The notes below the pieces were generated by a model. That model was not told the DNA's origin. It made no database searches and worked only from the letters and a program-made list of their open reading frames with translations. The position numbers and the translations under genes are program-made. From Blastomussa wellsi (lineage: Eukaryota > Cnidaria > Anthozoa > Scleractinia > Plerogyridae), in assembly GCA_947652115.1 (NCBI GenBank), contig OX393570.1, positions 12,220,615-12,284,614 on the forward strand: a stretch of DNA of 64,000 nucleotides, read 5' to 3'. Positions within the stretch are counted from its first letter, which is position 1, and every line of letters begins with the position of its first letter. This document shows positions 1 through 64,000 of the stretch, piece after piece.

Positions 1-1012
1 ATAAATTTATTGTCTCAAATTACAGGGTACCACTTCACTGCATTGAGAAAATACTGCAGTGCTATTGGAATGGCAGCGATATTTGTATGTAATATAAACG
101 TACAAAAACCACATTTCCTCTGCCATCAAATTTGACCCAAAACAAAGTGAAGTTTTCCCCTCAATTTACGCGTAGTGCTCGTGTGTATCTCGAGCCCACA
201 TGAAGTAACAAACCATAAGAGGAAGTTAATTTTGATTGGTCAGGAATAATCAGGAGCGTTGAACCAGAGTTACCCGCTTCTGGTAGAAACTAATCATGTG
301 TCTGAATTTACTGCGCATAACTATGGTTTATATAAAACGGGTAAAAATGCAAAATGAAAGGTCAATTTGGTGTGACCTGCATGATAGGCAAAATGTGCAG
401 GAGGCATGAAACACGCGGTGGGCAAAAACGAATCAATGATTGGATACATAGGTGCGATAAAATGACACAATGTGGTTAACAAATTAGTGTCTCACGGTAG
501 TTTTTTAGAGATATTTTCTTCCATGAAAAACAAAAATAGGGTTAACTGACACCACGTTTTTACAAAATAATTTTATGTGCATTCTGTTTTCAACTTTCAT
601 CAGAAAATTAGATTTCATTTATGTTTAAGAACAAAGAAAAACTGTTTTGTGTTGGAGGGAAAAAAGCATCGAAAACGTGACTTTTCGGGGTGATGCGTTT
701 TGAAAATTATGCTCTGTCTCTTTCATATGAATTTAAGCTGTATTAAATAATCCTTCTCTTCTAGTGCACATAGGCTGAAGTTTTACACTGCCAAATTACA
801 TGACAACTTGCTCTTTAGTGTTTGGGAAAAAAGTAGCTCATGAGACTGTTTTTGTGACACAAATGTACACCAACTTTGTGCACGTGGCATATGATATACA
901 TTTATTCATTATTAATTATGAAGAATTTTCTTGCTAAAATAATGATCAGTGACTGTTAGTAAATGTAAAGCCTTGAATTTTCTGTTTGAAGTGCTGATTT
1001 AATGTTTCCCAG
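1..1012. other. Upstream/intronic sequence, no gene seen
   Basis: AT-rich non-coding sequence before the first recognisable eIF4E2 exon. The N-terminal exon or exons of that gene (about 50 residues in animal 4EHP) should lie here or left of the window. I could not identify an ATG-bearing exon with a convincing donor site. Confidence 0.5.
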
Positions 1013-1159
1013 CTTGAGAACAAAGTTGTAACAGCTGGTGAAGGAGAGCATCCTCTTCAATGCCCATATGCTTTTTGGTTTTCACGGAGAGCACCAGGAA
1101 AACTTCAGTCATCCACCAATTATGCAGATAATATTAAGCTGGTTGGAAAATTTGCATCG
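1013..1159 (+). CDS. EIF4E2: eIF4E2 (4EHP), internal exon 1 of 6 seen
   Basis: This is the first visible exon of eukaryotic initiation factor 4E type 2 (4EHP), a cytoplasmic mRNA cap-binding protein. In animals it represses translation with GIGYF partners instead of recruiting eIF4G. The exon encodes 49 residues in phase 0, between a tttcccag acceptor and a gtaagt donor. It contains the family segment PYAFWFSRR followed by SSTNYADNIK. The Tyr in NYAD is at the position where 4EHP has Tyr instead of the first cap-stacking Trp of eIF4E1, which separates it from canonical eIF4E. It ends in GKFAS and joins in frame to VEQFW in the next exon. The N-terminus lies upstream. Confidence 0.93.
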
Positions 1160-1196
1160 GTAAGTTTGCTTGCTTGTATATTATTACATGAAACTT

Positions 1197-1673
1197 AAAG
1201 TGCCTATAACCCCGAAAATTTCCTTTGGCCAGCTTAAATCTCTGCATTACATGGAGAAAAACACAGCAAAAATGTTTTATTTTTGGTAAAAATGGCAATT
1301 TTTTAAGATGGAATTATTTGACAAATGATCGAGTTAAGGGGAGTCTGGGGCTGGTGACGTAATTCCAGGACATTGGCAGCAGTTTTAGAGTGTTTGATAT
1401 AATTATCTTCTCAATCGAAACTAAAACTACGAAGAAAATGAAGAATAAAATCGTAAAAATCTATGCTAATGAAAGTGCCTCTAATCCCCAAAATTTTTTT
1501 TGGCCAGCTTAAATCTTTGCATTACATGGAACAAAACGCCACAAAAATTTTTACTTTTGGTAAAAACGGTGATTTTTTTATGAATTTTTGAAGATGGAAT
1601 TATTTGACACATGACCGAGTTAAGAGGAATCTGGGGCTGGTGACATCATTCCAGGACATTGGCGGCAGTTTTG
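1197..1673. repeat. Two-copy intronic repeat (about 190 bp each)
   Basis: Two similar copies lie in direct orientation at 1197-1388 and 1472-1673. They share the blocks tggccagcttaaatct, gcattacatgga, gatggaattatttgaca and ctggggctggtgac. They differ by scattered substitutions and small indels. They are probably neighbouring copies of a dispersed repeat or an old tandem duplication. No ORF is seen. Confidence 0.75.
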
Positions 1674-3453
1674 AACAAAAAAGCAGATGGACCCAGATGA
1701 GTAGATGTGGATGGATATTGCAGAATTTTCATACAATGTCAATGAAATAACTTTTTATACGTTTGTGTAGATGTACATGTGTATTACACGGTTGTAATGA
1801 ATGCTGATGATTTTATTCTGACTAATTTACTCAGTATTTACTCAGTCTGTGCATCCCTTTTTCTGAACTCAGCGCACAGAAATATCGCGCAACCTCCCGT
1901 TCAAAGACTTACTACATGCATAAAGAATTCCTCACAACTTGCGGTAAAAAATATAATATAAAGGATGATGTAGGGGAAGATTATTGACAAATTTCTTAAA
2001 CATTCTAAACTCGTGATGTGGCGTAGTTTTACAGGTAATGACCTTCACACCGGCTGACCTATACATAAACAGCTAAATTATAGACTGAATCGCTCCAAGC
2101 GTTTGAAGAAAAATATAATACAGTGACTTGGCTTTTTATCGGCAAGAATATATTTTCTATGAAAATTCTGGAAGCCGTGCAAAGCAAGGGGTTGAAGCCT
2201 TGAATTTATATTGAAGATAGATCGAAACTCTAATTTCGTCTTTACTCGTTCTTCGCTGCAGACTCGCCAATCGACCAGACCTGGCCATGACATTTGTTCG
2301 CTGAAGTGTTTAGCGTACACCGCCGAGAACTTGATCGGCACTCAAATGCATTTTCGAGCTCAGAACAAAGCCACAACAACTCAACACAAGGCGAGCGATA
2401 AGCTTGCAATCGATGGCCTGGAATGACGTCAAAATGTGCTGGACCCAGATCCTTTTGACCGATTCTTTGACTCGGTCATGTTTTTCAAAAGAGCGATTTT
2501 TCACGACTTTGAAAATTCATAAAAAATCACAGTTTCAACTGAAAGCGAAAATTTTTCTTCGACATTATGATCTGGGAAATGCCAATATTTCTTTGGACCG
2601 AAAAAATTTTCGGGGAACTAAAGATGACTCCTTCATTAGCAAGGTTTTAGCACCCTTTACTCCATGATTTTCCTCTTTAGAGACACTTATAAATTGATCG
2701 GTGTTTTTACTTTTCATATTTCACCCCAAAGAGGGAATTTTCTGTGTTCAGAATGAAAAACAAGGCCTTGGAATTTTGTAAACAAGTGCCGTGACTTGCC
2801 AAGACATGCCATGATTTTCTAGTACATGTTGCAGCCACGGATTGAGGAAAAAAACTTCTTTGTAGGACCTCACTAAAAATATGAGCAGGAACAGATTCTG
2901 ATTGGTTTATTGGCCGTAATTTACTGGAGAACAATAGGAAAACTAAAATGTCCCCAGGGATGGAGGGAAAGGGCATTTGCCGACACGTGCTTTTCCCTGT
3001 CGGTTTTGGCCTGAACGGGTTTTCCAGGGGTGGTTTTCGTGCGGCCGGTTTTGGCCAGCACTGGAGCCAATGAATTAAGTGCATCTAGGCCCGCACTTTC
3101 TAACCTGTGGTTACCACCAGTTTTGAGGTGATAAAGAAATAAGCAAAATGATAATCAAAGTGAGTGGATGTACATGATGATTATAGTTTTTCATCTATGG
3201 AATCAGATTGCATGTTTACTGTAGGTTTGGTGTCTTTATGAAATAACATCAAACAGTTCAGTTTTCCATTGCATTTCTTGAGTATGGAAAAGTTACTAGA
3301 CAAGTAAAATGGCCATTGATTTTCAAGCTGTGGTCGTTCTTCAAGTACCTACCAATTGCTGAAGAAATAATGGTGAATTCAGATGTAAATTTTGCCTTGT
3401 GTACCCGACATACTCTGCATAGGACAGATGTAGAGTATGTTGAGATGATGCGT
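1674..3453. other. Intron sequence without recognisable gene
   Basis: The reading frames of 60-125 codons here overlap one another on both strands and match no family I recognise. I treat this stretch as intron. Confidence 0.5.
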
Positions 3454-3527
3454 ATGCATCTTGAGGTCTTCACACTCTCCAATCAGTGTTCAAGAATCAC
3501 AAAATATGTAAAGACCTCAAGATGCAT
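3454..3527. repeat. Perfect 17-bp inverted repeat
   Basis: atgcatcttgaggtctt at 3454-3470 is exactly reverse-complemented at 3511-3527, with a 40-base loop. It may be a hairpin or the remains of a short foldback element. Confidence 0.7.
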
Positions 3528-3575
3528 TAGCCCAAACTGCCTCTAATTAGCGAACAATGCGTGGTGTATCATTAT

Positions 3576-4013
3576 TAGTGGTGGGAATCGGTTGAGATTT
3601 CACAATCAATCATCGGAAATAATCGGATTGCCCCAACCGATCGATCATCGATTATAATCGAAAAAATCTACCAATAAGCATTCATGTATTTTTCACCTAC
3701 ATACAACTCAGTTGTTTACGAAATACAAAGCAGCTTAGCATGCCACATCTTTCAAATAAGCGTGGTGTATTTGAATTGACAACAACACAGCATGCAGGGT
3801 ATGCACAGGTAAACACATTCAATCTTGGATTATATCTGCTGTTATGGCTTAGAAGTTAGGAGTCCATGATATTAAATGTACATTTTTATTGATTTTAATA
3901 CTTTTATTTGTCCCCAAAAAATTTTTAATTTTCCGAGACAATCGATTATGAAAAAAGCATAATTGATTGTCGTGTTCAACTTTCGATTATAATCGATCAT
4001 CGGCCCACCACTA
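3576..4013. mobile_element. hAT-like MITE
   Basis: A 438-bp element begins tagtggtggg and ends cccaccacta. Subterminal inverted sequence around atcgattataatcga extends the terminal repeats. The flanking 8-mers atcattat and attattat differ by one base, as expected for an aged 8-bp hAT target duplication. The TAGTGGTGG-type terminus is typical of hAT elements. There is no transposase inside. Confidence 0.75.
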
Positions 4014-4649
4014 ATTATTATCAATTGAAATGTTATCTTTGCAATGCAGAGTATATGACAAATGAATCTTCCCATAAAATACCATTTCAATACCTCTTTG
4101 AATATTCACTCAGTTTGAGTGGTGTTGTTGTTATATTTACAAGCGTTTACATGATTGTACAATTAAATGTTCAGCATCAAACTCTGTTCTTCTTGGTAGA
4201 GTTTGCTTATATTTTTCTTTAAAGGAAAAGTACTTTTTATATACTCTGAGTCGTCTTGTTTAAACATCAAAACATTTTCTTCTCGTAGCAAGCAAATATT
4301 GTAAACACATGTACATGTAGCCTGTCCATTTTCTGCATAAGTTAGAACTCCAGTTATCTGCTGTTAACCGAGTTTACAAGCCAATCAAAAAGCCAGAAAT
4401 GCAATAACTGAAGTTGGTCATTTACTAATAATAAATATTATGAAGCAGTTGCGATAGTGTGATTTAAAATCATTACAGAATGCAAGGAAGGTGTATTATA
4501 GGAAGCTGTAGCAATACAGCAAACTTTGATGAGGGTTTGTCTTTCCATGACAAACATCTCCAGAGGAAAGTAACCAGAATCAAAACAGTTTGCTGCTTCG
4601 GGTGGTTAGTCTTGTAATAATAAGATAAGCCCTTGTTTTATTTTCCTAG

Positions 4650-4754
4650 GTTGAACAGTTTTGGGGATTTTACAGTTACTTGGTGAGGCCAGGTGATTTA
4701 TCAGGACATAGCGACATTCATCTATTTAAGGATGGGATTAAACCCATGTGGGAG
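4650..4754 (+). CDS. EIF4E2: eIF4E2 (4EHP), exon 2 of 6 seen
   Basis: A phase-0 exon of 35 residues lies between ttttcctag and gtaagt. It runs from VEQFWGFYSYLVRPGDLSGH through DIHLFKDGIKPMWE. The Trp in KPMWE is the conserved second cap-stacking residue of the family. VRPGDL is diagnostic of 4EHP compared with eIF4E1. Confidence 0.95.
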
Positions 4755-4854
4755 GTAAGTTTGGTCCCAAACTCTCCACGCCAACACTACATGTACATGC
4801 CTTTATAACTGTTCTTTATAACATTACCAATTAGCAGAAATGTTGAATCCCCCA

Positions 4855-5030
4855 TTCATTAATTTGTTTGTTCATTTATTTGTTCTTCACTCATTCAGGC
4901 ATTCATTCATTCGGGTCATTCTTTCATTCATTCGTTATTTCATTCATTCTTTCATTTCATTTCTCCATTCTATTTCCTTTCTCCATTCCATTTCATTTCT
5001 ATGTTCCATTCCATTCCATTCCTGGACCTT
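4855..5030. repeat. CATT-rich low-complexity tract
   Basis: Degenerate tandem cattcatt / ttccattcca sequence in the intron. The overlapping Ser/Phe/His-rich reading frames come from the repeat and are not genes. Confidence 0.85.
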
Positions 5031-6416
5031 GTTATACAAGTCAACAAGTCACTACATGGCCCTTGCTTGCTACAGCCTGCTGGAAATTAATGAGATGTGT
5101 TTTCACTTAACAAATCCATTTGTCAGTCGATACTGATATTTCAGTCCACTCGTGTAACTCATATGGCACCGTCTGGTACCTACATGTATACATTGCTTTA
5201 AAACATATGTATATATTAATGAAGGTGCATTTTCCAACTTAAAACTCTGTTTGTTGAGTTGTCACAAGTAGTCCACTCACATGACCTGTAAAATGTTGTT
5301 TTCACCTCATACCATGTTGACACTACCAGACAACCTTCACAAGAATGAGCATTATACGATGAATACCCAGAAAAAATGATATAAATTTTGTAATTTTTTC
5401 GTGGATTAAACAAATTAAGTCAAACATTTAACATTTATCAAACATTTAAGTTATATAATTTTTTGCTGAGCAAAATGATGCAATAAGTATTGCTTAAAAT
5501 AATTGGTTAAAACAGTTACTTTCTGTGGACTGTCAAGTTAGGTTTGTTTGTACCGTAGGGAAATTTGAAGGAGAAAGAGGCTTATGATGTCCTTCCCTGC
5601 TGGGTGCCAGTTTCTGGTTTTGAACTCATTCTGCCGTGAACAGCAGTGGGCTAAATAATGATAGGAACTCTGCCGTTTTCATCTGAGATTGTTAATATTA
5701 TTTTATACTTGGCAATAGAAAATCATTGTTATAGTTTGTTTGCAGGAAACAATACTTATTAAGGTGGCTCGATAGGCTTCAATATATTATGAAGATTTCT
5801 ATTAAAAAGTCATTTTTCTGAAAATATAATATTTGAAACCTATCACCACCTGCAAAAAATATTTTGAAACTGTTTTGATGAATTTGGCCCTAGATGTGCC
5901 CAAAATTCAACAGCTATAGCAACAGTTGTTTACAGACTGAAAATGACTACGGGAAAGCTTTCAAGACATGAAACATTTGACAGGTAGTAATTTCTTGTTG
6001 TGAAAGGTCACATGAATCATTATTAACAGACTTCTTTGAGTCCCGATGAAGCAAAATATTTTGTAATATTTTGTATAACTGAGGTAACTTTTCACATACT
6101 GGAACAACACTTTACCCCGCAAGTCCCCCTTAACTATGTAATCATGCTTGCGGGGGAATTAGCAAGTTAAGCGAGATGAGTTGGAGATAAATTTAACACA
6201 ACTTTGTATTTTAGTTGTAAACATTAGACTACATGGATTGACAGCAAGAAAACATGACACGAACAACTCGAATCCACTCCAAACAGTCCACTCCTCAATG
6301 GGAGTAAAATTGTGACACAAGCTTACATTGTACATGATGAATAAATTTGGAAAAAGCCAGCAAGAAATCTTTAAAGTCTATAATCCTCACGAGTCCACCC
6401 CTCCTTAATAGGGATT
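5031..6416. other. Intron sequence, no gene seen
   Basis: No coding or paired-repeat structure recognised. One isolated ttaaggtggctc terminus (5759-5770), of the kind found on coral MITEs, has no partner nearby. Confidence 0.5.
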
Positions 6417-6908
6417 TCAGTTCTCTGAAACTAAGGCAGCAAACATAACTTTATCAAGCTTTATCAGATAAGTTCCTCCATGTGCACTTCCAGACATGGA
6501 TAGATAAGGGCACTTTGTTATCAACCCTTTTAGTTTTCCATAACGTTTCAAAATGTCCTGAGCATCTGGAATTTGCTGGTAAACATTTTTGCAGGCCTCA
6601 GATGCATATGCCTGAGCACCTGGTAGACCGTTTAGATACTGTCCAAAAGCAAATGCTACCTTTGCCAAATCAGGATCAATCACTGAACCCTTTTGGGTGG
6701 GTAATTCAGAACTGTTAACAGTCTCTGTGTTGTGTGGTTGATCTTCATAATTTGTGAGATCATCTGAAAGTTCATCTGGTACAACAGTGATCTTTTCAAT
6801 GTTTACTGTTTTAAGCTCTGCCTGTGTGAATTTGTGTCGCAGTCGTAACAAATCCTGGCGACCATGAACATGTCCTGTAACAATGTAAGGGCCATCACGA
6901 CCCCACAA
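6417..6908 (-). pseudogene. Unidentified ORF next to a Gypsy integrase relic
   Basis: An open frame of 163 codons on the minus strand. I do not recognise the family. The N-terminal part (RDGPYIVTGHVHG, DLLRLRHKF) is basic. A Ser/Thr/Glu-rich linker follows, then a compact C-terminal module (QDILKRYGKLKGLI, SGSAHGGTYLIKL) that looks folded. It lies just downstream, on the same strand, of the Gypsy integrase relic at 7261-7701, separated by trinucleotide repeat. It may be a C-terminal extension of that element or a separate decayed gene. It lies inside an eIF4E2 intron in antisense orientation. Confidence 0.4.
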
Positions 6909-7080
6909 GCTGCAAAGCTTTAATCCCCATCGTGTCTAAATAAAGGTTTCATTATTATCATTATTATTATTTTTTTTTTAATTTCATCACCTTGTGAATA
7001 CAAACATTTTACATAGTATTTTTTAAAAAATAAAAAAAAACATCAACATCATCAATTCATCAGCCTATTAAAATACACAT

Positions 7081-7168
7081 CATATATACTAAAAATATTA
7101 TTATTATTATACTATTCTCTCCAGTTTTGAGGTGTTCTGCTGGGTTTATTATGGTTATTATTATTATT

Positions 7169-7257
<89 letters not shown>
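7081..7257. repeat. ATT/GTT trinucleotide microsatellite
   Basis: Short ATT runs, then a GTT block (about 7170-7210) followed by an ATT block. The poly-Asn, poly-Ile and poly-Thr reading frames over it are repeat artefacts. Confidence 0.95.
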
Positions 7258-7260
7258 CAA

Positions 7261-7701
7261 ATCGAGAAATGAACTGTGTGGCTGACCCTTTTGGTTGTGA
7301 ACTTGAAGGTGGTCTTCTGACATAAACTTGCTTTCTTTCAAGAATGTGAAGGTCTCTGGATGATTTATCATAATATTTTCTTTGAGTTCTCTTCATATCT
7401 GCTTTGATGCTGTTAAACTGCTTTTGTGCTTCCTGCATACGAGACACAGGTTGCTCTGCATACTGTAGGTACTTCTTGGGAGGGATTCTACAGGTAGGTC
7501 AAGTGACATTACATGTACTTCAGGCGACGGTGCATTGCCCTCAAATACCAAGAAGAATGGACAAACATGACCTGTACCAGGGAGAGACATTGTGAGCATA
7601 TACGGCTGGCTGCAGGAATTCTTTCCAACGTTCTTGATACTTTTCACAGTAAATACCTATTGCTGCATTCAACCATCTGTGAACACATTCGGTATTTCCA
7701 G
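7261..7701 (-). pseudogene. Gypsy (Ty3) integrase C-terminal relic
   Basis: Read on the minus strand, this stretch resembles the end of a Metaviridae integrase. A conserved helix region (HRWLNAAIGIYCEKYQERW, QPAVYAHNVSP) is followed by the linker with QKQFNSIKADMKRTQRKYYD and the basic C-terminal strand (LERKQVYVRRPPSSSQPKGS). The frame breaks near 7450-7560, and the end runs into a trinucleotide microsatellite. No catalytic residues remain. It is a short dead fragment within the third eIF4E2 intron. Confidence 0.7.
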
Positions 7702-7760
7702 TTGGCGTCTGAATAAGGGTTTAAGCAAGGGTCTTCGTTTTATAGATTTACGCGGTCCTT

Positions 7761-7864
7761 TCTACAAAACGAAGATCTCGTTGATTTTGCATCAGTTGGT
7801 ATAAAAAATTAAGATCTTTGTTTTTTGGTCTTCGGTCTTCGATCTTCGGTCTTCGTTTTGTAGA
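7761..7864. repeat. Short inverted repeat with CTTCGGT tandem
   Basis: tctacaaaacgaag at 7761-7774 is perfectly inverted at 7851-7864. Between them lies a degenerate tandem of ggtcttc/gatcttc units. It resembles a miniature foldback element. No target duplication is seen. Confidence 0.55.
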
Positions 7865-7869
7865 CAGCC

Positions 7870-8745
7870 ATTCGGCAGTGGATGAACTGCAGTAGATGAA
7901 CTGCGGGACCGTGTCACTACGATTTTTGGAAATGTTACCGCTGTTTAGCTCCTCAGCAGTGCAATTCATTCCATAATCTGATCGATCAGGCTTTTCAACG
8001 GCGAAAATTATGACTGAAACGCTGGTTGTGCCATTCTTTCCCGCTCGATTCAACCACTCTTGTCGTGCAAAACAGAACACAGTAAATATCATACTCTTTC
8101 AGAAACCACTCGGAAGAGTCGCCAGAACATCCTTCCCATTCATCAAATCTGTCACTGCTAATAGCTGTTCTTCGTTGAGGATGATCCTTCGATTACTTTC
8201 TTTCAATTTATTGATGCTATCATTGCATTGCTGCTTCGATACAATCGTTCACAGGTCCATCTTTCAAGAAAGAATCAGAAATGGTATCCGATGCTGACAG
8301 ATTGATTGACAAATTTAAGTAACAACCAATCAGAATTTTCCGTCCCTCTGTGGACGGACAATTCACTTGACCCTAGTTTACGGGCAGGCGGGAATTTGCA
8401 ACCTCCACCCTACCGCCTACCCCTCTCTTTTTTCCTCTCCCCAGTGTTCACGTGCTGGAAATGGTGGCCAGTCTTTCGTGATCGCCGTTTTCGAAGCATT
8501 CCCCCACAAAAACCGCCTGCTTTGCAGCCTAGTAAAACCATCACAAGTATCAATCACATGCAATTGCAATCGCATGCAATTGAAGTTTCTTAGCCCAAAG
8601 CTAAAGTAACTTTTTTTTAATTTCAAGGTTTTGAGTCACCTTAAACAGATCTATTGAGAGCTTTTGATTTGGTTCAGATTAATTTTGCTCAATTGTTTGA
8701 AGCTGCCCAATCCAAGTCTGAGCACAGTTTTTTTTATATTTACAG
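7870..8745. other. Intron sequence, no gene seen
   Basis: Mixed-composition intron with a pyrimidine-rich patch around 8400-8460. No recognisable coding or repeat structure. Confidence 0.45.
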
Positions 8746-8823
8746 GATGAGGCAAACAAACATGGAGGGAAGTGGATAGTTAGACTAAGAAAAGGACTTG
8801 CTTCAAGATGCTGGGAGAATCTG
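8746..8823 (+). CDS. EIF4E2: eIF4E2 (4EHP), exon 3 of 6 seen
   Basis: A phase-0 exon of 26 residues after a tttttatatttacag acceptor, with a gtatga donor. It encodes DEANKHGGKWIVRLRKGLAS and then RCWENL, the central beta-sheet/helix of the cap-binding fold with the conserved W-x-x-R/K-x-R-K pattern. Confidence 0.95.
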
Positions 8824-8904
8824 GTATGAGAAATAAACTAAAAGTAAACACACAAGTAAACCCCCATCTTCTACTATACCATCATTCTCAACTGGCAACG
8901 GCGA

Positions 8905-9713
8905 TGAGGTATTTTGTGTGAATTCTAAGAAGTCAAGGGATTACTATTTACTGCTCATCAGTAAAAAAGCTAAACTACCAAATGCAATCAACCTTCTCCA
9001 TAGGGATTTCAATCTGTCAGAAAAACAACTGCAACAAGTCTTTTCTCCCTCACAAAGTAGCTCTTGAACCTTACGTGAGAGCCTTTCAGTTTAAAGTACT
9101 GAATAGAATCCTTTATACAAATGTGAAGCTTTACAAAATCGGTTTTATTTCAAACAAAGAATGTACCTTTTGTAGAAATGAATCAGAAACATTAACTCAT
9201 TTGCTCTACCACTGCCCTTTCTCTATAGCATTCTAGAAAGATTTTGAAGTGTATTGGTCTGTGGCAAAAAATGAACAAATCCATGTAACATTAGAAGACG
9301 TCGTAGTGGGAATTAGAACAAGAACTTGTCCCTTACTTAACTACTTTTTACTAATTGCAAAACTCTACTTGTGGGATTGTAGAAGAAACCAAACTTGTCC
9401 AAGTATCGTTGGATTTAAGGCTAAAATTCAACTTAAGTATGAAACAGAAACATATATTGCACGAACGAGCAATAAAATGGAATTCTTACAATCGAAATGG
9501 GCGAACTGTTTTCTGTTAGGTTAATAGTTATTTATTTATTTATTTTATTTATTTCATTTTATTTTTATTTATTTATTTATGTATATACATATATGTGCAG
9601 GCATAGTAATACACTTATATTTCCCTAAATTGATTGTACTGTAATGTAAGCCCTTGTTAAAACCTGTATATATCGTAAGTAATGTAACTAAGTAATTGTT
9701 TTGTAAGGAATAA

Positions 9714-9745
<32 letters not shown>

Positions 9746-9760
9746 TAAAAAAAATTAAAA
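8905..9760 (+). pseudogene. 5'-truncated LINE (Tx1/L1-like) ORF2 C-terminus and 3' tail
   Basis: The end of a non-LTR retrotransposon polyprotein. In frame pieces, a helix region (YLLLISKKAKLPNAINLL) is followed after a frameshift near 9045 by RAFQFKVLNRILYTN and CTFCRNESETLTHLLYHCPF. The latter is the C-x2-C...H-x4-C zinc motif found after the reverse transcriptase in Tx1/L1-type LINEs. A stop at 9234 separates a last piece ending at 9524. An AT-rich tail with tttattt runs and a tatata microsatellite (about 9716-9739) closes the element. The reverse transcriptase and endonuclease are missing, as in ordinary 5' truncation. Confidence 0.8.
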
Positions 9761-9769
9761 AAAAAAGTA

Positions 9770-10376
9770 CAAATTCTGTCAGTAAAACTGATGCAAATCC
9801 CAATAATTTGGTCACAGGGCCAAAAAATCGGGAGTCCCACCCCTTTCATTTGATCCAAAAGGTGCATGACCCCCCTGGAGGAATTCGGGATGGCCCATAT
9901 CCGAATTTGATCAGCAGATTGAATATTACCAAAACGGAACTGCCACCCGCCCTCTACCCCTTAGGTCCAACAGACTTCCACTGGAAGAACTTTAGAAGGG
10001 CCCATATCAGAAATTGATCAGTGCCTTGAATGCTACCACTGTGCCAGATTTTGTGTTTCTAATCCAAAGGATGCAGTAATTTGGCCACAAGGGTCAATTG
10101 TTACCCACCGACTCCCCATTGGGTGCAATAAGGTGCCCCCTGGAAGAATAAATTGAATCAGCTGATCAAATACTATCATTGTGCCAAATTTGGTGCTTTT
10201 AAACAAAGCCACACAATCCTTTCACTAACATAAGCATATACTAAAACAGTGGATAATGTTGTTGGCATGCAGTGATTGGCTATTCAAACATGGGAAACGT
10301 GATCCTCCTGGGCCCCCCTGCAAATAATTGAGTTGAAATAATCATCTTGGCACTTTCTCTTTTCTAATAATAAATT
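9770..10376. other. Intron sequence with decayed internal repeats
   Basis: Contains loosely repeated clauses (ggcccatatc...aatttgatcag, ccccctggaggaat) spaced 100-150 bp apart. This suggests an old degenerate tandem unit. No coding signal. Confidence 0.4.
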
Positions 10377-11190
10377 ATGCCCAAGTTAAGAGAGACCAGG
10401 ATCTCCCTTCTTTATGCGTATGATTCAAGTGTCAGAAACGATGAAGAATTTGTTTTGCTGTACGATATCAACGCTGCAAAAAGCCCTGAATTTCCTTACT
10501 GGAATTATGAAGCTTTTGAACTCGACATGATGTCTGACAGTGAATGCCAAGCTGAATTTCGCTTTAAAAGGAATTATGTGTACAACTTAAAGGGCGTTTT
10601 TGAATCTCCCAGAGGAATTTACATGCTACAATGGCTTCACAATAGGTTCCATTGAGGGTCTCTGCATCTTTTCAAAACGATTTGCTTGCCCTTGCCTCTA
10701 TCTTGACATGATTCCAAGGTTTGCTAGGGCCGTGTCTCAACTTTGTATGACAAGTAATTTGGTAATGGATTATCTGTATATGCACTAGGACCATTTGCTA
10801 ACCTCGCTCAATCAACCTTGGTTTTCCCTGATAATTTGGAGAACTTTGCTAATGCTACTTTTCAGGGTGGCAGTGCTTTGCTGAATTGTTTTGTTTTTGT
10901 GGACGGAACGATGAGGCCCGTTTCCCAACCCAGCAAAAACCAAAGAGTATTATACAATGGCAACAAAAACGTTTACACAATAGAATTTCAGTCCACCGCG
11001 TTTCCAAATGGTCTGGTAGCTAATTTGTTTGGCCCAGTCGAGGGAAAACGGCATGACAGTTCTATCTTAGCTGAATCTAATTTAAACAACCAACTGGTAC
11101 AATATGCTGTTAACATGCTGAGAGCATGCGTGGGCTGGTCGGCGACGGCCAGGTTTTCTTTTGAGGAGACGGAGGAGAGAGTTCTTCCCT
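10377..11190 (+). pseudogene. PIF/Harbinger transposase relic (DDE_Tnp_4)
   Basis: A broken Harbinger-type transposase on the + strand. The N-terminal piece has 92 codons. After frameshifts it resumes at about 10815 with a 124-codon piece carrying NCFVFVDGTMRP, SKNQRVLYNGNK, ALPNGL-like AFPNGLVANLFGP and VEGKRHDSSIL. The first Asp (in VDGT) and second Asp (in KRHD) are the first two acidic residues of the HARBI1-type DDE domain. The third acidic region is lost and the frame ends in unrelated sequence after VNMLRACVG. No terminal repeats were found. It is one of several dead fragments in this eIF4E2 intron. Confidence 0.85.
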
Positions 11191-11279
11191 GAAAATTCTT
11201 TGGAATCAGCCTAATAACAGCTTGAACTTAGTCTATAGGATAAAAAAGCCCCCTACAAAAACGGGCCGCAAGAACGCGG

Positions 11280-12030
11280 GGAAAGAGGGTTCACAGACAA
11301 CGAATCTGCGGATCCTAAACGCATCAATATGGCGTCCACAGACTTCGAACCTGAAGATGCAGGCAATACTGTAAGTTACAGAAGTCTTAAACGTGAACGT
11401 TAAGCGAGAAGATATCGACATCTGTCATAGAATCAAAAGCGCTATTGTTGCAAGATTTATTAGCCACAAAGTAAAGAGAGCACTTTAAAAGCAACAAGTT
11501 CAACTGAAGAATGTCAGTTTTTTGCAGCTCTTCCCGAATGCTACAGCAGTGGCAAGGGCGTCTTCTAATCGCATCTTTATCAACAAAAATTTGACGGCAC
11601 ATAGGCGAAACTTGGTGCGGATGGCAAATGGAATGAAAGAAGATGGAGTGCTTAAAGGAGTATGGACTGTTGACGGAAAAGTCTTTGTCTGAGGGTAGGC
11701 CGACCCAAATTAACACAGAGAATGATTTAGATTATCTCTAGACTATTTTCTTTAGATTACGGGTGGGTTGCCACTGTTACTGAAACAAGATAATAAATTA
11801 GGGAAGTCTCAAGATGGTCCCAGAAAGCGTAGCGAGAAGCTAAATCTCTTAATTTTTTCTTTAGTTTATTATAGTAGCACCAGTGTTTGCCGTGTTTTAA
11901 TTATTTTATCTGTTTTTCTTAGTTGTGTATTTATATTCTGATGCAAAATAATTTGACATGTAAAGTGATTTCACTAAATGTAAGAGGAATACGAGATCAA
12001 ATCAAGAGAAGGAGCATCTTTTCTTCATCT
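11280..12030 (+). pseudogene. LINE 5' fragment: ORF1 C-terminus and start of ORF2 endonuclease
   Basis: In frame pieces the + strand reads as a LINE ORF1 RNA-binding C-terminus (REDIDICHRIK, IVARFISHKVK, SNRIFINKNLTAHRRNL, VWTVDGKVFV). After a short spacer, a new ATG at 11941 opens with VISLNVRGIRDQIKRRSIF, the start of an APE-type endonuclease. Both parts are typical of cnidarian Tx1/L1-like LINEs. The frame stops soon after and the sequence switches at about 12030 to a Penelope-like reverse transcriptase. The matching LINE 3' part resumes at about 12873. Confidence 0.75.
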
Positions 12031-12035
12031 TTTCT

Positions 12036-12872
12036 GGTAGTCCTAAAATCTTAGAAGACAGTCACGTCAAGGCGTATTTGAATGAGCTGCACGAAAAGTA
12101 CGTTCTAGTCCCTGCTGATAAAGCTGGAAACAACATAATTTTTGTTTGCAAGTATTATTACGTGCAAACTCTAATGGAAGAACTTGGAATTAATTCTAGC
12201 ACTACCGTCAACTCTACATATGAAGCTCATGACGTCACAGCTGATGAAGTTAAACGGAACCACACAACAACTTTAGACGACTTATTCAACATCATATTAC
12301 ATCAGAAGGAGAGAAATTTGCCTCAAATGTATTGGATACCTAAGCTTCCCAAAACACCATACAAAGCATGATTTAATTATCTAAATTATTAGATCTAAAT
12401 TAATTACTAATTGCTTCAAACTAGTTAAAAATCGTTGTCATGCTTATTGTAAAACTATTCTACAACGAACAGGTATTATCAGCATGTGGATCATCAACAA
12501 CTCACTGGATGTACTTCGCACAAACAACTTTCGCTAAACAAGTTAAGCACTTGGGACTTTTCAACTCTATATACAAGCCTACCGCACGCCAAACTTCAAC
12601 TTCAACTGCATGATCTACTGGAAAGAGTTTTTAGCACCAGTGGAAAGAATTTCATTGCAACCAATAACTACCACACTTTCTGGACGAATGATAAGAAATC
12701 GTCGAAATACAGTTACTTTTCTTGTAGAGAACTTTGCTGTGCTATTGACTTTCTTATCGACAACATCTACGTCCGTTTCGGAAACTCAGTTTTTCGGCAA
12801 GTTATTGGTATACCGATGGGCACTAACAGTGCGCCTTTATTGGCTGGTCTCTTTCTCCACACTTTCGAGTTA
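12036..12872 (+). pseudogene. Penelope-like element reverse transcriptase relic
   Basis: Two frames make up a Penelope-type reverse transcriptase core. The first (97 codons) has LHEKYVLVPADKAGNNIIFV and PQMYWIPKLPKTPYKA. The second has STWDFSTLYTSLPH (motif A region) and FRQVIGIPMGTNSAPLLAGL (motif B region, the most diagnostic PLE block). The motif C acidic pair lies beyond the breakpoint and is absent. Stops separate the frames around 12371. This block sits exactly where the middle of a LINE should be, so it is an insertion or a template-switch product inside that LINE. Confidence 0.85.
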
Positions 12873-13625
12873 TTTAGTTTCCTCTGGAACAACAAGAAGG
12901 ACAAAATCAAGAGGGAAAGTATTTATGAAGATTACGATGAAGGGGGAATTCGTATGACCGATGTTCACTTAATGTTTAAGGGCTTAAGACTCACCTGGAT
13001 TCAAAGAATCCTGAACCCCGATAGCCATAATTGGAAAATAAAACCAGACTTTTTTCTTTAAAAAACTTGAAGGATTAATGTAACTACGACACCAAGTACT
13101 TAGATCCTAAACTACCTCTTTTCTACAAGGATATTCTAACCTGAAGTTAAATCTCTCTATAACTATGAACAGGAGCAAGAAACAATCCTTTTTAATAACA
13201 AAGCTAATTTAATAGGGGGAAGCCATTCCTTATTCAGGAATGGTTTTCCAAAGGAATCATTTTTATTCAAGACCTCCTTAAGGAAGATGGACAGCTTCTT
13301 TCCTTCCAAGAATTTCAAATGAAATATAACTGTAAAAGAAACAATCCTAAACTAAATTAACTTCCTAAATTTTTACCAGGTAATAAATGCTATTCCTAAA
13401 ATATTATTAACTAGGGCACAAAACCTGGATGTTCCTCCCAAAGAAAACTATTTAGGAAATTATACTAAGATCCAACTAGCTGAAAATGGTGAATTCGATT
13501 TACAGAAAGCAAAAGCAAAAGATTTCTATTGGCTACTAAATAAAAAGGTAAACAAGTCATCCCCTACAGGACCAGCAAAATGGAGTAACAATATGAATTT
13601 CAATTCCGCTGAATGGGGACACAAA
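12873..13625 (+). pseudogene. LINE (Tx1/L1-like) ORF2 3' portion, in frame with PLE upstream
   Basis: After the breakpoint the reading frame continues without a stop as a LINE ORF2 thumb/C-terminal region: SFLWNNKKDKIKRESIYEDY, GGIRMTDVHLMFKGLRLTWI. Frameshifted pieces follow (LIQEWFSKG-like, LLKEDGQLLSFQEFQMKYNC, KDFYWLLNKKVNKSSPTGPA). It ends around 13625 before a tacata microsatellite. The segment matches the same LINE type as the 11280-12030 fragment. Confidence 0.75.
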
Positions 13626-13738
13626 AAAGCCCAATTATTCAGACTCCTTGATTATTGGCTCATACATACATACATACATGCACAACTTTATTTAAACTCA
13701 GATTTAGAGTAGCTCAAAAGAGCTAGTATATCCGTATT

Positions 13739-13816
13739 TGTGTGCTGTGGTGCTAAATTGGCCTGAGCTCAGCCAATAAAGCACATTTCACACAGTTCTA
13801 AACTAGATTTTCATGA
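13739..13816 (+). repeat. Left arm of inverted repeat pair
   Basis: This 78-bp block (tgtgtgctgtggtgc...tttcatga) recurs in inverse orientation at 14925-15000 with minor differences. The two arms delimit about 1.26 kb that may be a non-autonomous DNA transposon. The ORF-like frames between the arms, such as 13914-14246 on the minus strand, match no known family. Confidence 0.65.
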
Positions 13817-14439
13817 AGATTAAGTGAAGTAGGTCAGCCATGAAGCAAGTCCTAGTTTTATGTGCAGACTTGGCTTGGTACTGACTGACTGACTGACTTG
13901 CAGTTGAAGGTCTTTAACCCTTTGAGTGCCAAGCATGCATACAGGCACAGTTAATGATTATGCTCCTTGTACCCCTTGTGATGTCATCAGTTTGCATGTA
14001 AGTGGACTTTTGTGATAAGAATCTGATGAAGCTGGGACAGGTTTTTCCACACTGTCCATTATGAGTATTGAAATCATTCTGACTGTCTAACAGAGCTGAT
14101 GTAAAAACCCCTTCATCGGTTTTGGTGCATAAAAAGGCCCATATACCTATAGTAGATCTCTGCCTGGTCATGCTGATGAGGCCTAACATGGCCAAAACAG
14201 CTGTCCATGGCTGCCACTCCACAGGTAATATGCTGTGTGCACGCATACAGGTTTAGCCAAACAGGAACACATCAACAGGAACACTTATTGTCACTCAACT
14301 GAGTAAAAGTTTGACCCCCCCCCCCCCCAATCAAAATTTCCTGGATCTCCTGCAAAAAAAGTCCAAGTTATGGCTTTGGCAACCAAAGTAAAACTGGTTG
14401 GTGACCCCTACTTTTTTTCATGAACTGATTTTATTTACA

Positions 14440-14614
14440 GGAGGTAAGTTTCTAAAGAAACTGCGGTGCTGCGTCGGTGGGAAGTATAACAGTAACAATA
14501 ACAACAATATAATTTGGTTTTATCAACTGGGTTGATAATGTCAATTGGCCACTCTTGAATCTCTTTACAGTGGCCAATTGACATTATCAACCCAGTTGAT
14601 AAAACCAAATTATA
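14440..14614. mobile_element. Mini Penelope-derived foldback insertion with 14-bp TSD
   Basis: A 175-bp insertion precisely flanked by the direct repeat tgattttatttaca (14426-14439 and 14615-14628). It begins gaggtaagtttc, carries gctgcgtcggtgggaagt, and then folds on itself. The block ttatcaactgggttgataatgtcaattggcca is inverted after a 17-base spacer containing cttgaatctctttac. It ends aaaccaaattata. The sequences match the Penelope tails at 44060-44215. There is no protein; it must have been moved in trans. Confidence 0.85.
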
Positions 14615-14924
14615 TGATTTTATTTACAATTCTCGGCAGATTGTCAAAAAATGAACAAAAAATCATTGCCCACAGGACATCAAATCCTGCCATTTTGCGG
14701 CTGTTAGGCGGGTGTAAATGTGGTCGCTAAATGCGAATTTGTTCTTTAAGGGACCACACCAATTGAATAAATTCAATTTATGGGTCCATTTCAACAACAT
14801 TTGGCTGAGACACGTTCATTTCAAAGGTTTATTTGCAATATTTTTGTGCTTACAGTCACTGTAGCCGTACCCGCTAACGAAGCGCGAGTTTTCAGATTTA
14901 GGATGTTCTTCTGGGCCCAATGTC

Positions 14925-15000
14925 CATGAAAATCTAGTTTAGAACTGTGTGAAATGTGCCTTATTGGCTGAGTTCAGGCTGATTTAGCGCCACGGCACAC
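14925..15000 (-). repeat. Right arm of inverted repeat pair
   Basis: Inverse partner of 13739-13816. Together they could be the terminal repeats of a decayed DNA element that received the mini Penelope insertion at 14440. No clear target duplication is visible. Confidence 0.6.
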
Positions 15001-15061
15001 AAAACCGCATTTAACGTTTAAAAAGGCTGTAAATACAATAATTTATATTTTTTTAATTTAG

Positions 15062-15136
15062 ATTCTGGCTATGCTTGGAGAGCAGTTTATGGTTGGAAGT
15101 GAGGTTTGTGGTGCAGTGATTTCTGTACGCTTTCAG
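15062..15136 (+). CDS. EIF4E2: eIF4E2 (4EHP), exon 4 of 6 seen
   Basis: A phase-0 exon of 25 residues, ILAMLGEQFMVGSEVCGAVI followed by SVRFQ, between a ttttttaatttag acceptor and a gtatgc donor. It is the conserved helix and strand after the RCWENL block. Confidence 0.95.
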
Positions 15137-15624
15137 GTATGCCTGTACTGACTGATTAGCAATTTCTAAGTTTTGCGTGATTGTGTTATTAAGGCAGGGG
15201 TGCACCTTAAGGCTGCTTTTATACCGTTTAACATGGGCTTAGGTCAAATATCTTGTTCGTGCTTCAAGCAATGCAAAATCTGTATGCTCATTTCATGAAT
15301 CTATGTTTTGGGGTTCTCTGTAAAATTTTGGGTGATTTTTGAGCATTCTTGGAAAGAGGTATTTTGTTCTCAAAGGATGAGTAAAATTTCAGAAAATATA
15401 AAACCTTGAAGATTTGATGTAGTTTTGGAATTTAAATTGGAAATTGGAAGATGTAGATGGACACTAAATAGTCCCCTACCGACCTGAGGTGCTCTATTGG
15501 TGGGGTCAACTGTCTGGTGGTGTTCCAAACCAATTTTTCTCTTTTCAATTCCTTATTAAAGGGAGCCTCGGCTCTTAAAACAAGTTGACTTTAGGTTGTT
15601 TAAACAAGTGTCTAAATTACAAAT

Positions 15625-16771
15625 TGCTGAAGACTGGGTTCAACTGGAATGCAAATTAGATTAGGAATCACATGTGATCATCATGTGATGTGACAATAGG
15701 TTTTTCCACTTGGAAGCGTAGTCTTTGTCGCACGGTAACTTGAACTAAACTGAGCGGGAAAAGCTCTGAAACTCGGGGGAAAATTAGCTTTGAGAGACAC
15801 CACTTGCCTACGGGAACGGAATTTCGTCACAAATTCCTAGTACACGGAGATCTAACTTCTGGTCTTCTTACGATTGTCAAGGAATAGGCATAACTTGGGT
15901 CCAACAGTAGTTTATTGCTCCAAGGTTGTAATCGTCGATGTAATCGGCTAAACGTTACAAGATCAACTACTTATATATGATTTCCACAGTACAAAGTATA
16001 TGTCCTAAGTAAATACAACCAGGCGTGAAACAAAAGAGCTAAAAGATTGACAAGTAAGAAACTCCTCCCCTTGAAAGGAAAGTGATGCAATATGAATATC
16101 CGACAAAGAAATTAACTATCAGCTGAGTTGTACAAGTACAAGGTATAACATTAGTCAGCAAATCTAACAAAGAAATAATCTGGCAATGTACAATGTTCAC
16201 CATGACTCAGATCTAACAAGGCAGGTGTACAAGTATAACCACAATGCGTTCAAAGTACAAGGTACATCATGACTAATCAAAAATGCCAAGCAAAGGTACG
16301 ACAATCAACCAAAATAGTACTGACAACCACAAGACGTTCGACCCTGTTTCCGATAAATTACTGTTGGTTTTTTGCGGCTGATAGGATCGCACTACTTTTA
16401 ATCGTAAGTTACCGAATTAGCGAAATACATATACCACGAATAATCTACGTTAGCGAGCAAAGATAAGCGATTACTATGGACAAATCTAAGTTACCGAGTG
16501 AAGAGAACGCGAGCAAGATAACAATAATAATGCATGCAATCAAAATGTGAATAAGTGTCGACTTAAATCTATTTGTCTTCCATTTTCTGACTCTAATCTG
16601 ATCTCTTATTAACGGGGTATTTCTACTGTCGCAGTGATCACTGATGTCAATTTTTTTTTTGTGAAACAAACAACCTGTATTTCCACTGCCGTGAGAAGGG
16701 ACTTATTAAATCTGTTTAGTTTACAAGCTAAGTGAATTTTGTTGGGTAGACATTTGGAGGCATTCCCGACA
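15625..16771 (+). repeat. 5' LTR of BEL/Pao element (with internal insertion)
   Basis: It starts tgctgaagac and ends cattcccgaca, followed by a primer-binding-site-like tggctcctccgacggga. It matches the 3' LTR (22053-22235) over its two ends. The middle is expanded by a foreign insert of about 953 bp (15681-16633) flanked by the 7-bp repeat gtgatca (15674-15680 and 16634-16640). Host sequence outside the LTRs shares aaat or aaatt on both sides, a probable 4-5 bp target duplication. Confidence 0.75.
15681..16633. mobile_element. Unclassified 0.95-kb insertion in the BEL 5' LTR
   Basis: This sequence is absent from the 3' LTR and bounded by a perfect 7-bp direct repeat gtgatca. I see no terminal inverted repeats and no convincing ORF. 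It could be a solo LTR or a SINE-like insertion. Confidence 0.5.
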
Positions 16772-16849
16772 AAAAGTGGCTCCTCCGACGGGACGTGAGA
16801 ATCTTCGAAAAAACAGAAAAGAGCCGAAAACTACATAGAACTGAACCAA

Positions 16850-18010
16850 AATGGATGCTGCGAACCGGGATCTTGCGACGAGACTGACTTAACTACAAAT
16901 AACTAGGGACAAAACCGAAGTTATACTAACGACTTAAATGCCAACCGTATCAAAAGGCATAAGGAAGCGCTGCATGCAATTGTCAGCTCGGTTGAAAAGT
17001 GAAAGCGAAAAGTCGAAGAGCTAAAAATTGCCGCCAGGGAAGAAATTGCCGACATTAGAACGTAGTGTGACCAAGTTGAAGCGGATATAGCGGCAAAACA
17101 CAAGTCACGTGGGAGATGGGAAACAAGGCGTTCGTTCCCCGCTTTTCCTCTTCCGCTCGCTTCGCTCGCGTATTTCTTCGCGCTCCCCTCTATCAGGCCA
17201 GCGCAGCAAAACTACCGAAGCTCTTAATTACAAAGTTTAATTGACACTAACCTCGATTGGACAAGGTTTTGAGGCCAATTCACCGAAGGAATCGACATTT
17301 TCTTATCTCAAGGAATTTGTTACACCTACAGTCAGGAAAAGTATCAACGGGTTGCCGTTCATCGCTGATGGCTACGAAAAGGCGAAAGCCCTTTTGTGCG
17401 AGCATTATGGTATTCCTAGCGAAGTGGAGAAAGCCTATGTGAGAGATATCTTGGATTTACCAAAGATTAGCGGAAATCAGCTTCGAAAAATACATCAGCT
17501 TTCCTAACGGTTGTTGTATGATGTTCAGTCGCTCTAGACCATGGGAAAGTCACGGAAATGTAGTCCTCACAATGGATAAACTGTCTGGAATTCGTGGAGA
17601 TTTCGTTAGGAACTATGATGACTGGCAAGGCTGGGATTTTTTTCAACTGTGTGATGCTTAAGTCGTAGAATCGCAGAAATCCCGTCGACTCCCATTCACC
17701 TGATTCGCAAATATGTGATCGCTCACCCTTACGTGTTAACAACACGTGACATCAAGAAGCCGAAAGGCGTGTTTGCGTGTATTGTGAAGGTGCCTCGCAC
17801 AAATGCGCTGACTTTCCGCGAGTAACTACTCTTGATGGCAGGAAGAAAATTCTGGCACAGAAAGGACTTTGCTTTAACTGTACTGGCCCTAAACACAGGG
17901 CGGCCGAATGTTCTAGTAAGATGTCGTGTTATTTCTGTTCTTTCTGCACTGATCAACAGCCCAAGGGAGAGAGTATTATGTCTTCTCTTCACGGTGGCAA
18001 AGTTTTTTTA
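16850..18010 (+). pseudogene. BEL/Pao Gag (DUF1759-type capsid and zinc knuckles)
   Basis: The Gag region of a BEL/Pao retrotransposon in several frames. An N-terminal start (MDAANRDLATRLT) is followed by coiled-coil remains. The capsid part around 17257-17510 (LKEFVTPTVRKSINGLPF, GYEKAKALLCEHYG, LDLPKISGNQLRKIH) is the DUF1759 signature. Zinc knuckles follow at about 17777-17940 (CVYCEGASHKCADF, CFNCTGPKHRAAEC, C-x2-C...H...C). Multiple stops and frameshifts lie at about 16905, 17500 and 17740. The patch 17105-17215 may be a small insertion. Gag would form virus-like particles; this copy cannot. Confidence 0.8.
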
Positions 18011-18014
18011 ACTT

Positions 18015-18275
18015 GTAGTGGTTAGAGTCGGTGGAATTGAGTTTCGTGCATTGTTAGATTCTGGTGCATCAAGTTTAATGCCTCTTCTGAGCTGTTAGGC
18101 ATGCTGGGAAAGCAGCTACCAGAGATCAAGCTTATGGCTTCTACTACAGCAAGAATGGAGATTCATAAGACCACTGTTTCGTCAAAGTGTGGGGATTACA
18201 AGTTGGAAGCCAATCTCACCAAAGTCAACCGAGGAGAGTTACTCAGCCTGGAAAATCCTCGATATGAAAAGTTGA
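18015..18275 (+). pseudogene. BEL/Pao aspartic protease relic
   Basis: After the zinc knuckles the frame reads RVGGIEFRALLDSGASS, with the D-S-G aspartic protease active-site triad. A C-terminal stretch follows (LGKQLPEIKLMASTTARMEI, KLEANLTKVNRGELL) and ends in LENPRYEKLM, the linker before the reverse transcriptase. The element is interrupted at about 18275 by unrelated sequence and resumes at about 19640. Confidence 0.7.
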
Positions 18276-19208
18276 TGAAAACTTCTCAAACTCATTCAAT
18301 TCAATTCTTTATTCACACTATCCAAGGCATTCATACACTATTTATATCAAAAACAAAAAAAAAAACGAACATAGAAAATCATAACTGTGCCCGTGGTTTG
18401 GATACCCGATCTTAATAGACAATATTCATATTCTCCTACGAACATGCAAAAAGATTTAGTAGGAGTGATCGAGAATATTCACAGATTAATTGATCTGACA
18501 GGAGATTGCGAGTCAGTCGGGAGTCAATATCCCCAATCTGCAGCAAAATACTTTTTAACAATTTTTTCAAAAACTGATTCTGTTTAGTATTTGATGACCA
18601 TGTGATTTCGTTTCCACCAAAAGGGGGAAATACTGGAAAAACTACAAGTAAATATATTTCTCACTCGCCGGCACATTTCTTTGAACGCTAAACTGACCAA
18701 AACTTCCACATTCGCGTTGAGCCAAAAACATAAAACCTTCAGTCCAAAAACAAGCTTTTCATTTTACTTTAGCGATAGTGGTGTCCATAGTTTGAAGATC
18801 ATTTAATTTTCTTCCTGCAAAAAATGTCTAAGTTAACAGAATTGCAAATAGTAGAAAGTAAACAACTTGTGCGCGTGACGAGTATGAGTAGCCATTCGAG
18901 CCTTCTCTGTCACTCCTGCCACATTTTTTGCATTTTTGTTTAACACTGGTATTCCTCTTGCCTGTAGATCACTTGTAAGCTCCAAAACATTGAAGCATTT
19001 AATGCTGTCTTGGTTTTCCGGCATCCAAGCTGTAATTTTCCTCATGTTTCTTTGTATTTCCGAGCGAAGTTCCCCGCATTAGCCTTGCATTCATGTTCAG
19101 AAGGCTCTCGCCCCAGGGCCGTCGGGGAATACGAATATTGTCTATTGGCATAGATTTTGACGATTTTATTTCTCCGTTTACTCCTTAGTTTTTGTTTCGA
19201 TTGAGAAG

Positions 19209-19274
19209 ATATATCAAACACTCGAGACAGTGTTTCATCGGCTATCCAAACACCTCGAGGTTTGTTAAAAATAG

Positions 19275-19319
<45 letters not shown>

Positions 19320-19620
19320 GTATAACGATATAATTTGGTTTTATCAACTGGGTTGATAATGTCAATTGGCCACCGAAAAGAGATTCAAGAGCTGAAGTTT
19401 CGAGCGTTAGCCCTTCGTCGGAGCGGTTCGCTCAGAAGAAGGGCAAACGCTCGAAACGTCAGCTTTTGAATCTCTTTACGGTGGCCAATTGACATCATCA
19501 ACCCAGTTGATAAAACCAAATTATTTTGTTAAAAATACTCCGCTGCGCGTCGTATTGTAAACTCTATTCTCGGTGTTTGGATACCCCGATAAAACACTGT
19601 CTCTTGTGTTTGATATATTA
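19209..19620. mobile_element. MITE with about 45-bp terminal inverted repeats
   Basis: atatatcaaacac...gagacagtgttt...tatccaaacacc at 19209-19255 is inverted at 19571-19620. Removing the Penelope-derived insert (19274-19524) and its target duplication leaves a compact miniature element of roughly 150 bp. No transposase. Confidence 0.65.
19274..19524. mobile_element. Head-to-head hammerhead-motif mini element, 13-bp TSD
   Basis: A 251-bp insertion flanked by perfect tttgttaaaaata repeats (19261-19273 and 19525-19537). It starts gagggggtaagtttc and ends aaaccaaattat. Its two halves are inverted: ttatcaactgggttgata...ggccac, then the complement after a short centre. Each half carries a hammerhead-like core. 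On the minus strand, gacgaagggctaacgctcg lies at 19400-19418 next to gaaact. On the plus strand, agaagaagggcaaacgctcg lies next to gaaacgtc. It is the most complete member of the mini-Penelope family in the window. Confidence 0.8.
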
Positions 19621-19639
19621 CTTACTCCAAACCTTTTCT

Positions 19640-20990
19640 TCCAGTTCATGTCATTTTGGGCGCTGGGGTGCTCACGCGAATCAAAACTGACACTCGACCA
19701 CGGATTGTTAACCAGGGAGAACCTGTAGCTGAATGCACCAAGTTTGGATGGATCATTCTTTCCCCAGGGGGGGGAAATTTATACAACACACATGCTCCTC
19801 ACACAGACCAGTCAGGTGGATTATTGGGAACTATGCAATTTAGATGTGTTGGGAGTTGCTGATACACCACAGCATATGCAGTAGCTGAACTACGGAAAAG
19901 CATCTATGTGGATGACTTAGTAAGTGGAAACGTGACAGTAGAAACCGCAAAGGAAATGAAGGAACAAGCCATCGAGATTTTTGAAGATGCAACCTTCACA
20001 TTACACAAATGGCAGTCAAATCCTGTCCTGCTAGTGGATAAAGAGGGAACTTTTGCTAAGCAGCAGCTTGTGAAACCCCATGCAGGAGGATCGAGTCTAC
20101 TTGGATTGGGATGGGACAACAACAACAACAAGGAACGTTATGAGATACTTGTATCGTTTTTTGAGAGGTGTTCTTCACAACCTTGAAAATATTGATCACC
20201 CCCTCGGATTGTCTTGTCAGTTGCTCTTGTCAGAAAGTGTCTGTATCGTGATGTGTGTTGTGAAAAGTTGGCATGGGATGCTGAGTTGACGTGCAGTCTG
20301 AAACTCAAGTGGCAAAGGTGGAAGCAGAGCCTACCCAAAGAGATAGCTGTTACACGTGCCCTAGCAGAGTACATGGAGGCCATCCAAGCCATTCAGTTGC
20401 ACGGCTTTGGTGATGCAAGCAGGTATGGTGTGGGTGCAATAGTGTATGCAGTTGAGAAGCAAGAACCGGGCATTAATCAGCGGCTTATAGCAGCAAAGGC
20501 CAGGCTATCCAAACAGGGTTTATTTAATTCCCCAACTAGAGTTAATCTCAGCTCATATGGTGATAAATTTGTTGCAGAATGTGAAGTTTGCTCTGGAGGG
20601 ATTGCCTGTGACAGAATTAAATGGATGGCTAGATAACATGGTTGCTCTGTTTTGGATAAATGGTGGTGGACAATACAAACAATTTGTGGAAGATTCGTGC
20701 CCAGCCAGAGATTACCGTTACATGGAGGAGGGTCCCTACCCAAGAAAACCTGGCTGATCTTGCAAGTAGGGGTGATGATGTTCAGTTTCATGATATGTGG
20801 TGGCATGGTCCAGAGTGGGTGGCAGACTGTGAAAACTGGCCAAGTGATCAGGTAATCCAACCCTTTGTCGAAAGTTCAGCCAAAGCCAAAGCTACCAATG
20901 AATTATTTACGCTTTCTTTGGATGTCAATGATAGGCTGGATGGTGTTCTTGAAAAGTTTGAACAGAACAAAGCTATTACCATTTGTGCGT
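19640..20990 (+). pseudogene. BEL/Pao reverse transcriptase and RNase H region
   Basis: It resumes with VHVILGAGVLTRIKTDTRP and AECTKFGWIILSPG (BEL-specific linker). It then jumps to AELRKSIYVDDLVSGNVTVE, the reverse transcriptase catalytic Y-V-D-D, and FEDATFTLHKWQSN. Further pieces give WQRWKQSLPKEIAVTRAL, IQLHGFGDASRYGVGAIVYA (RNase H / Pao-specific domain) and MVALFWINGGGQYKQFVED with a matching PTQENLADLASRG. The palm N-terminal half is missing and at least five frame breaks are present. In a live element this enzyme would copy the RNA genome into cDNA in cytoplasmic particles. Confidence 0.8.
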
Positions 20991-21009
20991 GGATTTAAAG
21001 GTTCCTGCA

Positions 21010-21934
21010 CAATTTGCAATGTCCTAACCAGAAATTGAGTGCCCTCTGACAACTGAAGAGGTAAAGAACCAGCACATGTTCTGGGCGAAGAGATGCCAAC
21101 AAAGTTGTGACCTGCTACCTAATCAGAAAGGGATTCTGGAATGCGGTGGCGGGATACAGGAGGTGTATCCCATTTTTCTCCCAGACTAACACCTGTATAC
21201 GCAGAAGTCAGTGCATTGCGAACATCTCCCCACTCTCCATGGCGGAGTTGGATTTTCAATGAAAAGTGTGACACCACTGGGTACCACGCCTGAGAAAGTT
21301 AGCCAAGTGAACTGTTCGAGCATGCCATTGTTGCCAAAGGTTTCAAGCAAGAGCAGCAGCCAATCCACCCCCTGGTCTTCCGATGGATCGTATGCAAGGT
21401 TCACAGCTATTTCAAGTGGTTGGAGTCGATTATGCTGGACCGATCAAATACAGTCACAGAAAACATGGGAAAGTGGAAGCTAAAGCATATATTGTGTTAT
21501 ATGCATGTTCCCTGTGTTGTGCGTTATACTTGGATTTAGTGGCCTCACTAGAAACCACTCAATGGAGTACTAGAAAAGGAAGACCAGGAAATATCTATTC
21601 AGATAATGGACAGAGGTGGCTAAGAAAAGCCGTGTGTGACGAGAAGTTCAACAAATTCCTTGCTGAGAATGAAATCATCTGGCAGTTCAACCTTCGCAAG
21701 TGCAAGGACGTAGTATGGAAGAGGTGTACCTTTATCCATTGGAACTTTCTTCCAACTCAGTTGTCCGTGAACCCACCACTGCTCTTAACGTCGAAGCGCG
21801 TGTATTCCGACCAAGGAGACAGGCATCTCTACAGGCAGAGGGAAGAATCTGTCAGATTGCTGAATCCAAGGAAGATTCAGGATATCTTGAACAGTGAGAC
21901 ATTGTTAACATGGAATCATGAGCTGCACTCTTGA
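21010..21934 (+). pseudogene. BEL/Pao integrase relic
   Basis: An H2C2 zinc-binding remnant (TEEVKNQHMFWAKR-like) is followed by LFQVVGVDYAGPIKYSHRKH with the first catalytic Asp and GNIYSDNGQRWLRKAV with the second. After a frame change near 21680 a C-terminal domain (RVYSDQGDRHLYRQREESV-like) ends in a stop at 21934. The third acidic catalytic position is not recognisable. A purine tract ggggggagag at 22043-22052 precedes the 3' LTR. Confidence 0.75.
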
Positions 21935-22052
21935 ATTTTTAGGGTTCTATTAGTAACTGTCGTGAACATTTTGTACTATCTGCTGATGATAATGCCCAGT
22001 CTCCTTAGTTAAGTATAACATATCTCTCCTTCGGAGTGATATGGGGGGAGAG

Positions 22053-22235
22053 TGTCGAAGAGTGGGTTGGAATGGTATGCAAATTAGATTAGGAATCACA
22101 TGTGATCACTTATGTGAATTTTTTGTGAAGCAAACAACCTGTATTTCAACCGCCGTGAGAAGGGACTTGTTACATCTGTTTAGTTTACAAGTGAAGTGAA
22201 TTTTGTTGGGCAGACAATTGGAGGCATTCCCGACA
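22053..22235 (+). repeat. 3' LTR of BEL/Pao element
   Basis: 183 bp, starting tgtcgaagagtggg after a purine tract and ending cattcccgaca. It aligns with both ends of the 5' LTR. The differences are numerous enough to indicate an old insertion. Confidence 0.75.
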
Positions 22236-22630
22236 AAATTTTACTGGACAAGGGAGACACAAAGTTTCATAATGATAAAAAACGGAAAAGATTATCGGTC
22301 ATTATCGCCTTTAAAATTCCTGTGGGCCGCCATATTGGATTTTATGGCATCATCGCGTTGTCTTTGTTGTTGTTAATGAGAGGTTCTTTTGTATGAAGCA
22401 ATGGGACAACGCACTGTCGTCATAAAATCCTAACTGGCAGTGGGCGGGAAATTTTTCCTCGTCCGGAAAAAATTGACATTCAGACACTATTTTAGACAAC
22501 TTAGATTAACTTGTTTCAAGAGCCGAGGTTCCCTTTAAAATTTCATTCAAATTCATATGTTTCCCCACCTTAACAGAAGTTTAACAATAAGCTTGGACTT
22601 CTCATTTTTGATCTAAACCCATGGTATACA

Positions 22631-23378
22631 CCAAATGCAAATATGGCGGACCACTCGGTTGTCGCCCGGGACGAGTCGCATGAAAGCGAGGCTAGTCAGT
22701 CCTCGATGTTTTGTTTTTACGAGAAAGTCTTGCTTCGTTATCGATTTGGTTCGTTTTGGATTTGGTTCGATTTGTTTCTGAATGCCTCGAGAAGGGATAG
22801 AAATCTTTCACCGTTCACCTCCAAGGGAAAGTAGTGGATTAATACAATTCTTTGAGACGAAGAAAAGGAGTTCACGACCATCATTTCGGGATAGAACTTA
22901 GAAAAGTCGTTTAAATTACGAGCTTACGTGGTGTCTGGTGATGTTCCAACACGATTTGCATGGCCAGAACCTTCCTTTACGTCTGCGGTGTAATAACCAA
23001 GCGAATGAACTTCAACTGCCCCTTCATTGAAAGCAGTGAAAGCATTGAGCCAATTGACAAGGACACGGGGGTAAATGCGATCTCTTACAGGCCCAACAGT
23101 TCCTTCGGCGATCGTGAACTCCATTCCTCGTGTTTCCTTCGTCTGTTTTCCCCTCAGAGGTGAACGGGGAAACTGAAAAAACAACACTTTCTCTGTAGTG
23201 GAAGATTTCACTCCCTTCTGTTGGCATTCGGGAACACAAAAACGTGTAGGGAGTGCGAAACCAAATCGACAACGAAGCAAGACTTTCTGGTGGAAACAAA
23301 ACATCGGTGACTGACTAGCCTCGCTTTCATGCGACGCGTCCGGGCGACAACCAAGTGGTCCGCCATATTTGCATTCGG
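22631..23378. mobile_element. Non-autonomous TIR element, 748 bp
   Basis: The first about 120 bp (ccaaatgcaaatatggcgg...gtcgcatgaaagcgaggct) are inverted at the right end (...ccgccatatttgcattcgg). The arms contain near-identical stretches such as atgaaagcgaggctagtcag. All reading frames across it, including 22924-23304 on the minus strand, lie in the repeats or their antisense. They show no family signature. No clear target duplication was found. Confidence 0.75.
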
Positions 23379-23627
23379 TTTATAGATAGATGACCATTGC
23401 CTTCAGTGGTTATTGACTGATCAGGTGCATTAATGTACAACAACATCTGCACATACCAGTCAGAACGGTGCCGTTTTGACAGTTGGATAAAAGTATTTGG
23501 TGTAGTTATGGCACTCACACTTATGTTCTTTGATATTCTGAAACTAAGCTTGAATTTGGCAGATTTGTTATGGCAACTGAAGATAGGTAGTTCAGGGTTA
23601 AATTCAATATATGCCTTGTTTCTGTAG

Positions 23628-23689
23628 GAGGACATCATCTCAATATGGAACAGAAATGCTGCTGACCAAGCAACAACAACACGAATAAG
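23628..23689 (+). CDS. EIF4E2: eIF4E2 (4EHP), exon 5 of 6 seen
   Basis: A 62-bp exon after a tttctgtag acceptor, with a gtgaaa donor. It encodes EDIISIWNRNAADQATTTRI plus a split Arg codon (phase 2) completed by exon 6. The EDIISIWN motif and following helix are conserved in 4EHP. Confidence 0.95.
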
Positions 23690-23699
23690 GTGAAATTGA

Positions 23700-24347
23700 T
23701 ATCCTGAATGCTGATTGTAAGTGATTTGGTAACACTCGATACTTTCAACAAGAAAAATTGAATCATATCCATACATTTAATATTGAGTTAACGTTGCCCC
23801 TGTTAAATTGACGAAAATTCAATGATTGATAAGGCCAAGCTTCATAGTCATGCTTGCAGTGTTCCACCTTTTCATTGTTGAAGTCCTGCTTTTTTCAGAC
23901 AATATATCACAGTGGATTCCTGTTTCCTCAAACCTCCAAGGAAAAATAAAAATTGGGGTCAAATTATACAAAATAATGTTAAAGTTTCGTTGTTGATCAC
24001 CAAGTAGGCGCATTTTCAATAACAGAAATACCCCACACTTTTTTTGTTGTAAGTGCAGATCATTATAAATTTACAAAGAAAACCCAATTTAAATTTTAGC
24101 CAAACTGGCTGCACTAAACTAAATTCGAACACAATGGATAAAAGGTAACGATTATCCTGCAAAAATCGCCTGATACTTAGCCGACGATTCTGTAGGCCGA
24201 GTTGGCTAAAATCAGATGATATTCTGCAAGACTGAGCAGGATAATTGTTTTATTATTCAACAAATTGTCAACAACGAGAATTTTAAAGCTAGGAAAGCTG
24301 GCGCTTTGTGTTGAGGACTAGGCGATAAAAGAGGAGATAGAAACCCT
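23700..24347. other. Intron sequence, no gene seen
   Basis: AT-rich intron. A weak inverted pair around 24100-24245 (tagccaaactggc / ggccgagttggcta and cgattatcctgc / gcaggataatt) suggests an old foldback element of about 150 bp. Confidence 0.45.
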
Positions 24348-24362
24348 CCCCCCCCCCCCCCC
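24348..24362. repeat. Poly-C tract
   Basis: A run of 15 cytosines just upstream of the Gypsy-A element. Similar short C runs occur at 14316-14327 and G runs near 30006. Confidence 0.95.
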
Positions 24363-24504
24363 TCCAGGAAACCAGTTGTGTAACCGCTAAGTATTCTGGG
24401 AAAAGTAATAAAAACGCAGTCCAGGTTCGTGTTGTCTGCCATATCGAATGTTTTTGTTAGTTCTAGTGAGCAAAAGGGGGAGCCCCCATCCGTGGCCGGT
24501 AACA

Positions 24505-24525
24505 TTTGGGGGCCTGTTCGGGAGA
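24505..24525 (+). promoter_or_regulatory. Primer-binding-site-like sequence of Gypsy-A
   Basis: tttgggggcctgttcgggag has the layout of a tRNA-primed start site just inside a 5' LTR. The preceding bases end in taaca, a possible LTR terminus. I could not pair flanking LTRs, so the extent of the 5' LTR is unknown. Confidence 0.4.
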
Positions 24526-24624
24526 AAAGTTTACGGGTAAAGTCAAATAACAATGTTTGGCGTCATGGCCGACGAACAGGAGTTCTAAGACATGTAGAAA
24601 GCGTTCGAGGAAACAAGTGAACAC

Positions 24625-25661
24625 GATGGAAGCTGAGTACATTCATATGCAAATACAGAGTTACCTTTGCCAGTTAGGATTGAAGGATCTGTAAGGGATC
24701 GCTAAAACTATGGGATGCTCTGAAGGCCAAACGAAGGACAAAAACCGAAGGAAGCTGGTATCGCTAATCGAGGAACGGCTCGAAGACGCTCTCGAGACAA
24801 AGGTAGACACAATTGAATACCTGGAGGAATTCAAATCACAGCTGATGGAATATACACCTGTTTTTCCTCCACTGGAATCTACGCCTGCAATTGCTCAATC
24901 ACCGCCTAAATAGGGTAAGCCTAATGTGGAAGATAAAAATAATAATCGGGCAGATCGGGGAGCCAGGGCAAAAGGACAAACTGAATTTTGTCAGCTTACC
25001 GAGGCAAACTGAGGGTGCTTTGCAAAAGAGGTACAAGCCACAGGAACTAGTTCATGCTGTTTTCAGGGCTATTAATCCAGGGCTGAGATTGAGAAGTTAC
25101 CTAGAAGGCCTTGATGGTCTGACTGCCTCACCTGAGAAGTATCTTAAGGTCCCACTATCAGGAAAAAAAACACCACAGGACTCTACCGGCATCTCTCTAC
25201 TCTAGGCCAAGAATCTCAGGAGGGTCCACAAAGTTTTCTTATTAGAGCTCTTGATACAAGGCAGAAAATTCTGTTCGCCACAAAGAAGGCAGATATGACC
25301 CAGCCCTGGTCCAAGGCATGTTTCTGCATGCACTGGATTCTTGCCTCCAAGATGAAACTATTCGAACCAGACTGAGGCCACTCCTCCAAACGGCGGGTGT
25401 GCAAGACGAAGAACTTATCCAGAGAATGAACGACACAGTGTTGGAGGAAACAGAGAGAAAGTCAAAATTAGGGTCCTCTACCCGTCACAGAAACACAAAA
25501 GTTAATGAGGTGCATACATCACAAACAGGGGAAGGGTCTGGTCGACAAGGACCAACTGATAAAGTGAAAAGTCCTGGGAGAGAAAATTTTGCTGAAGAGA
25601 AAGTCATGGTTGCCCTGCAAGAGGTCCTTTCGCAACTTGCCACCTTGAAAAAAGTCTGTTG
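24625..25661 (+). pseudogene. Gypsy-A Gag-like region
   Basis: An ATG at 24625 opens a short acidic/helical N-terminus (MEAEYIHMQIQSYLCQLGLK), with a TAA at about 24689. It continues as LIEERLEDALETKVDTIEYL, then a capsid-like section (KPQELVHAVFRAINPGLRLR, SYLEGLDGLTASPEKYLK) and FLHALDSCLQDETIRTRLRP. It ends in a Ser/Lys-rich linker and a stop at 25660. There are three or more frame breaks. It precedes the zinc fingers, protease and reverse transcriptase in normal Gypsy order. Confidence 0.7.
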
Positions 25662-25734
25662 AGAAGGATCGAGCTGACAGAGATCAACTTACTCCACCAG
25701 AACCTCAGGATTATCCGAGGTTTCAAACACCCAT

Positions 25735-26060
25735 AGGCTGCCCCAGTTGTCAAGCCAAAGGTAGAGGGGAATTATGCGACCATTGTCATGTCTGTGGTGT
25801 ACATTGGGCTCGTGGTTGTCGAAAGAAGAACAGCATTGGCGACAAAACAGGCACGGGCTACAACCAAGGGACAGGAAGAAGCCCACCCTCATGACCACTT
25901 TAAGTCCCATAAATGTGTTTATTTTCAAAGAGCTGAACAGCCAGAGCAAGTGTTTAAGCAGTGTTCGAGTTGTAAAGCAGTTCGGTATTGTGGACAGAAG
26001 TGCCAGAAACTTCATTGGAGTAGTCACAAAAGTCTGTGCCAGGCAATTGAGCATCTTGAA
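25735..26060 (+). pseudogene. Gypsy-A zinc region with a MYND-type finger
   Basis: First comes a Cys-rich segment (GCPSCQAKGRGELCDHCHVC). Then 25914-26039 encodes CVYFQ...QCSSCKAVRYCGQKCQKLHW followed by SSHKSLC. This is the C-x2-C, C-x3-C, H-x3-H/x3-C ladder of a MYND zinc finger, a protein-protein interaction module of host regulators. The second ligand Cys reads Phe (CVYF), so this copy probably lost one metal ligand. The frame runs on into the protease region, which suggests one polyprotein. A MYND finger in place of CCHC knuckles is unusual for Gypsy elements. Confidence 0.7.
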
Positions 26061-26109
26061 ACACAAAAACGGTCACGAGTGGAAATGCGGGGATGGTTAT
26101 GTATTTGCC

Positions 26110-26390
26110 AGTCATTTAACAACCAAGCAGCATGTAGCAGTGTGGCCAAGCTCGTAGGAAAGAAGTATAAGGTGTCATGTATGCTGGATGGGGTACCAGC
26201 AGACGCCATTTGGGACACAGTTGCACAGGTATCCATTGCATCAAAAAGCTGGCTTGGAGAAAATATGCCTTTGTTAAGGAACACTGAATAGTTGCTTGGA
26301 GAGGAATCAGGGCTGAACTTAATAGGAGCTAACAAGGGGACCGATACCATTCGAGGGATGGGTAGAGGTACAGTTTTAGCTAGGCTCTAG
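26110..26390 (+). pseudogene. Gypsy-A aspartic protease relic
   Basis: VGKKYKVSCMLDGVPADAIW is followed by DTVAQVSIAS, the retropepsin active site with Val in place of the catalytic-loop Gly (normally D-T/S-G). A stop at 26289 and frameshifts follow. Beyond it, at 26645-26940, a conserved spacer reads LTVPCGQTVSVTCRIDC and NPTKHDITLGRHTPLGILQL, the usual linker between protease and reverse transcriptase in this Gypsy group. Confidence 0.7.
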
Positions 26391-27098
26391 TATGCAGTCA
26401 GCCGCCTCCATCACAGTGCCGCTCCTGGTTACAAGGGGCGAGTTGGAATATCCTATTGTTGGTTATAATGTTATTGAGGAGTTGATCAAAGGTAGCGAAA
26501 AAAGGAAGGGCAGAGCACGAATTCCTTGAGAGAGATGATGAGTTCAACTTTCAGTGAGGTGGAACAAGAGGACGTAACTGCATTGGTCGATTTTGTGCAC
26601 AGTGCAGGTGTGGAGAGACTCTGTGTCTAAGTAGTGGCAAGAACAACTTGACAGTGCCATGCGGGCAAACGGTGTCAGTAACTTGTCGCATTGACTGTAG
26701 TCCCCGAGAGGAAAGAAGACCAGTGTTGTTTGAACCTGCCCAAGAACCAGTCTGGCCAGCCGGCCTAGAACTGTTTGAACAACTAACTACATTGCCTAAA
26801 GGACTACCTCGTAAAGTGAGCATTGAAATCCATAATCCCACGAAACATGACATCACACTTGGTCGCCACACACCACTGGGAATCTTACAGCTTGTACAAT
26901 CGGTCACGCCCTTAGAAGTCAGGAGAAAAGATAATACATGACCTAACGGTAAAACACCAAGAAGAGAAAGTAACACACCTGAAGGTGAAAGTTAGTCGGC
27001 CTCACAAGTGCAATTTCGGGGGCCACGCCATGAAATTCTGAAGGTCCGGAAGGATACCACCTGTAGTACTGGGCAATCTGTCTGAAGAACAGTGACAA

Positions 27099-27881
27099 TT
27101 GGCCATCACAATGCTTCGGGAGGAGGCAGAGTCGTTTGCCCAAGATGATGACGATGTCTGTTTGAACGGACTTCAAATGAAACTCACGCTATCTGATCCC
27201 ACACCGGTCCAGAAAACCTATACGTCTGTTCCCCGCCCGTTGTACACGGAAGTCAAGCATTACATTGAAGACCTATTGAACCGCGGATGGATAACAAGTC
27301 TCATTCATCCTATGCCTCCCCAGTTGTCTGCGTGCGGAGGAAGGTTGGAGACTTACGCCTATGCATTGACTATAGGGAACTAAATTGAATAACTATACCA
27401 GACCGCCACCCAATCCCAGACATTGGACAACCGTGGTGGAAGTTCACGGTTTTCAGTGTTAGATCAGGGAAAAGCTTATCACCAGGGCTTTATAGACAAA
27501 TGTAGCAGACATTTAACCGCTTTCATCACGCCGTGGGGTTTGTATGAATGGACGCGTATACCCTTCGGACTAACCAACGCACCAGTCCAATTTCAGCGAT
27601 ATATGGATGATTGCCTAGAGGGTATTCGAGATGAGGTATGCGTTCCATATTTGGATGATATAATTGTGTACAGTAAGACATTTGAGGAGCATGTGGAGAA
27701 TCTACGGACAGTGTTGAGACGCCTTCGTAAACATGGAATAAAGTTGAAATCTAGTAAATGTCATCTGTTTCAGCGTCCGATATCTGGGAAGGATTGTAAC
27801 CCAGAGTGGACACAGGATAGACCTGGAGAGTACCAAATCTGTCACAAGTTTAAAAGAATCACGACCGAGAACTGTTGGTGA
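27099..27881 (+). pseudogene. Gypsy-A reverse transcriptase relic
   Basis: REEAESFAQDDDDVCLNGLQ and RPLYTEVKHYIEDLLNRGWI form the start. After stops at about 27380 it reads [20 protein letters not shown] (motif A Asp present), [20 protein letters not shown] and [21 protein letters not shown] (catalytic Y-L-D-D). The thumb region is frameshifted after 27780. This would be the cDNA-synthesising enzyme; the copy is dead. Confidence 0.88.
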
Positions 27882-27944
27882 TGTCCGCAAACTGACTGGA
27901 CTTTTGAGTTATTACAGGCGATACATTAAGGATTTCGCTAAAGT

Positions 27945-28079
27945 TGTACACAGAAGTCAAGCATTACATTGAAGACCTATTGAACCGGGGATGGATAACA
28001 AAGTCTCATTCATCCTATGCCTCTATTCATCCTATGTCTGCGTGCGGAAGAAGGGTGGAGAATTACGCCTATGCACACG
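27945..28079 (+). repeat. Duplicated reverse transcriptase segment in Gypsy-A
   Basis: tgtacacagaagtcaagcat... through gaattacgcctatgca repeats 27241-27365 (acacggaagtcaagcatt...acttacgcctatgcat) with few changes. It is misplaced after the RT/thumb junction and lies just before a Penelope tail fragment. This points to a local recombination or template switch. Confidence 0.8.
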
Positions 28080-28193
28080 ACCCACAATTCCTTGATTCAC
28101 TCCGACGAAGGGCCAACGCTCGAAACGTCAGCTCTCGAATCTCTTTACGGTGGCCAATTCACATTATCAATCCAGTTGATAAAACCAAATTAT
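28080..28193 (+). mobile_element. Penelope tail fragment with hammerhead-like motif
   Basis: It contains gattc, then tccgacgaagggccaacgct and cgaaacgtcagctctcgaatc (28094-28141), then ggtggccaattcacattatc and ccagttgataaaaccaaatta. The core has the order C-x-GA-x-GA, helix II (gggc/gctc), GAAA, GUC. The outer gattc and gaatc can pair as helix I. The same layout recurs at 44060-44107. It interrupts Gypsy-A just before the RNase H. Confidence 0.65.
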
Positions 28194-28199
28194 AAGTGA

Positions 28200-28670
28200 A
28201 TGCCAGGCAGCCTTGGAACAGCTATTACTGCGATCACCAATCCACCAGTGATTGCTTACACGAACTATTCTCGAGCATTTATTCTACACACAGACGCATC
28301 AGAAAAGGGTCTGGGTGCAGCACTGCACCAGAGGCAGGATGGCAAGTTAAGAGTTATTGCTCTTGGGTCTCGCACACTGACAGTCGCAGAAAAGAACTAC
28401 CATCTTCACTCTAGCAAGCTTGAATTCCACGATTATCTATATTATGCGCCTCACTTTACAGTTTACACAGATAACAATCCATTGACGTATGTCCTCACTT
28501 CAGCAAGGCTTAACGCCACAGGTCACCGATGGGTAGCTGAACTTTCTGATTTTAACTTCACTGTAAGTACCCTCCAGGAACTGCAAACAAGGATGCAGAT
28601 ACCTTGTCCAGGATGCCTATTGAGTAATATATTAGCGAATTCAAGGAAGAGGTCAAGCCTGAATGGATAA
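28200..28670 (+). pseudogene. Gypsy-A RNase H region
   Basis: ITNPPVIAYTNYSRAFILHT is followed by DASEKGLGAALHQRQDGKLR and VIALGSRTLTVAEKNYHLHS. This is the RT-linked RNase H with its first catalytic Asp (HTDAS). A short deletion joins SKLEF directly to HDYLYYAPHFTVYTDNNPLT (Asp of the last conserved block) and then RWVAELSDFNFTV. The frame runs to about 28670, where a mini Penelope insertion follows. Downstream VKPEWIKATVEAV continues the polyprotein. Confidence 0.85.
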
Positions 28671-28672
28671 AA

Positions 28673-28807
28673 ATATAATTTGGTTTTATCAACTGGGTTG
28701 ATAATGTGAATTGGCCACCGTAAAGAGATTCAAGAGCTGACGTTTCAAGCGTTAGTTCCCTCCGACGCAGCACCACAGTTTCGTTTGAAACTTACCCCCT
28801 GTATTGA
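28673..28807 (-). mobile_element. Mini Penelope-derived insertion, 13-bp TSD
   Basis: A 135-bp insertion in Gypsy-A flanked by perfect tgaatggataaaa repeats (28660-28672 and 28808-28820). It starts atataatttgg, contains gggttgataatgtgaattgg and gagctgacgtttcaagcgtt (reverse of the GAAACGTC core). It joins abruptly to ctccgacgcagcaccacagt and ends gaaacttaccccctgtat. It is a shortened member of the same family as 19274-19524. Confidence 0.85.
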
Positions 28808-28821
28808 TGAATGGATAAAAG

Positions 28822-29346
28822 CTACAGTGGAGGCAGTAAATGTTCAGCACAGAGGAGAGGCAGTATGGCAATAGGCCAAAAGTAATGAAGCGTCTGATGG
28901 GGGACAAGGCTACCTCGCAGCTACAACCCATTACGCCCAAAGAGCTTTACCAGGCGCAGAGGAATGACCAGGCATTGGAAAAGTAATTCAGTACAAGCAA
29001 AGTGACGAGCCACCAAAGCTGCAGGACAGGATGAAACAAGCCCCCATTATCCAATCACTTTTGCGTGAATGGAAGAAACTAGACTTCGAAGAAGATTGGA
29101 TCCTCCGTTGCAGAAGTGGCCCAAACCTGCAATTGGTTCTCCCTAAAACGTTTCATCTGGGTGTGGAAAGAGTTCTTCATCTAGCAAGGGAGCGATTCTT
29201 TGGGCCGTGCATGAAGAAAGACATTGAACATTATCTCACGTGTGTATGCAGTTTCCTAAAGCAAAGAAGACCACCGTGTAATGATTTGCCTTTTGAGGTA
29301 CGACAGGACAAGATTTGTAAGAAACCAGTCTGGAAGGGAAGCAAAT
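28822..29346 (+). pseudogene. Gypsy-A integrase N-terminal relic
   Basis: After the mini insertion the frame reads IKATVEAV-type sequence. Then come PIIQSLLREWKKLDFEEDWI and GVERVLHLARERFFGPCMKK with DIEHYLTCVCSFLKQRRPPC, the H-H-C-C zinc domain of Gypsy integrases. A stop falls at 29346, and a further piece to 29484 is Glu/Pro-rich. The catalytic core is absent. No 3' LTR could be paired with a 5' LTR. Confidence 0.75.
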
Positions 29347-29720
29347 AACCAACACTACCACCAAATCCAAGACGAAGAGCCCGATGGAATAATGTTTTCT
29401 CCAGTACGAGACCAGGAAGAGAGGGAGCCAGAATCGTCACAAGTCTTCAACCCTATCAATGAGGCAGTCAGTGGTCCACGATAGGGAAAAATTTAGCAGT
29501 GATTGATCCTAGAATATTTACGAAGAAGATTTTCCCTAGCCTCGCTCGCTTTTTCTCACGTGTTTCATTCAACTTACAGAGTGAGCGACGCACCACTGGT
29601 TTTGCCGCCTTTTCACACAATCGCTTCGTTGAGGTCAAACTGAAATGTCCGCAACTGAACAAGTGTTCAGTTTAAAAATTCCTACGAGAATATAAATAAC
29701 CGGAATTGAAAATGTACTAA

Positions 29721-29804
29721 AACAGTTATTCTTATCGGACTTTCCGGATATGAGCTGAAATATCCAACTCGGCCTACGGCCTCGTTGGTTATATATATCA
29801 GCTT

Positions 29805-29835
<31 letters not shown>
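29721..29835. mobile_element. Hairpin MITE, 115 bp
   Basis: aacagttattctt at 29721-29733 is inverted at 29823-29835. The centre holds matching arms (ggatatgagctgaaatat / atatatcagcttatatcc) around ggcctacggcc. Nearly the whole element can fold on itself. Confidence 0.7.
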
Positions 29836-29837
<2 letters not shown>

Positions 29838-30699
29838 TTATTCTGTGCAGTCTCCAGCTGGAGTGATATAAATATTCACATATTGTTTAATCAGTTAGTT
29901 ACCTTTACAGTACAAATAAACCTTGTTGTTGTGATAACCTCTTTCCTCTTTTTACGTTACACTCTTGTCTGCAATGGCATAGATGTTAATCATGTGTGAA
30001 ATGTGCGATGCCCAGGGGGGGCGGGGGGGGGGGTTATTCAAGTAAATAGTCTTGAAGAGAGATGTAGTAGGATCCCTACTATAGGTATGTGAAAGCGGTA
30101 CTATTTTCAATCACATGTAATCACGAAAGGGTCACCTTTTCTATAAAAAGCTAATGGGCGATGGTTTGTCTGAACAAAGCAGCACTTGTTGTCCCCTCAG
30201 TACAATATTTCCAGTAGGAGCTTGCTGTGTAATAAAAATAAAGGGTGCTTTTTGCCTTGAAGTGTTTATTGTTCCAAGGTGCAAATATTACAAATTGGCA
30301 CTCCATTTTCAGTTACCAGGGAAAAAAAGAATTGGTTCGAGTTTCAAAGCGATGCTGAAATTAATTTTAGCGTGATGCAAATCCAATAGCTCTTATTGAA
30401 GTTGAGCCTGCAATAATATAGCAATAATATAGCCATTGGGCAACGTTTTGTTAGAGTTATCAGGATGCTCAAGAAACTGAAATTGCCGGCACTGTATTTT
30501 TCTTGCCCGCATGTCGTGGGAGTCTGACTGATTAGCAACCTTGTAATGATGCACTTGGGCTAATCCCTTCAATAAGGCGTTCTTATTTTTTGGCAGCAGA
30601 TGAAAGGAAAAATAATCCCTCCTCCCACCGCTGAAAATACGAACGCCTAATCGCAGGTTGCGCTTGGTCTAAACACTTTTGTAACATTGTGTTTTTTAG

Positions 30700-30778
30700 G
30701 GACACACTCAAAAGGGTTTTGAACTTACCGCAAAATACAATCATGGAGTACAAGGCACATCAGAACAGCTTAAAGTAA
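30700..30778 (+). CDS. EIF4E2: eIF4E2 (4EHP), last recognisable exon
   Basis: A 79-bp exon after a gtgttttttag acceptor. It completes the split Arg and encodes DTLKRVLNLPQNTIMEYKAH and QNSLK, then TAA (30776-30778). The sequence matches the final core of 4EHP. The stop overlaps a good donor (aaa|gtaagc at 30775), so an alternative isoform could splice out just before the TAA. Vertebrate 4EHP also varies after this point. Total visible coding length is 181 residues. Confidence 0.93.
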
Positions 30779-31847
30779 GCGGACATGATAATGAGGAGTA
30801 TGCCAGCCAAATTGTGGGGTTGTTAGTTTGTTGTTTGAGTAGTGAGTTTGGGTAGCGGAAGTTTCATCGTATCCTACGTGCGTTCTCGTGCACAGTCAGA
30901 CCGGAGTTAAAGCAGGCTCACGCTTATTGCGGGAGCGGCGAGGGGTGAGCCTGCTGTCAGGACTGAGTACCAGAGGCTATTGCACTCGCGTGCAAAATTA
31001 TGTTTCGCGAAGTAAGAAGTTCGTCCGGCACTTACGGTAAATTGGAGCGACTTGGGCACAATCACCACTTCTTTGTTAAATATTACTGGTAAAAGTGAGT
31101 ATGTTTCGCGTGGAGTTTGAATGCAATGATTTATGGAAACTGAAGATGTGCAAACAAAGTTTATAGTGAAGAGCTCTACCTGCTAACAATAAAATATCAA
31201 GGAACTTCACATCATCTGTATATTATATCCGACAGTGAAGGCCTTCTGGTCTCACGGCGCAATAAGGAGTGGTGGTGATGATGATGATGATGATGCGAAC
31301 CTGTGGTTGTTGACAAACATTGTGCGTACAGCCGACTGCAGTTATATTTTAGCAATAAACAGGGGTTGAAAATCAATCAAAGCTAATTACACCCAGTCTT
31401 TCACATTGTACCCAGAATATTTTGATCATAAAGGTTAACAATTGGCGCCCAGTGTCAATATAATAATTTTGTTCAATTTTGATTTTTCAGGGATAACTCA
31501 AGTTTTAGGAATACGGATGTCTTTATGAGATGAACTGACACGCAGCCTACAAGTTTACATGCGAATAAAATACTACAGATACTTGTCGACAAGCCTTTTT
31601 AGTCTTCCTCCCTTACTGCTAAGAAGCTATCTTGTCTGAGCGTCGATTAGTGTCATTACCGGCTAACGAGGCCTAATACAAACGTTTTGCAGTATAATAT
31701 GACTAAAAGCAAAGGTTCATAACTTCTCTTGTTATTAGCTCTAACCGAGCATCAAAAGGACACTAAAAGAAGAGGGTATGGATAGAAAAAAGTAATATGT
31801 AGATTTAGCCAAGCCTAAAAGCGGGGCTCCATCTTTTTTGCTGGCTC
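30779..31847. other. Downstream of eIF4E2, no further gene seen
   Basis: Probable 3' UTR and intergenic sequence. A gatgat microsatellite lies at 31273-31296. An alternative terminal exon could lie here, but I could not identify one. Confidence 0.45.
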
Positions 31848-31851
31848 TTAA

Positions 31852-33261
31852 GGTGGATGGTACCAGTTTTCTGGTTTTTGACTGTCTAAACTTTGGAAGA
31901 AAAGAGCAAAATATCAGTCCAAGGCCATAACAAAATCAATTCCATATTATGTTCTTGACCAGAAATAACAAGTATTTCGTCATCAGTTGTCACCATGGTA
32001 ACGGTACTTGATGATTATTCGGACCTACTTTTCAGCTTCTGGTGAATAAAACTTGAAAACCAACCTGGTGAACCCCAATTTTTTTCACGTTATAACTTTT
32101 GGCATGTGAAAAGGAAACTGTATAATAATTTTAAAAAAATTCTACGAAGCGGATTTTTTTATAAACGTGAAAAGGCAATTTGTGAGTAGAGAAAAATTCC
32201 TTTCGTAGAATTTTTCAAAATTACGTCTGACGTTTCCTCTCAGTAAGGGGAAGACATTGAAACAATAAAAAAAATAGGGTCACCGGGCTTGTTTTCTCGG
32301 AAAAGCCTTCGCGAGTTCAACAATATCCACGCGCGTAGTCATGCACTTCAAAATCTTGACTTAAAATGACTGGCATTTACTCATGCTCAGTTTTGACTAC
32401 CGCTGACCTATTCGCGTTCATACGCGCGCGACCACGCACTTACCGTCGTTTTGTTTTCTTTGGTCTTCGACACTACTTTGAGGATCATCTTCGAGAATCT
32501 CGACTTCGCTGCCGTGAAATTAGTTAGTAGTTGTTTCGTTAAGTGTTTTATTGAACGTTTGGCCTACCTTTTAACGATTTCCTTTCAAACTTTCGTTTGA
32601 TTTGCCATATTTTGTTGAACACGAAGCTGTCAGAAACGATAAGTGAAATCAACTCGACACATGGTTGGATGTCGATCTTCATTGCGGAAGCACTTCACGG
32701 AATATTTGTTATCATTCTTGTTTTTTTCGAAGTGCTTGTTTTTGCTTGTCTTGCCCTTGTGAGATTTGTTAGTTTTGAAACTCGCCTTTTGGCAGTAAAA
32801 CAACCTTTGTGACGAGGCCGGGACTGAACTTCATTATTTTCTTTTTCTTCGTCACTTTCTTCTGCATAAGCGGTGGACAAGGAGTAGTAGGTGTAAAAAC
32901 CTAGTAGTCCGGCAAAGTACACAAAACGAGAGAATCGGGAGTTGGAATTAACCGCTTCGGTTTTAAGATCTTTGCGATCGCCGACAGGATCGATCGCAGC
33001 ACAATCGGGAATTTTAACTTTGTAACTCGGGCATTGAGTTCCGAAAAAAAATTCTGACGCATATCGAATTGTCCAAGAACCGGCGCTCAAAGAACAACTT
33101 TCTTGTTGATCCAATCTCTGATAAACAGGGCAAAAGCAACCTTGCATGTATTAACCCACGCGCCGCCATATTTGTTTTGAAATTTTCAGCTTTAAATCTC
33201 GCGCGTGAGGCGCGCGCTCGTCACCAGACTTCCCACGTATGAAAAACTGGTACGATCCACC
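31852..33261. mobile_element. Kolobok-like DNA element with TTAA target sites
   Basis: Ends ggtggatggtaccagtttt and aaaactggtacgatccacc are inverted repeats flanked on both sides by TTAA (31848-31851 and 33262-33265). The element is 1.41 kb. It includes an internal hairpin around aaattctacgaa / ttcgtagaatttt (32137-32217) and one minus-strand ORF. TTAA duplication with GG-starting ends fits Kolobok. A full transposase is absent. Confidence 0.8.
32695..33147 (-). CDS. Unidentified 150-residue ORF in the Kolobok-like element
   Basis: An open frame from an ATG at 33147 to 32695. It has a Cys-rich start (MQGCFCPVYQRL), a central hydrophobic stretch (FVYFAGLLGFYTYYSL), an acidic patch (EESDEEKENNE) and a basic end. 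I do not recognise the family. Its position near the right terminal repeat, reading inward, suits the N-terminal exon of a transposase whose remainder was deleted. It could also be an accessory protein. Confidence 0.45.
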   Translation of the reverse strand: MQGCFCPVYQRLDQQESCSLSAGSWTIRYASEFFFGTQCPSYKVKIPDCAAIDPVGDRKDLKTEAVNSNSRFSRFVYFAGLLGFYTYYSLSTAYAEESDEEKENNEVQSRPRHKGCFTAKRRVSKLTNLTRARQAKTSTSKKTRMITNIP

Positions 33262-33265
33262 TTAA

Positions 33266-33595
33266 GATGGCTTAATAGTCAAGAAGACCTTTTACTTGAA
33301 AATCAAACTTAATTAGACAAACTCAACATCACCGCACTAGTTGCCATGAATGATGACAAACACAATGATGTTTGCGTCTCTTGTTGCCATGGAAACAGTA
33401 CAAGTTTTATACAGTGTCTCAGAGGGTGCTTTTCTTAGGAAAATAGCTACCAAAAAATGCAGGTCACTCAGGCGAGAAATAATGTTTTTACAGATTATGT
33501 TTAGAATGGTCTATGCAATGTACCAAAATGGTTGGCTGACATTGATTATTTTCAGAGAAAAACATCTGACAAGTTGCAATTTGCAAAAACAGGCC
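33266..33595. other. Unique spacer between two DNA elements
   Basis: Sequence between the Kolobok-like element and the IS3EU-like element. A 94-codon frame (33350-33634) crosses the transposon boundary and is probably not a gene. Confidence 0.5.
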
Positions 33596-33748
33596 TTTTT
33601 GTATGGGGCGCCGTTTGTAAAAAAAATGATTTAGCTTTTGTCATTTTTTTCGTTATTTATTAAATAAAGTTTTCTGATATGATATCATACGCCAATGATT
33701 TGATATAATAAATGTTGATTTCAAATCATGTGTTTATGATTTGATATA

Positions 33749-34805
33749 TATAGATTACTTCATAGAAAGTGCGACGTACGGATTTTTATTCACGAGTTGC
33801 AAAACTTTGGAAAACGAACGAGTGAGCGCAGCGAACGAGTGAGTTTTCCAAAGTTTTGCGACGAGTGAATAATAATCCGTACAAAGCACTTTCTATGCTG
33901 TAATTTGTTTATTATATATAACGAGTACTCAACCATTGTAAACTTAAAGCGATTTTTCTAGTCTATAATTAAAGAGTTAAACGCAGCGCGAGGAAAACAA
34001 AGCTACCAATGCATTCTGATGGCTTTCCAAGCGAGATCTCTTTTAAATAGAAAAGAAAAATTACGGCGACGACAAGCTATCGTGAACAAGAACTTTATTT
34101 AAATAGCGGTATAAAACGCACTGTGTTAATACTTTTTAAAAGGAAAGCTTTTGCTATCGCATCGAGAAACGTCGCCATAAGTGAATCAACTACTGCGCGC
34201 AAATCAACTGGCGAATTTTTGAACAAAAGTTGTGATAACACAAGGAGTCGGTTCATTAAACAATAATTACGAAATCCATATTCAAAAGTGAAATATTTAC
34301 TTTACCCTGGTGTTCCCAAGAGTGCTTGAATTTTCTTAGAACGTCCACGGCTGCGTTGTATCAAAGCTACAATGAAAGTCTTTCATTTCTTGGCTTTCCC
34401 TTATCGACATTTAGTTTGTCTTCGCTCCGCCTGGAGAATGATTTTAGCATTTCCATATCATAACTGCGTTCTCAAGGTTTTGCTTGGCGTGTTTCTGATG
34501 GCTTTCCTTTCCATAAAGTTCTCAAAAGTACAAAATTTGTAGCCAAAACATAAACTGTCTTCGAGAGCTTGCAAACTTGCAGCGTGTTGTTTTTACAACC
34601 TCGTTGGAAACCATTTGAATTCCCGCGCTCTGATTGGTTAGGTCGTTCTACTCTTGATGCTGATTGGTTATATTTTTCACATGTGAAGAAAGCTATACGC
34701 GAAGCTGATTGGACGTATCGCTTTTCTCACATGTGAAAATATAGCAGATATAGAATTCTATCTGCAAGGTTTATTACCTAAAATTGTCGCTATATATATA
34801 ATAAA
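33749..34805. mobile_element. 1.06-kb insertion in the left repeat, with long hairpin
   Basis: Absent from the right repeat, where gatttgatata runs directly into ataaattattattt. It starts with a hairpin of about 55-bp arms (33764-33897; cttcatagaaagtgc...ttttccaaagttttgc). It contains two ctgattggt motifs (34631 and 34661 areas) and ends near tatatata. Target bases are TA-rich and ambiguous. No ORF. Confidence 0.75.
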
Positions 34806-35280
34806 ATAAATTATTATTTAAAATCATGCGTTTATGATTTGATATAATAAATTCTGATTTCAAATCATACCTTTATGATTTGATATAATAAATTATTTTT
34901 TCAAATCATACCTTTATGATTTGATATAATAAATATTGATTTCAAATCATAAGTTTATGATTTGATATAATAAATCCTGATTTCAAATCATAAGTTTATG
35001 ATTTGATATAATAAATCCTGATTTCAAATCATTCGTTTATGATTTGATATAGTAAATCCTGATTTCAAATCATAAGTTTACGATTTCATACAATAAGTTC
35101 TGATTTTAAATCATAAGTTTATGATTTGATATAATAAATCCTGATTTCAAATCATAAGTATATGATTTCATATAATGAAAATCATTATTTGATATCAGTA
35201 AAACCATGATTTAACTTAATAAGTAATAAGTAACCGCGTGACTTGGCACGTGGGTTATTAGCGCGGGAATAATCGCAAAG

Positions 35281-35418
35281 ATGGCGACACAACCGGATGA
35301 GCTATCGAGGTCAATCGCTTCTGCGGTCTCTAGAGCCGTAGAAAGGGCGGTTGACGAAGCTTTGGCATCTCTTCCGAGCCTTCCTGGCAATTCAGGTTTT
35401 GCTCCTGCGACACAAGAG
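35281..35418 (+). CDS. HECT-type gene, exon 1 (shared TIR exon)
   Basis: ATG plus 46 codons (MATQPDELSRSIASAVSRAV and on to PATQE), ending at a consensus donor gag|gtatgt. The sequence is an Ala/Arg/Glu-rich amphipathic helix. The identical exon is present in reverse at 40410-40547 in the other terminal repeat. Downstream + strand exons at 35764, 35852, 36291 and 36849 join in phase. The predicted product is 213 residues. It probably shares promoter and 5' UTR with the transposase gene, because both lie within the repeats. Confidence 0.75.
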
Positions 35419-35763
35419 GTATGTAACATTGATGTATCACTGCTAAAGCATCCCAGTCGCTGCCGGGGTGATGACCTGTGTGTCGATGTGATTAACAAAA
35501 ACATCATTATTGATGTCTTCCAAGCGCCTCATCTATTTCTTACATGTTGCACTGCATCATTAGTTAAGGGGATTGCATGTTAAGCGGAAAGCTATGACTA
35601 TATTTACAAGGGAAAGAGGACTTTTGGACCTTTCGCTTGTCTGGCGCATTGCGTGACACATGCGGCTTAGTTTTAGATGTGTTTGCTTCCTTTTATTTGT
35701 TATGTCCTTTTAGTAGCCATACTAAAATAACATACAGCTAATGATTGTTTCTATTTCACAAAG

Positions 35764-35806
35764 TTAGGCGATAAAAGACATTTAGAACTGGATGATTTAG
35801 CACAAG
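35764..35806 (+). CDS. HECT-type gene, exon 2 (predicted)
   Basis: 43 bp between a pyrimidine-rich ctatttcacaaag acceptor and a caag|gtaata donor. It encodes LGDKRHLELDDLAQ from phase 0 and leaves phase 1. It spans the point where left/right repeat identity ends. Confidence 0.55.
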
Positions 35807-35851
35807 GTAATAAGTTGTCTTTAATTACGATTATTTTTCATGGTTTTGAAG

Positions 35852-35875
35852 AGAAGGTGGAATCATTAGAGTCAG
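35852..35875 (+). CDS. HECT-type gene, microexon 3 (predicted)
   Basis: 24 bp (agaaggtggaatcattagag...) between ttttgaag and gtaaat, phase 1 in and out. It encodes EKVESLES. Skipping it would also keep the frame, so it may be optional. Confidence 0.45.
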
Positions 35876-36290
35876 GTAAATGACACTGATACAATGAACA
35901 GTCAACAAGGTGCGCCAAGTTAAGTATCGCTCACAGAAAACCAGGATGAGAAATAAAAATATTGAAAAATAGATAACAGCAAGAAGTTCTCTACATTTCA
36001 TGCTAGGTAAGCTCTACAAGCTGCCGCCATTAGGAAAGCCGCCCCACCCCTTAAAAAACACACAAGGTAAAATAATGGAGGGGTTTAAATGTTTTTGAAA
36101 AATCGGACAGATGTATTTTTAGGTCAAGAACCAGGAATAGTGTGTGCAATTATGTTCTGTCGGAGAATAAACAATAATGGGTGAACCAATCAGATGCGCA
36201 TATTTCCAGTAGAAGATGCTGGGTGTCTACTAATGATAGTTTGGTAAAATTTTAAGGTTTGAGATTTAGTAAATTATTGTTATCTCCTAG

Positions 36291-36497
36291 GCATGGAGGA
36301 AGTTTCACTTATTAGCTTCTTGAGAAGAAGCCCATCCCTTATGAAGGTTGTATTCCCCTGTGAGTCAGATAAGGTCATCCTTGCAGAAGAAATTAAAGAG
36401 TTGATGACCTTTGAAGACAGAAGGGACAGTGAGCAGAATGAAAGAACTGCACGTTTTTATGAATTCTATACTGATGAACTGGAAGCAGGAGTGAAAG
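36291..36497 (+). CDS. HECT-type gene, exon 4
   Basis: 207 bp after ttgttatctcctag, ending aaag|gttaga, phase 1 to 1. It encodes MEEVSLISFLRRSPSLMKVV and then FPCESDKVILAEEIKELMTF, ending near YEFYTDELEAGV. Its position and hydrophobic/charged pattern fit the region before the C-lobe of HECT ubiquitin ligases. I cannot assign it firmly. Confidence 0.6.
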
Positions 36498-36848
36498 GTT
36501 AGATAGATATCAAAACAATTTATCAGGTAATGTACTTTTCCTACACGCATCTCAACGTTATCCTGAGACACAAATACTTGCTTTTCTTCAATTTGCTATA
36601 ACTAAGTACCATTGCCAAAATTTATTGCTTAGTACAGTAATGAATCCAATTTTGAAATTTATTACGTTTCGTAGTTTTTCAGTTATTATATGTTACAGTT
36701 GGTTTTTAAAATGAAATATACAAAAACCCGGCTGTATTAAATTACATTTATGCCAAACCCAATCCATTCCCCCTTAGCCCATCTCAAACTTCAAACTGAA
36801 AATAAGAAATCCTTAACAAATGAACTTTCCTTCTTACTTTTCTTCAAG

Positions 36849-37078
36849 GTGGACCTCAGATGGTGGATCTGGTAAACTTTTGGACTGGTGCAAGTACACT
36901 CCCAACTGGAAATGATTCACTACTAGTTAAATTTGATGCTGGGTCAAGCACATTGCCCCTAGCTGAAACTTGTTTCAGAACTATTGTACTTCCAACAGAG
37001 CACTCAACTTACGATGAATTTAGAAAAAACATGGACATAGCTTTAAAGTTTGGATCAAAAGGATTCAGTTTTACATGA
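36849..37078 (+). CDS. HECT-type gene, exon 5: HECT C-lobe with catalytic Cys
   Basis: 230 bp after cttttcttcaag, entering in phase 1 and ending in TGA at 37076-37078. It encodes VDLVNFWTGASTLPTGNDSL and LVKFDAGSSTLPLAETCFRT followed by IVLPTEHSTYDEFRKNMDIA. This is the C-lobe signature of HECT E3 ubiquitin ligases: W-x-G-x-x-x-LP, then LP-x-A-x-T-C-F with the ubiquitin-accepting Cys, then LP-x-x-x-S/T-Y. Only the C-lobe is encoded; the E2-binding N-lobe is missing or diverged. In the cell such a protein might modify transposase or host factors. That role is inference. Confidence 0.8.
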
Positions 37079-37801
37079 GTCCTGATATTCAAGGTCAAAA
37101 TTAATGATAGATTACTAAGTCTAAAATTTGATGTTTAAAAGGTTATTAAACCCGTTGATACATATTGCAATATTTAATCTTTGTTCCAGTTCAGTATTTA
37201 TACTCTTTTGACAATGAATTTGTCACTCAGAGCAAGTAATTTGAAGAGACAATAATTGAGCAATGTTATACGGAGTACATGAAAAATAGCGATGATAGTT
37301 ACAAGTACTACACATTGCCAGTGATACTATTTTTCGTTCAAGTAAAATTCGCCACACAAATAGTCTCCTTTGTAGCCGCTATTTAGTTGTTAAATTCTTG
37401 ACGTTACTCTCCAAAATGTTTTGAGGATTGTCACGTGATAAGCTGGAATACGGCTAAGCGACGGAATAATGTCCGCGATTTGCATAGCTTTACTTATAAT
37501 AACTGTAACGTTCACAAGGCAATATCCTTATTTGAAAATGTTAGGTTTCAGTTCTCTAATAACAGAACATTCCAGAAAATCCACGTAGACGCATATTAAT
37601 GGTCACAAGGTATATAATAAATTTGAATTAAAGTTTAAATCAGTGCTGGTCTCGTCAGTAGCAAAAGTCGCAAACGTCTACTTAATAGATAACTTATGGA
37701 CTACAACAAAACTCCCGTGTCACTTCTTTACTTATACATGGCACATAAACAAGGTATGAATCACCAACGGTGTCTTTAAAGGCGTTACGCTAGGACACAG
37801 C

Positions 37802-38948
37802 TCAATTCTGTTGTAGGCGTATCCCGACGAAACGCAGTGTTTGAATGTACAATTCTTTTCCATTACTGGTGGACAGTGGATCTATAGTATTCCGCAGAAC
37901 CACTGTATCCGCTTCAGTTAAAGGATTTCGTGTCTCGGGAACTTGGACATGAGGTAAATCTGGGGACATCAAATCATTAACACTGACTCCTCGCCATGTG
38001 ACGTCCTCGGGAAATCCCCCATGGAACGCGGTGAGGGGTAGGTTAAGATAAAACATCTGAGCAGGAGTTTGATTGTTTTCTGTGGAAACGGCGTGGTTGT
38101 TATGTGCTGCGATGAATTCGCTGATACTCCTGTTTATCCTTGGAAGATATACGTAATGCAAACAAAAAAGGTCCGTTTCATTAAGCGGATCGAGAAGCCC
38201 CTCACTTTCTAGTTGATAGAACTCTTCTCTAAAAACAGACAATTCTTGCTCATTGGCAGCTCGGTTGTGGCGTTCAACGCGCTGGTTGTGAACCGAGCTT
38301 CCTACTATCACAGACCTTGCCTCTTCTCCCCAGGCTTGAATCATATCACGCCATACGTCCACATTTTCTCCGCCGTGGTCCGTTCTCACACGAAAGGGAC
38401 GTCCATACTTTCGCACAGCCTGATGATACAATTGAAGCACAGTGCTTGCTCTGTTGCGGTTCGTGGAGCAGGCACCAAAAACTACCAGCCGGCTATATCC
38501 GTCAACGGCATGATGCAACACCATTCGCCATCGTACCAGCTTGTGGTTTCCGTCGATGTGCCACACATAATTCGGGCATGGCACCGAGTAAACGCGTCTT
38601 CTTATAGGAGGATGAAAACGTGACATGGGACCGTTTGGGTTGTTGTGGTGTATAGCACTCCTAACTCTTGATCTTTGAACGTGGAAACCGCGAGCCCTCA
38701 GATGACCCATAACCATCGATTCTCCAGCATTCGGATGGCTTCTCGAAATGACTTCGACTGCTTGACGAATCTCAGCCTCACTGGCATCTGAAAACCGCTT
38801 GTAGTTAATGTTGTAATCGCGGATAGCTTTATATACGGTAGGTCTAGAGACATGTAAAGCACTGGCAATGTCTGATAGAGGAATTTTTAATTTTAAGAAT
38901 GCTTCCAACTGCTCTTTGCCGATGGCTGTTCTTGGCCTCCCTTTGGAT
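37802..38948 (-). CDS. IS3EU-like transposase, exon 3 (catalytic)
   Basis: The main exon of a predicted 447-residue transposase on the minus strand. It opens after an acceptor (ttaacttcttgcag at 38949) with SKGRPRTAIGKEQLEAFLKL. A helix-turn-helix follows (PLSDIASALHVSRPTVYKAI), then a linker, then an integrase-type core. The core has Asp in YVWHIDGN, Asp in RVRTDHGGENV and Glu in HNQRVERHNR. Thirty-four residues separate the second Asp from the Glu (DD34E). The frame is open from acceptor to stop at 37802. It also continues open upstream to 39130, but the in-phase exons at 39895 and 40410 give a better start. It would bind the terminal repeats and cut and join DNA in the nucleus. Confidence 0.88.
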
Positions 38949-39894
38949 CTGCAAGAAGTTAACGTAATGTCAGTAGAACCCCCATTGATGTATACCTCAA
39001 GTACTCCTCGGCCGACCATTTCTGGCCTAAGACGGGTACAGGATACATATGACGAGGGTGGGGTGGGAAAGGGAAGGGCAAGAAAGGAGATCTGACACCA
39101 AAGAAATGTCGATTTTTTTACAACTTGCAAGGCGAACAGTTCATGTGCTAGTCAACGATTTTTAAGGGCCCCTCCCTTAGGCCCTGTTCACAAGAGGTAG
39201 GGCTAACCCTAGTGCTAGGTTTACCCTAGCAAGAGGGTTACCCTAGCACTCCCACGCTTCTTTTTTGTGACAGACGTGTTTACAAGGTAGGTAGGGTTAC
39301 CCTTGCGCTAGGGTAGCCTTAGGTGAGCGCTAGAAATACCGGTAAAACAAACGAATTGTGATTTTAGAAACATCGTATAAGTGAACAGTTTGTTTCAGTT
39401 TTGCTTTGGATAAAAAAATTCAAATAACAGGTTTTTAATTTGGGACAAAATTTTCGCAATAATTTTGTCGGGGAAGTGTTTATAGTTTTGCCGTCAAATT
39501 CATGCAAAACTAAAAAAAAATAACTAGGTTGTGTGTCTGGAATTCTAAGTGAGCTTAGAAAATGAAATGATTTGAGTGGAACCAAAACTACGTAATTTAG
39601 GTGAAAATAAGTTCTGGCAATAAAATCATTACGGATTGCGTGTTTTATTTACCAGGTTAACTGAAGCGTAACGAGCCAGATATCTGAAAGATTGCTTGTA
39701 AACGCGGACTATCTTTTACCCTCTTGCGGGGGAAATCCTAGAACTATGATTACCCTACCTGCTTGTAAAAAGGGCCTTTGATTGAAGCAACTGTTTTTTT
39801 AGAGAATGTTAGACTACATTCAAGTTTAGAGACATATAAGAAAGGCTTATTAGGATCAAGGAACACTAACATTAAATTTGAAATACACACTTAC

Positions 39895-39953
39895 CTTGGC
39901 ATTTGGTCCTCGTCATTTTCCACATCTTGCGAAGTTCTTACCGCTTCTTCTTG
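39895..39953 (-). CDS. IS3EU-like transposase, exon 2 (predicted)
   Basis: 59 bp on the minus strand between acceptor catctgtcattcag and donor ccaag|gtaagt. It encodes QEEAVRTSQDVENDEDQMP plus two bases of an Arg codon. The Arg is completed by the first base of exon 3, giving R-SKGRPRT. The phases of all three exons agree. Confidence 0.7.
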
Positions 39954-40033
39954 CTGAATGACAGATGAATTATCAAATTCATTCAATTAATTTTTCTACT
40001 ATGTAAATTTTTCCACCAGTCGGACAGGTAAAT

Positions 40034-41173
40034 CAGTTTCTCGCCTAACTTTGTGAAATAAAAACAATCATTCACTGTATGTCATTTTAGTATGGCTACC
40101 AAAAGGACATAAAAAAAGGAAGCAAACACATCTAATTTAACTAACATAGTATTAACCATGAGCCGCATGTGTCACGCAATGCGCCAGACAAGCGAAAGGT
40201 CCAAAAGTCCTCTTTCCCTTGTAAATATAGTCATAGCTTTCCGCTTAACATGCAATCCCCTTAACTAATGATGCAGTGCAACATGTAAGAAATAGATGAG
40301 GCGCTTGGAAGACATCAATAATGATGTTTTTGTTAATCACATCGACACACAGGTCATCACCCCGGCAGCGACTGGGATGCTTTAGCAGTGATACATCAAT
40401 GTTACATACCTCTTGTGTCGCAGGAGCAAAACCTGAATTGCCAGGAAGGCTCGGAAGAGATGCCAAAGCTTCGTCAACCGCCCTTTCTACGGCTCTAGAG
40501 ACCGCAGAAGCGATTGACCTCGATAGCTCATCCGGTTGTGTCGCCATCTTTGCGATTATTCCCGCGCTAATAACCCACGTGCCAAGTCACGCGGTTACTT
40601 ATTACTTATTAAGTTAAATCATGGTTTTACTGATATCAAATAATGATTTTCATTATATGAAATCATATACTTATGATTTGAAATCAGGATTTATTATATC
40701 AAATCATAAACTTATGATTTAAAATCAGAACTTATTGTATGAAATCGTAAACTTATGATTTGAAATCAGGATTTACTATATCAAATCATAAACGAATGAT
40801 TTGAAATCAGGATTTATTATATCAAATCATAAACTTATGATTTGAAATCAGGATTTATTATATCAAATCATAAACTTATGATTTGAAATCAATATTTATT
40901 ATATCAAATCATAAAGGTATGATTTGAAAAAATAATTTATTATATCAAATCATAAAGGTATGATTTGAAATCAGAATTTATTATATCAAATCATAAACGC
41001 ATGATTTTAAATAATAATTTATTATATCAAATCATAAACACATGATTTGAAATCAACATTTATTATATCAAATCATTGGCGTATGATATCATATCAGAAA
41101 ACTTTATTTAATAAATAACGAAAAAAATGACAAAATAAAGCTAAATCATTTTTTTTACAAACGGCGCCCCATA
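40034..41173 (-). repeat. Right terminal inverted repeat
   Basis: About 1.14 kb, reverse-complementary to the left repeat. It contains the shared first exon (40410-40547) and about twelve 40-bp subterminal units (40617-41090). It is uninterrupted and shows the original repeat structure. Confidence 0.9.
40410..40547 (-). CDS. IS3EU-like transposase, exon 1 (shared TIR exon)
   Basis: ATG at 40547 and 46 codons identical to the + strand exon at 35281-35418, with the same gag|gtatgt donor. It joins in phase 0 to QEEAV at 39953. It supplies the transposase with an Ala/Glu-rich N-terminal helix, also present on the HECT protein, which could let the two proteins form mixed oligomers. Confidence 0.72.
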
Positions 41174-41305
41174 TTTTTGACCTACACCCAGCACCAGTGT
41201 TTTGCCTGCTGTAGCAAAAGAATTCACCATATAAGCATTTTTCTGGTTCATTGCATAGAATGTTTATCAACCTTCAGCCTGAGCCTCAGAAAGTTTGAAA
41301 AGTTA

Positions 41306-41679
41306 CAGTCAAACCGGATGTTCTTTTGATGGGAACTCTGCAGTGTTGTGGTACAATGTTCCAATATTGATTGACAGTTTGATCTAACCGGCTTTAAAAT
41401 TAAAAAACGTAAGCTGTAAATTAGAGCAAATTTGAATTTTTAAGCACAATTCCCAGCTTGGCAATTTCAACAAAGCCTGTCGCTAATTTCTCGCCGTTTG
41501 TTGATAAACAGTCGACCATGGAGCAATTACTTTCTGTTTCTTTGAAACAGAGCTGGTACTACTTTGTTTCATACAGCAAAATGAAAACCGGAACTTGGCA
41601 ACTTGCCCGAGAAAATTTGAGTTGCAAGTTGCGCCGCAACATTGCAGAGTTCCCATCAAAAGAACATCCGGTTTGACTG
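41306..41679. mobile_element. Tc1/mariner-type MITE, 374 bp
   Basis: Inverted ends cagtcaaaccggatgttctt / aagaacatccggtttgactg of about 39 bp are flanked by TA (41304-41305 and 41680-41681). CAGTC ends with TA duplication are typical of Tc1/mariner non-autonomous elements. Three internal methionine frames are not supported as genes. Confidence 0.85.
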
Positions 41680-41681
41680 TA

Positions 41682-54097: not shown

Positions 54098-54972
54098 GAG
54101 TAGTGAATCACTTGCCGAGCTTTTTTGTATTTTTTTAACACAAGCCTGTAATGTTCTGCCTCATCGGCTATTTCTTTTTTAATTTTGATGATCTCAGTTA
54201 GCCGGAAATTTCCTGGGGTTCTTGAGAGGAGTAGCTCTGGATAAATATTATCAGGCAGTGCACTTGGCAACACATTTGCTGAAGACATGGCATATAAACA
54301 AATTTTATTTTTCAATTGATTTTGCAATTCGAACTGTAGTGGTTGATCGTTAAAATCAAATAGCTGACCGTCATCGTCTTTTATTGAAAGCGTTACGCTG
54401 TTTACATATTTGCCTGTCGAAGCGTCACGAAAGTTTTGCTGTTCGGCCGTTTGATAGTGGACTTTTTCGAAAGCTTCCCCTCTAATGTCAAACTTTGCAC
54501 GAAGGGTTGAAGCTTTATCATTACAAAATTTTGATGGCGGTCAACCAAGTCGCAATGAAGAAAGTAAGTACTCGGTGTTCTGAGCCTCTTGATGAAAGTT
54601 CTTAACATCAACACGCGGGAAATGCCAAGAAAATCGGCTAAGTCACTATGAAGATTTATTTTTTATTTTGAAAGTTGTCAATTACCATTGCACAAGGTGG
54701 TGTATTTATGTGAGTGGGTAGTTTTATACCAAATTTAGCGAAAGCATTTTTCTATAGTTTGAGCAATACTTTCAAGAGTGTAATACCCTCTGGGGATAGT
54801 AATGGGAACAGCACGTCTACCTTCTGGATCAGACATTGAAATTAGCCCATCGTTTTTCAAATCATTCCACGAATTATAAAGCGAACAAGACAACGAGAGT
54901 GGCCTCTGGAATCGAGTTGTCAAAATTGACGGTGCATGGATTAGAAGTCGTAGAAATAGTAAGCACAACCAT
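54098..54972 (-). pseudogene. Viral structural protein, N-terminal part
   Basis: ATG at 54972 on the minus strand opens VVLTISTTSNPCTVNFDNSI. Frameshifted pieces follow: NSWNDLKNDGLISMSDPEGR, RRAVPITIPRGYYTLESIAQ, then KYVNSVTLSIKDDDGQLFDF and LPDNIYPELLLSRTPGNFRL with a helical EIADEAEHYRLVLKKYKKAR. Gypsy-B cuts it after 54098, and the rest is at 49131-49365. It resembles large structural proteins of cnidarian polinton-like elements, with beta-rich N-terminal and helix/membrane C-terminal parts. The gene is divergent from 55028 across a 55-bp AT-rich gap. Confidence 0.6.
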
Positions 54973-55027
54973 TTTATTTTTGTTGCACATAAATTTCTAA
55001 TTAAAAAATAATGGGGAGTAATAAAAG
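54973..55027. promoter_or_regulatory. Divergent viral promoter gap
   Basis: 55 bp of AT-rich sequence (aattaaaaaataatgggg...) between two viral start codons pointing away from each other. It must hold both promoters. The MCP/coiled-coil gap at 62383-62441 is arranged in the same way. Confidence 0.5.
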
Positions 55028-55318
55028 ATGAACATCTTCAAAACCGCACGTACACAATCAGATTCTGTTGCGTTTGACTATCTCGAAAAAACGGCGCAGT
55101 CTGCCAACCTCACAAAATTGATTCAAAACCCCGAGGCGAAAAAAATCACGAAGGCTGCACAAGAGAAGGCGTGGGCAGCTTTTTCTGCACGGTTTCCGAG
55201 GGCCAACAAAAGCAAATTTGAAGCACGGACAATTTTTGCGTTGGACCACACAGAGAGGATGAAGGCAGTCTGCAAAGCGTCTTCAGTTCAGACAGCAAAT
55301 ATTGGAGTGCAGGCATGA
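55028..55318 (+). CDS. Viral 96-residue protein, function unknown
   Basis: An intact frame, MNIFKTARTQSDSVAFDYLE to NIGVQA, helical and charged. Its stop overlaps the next start (ATGA at 55315-55318), typical of compact viral operon-like blocks. I recall it only as a conserved neighbour in cnidarian polinton-like loci. A small virion or DNA-binding protein is possible. Confidence 0.6.
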   Translation: MNIFKTARTQSDSVAFDYLEKTAQSANLTKLIQNPEAKKITKAAQEKAWAAFSARFPRANKSKFEARTIFALDHTERMKAVCKASSVQTANIGVQA

Positions 55319-55860
55319 AAAGCGTGCTGGGTTTGGATGCCGTTGGCGGCTTCCCTTACCAGTTATCGCCCAGCGCAGAAAAATGTTTACTGCCGGTTCC
55401 AGCAGTTGAATTTCAAGACGCTGCACCAAGTTTGAAGAAAATATTCAACAACTCAATGAATATTTATGAAATGCCTGCCCAGTATTTTACAACAAAGTTC
55501 AGAGAGATATTTCGAAGGGAACAGATAAAGTTCGAAACATCACAACCCGCAAAAAAATGGCTTGCGGGGCCTGATCTATCTTTCTGGGAACAGCAGCTGA
55601 ACTTTGCAGTGTGGTGCATGACGACAGGTTGCAGAATCTCACGTGAAGTATTTGACAAAGATCACACAACGCTGAATCTGCCGCCACAGGTGCGGGCTTT
55701 TTACATCTTCCACATGTACTTCACGGATCGGCGCATCGTGTATCAGCTCGGAGGCATCCAAAGCTTGAGGGCATTGCCGGGTGACCCTACATTCAGTCAG
55801 ATCAACAACCATTACGACGTGGCTTCTTGCAAAAGATTGCTTCTTGCAAAAGTTCATTAA
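55315..55860 (+). pseudogene. Viral conserved protein, 3'-truncated
   Basis: Begins MKSVLGLDAVGGFPYQLSPS; includes SLKKIFNNSMNIYEMPAQYF, FREIFRREQIKFETSQPAKK and LSFWEQQLNFAVWCMTTGCR, ending in NNHYDVASCKRLLLAKVH and a stop. The family I recall is much longer. The break lies at a short repeat (cttcttgcaaaa at 55822-55853) that looks like the scar of an internal deletion. A block resembling its C-terminal part is present in reverse at the right end of the window (63781-63999). Likely a virion protein; a penton-type role is speculation. Confidence 0.55.
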
Positions 55861-56045
55861 TCTTTAAAGACGTGCAAGACAGGTACAGACGAGTGACGGA
55901 CCGTCCTTTTGGTTACATGGTCTTGGACTTGCATCCTGCCAGTAGAGACGATCAACGACTCCTCACTCACTTGTTAAAAGACGAAGGATACGTGCGATGT
56001 TATCAGTTCGAAGACGATGAACCACCCCGACACGACGGATTATAA
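55861..56045 (+). pseudogene. Fragment of a conserved viral protein
   Basis: An open stretch SLIFKDVQDRYRRVTDRPFG to YMVLDLHPASRDDQRLLTHL and YVRCYQFEDDEPPRHDG, with no own ATG. It is probably the 3' part of the next viral gene fused by the deletion at about 55845. Function not recognised. Confidence 0.45.
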
Positions 56046-56279
56046 CGACCCGACGTTCGCCCGATCGATCAGAAGATTGAAAGCAGCGACAATTGCAAAT
56101 GTTGTTAAACGATCAACGTCAAACGGCAGCGGGACGACGCATCACAGGTATTACGACCACCAACACGATCACCACGACCTACAAAGACGGCGGTCGACCG
56201 ACGGTGCGACGCAGTTCCAAACGAGTCAGCAACTGAAAAGGAATAAAAGCAGAGAATCCGCAGTGCAAAACGATCATTC
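56017..56279 (+). pseudogene. Unrecognised viral frame, low complexity
   Basis: An open frame NDPTFARSIRRLKAATIANV followed by Ser/Thr/His/Asp-rich sequence. It lies between two likely genes in the same direction. It may be a real but fast-evolving protein whose C-terminus merges with the start at 56280. Confidence 0.3.
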
Positions 56280-56665
56280 ATGGGTAGACAACGTGGAGGC
56301 GGGGTGTTCACCGACGCTGTCAAGGCCGTCGCATCCAGCACAGCCAAAAAAACAGCACAAGGTGCCTTAGCGGGTGTGGTAGCCAACCACCCAAGAGACG
56401 TAAAAAGAAAAGAAAGCGAGGGAGAAAAGCACAAAAAGGAGGACTCTTTCCCTTGGCGGCACTCATTCCAGTTTTGATTGCCGGAGGAAAGGCCGTAGCA
56501 GTGGGTGCTCTGTCCAGAGCTGCAGGGTACGGTGCGAAAAAAGGATTGGAAGCGTTAGAAAGAAGAAGAAGAAGAAGAAGACCCCTCACGGTCACAATTG
56601 ATTTCTGCAGCCAAGAAACAAGCAAAAGTCATCTCGGGCATCGTAAAAGGCATCAAGTGAGATGA
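56280..56665 (+). pseudogene. Viral basic core-like protein (pX/mu-like layout), frameshifted
   Basis: ATG at 56280: MGRQRGGGVFTDAVKAVASS with TAKKTAQGALAG. A -1 type shift near 56375 then leads into a Lys/Arg-rich run followed by GGLFPLAALIPVLIAGGKAV and GALSRAAGYGAKKGLEALER with RRRRRRR. Basic stretch, Gly-Gly, then a Pro-containing hydrophobic segment is the layout of adenovirus-type pX/mu and related adintovirus core proteins, which condense DNA in virions. Assignment rests on layout only. Confidence 0.5.
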
Positions 56666-56883
56666 GACAGAGGACTAAGACGAGAAAGACACGATGCAGA
56701 AGACAACGAGGCGGTGCCTTGGCTAGCCGAAAAACGCGTTTGGTGGACAAGATCGCCGAAGGTGCGTCGATGTTTTTGTCGGGACCTTCGCCTACCTTCG
56801 CTTTGTTGGCTTTAAAACTAGCGGGTCAAGCAGCCAAAGGAGTAAAAGACAATGTACAGCATTACAGACGGAGGAGACGATGA
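56662..56883 (+). CDS. Viral 73-residue basic protein
   Basis: ATG at 56662 overlaps the preceding gene's end. RQRTKTRKTRCRRQRGGALA is a strongly basic N-terminus, followed by an amphipathic helix (FALLALKLAGQAAKGVKDNV) and a C-terminal Arg run. It resembles its neighbour in style and is a likely DNA-packaging or minor virion protein. The frame is intact. Confidence 0.55.
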   Translation: MRQRTKTRKTRCRRQRGGALASRKTRLVDKIAEGASMFLSGPSPTFALLALKLAGQAAKGVKDNVQHYRRRRR

Positions 56884-56930
56884 GACTGTTATCCATCTTG
56901 AACGAGGCCGACCGTTAAAGGCGACAAGAT

Positions 56931-57258
56931 ATGTTGATGCATGCCAATGCCGATCAGATCAACGCCGTCAGCGAAATGGTCTTGAATCTGCTCAAGAGAA
57001 ACATCCCCGTGAGCGAACAGGCGAACAGGCAAACTACGCGAACTAGCTAAACGCAAACACTCCGTCAAACGGCGACGTGAACAACTGTTGACGCAACAAG
57101 ACAGCGGGTTTTGGAATGGTCTATGCCACGTCTTCAAAGCATGTCACTGCAAGAAGCGGTTAAAAGAGTGGCAGCAACGCGTGGCCTACCTAGTGTCCGA
57201 AATAGAGCGAATCTGGAACGGTCTACGCCGCCTATTCAAAGCATGTCAGAAAAGTTAA
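56931..57258 (+). pseudogene. Viral small helical protein, frameshifted
   Basis: MLMHANADQINAVSEMVLNL then LKRNIPVSEQ, and a stop at 57048. In the next frame ELAKRKHSVKRRREQLLTQQ continues to FWNGLCHVFKACHCKKRLKE, with a stop at 57256. Helical start and basic Cys-containing end. Its 3' part is half of a tandem duplication with the following gene's start. Confidence 0.45.
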
Positions 57259-57300
57259 AAGAGTACAGGCAACGCGTGGCCTACCTGGTGTCGGAAATAC
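57112..57300 (+). repeat. Imperfect ~100-bp tandem duplication across a gene junction
   Basis: tggaatggtctatgcc...gtggcctacctagtgtc (57112-57198) is repeated as tggaacggtctacgcc...gtggcctacctggtgtc (57213-57293). The two copies are used in different frames: the first inside the upstream protein, the second for the start of the coiled-coil gene. Confidence 0.8.
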
Positions 57301-57860
57301 AAGAGCTACGAGAACGTTTGGAACGCGTGGAAGAAAACAGAGACAGATGGTATAAAGCCTACCACGATCTACGCGAAGAACATCGGTCCCTGAAGTACGG
57401 CGACGAACGTTTGTGTACCGACTGTCGAATCGCTAAAGCCAGTTGTGCCAGTTGTGCTGCGGCCGTGTCAGCGGTAAGGTCTGATGAGGAGATGGGAAAA
57501 GTGTACCTTAAACTGCAAGTCGAGTGGAAAAAGGAGTACCGCGAACTGTACGTACTGTACTGGGCTTTAAAGTATGCTCCACCGCGATCCCTTTTCAGTA
57601 CGAACAACGATGACGAGGGAAGTACTCATGGTCCCATCCTTGGAGCTCGACCAATTGACGGAACACTACAAAGGCAAGTTGACACAGAGCGCCCTCCTGA
57701 ACAAGGCGGCTCGACTGTCTGCCTAGAAACAGTTGTTGGAGAAACACTTACCTCCCGGCCTAGCTATGAAGAAAACCAATCCGATTGCAAAGGAAGTGGG
57801 TACACTCGGCCGACGTATCCGCCAAGGACCCGTGACCCTTCGCAGTGCACCCAACGATGA
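57243..57860 (+). CDS. Viral coiled-coil protein with a C-x2-C...C-x2-C motif
   Basis: ATG at 57243 lies inside a longer open frame beginning at 57111. It encodes a coiled coil (RVAYLVSEIQELRERLERVE, ENRDRWYKAYHDLREEHRSL), then LCTDCRIAKASCASC, a possible zinc knuckle (C-x2-C-x6-C-x2-C), then another helical part (LKLQVEWKKEYRELYVLYWA). The last 80 or so codons overlap the next gene in another frame and look less natural, so the original stop may have been lost. Function unknown. Confidence 0.5.
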   Translation: MSEKLKEYRQRVAYLVSEIQELRERLERVEENRDRWYKAYHDLREEHRSLKYGDERLCTDCRIAKASCASCAAAVSAVRSDEEMGKVYLKLQVEWKKEYRELYVLYWALKYAPPRSLFSTNNDDEGSTHGPILGARPIDGTLQRQVDTERPPEQGGSTVCLETVVGETLTSRPSYEENQSDCKGSGYTRPTYPPRTRDPSQCTQR

Positions 57861-58238
57861 CGACGACGACGTAATCTTAAACGCACCTTTTGAAAACATG
57901 CTAAAACAAATCATCAAAGCCAACAAGGCGACAGCTGCAGCAGCAACGGCAGCAACGCCCGCCGTAGTTGTTAAAAAGGAATCCTCGACGCAATCCACTT
58001 CAGTTCCCCGCAAGAAAACGATCAAACAGCAACCTGCCACACCGTCGACGTCCCACGCAGAACCAGAATAGAGAAAGTCGACTTTCAAAGAAAAACTGAC
58101 AGAACAGAAGCAGAGCGATTGAAACCGGCACCCGAGTGGGAAGATTGGCACAAAGGCAAGAAACTGAGATGTCTTTTGGAGCCGGGCTATGACGAGACCG
58201 ACGAAGACGAGACGGACGAGGAAGAGGAAGACGACTAG
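57610..58238 (+). pseudogene. Viral protein with acidic C-terminus; stop and frameshift
   Basis: ATG at 57610: MVPSLELDQLTEHYKGKLTQ, with an in-frame TAG at 57724, continuing as KKTNPIAKEVGTLGRRIRQG and a Thr/Ala/Ser-rich linker to a stop at 58069-58071. A second frame over the same area ends WEDWHKGKKLRCLLEPGYDE and an Asp/Glu run at 58235. The two probably belong to one protein joined by a frameshift near 58030. It is the last gene of the rightward block. Confidence 0.45.
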
Positions 58239-58427
58239 AAAAAACTCAAGTTGTAAATGCAACAAAGACCTTTATTGTTAACCGTGTCGATGTAAAAAAA
58301 ATCATTATTACCAATGTTGTAGTTGTTAAAAATTCATTATTCACAATGTTGATGTAAAACAATATTCACTCGCAATGTCTTTTTCATTTATTTACAATGT
58401 TGTTGTTGTTAAAAATTCAAATGTTCA
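58239..58427. other. Convergent 3' gap between viral genes
   Basis: AT-rich sequence with loosely repeated ttgttaaaaattca and caatgttgatgtaaaa units between converging genes. A likely transcription-termination region. Confidence 0.5.
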
Positions 58428-58769
58428 TTAAAAATCTTTCAACGGTTCTTCTGCCTCTTTGATCTTCAACTCGCATGCTTTCTGGAGGGTGTTGTTCCCC
58501 ACGATACTTTCGTATTGTCCTCCTCCTCCTTCCAGGTGGGTGTCGCATTTTTTTAAGAGTTCATTGAGTTCTTTCCTCATCTCTTGGATCTCTTTCATCT
58601 TTTTTTTGTACTCATCCAACTGGTCACGCTTTCCCCACTCAAGAAGGGCAAAGTAATTAAATTCGACTCTTTTAAAAAAATCGGGAAGTGCACTCTCCTT
58701 TAATAGGATCATGTCCATACACATCTCATCCAGGCAGCGGCATCTTGACAGCGACACGGTGAACAACAA
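58428..58769 (-). CDS. Viral 113-residue coiled-coil protein
   Basis: An intact minus-strand frame from an ATG at 58769, MLFTVSLSRCRCLDEMCMDM. The middle is strongly helical (LDEYKKKMKEIQEMRKELNE), with a Gly-rich loop (EGGGGQYES) and a helical end. The minus strand just upstream has ctataaaagg (58802-58811), a good TATA box about 35 bases before the start. Family not recognised. Confidence 0.55.
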   Translation of the reverse strand: MLFTVSLSRCRCLDEMCMDMILLKESALPDFFKRVEFNYFALLEWGKRDQLDEYKKKMKEIQEMRKELNELLKKCDTHLEGGGGQYESIVGNNTLQKACELKIKEAEEPLKDF

Positions 58770-58817
58770 AAGACTTTGGAGGCAGTTCGGGAGTCGCTCC
58801 TTTTATAGGGTACTGCA

Positions 58818-58927
58818 CTCGTGCTCATTCCCTCTCGGCCGTCTGTTAGGGGGTACCCCCATCCCCCTCATACCCCCTCCTTGTACTGGGGTACCCCATG
58901 ACAGACGACCGTGAGGAATGAGTACTA
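58818..58927. repeat. Inverted repeat around GGGGTACCCC
   Basis: ctcgtgctcattccctctcg...gtctgttagggggtacc is inverted as ggggtaccccatgacagac...gaggaatgagtac. Arms of about 45 bp are separated by a C-rich centre. It lies between viral gene blocks next to a TATA box. It could be a foldback MITE, a cruciform origin-like site or a relic terminal repeat. Confidence 0.6.
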
Positions 58928-59337
58928 ACGTGACACCTTGTAAAAGGTCACTCGAATCTTTGATATTCACTGTGAAGGACATGCCTGCAGTCAGGACCTC
59001 TGCGCTCCACGCGTCATTCCTTTATCGATTTGTATCGATCTGGTTGCCCTGGAAATCGGTGAGACGGGTCCAGCTCCTCTGTGGAGGTCTGGGGTGCAGT
59101 TTTCCACTCATGGGCGCCGCCATCTTGTATTCCAAATATGGGCATTACGACCGCTAAAAAAGAATTGCTCATGGGTAATTTTGTGAGCGGCTTTCTGATT
59201 GGTAGAGACGCGTCACGTGTGCTAAATACTGCTCTGTAATTGGTTACGTACCAAATAAGCTACCTTAAAACTACTCTTTTCACATGTTAGTATACAACAT
59301 GAAATATATTCAAATGAATTTTTATGCAACCTCTGGT
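58928..59337. other. Viral intergenic region, no gene supported
   Basis: Includes two attggt (CCAAT-like) motifs near 59200 and 59240. The 79-codon frame at 58918-59157 has no supporting features. Confidence 0.4.
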
Positions 59338-59788
59338 TTAATCCATCAGGCGAATACTTTTTTGGGGTTGCGATATTCTTGATGGCTGCGGAGATGCTCG
59401 CATCCTCACCTGTGGCGCCGGTTCCTTTCTAAAAAAGGCTTTTATATCTTCACGCTTGACATAAGTCCTAACAAGCGTAGTGCCAATTACAATGATAGAG
59501 ATCCATTGGTTTGTGCTGAGACCATTTGAAACTTTGGAATCAGCTGCAGCTGGCTTTGGTGCGGTCTCTGCAACCGGCTCAGGAGCAGGCGTATATTTTT
59601 TTTTCATTCTCTCTTGCAATTATGGTAGCAGCATCGATTTCTGTGCTTCGCGGAGTTCTTTCAGCAACCGTTTTACCAGCAGCGTTTCGCTTGGGACTTT
59701 TTGCTGGTCTTGTGGTTGGAGTTGGAGTTGTCGCTTCCTGTGTGATCTCGCCTTGCGAATGTGCGCTCTCAGGTTGTTCGGTCGACAT
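59338..59788 (-). pseudogene. Viral Pro/Thr-rich protein with a membrane segment, frameshift at poly-A
   Basis: ATG at 59788: MSTEQPESAHSQGEITQEAT and a Lys/Arg patch (AKSPKRNAAGK), up to ARENEKK. On the coding strand the reading frame then breaks in a run of nine A (59599-59607). The next frame continues YTPAPEPVAETAPKPAAADS, a transmembrane-like NQWISIIVIGTTLV, and a basic end (FFRKEPAPQVRMR). This could be a mutation or a slippage site. attattatatttt precedes the start by about 25 bases. Confidence 0.5.
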
Positions 59789-59810
59789 TGTGCAAAGGTA
59801 TTGTTGAGAA

Positions 59811-59822
59811 AATATAATAATG
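59811..59822 (-). promoter_or_regulatory. ATTATTATA-type viral promoter motif
   Basis: On the minus strand gcattattatattttc lies about 25-35 bases upstream of the 59788 start. It matches the motifs at 60403 and 61012. Confidence 0.5.
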
Positions 59823-59851
59823 CAAAACAATTATTTAATAATGCAAGGAAA

Positions 59852-60372
59852 TTATTCAATAGTTGGTGAACTTTTCTCAGTAATTTCTTCCGATTTTGCT
59901 TCGTACTCACTTTTCAAATGCTCATTGAAATCAATGTGTTTTGTTGTGATCAGAGCCGCGTTGGCCACAGCAAGAAACCGGCCGCACTTCAAAGCGATGT
60001 TGCCGGCCGATTGGAGAGCTCTTTGTTGATGACGTAGTCGTTTCTGAGTTCTTTTTGATAAGCATCGATGTCTTTGACGTCAACGGCCATTCCGACCGCT
60101 TTGGTCACAAGAAAAATGAAGCTGTCGATCAAGCTGTCAGTTGTCTTTGAGCCCACGTATGTCTCGTACCGTTTGGTGTATTTCTCAACATCTTTGTCGC
60201 TCAGGCGCTTCACCTGCTCGTGTGTTAACTGCACCCCGATGGCCTCTTCGGCTTTTCCTGTCGACACCAGCACGGCCAACTGCTCACGAAGAGCAGGAAT
60301 ATCAGGCCCGGGGGCGGTTAAGCCTGGCACAAAACCACAAGCTGGCCCGCTCGACGACTCGGTTTCCAGCAT
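59852..60372 (-). pseudogene. Viral protein of about 170 residues, one frameshift
   Basis: ATG at 60372: MLETESSSGPACGFVPGLTA, then IPALREQLAVLVSTGKAEEA, KDVEKYTKRYETYVGSKTTD and LIDSFIFLVTKAVGMAVDVK up to ELSN. A frameshift at about 60000 moves it to CGRFLAVANAALITTKHIDF and KSEYEAKSEEITEKSSPTIE, stopping at 59852. Two hydrophobic helices. It resembles a conserved small protein beside the ATPase in cnidarian polinton-like loci; function unknown to me. Confidence 0.5.
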
Positions 60373-60402
60373 GCTTATAACTTCTGCGATCGCAAGCTCT
60401 TG

Positions 60403-60417
60403 TGTATAATAATCTTA
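60403..60417 (-). promoter_or_regulatory. ATTATTATA-type viral promoter motif
   Basis: taagattattataca on the minus strand, about 30-45 bases before the 60372 start. Part of the duplicated gene-junction module (see 61011-61135). Confidence 0.55.
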
Positions 60418-60505
60418 AAACTTCGGTTTTTTTAATTCAAAATAACTCAACCCTGTAAGGGTGGCGAAGCGAGAACACGAGATGAAATCAGACCTTTGTA
60501 CACAT
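60403..60505. repeat. Gene-junction module, copy 1
   Basis: tgtataataatctta...attcaaaataactcaaccctgta, then gggtggcgaagcgagaacac, then tgaaatcagacctttgtaca. Repeated directly at 61011-61135. This copy contains the last codons and stop of the ATPase gene and the promoter of the next gene. Confidence 0.85.
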
Positions 60506-61004
60506 CCTGGAAGAGTTCGCCGGCGTATTCATCAAAGATGGCTTTCGTGGTCTAAAAGAGGGTGTAAAAGAGAACGATCGCCGCCACGTTCTCCCGGAAG
60601 GAGGCTGTTATGCTGGTCATCTTCTGTGTCAGCACCCAAACGTTGATGCCAATATGTCGAGCAGAAAAGGCAAGATTTACCAGCTGGTATGTGCGCCCTT
60701 TAACATCTTTCGAGGCTGCACAGTCATCGAGGATTATGAGCGTGTTGGTGCTCCCGAAAAACAAGCTCACGAGCTTCAACCAAATTTCCACCTCGTGTTG
60801 CACGCATATTATCACAAACATTCGTGGATCATCTTCACCAATTCGGGGGTAGGTTTTGTTGTGTGCGAATGTTGGGCAGATGAGCACGATGTAGTCGAAC
60901 TTGCCACGGAAAGGGCCATAGATCTGGTCCACCACAAACATTGATTTGCCTGAATTCGTCGGACCAACAATGAGAGCGTTGAACGGGATGTTGTTTGGGC
61001 CCAT
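60447..61004 (-). pseudogene. Viral genome-packaging ATPase (FtsK/HerA, A32-like)
   Basis: ATG at 61004 (MGPNNIPFNALIVGPTNSGK), with Walker A G-P-T-N-S-G-K-S at residues 14-21. Further on come FDYIVLICPTFAHNKTYPRI, NTLIILDDCAASKDVKGRTY (Walker B with Asp-Asp) and FSARHIGINVWVLTQKMTSI (sensor/arginine region). A frameshift at about 60552 separates the last conserved piece (IFDEYAGELFQDVYKG), which stops at 60447. The family pumps viral DNA into procapsids and is the most diagnostic gene of the segment. attattatatac lies 5-16 bases before the chosen start. Confidence 0.85.
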
Positions 61005-61010
61005 AGCATT

Positions 61011-61135
61011 GTATATAATAATCTTACTTGCGTTTTTTAATTCAAAATAACTCAACCCTGTAGGGGTGGCGAAGCGAGAACACGAGAAGAGCGAACTTTC
61101 GCTCTTTCAGCTTTGAAATCAGACCTTTGTACACA
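61011..61135. repeat. Gene-junction module, copy 2
   Basis: Direct repeat of 60403-60505 with about 20 extra bases (agcgaactttcgctctttca) in its middle. Here it lies between the end of the capsid gene (61146) and the start of the ATPase (61004) and includes the ATPase promoter motif at 61012-61026. Confidence 0.85.
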
Positions 61136-61145
61136 TATACCTTTA

Positions 61146-62382
61146 TTAATACATGACAAATTCTAATTGCTGACCCATTATGCCCATCAGCGCGTCGCTG
61201 ATGACAAAGACGTGAATGTTTACATTGCCCGAGCCACTGGCTTTCCGCTCGAGTTCAATCTGGACACTATCTGCGCTGTTCACTAGGTGGGTGCCACTGC
61301 CGTGCAACGTGGTGTCCTCCATGGAGCGCATGTCGATCAAAAGACCAAACTTTTCCTCAGTGTAGAACTTTGACAGACTCATGTGCTGTTTTTTGTCTTT
61401 CTTCTTGACGAAGAAACGTCTGACCACACCCTAGAGGTTTTTTGTTTCGAGGCTGTTGTTCACTGTGACGCTAACGTTTGTCAGGTCTGGGCTAAAGTAC
61501 TTCTCCGAATCTCTGGCGCCCGCTGCGTACGGCTCAACAAATAGTAGAAGAATGCCTTTTAGTGACCTCCTTTAGGCGTTGACTTTGATGTTCAGCGCTG
61601 TATCGGTGCCCTTTGAGAAGATAACAACGTTGTCTCGCATCACGTGGTCATACAGGAACCCCTTGCCGAAGGAATAGACGCTGGTCGGCTATTCTGCCAG
61701 AAACTCGTTTCTGATAATTTCGTACTCGAGCTGGATGTTTGTCAGCTTGTACACCAGTTTCGTGGTATCAGAACCAATCACCACTTCTGATGCTGGTGCG
61801 AGCGTCAGCTCAAACAAGAAGTCGTGGTAAAGATCTTGAGGGTAAAATACGCCATGGTCAGTCATGATCTGGTAATCAAGTCTAATTCGGTATTTTGTTC
61901 CGAAAACGTTGTTTAGCGCGTTTTCGTTGGCGACGCCCGAGGTTTTCTTGTCACCCGAGCCAGATCGAATCTTGAAGAGGTCTTCGCTCTGTATTCCGTC
62001 GAGCAGCATGTCATCACGTTCATCTTGCGAGAGGAATAGGTCTTCCCAGATCTTGTAGATGTCGTACCCCAACGTGTCCTGCAGTATGGTGCCCGCGTAC
62101 CTCACAACCAGCTTGTCCACCAGCGCGCGTGTAACGTTTTGCACGAGAAAGTTGTTTGCGTGCCCGCCAGCGCAACGATAGCGAGCCTGGCACGATTACC
62201 TCGTTCTTGTTAAGCTTGGGCACAGAAACATACAGTGTATCGCCAGGTTTGGCTTCGCTGCGATCGAAGGTGATCCTTTTCACAGCGCGCTCGGCTTTCC
62301 TTGCATTGGGTCTTTTCTCTTGGTGCTTTGGCAAAAGGTTTTCTTGCACTGCTGGCAAAAGGTTTGCTTGCACTGCTTCCAT
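61146..62382 (-). pseudogene. Viral major capsid protein (double jelly-roll type), broken
   Basis: ATG at 62382. An N-terminal basic part (RPNARKAERAVKRITFDRSE, KLNKNEVIVPGSLSL) is followed by a frameshift near 62155. Then come VTRALVDKLVVRYAGTILQD, GYDIYKIWEDLFLSQDERDD, YRIRLDYQIMTDHGVFYPQD and TTKLVYKLTNIQLEYEIIRN. The N-x-x-L-E-Y-E-x-I strand is typical of double-jelly-roll capsid proteins of adintoviruses and polintons. In-frame stops occur at 61689 (TAG), about 61572 (TAA) and about 61430 (TAG), yet family-like sequence continues (SDALMGIMGQQLEF) to 61146. About 412 codons. It would build the icosahedral shell. Confidence 0.72.
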
Positions 62383-62441
62383 GCTAATAATTTACACAAT
62401 ATATTTTCAAATTAAAAATTCAAATGGAAATATAATAGACA
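62383..62441. promoter_or_regulatory. Divergent viral promoter gap (capsid / coiled-coil genes)
   Basis: 59 AT-rich bases between two opposed ATGs. The minus side reads atatattgtgtaaattatta, the plus side tggaaatataataga just before the ATG. Both have TATA-like hexamers. Confidence 0.5.
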
Positions 62442-63597
62442 ATGGCGGAAGGTGGACACTTTGGCTACGATGACCCCAAACTTGACCATGCTCTCGGCCA
62501 AGATGACGATGTCAGAGACGTTGACGATGAAGATAAGAGGTCAATACAACCCGTCCATTTCATCCGGGCTCTGCATCGACCCCCGGGCTGCCTGACACTT
62601 TTTACACCGAGGAAACTCCTTTGGTGGACAGCAGTGCGCAATCAATGAGAGAAAAAGCGTGGAATGCTCTCAAGGGAATATTTCCAGAAAGTTCAGCCAC
62701 AAATCGTGAAGCCTCTTAAAGCCTAAAGGGCAAATTACAAGGAAAAATGGTTGGAGCCGGCAAAAAAATATATGCCCTTTTCACCAAAGAAAGGTCAACA
62801 GGGAAAGAAAGGCTAAATCCAAATCTTAGAAAACAAACCAAAGACCAACTTGGGCCGATGGCACAAGAAATTATCGATCAAGAAAATGAGAGAATAAGAG
62901 AGAGGCCGAACAACAATTAAGAGATGCTGTAGAAACGGAAAAAGCTACTCAAGAGGTTCAAAATCTGAGAAACAGAATTGAGCAAACTCAAGCAAGGATT
63001 GATGGGTTAAACGATGAACATGGTTCGAACGTTGAAAGTGAGGAAGAACTGCGGAGAACGCAGCAACTGATAAAAAATCTTAAAACAGATTTTGAAATTG
63101 CAAAAACTGAAGTGGCCGCTCTTGAAAAACAAGCAAAAAGAAAAGCCAAAGAACAAACCCGGGTCGACCAACTCAGGACAAGCCTCGCGGTCAAAGAGAG
63201 AGAAGGAAACGCTCTTCAACAAAATCTTAACGACACGAGAACGCTTGATGAACTACGTGAGCAAGAAACCGACCTTCAAAGACAAAATGATGAAGATCAC
63301 AAAATCATCAACGACGAGAACGCCTCGCCCTCTGACAAAGGGGCCGCGGAAGGAATAGTCGCGGAAAGAACCGAGGAGCTCGCGCGTTTGCAAACGCAGA
63401 TTGAGGAAAGAGAAAGAGCGCTTCCACTTCGTGAGAGGATCAAAGAGATCTTTAAAAAATATGGCGTGACAGTTAGCGTTGGCGTTGATTCAGATTCCGT
63501 TTGCTCCGTTGGAGTTTGCTCTTCTGCAGCTGTTTGGATCACACGCGCTGGCTGTTTTTTTGTCGCTGCTGCCTTGTGTATCGGATTTGAAGGGTGA
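62442..63597 (+). pseudogene. Viral long coiled-coil protein, frameshifted, C-terminus replaced
   Basis: ATG at 62442: MAEGGHFGYDDPKLDHALGQ with an Asp-rich run. Frameshifts at about 62540, 62715 (stop) and 62905 separate SMREKAWNALKGIFPESSAT, RKQTKDQLGPMAQEIIDQEN and a long coiled coil (QLRDAVETEKATQEVQNLRN, LRRTQQLIKNLKTDFEIAKT). The last part reads RERIKEIFKKYGVTV. From about 63475 the sequence switches to an unrelated stretch, so the frame to 63597 is probably not native. Related loci have a membrane-spanning tail here, as far as I recall. Possible fibre- or minor-capsid-like role, not established. Confidence 0.55.
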
Positions 63598-63692
63598 CTG
63601 TTTGGCGGGTTTATTTTCGATTTCCCGCCATCCATTAGCTGTAGCGCTGCTTTTTTAGTGCTTTTGTGTTTGTGCTTTTGTGTCGTTGTCAC
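63475..63692 (-). pseudogene. Minus-strand frame of an inverted second viral segment (weak)
   Basis: After the breakpoint the minus strand is open: GGKSKINPPNSHPSNPIHKA then KKQPARVIQTAAEEQTPTEQ and TESESTPTLT. It is Pro/Thr/Glu-rich like the 59788 protein. There is no clear ATG at its 5' end except an internal Met at 63635. It could be a viral N-terminus cut by the rearrangement. Confidence 0.3.
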
Positions 63693-63780
63693 CCAGCTTC
63701 ATACCTGGCGTCGCTTGTTTGAGCTGGTTGTTGTAACAAACCGTGCTCTCTGTATTAATTACCATCCGCACGGGCATCAG

Positions 63781-63999
63781 TCACGCCCCCGGACACACAG
63801 TAAGGTTGAGCCTCACCTTTGCCTCGTCTGCGGCAACTTGGTATCTTTGAACTGACTTGGCCAGATCCGTTTGCCTTATCGCATCTTCCACCAAGAATAG
63901 GACCTCGCTCTGCTCTTCTTTTGCTCTGCCTCCAGCACCAAGAATGCTGCGTATCACGTTGACTTGCGCGCCCAAGATGCAATAAACAAAGGCTTCGAT
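63781..63999 (-). pseudogene. C-terminal part of a conserved viral protein, runs off the window
   Basis: Open from the window edge on the minus strand: IEAFVYCILGAQVNVIRSIL, then GRAKEEQSEVLFLVEDAIRQ and AKSVQRYQVAADEAKVRLNL, stop at 63781. As I recall, this block is the C-terminal region of the same long protein whose N-terminal part is at 55315-55860. If so, it belongs to a second viral copy in opposite orientation. The window has no overlapping portion to prove it. Confidence 0.5.
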
Positions 64000-64000
64000 T

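Follow-up and report, generated by a model that had tools for sequence, protein, structure and literature searches.

Can the terminal inverted repeats of a DNA transposon provide, besides the ends for transposition, one and the same protein-coding first exon to two different genes? The question is raised by a locus of Blastomussa wellsi on contig OX393570.1, where the initial annotation of a 64,000-nt stretch (the window, within which element positions are counted) had placed such an element between positions 33602 and 41173. We find that one transposon indeed spans this interval. Both of its ends (tips TATGGGGCGCC) are exact, and TTTTTG lies on either flank as a perfect 6-bp target site duplication, which bears out the bounds first given. 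The features of the element are collected in Table 1.

Table 1. Features of the window element, in order of position
Feature	Positions in window	Strand	Remarks
Target site duplication, left	33596..33601	.	TTTTTG, 6 bp
Left terminal inverted repeat, outer part	33602..33748	+	tip TATGGGGCGCCG
Insertion splitting the left repeat	33749..34795	.	~1.05 kb; 96% over 1064 nt to C1 stretch
Left repeat, inner part	34796..35763	+	41-bp tandem repeats, presumed promoter, exon 1, most of intron 1
Exon 1, left copy	35281..35418	+	46 codons, MATQPDELSRSIASAVSRAVERAVDEALASLPSLPGNSGFAPATQE
Truncated HECT exon at deletion scar	35764..35806	+	scar ~35770-35783; in phase with exon 1
HECT exon	36291..36497	+	
Last HECT exon, C-lobe	36849..37078	+	TCF cysteine motif
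Transposase exon 3	37802..38948	-	helix-turn-helix and DD34E core (rva_4)
Transposase exon 2	39895..39953	-	similar acidic stretch after exon 1 in P0125, by eye
Right terminal inverted repeat	40049..41173	-	
Exon 1, right copy	40410..40547	-	identical to left copy
Target site duplication, right	41174..41179	.	TTTTTG, 6 bp

Mutator superfamily elements carry a MURA-type transposase and generate 9-bp duplications; the rva_4 transposase and the 6-bp duplications found here place the element outside that superfamily. IS3EU/GingerRoot elements have TA..TA termini, usually 6-bp duplications and a DDD/E transposase according to the accessible sections of PMC10045372. The same three features are present in our element, namely TATGGGG..CCCCATA at 33602 and 41173, the 6-bp duplications TTTTTG (window) and CTTGCA (a second copy, C12), and a DDD/E core in the form of DD34E rva_4. 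Judged by its termini, duplication length and transposase core, the element is of the IS3EU/GingerRoot type. Unlike what is seen in the window element, neither a HECT gene nor a coding exon inside the repeats is mentioned for IS3EU/GingerRoot in those sections, and the word HECT has no occurrence in PMC10045372. An rva_4 search of the coral's own genome returned at least 150 places over the cut-off among 448 candidates, so IS3EU-like transposases look abundant there. The left repeat as a whole covers 33602-35763 and is broken by the insertion listed in Table 1, a relative of which is held by the C1 copy of the element. Both repeats contain arrays of a 41-bp unit (window ~34800-35180 and ~40650-41090), possible candidates for transposase binding sites.

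Each inverted repeat carries the same 46-codon exon (exon 1), as had been annotated: its left and right copies match at 138/138 nt, and both end gag|gtatgt. The right copy was said to join in phase to two minus-strand exons encoding a DD34E transposase, and we reach the same gene, with three exons that join in phase over 1344 nt (447 codons). Its catalytic residues are spaced D-57-D-34-E, and Pfam returns rva_4 (8.5e-67) and rve (4.4e-9) together with a helix-turn-helix. A Desmophyllum gene model of 213 amino acids, P0125, starts MSSRPDELSRSIASAVSRAVERAV and then runs into the C-terminal part of a transposase, being devoid of the helix-turn-helix and of the first part of the core. The predicted use of exon 1 by the transposase is well supported. 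A search of viral contigs for the transposase gave one pattern match and no relative.

On the opposite side, the left exon 1 and the plus-strand HECT exons are likewise open and in phase, over 678 nt in five exons. We dropped one of these, a 60-nt exon at 36007-36066, which is absent from the Oculina HECT protein P0121, and the reading is then 618 nt long; the open phase claimed at the outset holds, but the total of 642 nt does not. The HECT exons annotated in the window are present, and we take the TCF cysteine motif of the last one to be the catalytic site, but the gene to which they belong is a deletion remnant from which ∼3.9 kb has been lost. Two other copies of the element, C12 and C1, hold ∼3.9–4 kb of DNA that is missing from the window and joins at window 35770-35783. 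It is because C12 and C1 share this ∼4 kb of HECT DNA that we regard the window copy as the deleted one. The additional DNA encodes further HECT exons; a part of it that matches P0121 lies immediately before the window remnant, and the window 'exon 2' is the stump of an internal exon. With its HECT gene truncated, the window copy would not be expected to yield a functional HECT ligase. An intact HECT gene is present in none of the three family copies (window, C12, C1); in C12 two exons are fused by a deletion, and a frameshift follows.

When the exon 1 protein was compared with the coral's own genome (367.8 Mb), eight places were found, four of them complete: the two ends of the window copy and the two of the C12 copy. 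C12 has its own perfect duplication, CTTGCA, which differs from that of the window and thus marks an independent insertion. The initial annotation had proposed to look in other copies for the exon in both repeats. In C12 both exons are intact (46/46), but both ends are damaged in C1: this copy is rearranged, with an assembly gap inside, its left exon is intact through codon 33 and continues into unrelated sequence, and its right exon lacks the first codons, including the start, and contains a TAG. The exon region is also retained in a pair of diverged relatives, C5a and C5b, both on C5. The C5b exon again ends QE|gtatgt, with the donor kept, and its comparison with the window gives dN 0.16 and dS 0.97 over a small sample of 33 codons. 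We considered a common cause for the three copies that diverge after codon 33 and rejected it, as the C1 sequence is unrelated from there on and C5a and C5b merely diverge.

We propose that in this cut-and-paste transposon a DD34E transposase gene and a HECT-type gene converge, each being read inward from one repeat. The repeat would act as transposition end, promoter and 5′ leader, and would contain the whole first coding exon and most of intron 1. Exon 1 would at first have been the transposase N-terminus, and repeat extension together with conversion would have put a copy on the HECT end. Joined there by splicing, with the phase kept, to the HECT exon that follows, it would give both proteins the same starting helix, and conversion between the ends would keep the two starts identical. 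We infer that the repeats are active promoters, that the exons are spliced as described, that the copying went in this direction and that the shared helix has a role, perhaps in joint oligomerisation. We incline, by a modest degree, to accept this proposal as a whole, that is, the repeat as end, promoter and shared first exon, the copying of the exon to the HECT side, and conversion.

The left exon could instead be just a passenger, carried along as the repeats were homogenised; the repeat would give the HECT gene a promoter and an untranslated leader, with translation starting farther in. Such a reading, which we hold to be rather unlikely, agrees with a Met in HECT exon 3, a possible true start, and with the different N-terminus of the Oculina HECT protein P0121. 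It accords less well with the C12 copy. There, splicing of the exon 1 donor to an acceptor located where the repeat ends on its inner side would keep the phase and give the open frame ATRHFVREQEIE.., which runs into LPHVPGDDVVIPIPRG, found also in C1 exon 3. The openness of the C12 frame discriminates little, because downstream of this acceptor another frame, too, stays open for >75 codons and a nearer AG leads to a stop in phase. In C1 only this exon 2 frame is open over the 39 codons read, and the assembly gap covers the acceptor. A transcript spliced as predicted would, moreover, be expected to be read from the ATG of exon 1, contrary to the idea of an untranslated leader.

To follow the history of the repeats, we aligned the left and right repeats of the three copies (C1 left in part), starting at a position within the outer tip that they have in common. 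Apart from an indel of 1 nt at column 5, the first 870 columns, in which exon 1 occupies columns 487–624, are free of fixed left/right substitutions. Nine such substitutions fall in the last 120 columns, as does, in the window and C12 copies, a 20-nt indel that divides left from right; 18 further columns of the alignment vary otherwise. The contrast between the 870 and the 120 columns has a Fisher p of 4e-9, for a boundary picked after seeing the data. This pattern suggests an old duplication, the outer part of which would have been homogenised by conversion. Conversion of this kind would explain the left/right identity of exon 1 without any use, and this identity is no proof that the HECT gene employs the exon.

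The position of start codons in distant families bears on both readings. We analyzed 13 further loci around other transposases (L021-L033) and used the paired repeats of six (L022, L023, L026, L027, L028 and L031); L021, L024, L030, L032 and L033 have no usable paired repeats, the L025 repeat is diffuse, and L029 is a fragment resembling L026. No paired repeat was found in L034, a locus around a HECT relative of 53% identity. A transposase and a facing open reading frame on the opposite strand occur in L022, L023, L026, L027 and L028. The L027 repeats (443 nt, 99% identical) end just past ATGGCGGATCAG, which starts both the transposase reading frame (MADQLSCEELDDFL) and the one at the other end (MADQARQLQQ). 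In L023 both reading frames begin MQCA(K/Q)TQ within the repeats. Both start codons thus lie inside the repeats in two of the six further paired-repeat loci, L027 and L023, and the second-gene start found there speaks against an untranslated leader. The L026 repeats end shortly before both start codons and those of L022 earlier still, as the passenger reading would have it. L028 has ATGATGCACTGCGC in both repeats, with a transposase-side frame of only 10 codons, and for L031 we did not locate a second start. Counted by start-region matches rather than by reading each start codon, the L027-type start region recurs in pairs, one at either end, in three loci (one of these ends being covered only to the second codon) and elsewhere at single ends; the L023 type occurs at either end in five loci, with one partial match in addition. 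The window family goes furthest, sharing a whole exon rather than start codons alone.

HECT similarity in the second genes of these loci is uneven. L027 has a match of 1.3e-10 in a separate downstream reading frame on the second-gene strand, and L023 a weak one (0.014, below the cut-off), also in a separate reading frame; in L023, L031 and L021 the similarity is weak or below the cut-off. The L028 second gene resembles HECT by tblastn only (1.2e-14), and that of L022 has no Pfam match. The L028 second gene (L028:4552-6153, minus strand) shows a weak match to CUE (0.0013, below the cut-off).

The HECT gene of the family likely uses exon 1, as far as reading phase and splice sites can tell. The N-terminal segment that had been assigned to both proteins is supported differently on the two sides: for the transposase by phase and by the P0125 gene model, for the HECT protein by phase and the acceptor in C12 and relatives.

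Which of the two genes owned exon 1 first? It resembles the N-termini of Desmophyllum P0125 and of P0027 (0/2000 shuffles each scored as well) and the N-terminus of a Dendronephthya transposase, P0077 (8/2000), and is marginally similar to P0101, a fish record (49/2000). There is no significant likeness to P0119, P0106 or P0092 (162, 589 and 1995 of 2000 shuffles, respectively), nor to the N-terminus of Oculina P0121, the sole HECT N-terminus compared (882/2000). In a protein search with residues 1–48 as the region, none of 88 candidates was found at E ≤ 10. Because exon 1 resembles some transposase N-termini and is unlike P0121, the HECT gene probably gained the exon, by repeat extension; exon 1 would originally have been the transposase N-terminus, later copied to the HECT end. 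Copying in the other direction, from an original HECT N-terminus to the transposase end, would suit the extent of the repeat homology, which stops a few nucleotides from the HECT exon 2 acceptor but inside intron 1 on the transposase side; in view of the likeness to the Desmophyllum and Dendronephthya transposases and the unlikeness to the Oculina HECT protein, we consider it improbable. An artefact of assembly, in which one end had been falsely duplicated in inverted form, might be suspected from the difficulty of assembling long perfect inverted repeats and from the gap in the C1 copy, but it is hardly credible, as the flanks of the window and C12 copies differ, each with its own perfect 6-bp duplication, the same fixed sites separate left from right inner edges in both, and the layout is seen again in other families. 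The arrangement is real, and it recurs.

In more general terms, and tentatively, as something that may well prove otherwise, we suggest that IS3EU-type repeats could be gene-start cassettes kept identical by conversion, that the facing gene would thereby gain the transposase N-terminus, and that transposase and HECT protein may co-assemble via the helix. Such a cassette, present at both ends, would comprise a promoter and a start codon, and at its fullest an entire exon. Transposon ends would then carry protein-coding starts besides the signals for transposition and promoter function, and conversion between ends could graft the N-terminus of one protein onto another. This would be a simple route for a transposon to add a gene and to tie it to the transposase, and it predicts that a ubiquitin-ligase-like protein may bind the transposase through the shared helix.

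Parts of this layout have precedents. The accessible portion of PMC12730594 describes TET-bearing fungal IS3EU elements with an alpha-kinase second gene opposite the transposase, 6-bp duplications and TAYGG..CCRTA ends. They are like our element in the orientation of the second gene and in duplication length, and unlike it in having other second genes, with no shared start or exon described in that portion. MuDR of maize has two convergent genes with promoters inside the terminal inverted repeats, the promoters and transcription starts lying in or just inside the repeats (accessible parts of PMC3440606 and PMC3310237). The window element, too, has a convergent pair of genes that are read from the repeats inward, with promoters that are presumed here; the MuDR transposase is unrelated, and those parts describe no coding exon common to both proteins. 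Literature searches for IS3EU with HECT, or a transposon with a HECT domain, gave no match, and a search for a first exon within a terminal inverted repeat found no shared coding exon described in the accessible texts, most subscription papers and the Repbase entries lying outside the scope of both. The earlier statement that no element so arranged had been described accordingly needs narrowing: repeat promoters of convergent genes are known from MuDR, but a shared coding exon was not found described in these sources, and there is weak evidence that it is novel.

Compared with the order of the window, C12 shows three large gaps, one corresponding to the HECT DNA that the window lacks and two to insertions that interrupt or adjoin the transposase gene. 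The larger insertion, of 45 kb within the transposase gene (C12 ∼15449514-15494643), has tips CCCTTGTAGAAATTCAG, an apparent 2-bp duplication AT and several long open reading frames, including ones of 1223 and 2392 codons. The other, of 6.3 kb (C12 ∼15442684-15448963), lies at the 3′ end of the transposase gene and has AGCGAAGCGC tips, again with an apparent 2-bp duplication AT.
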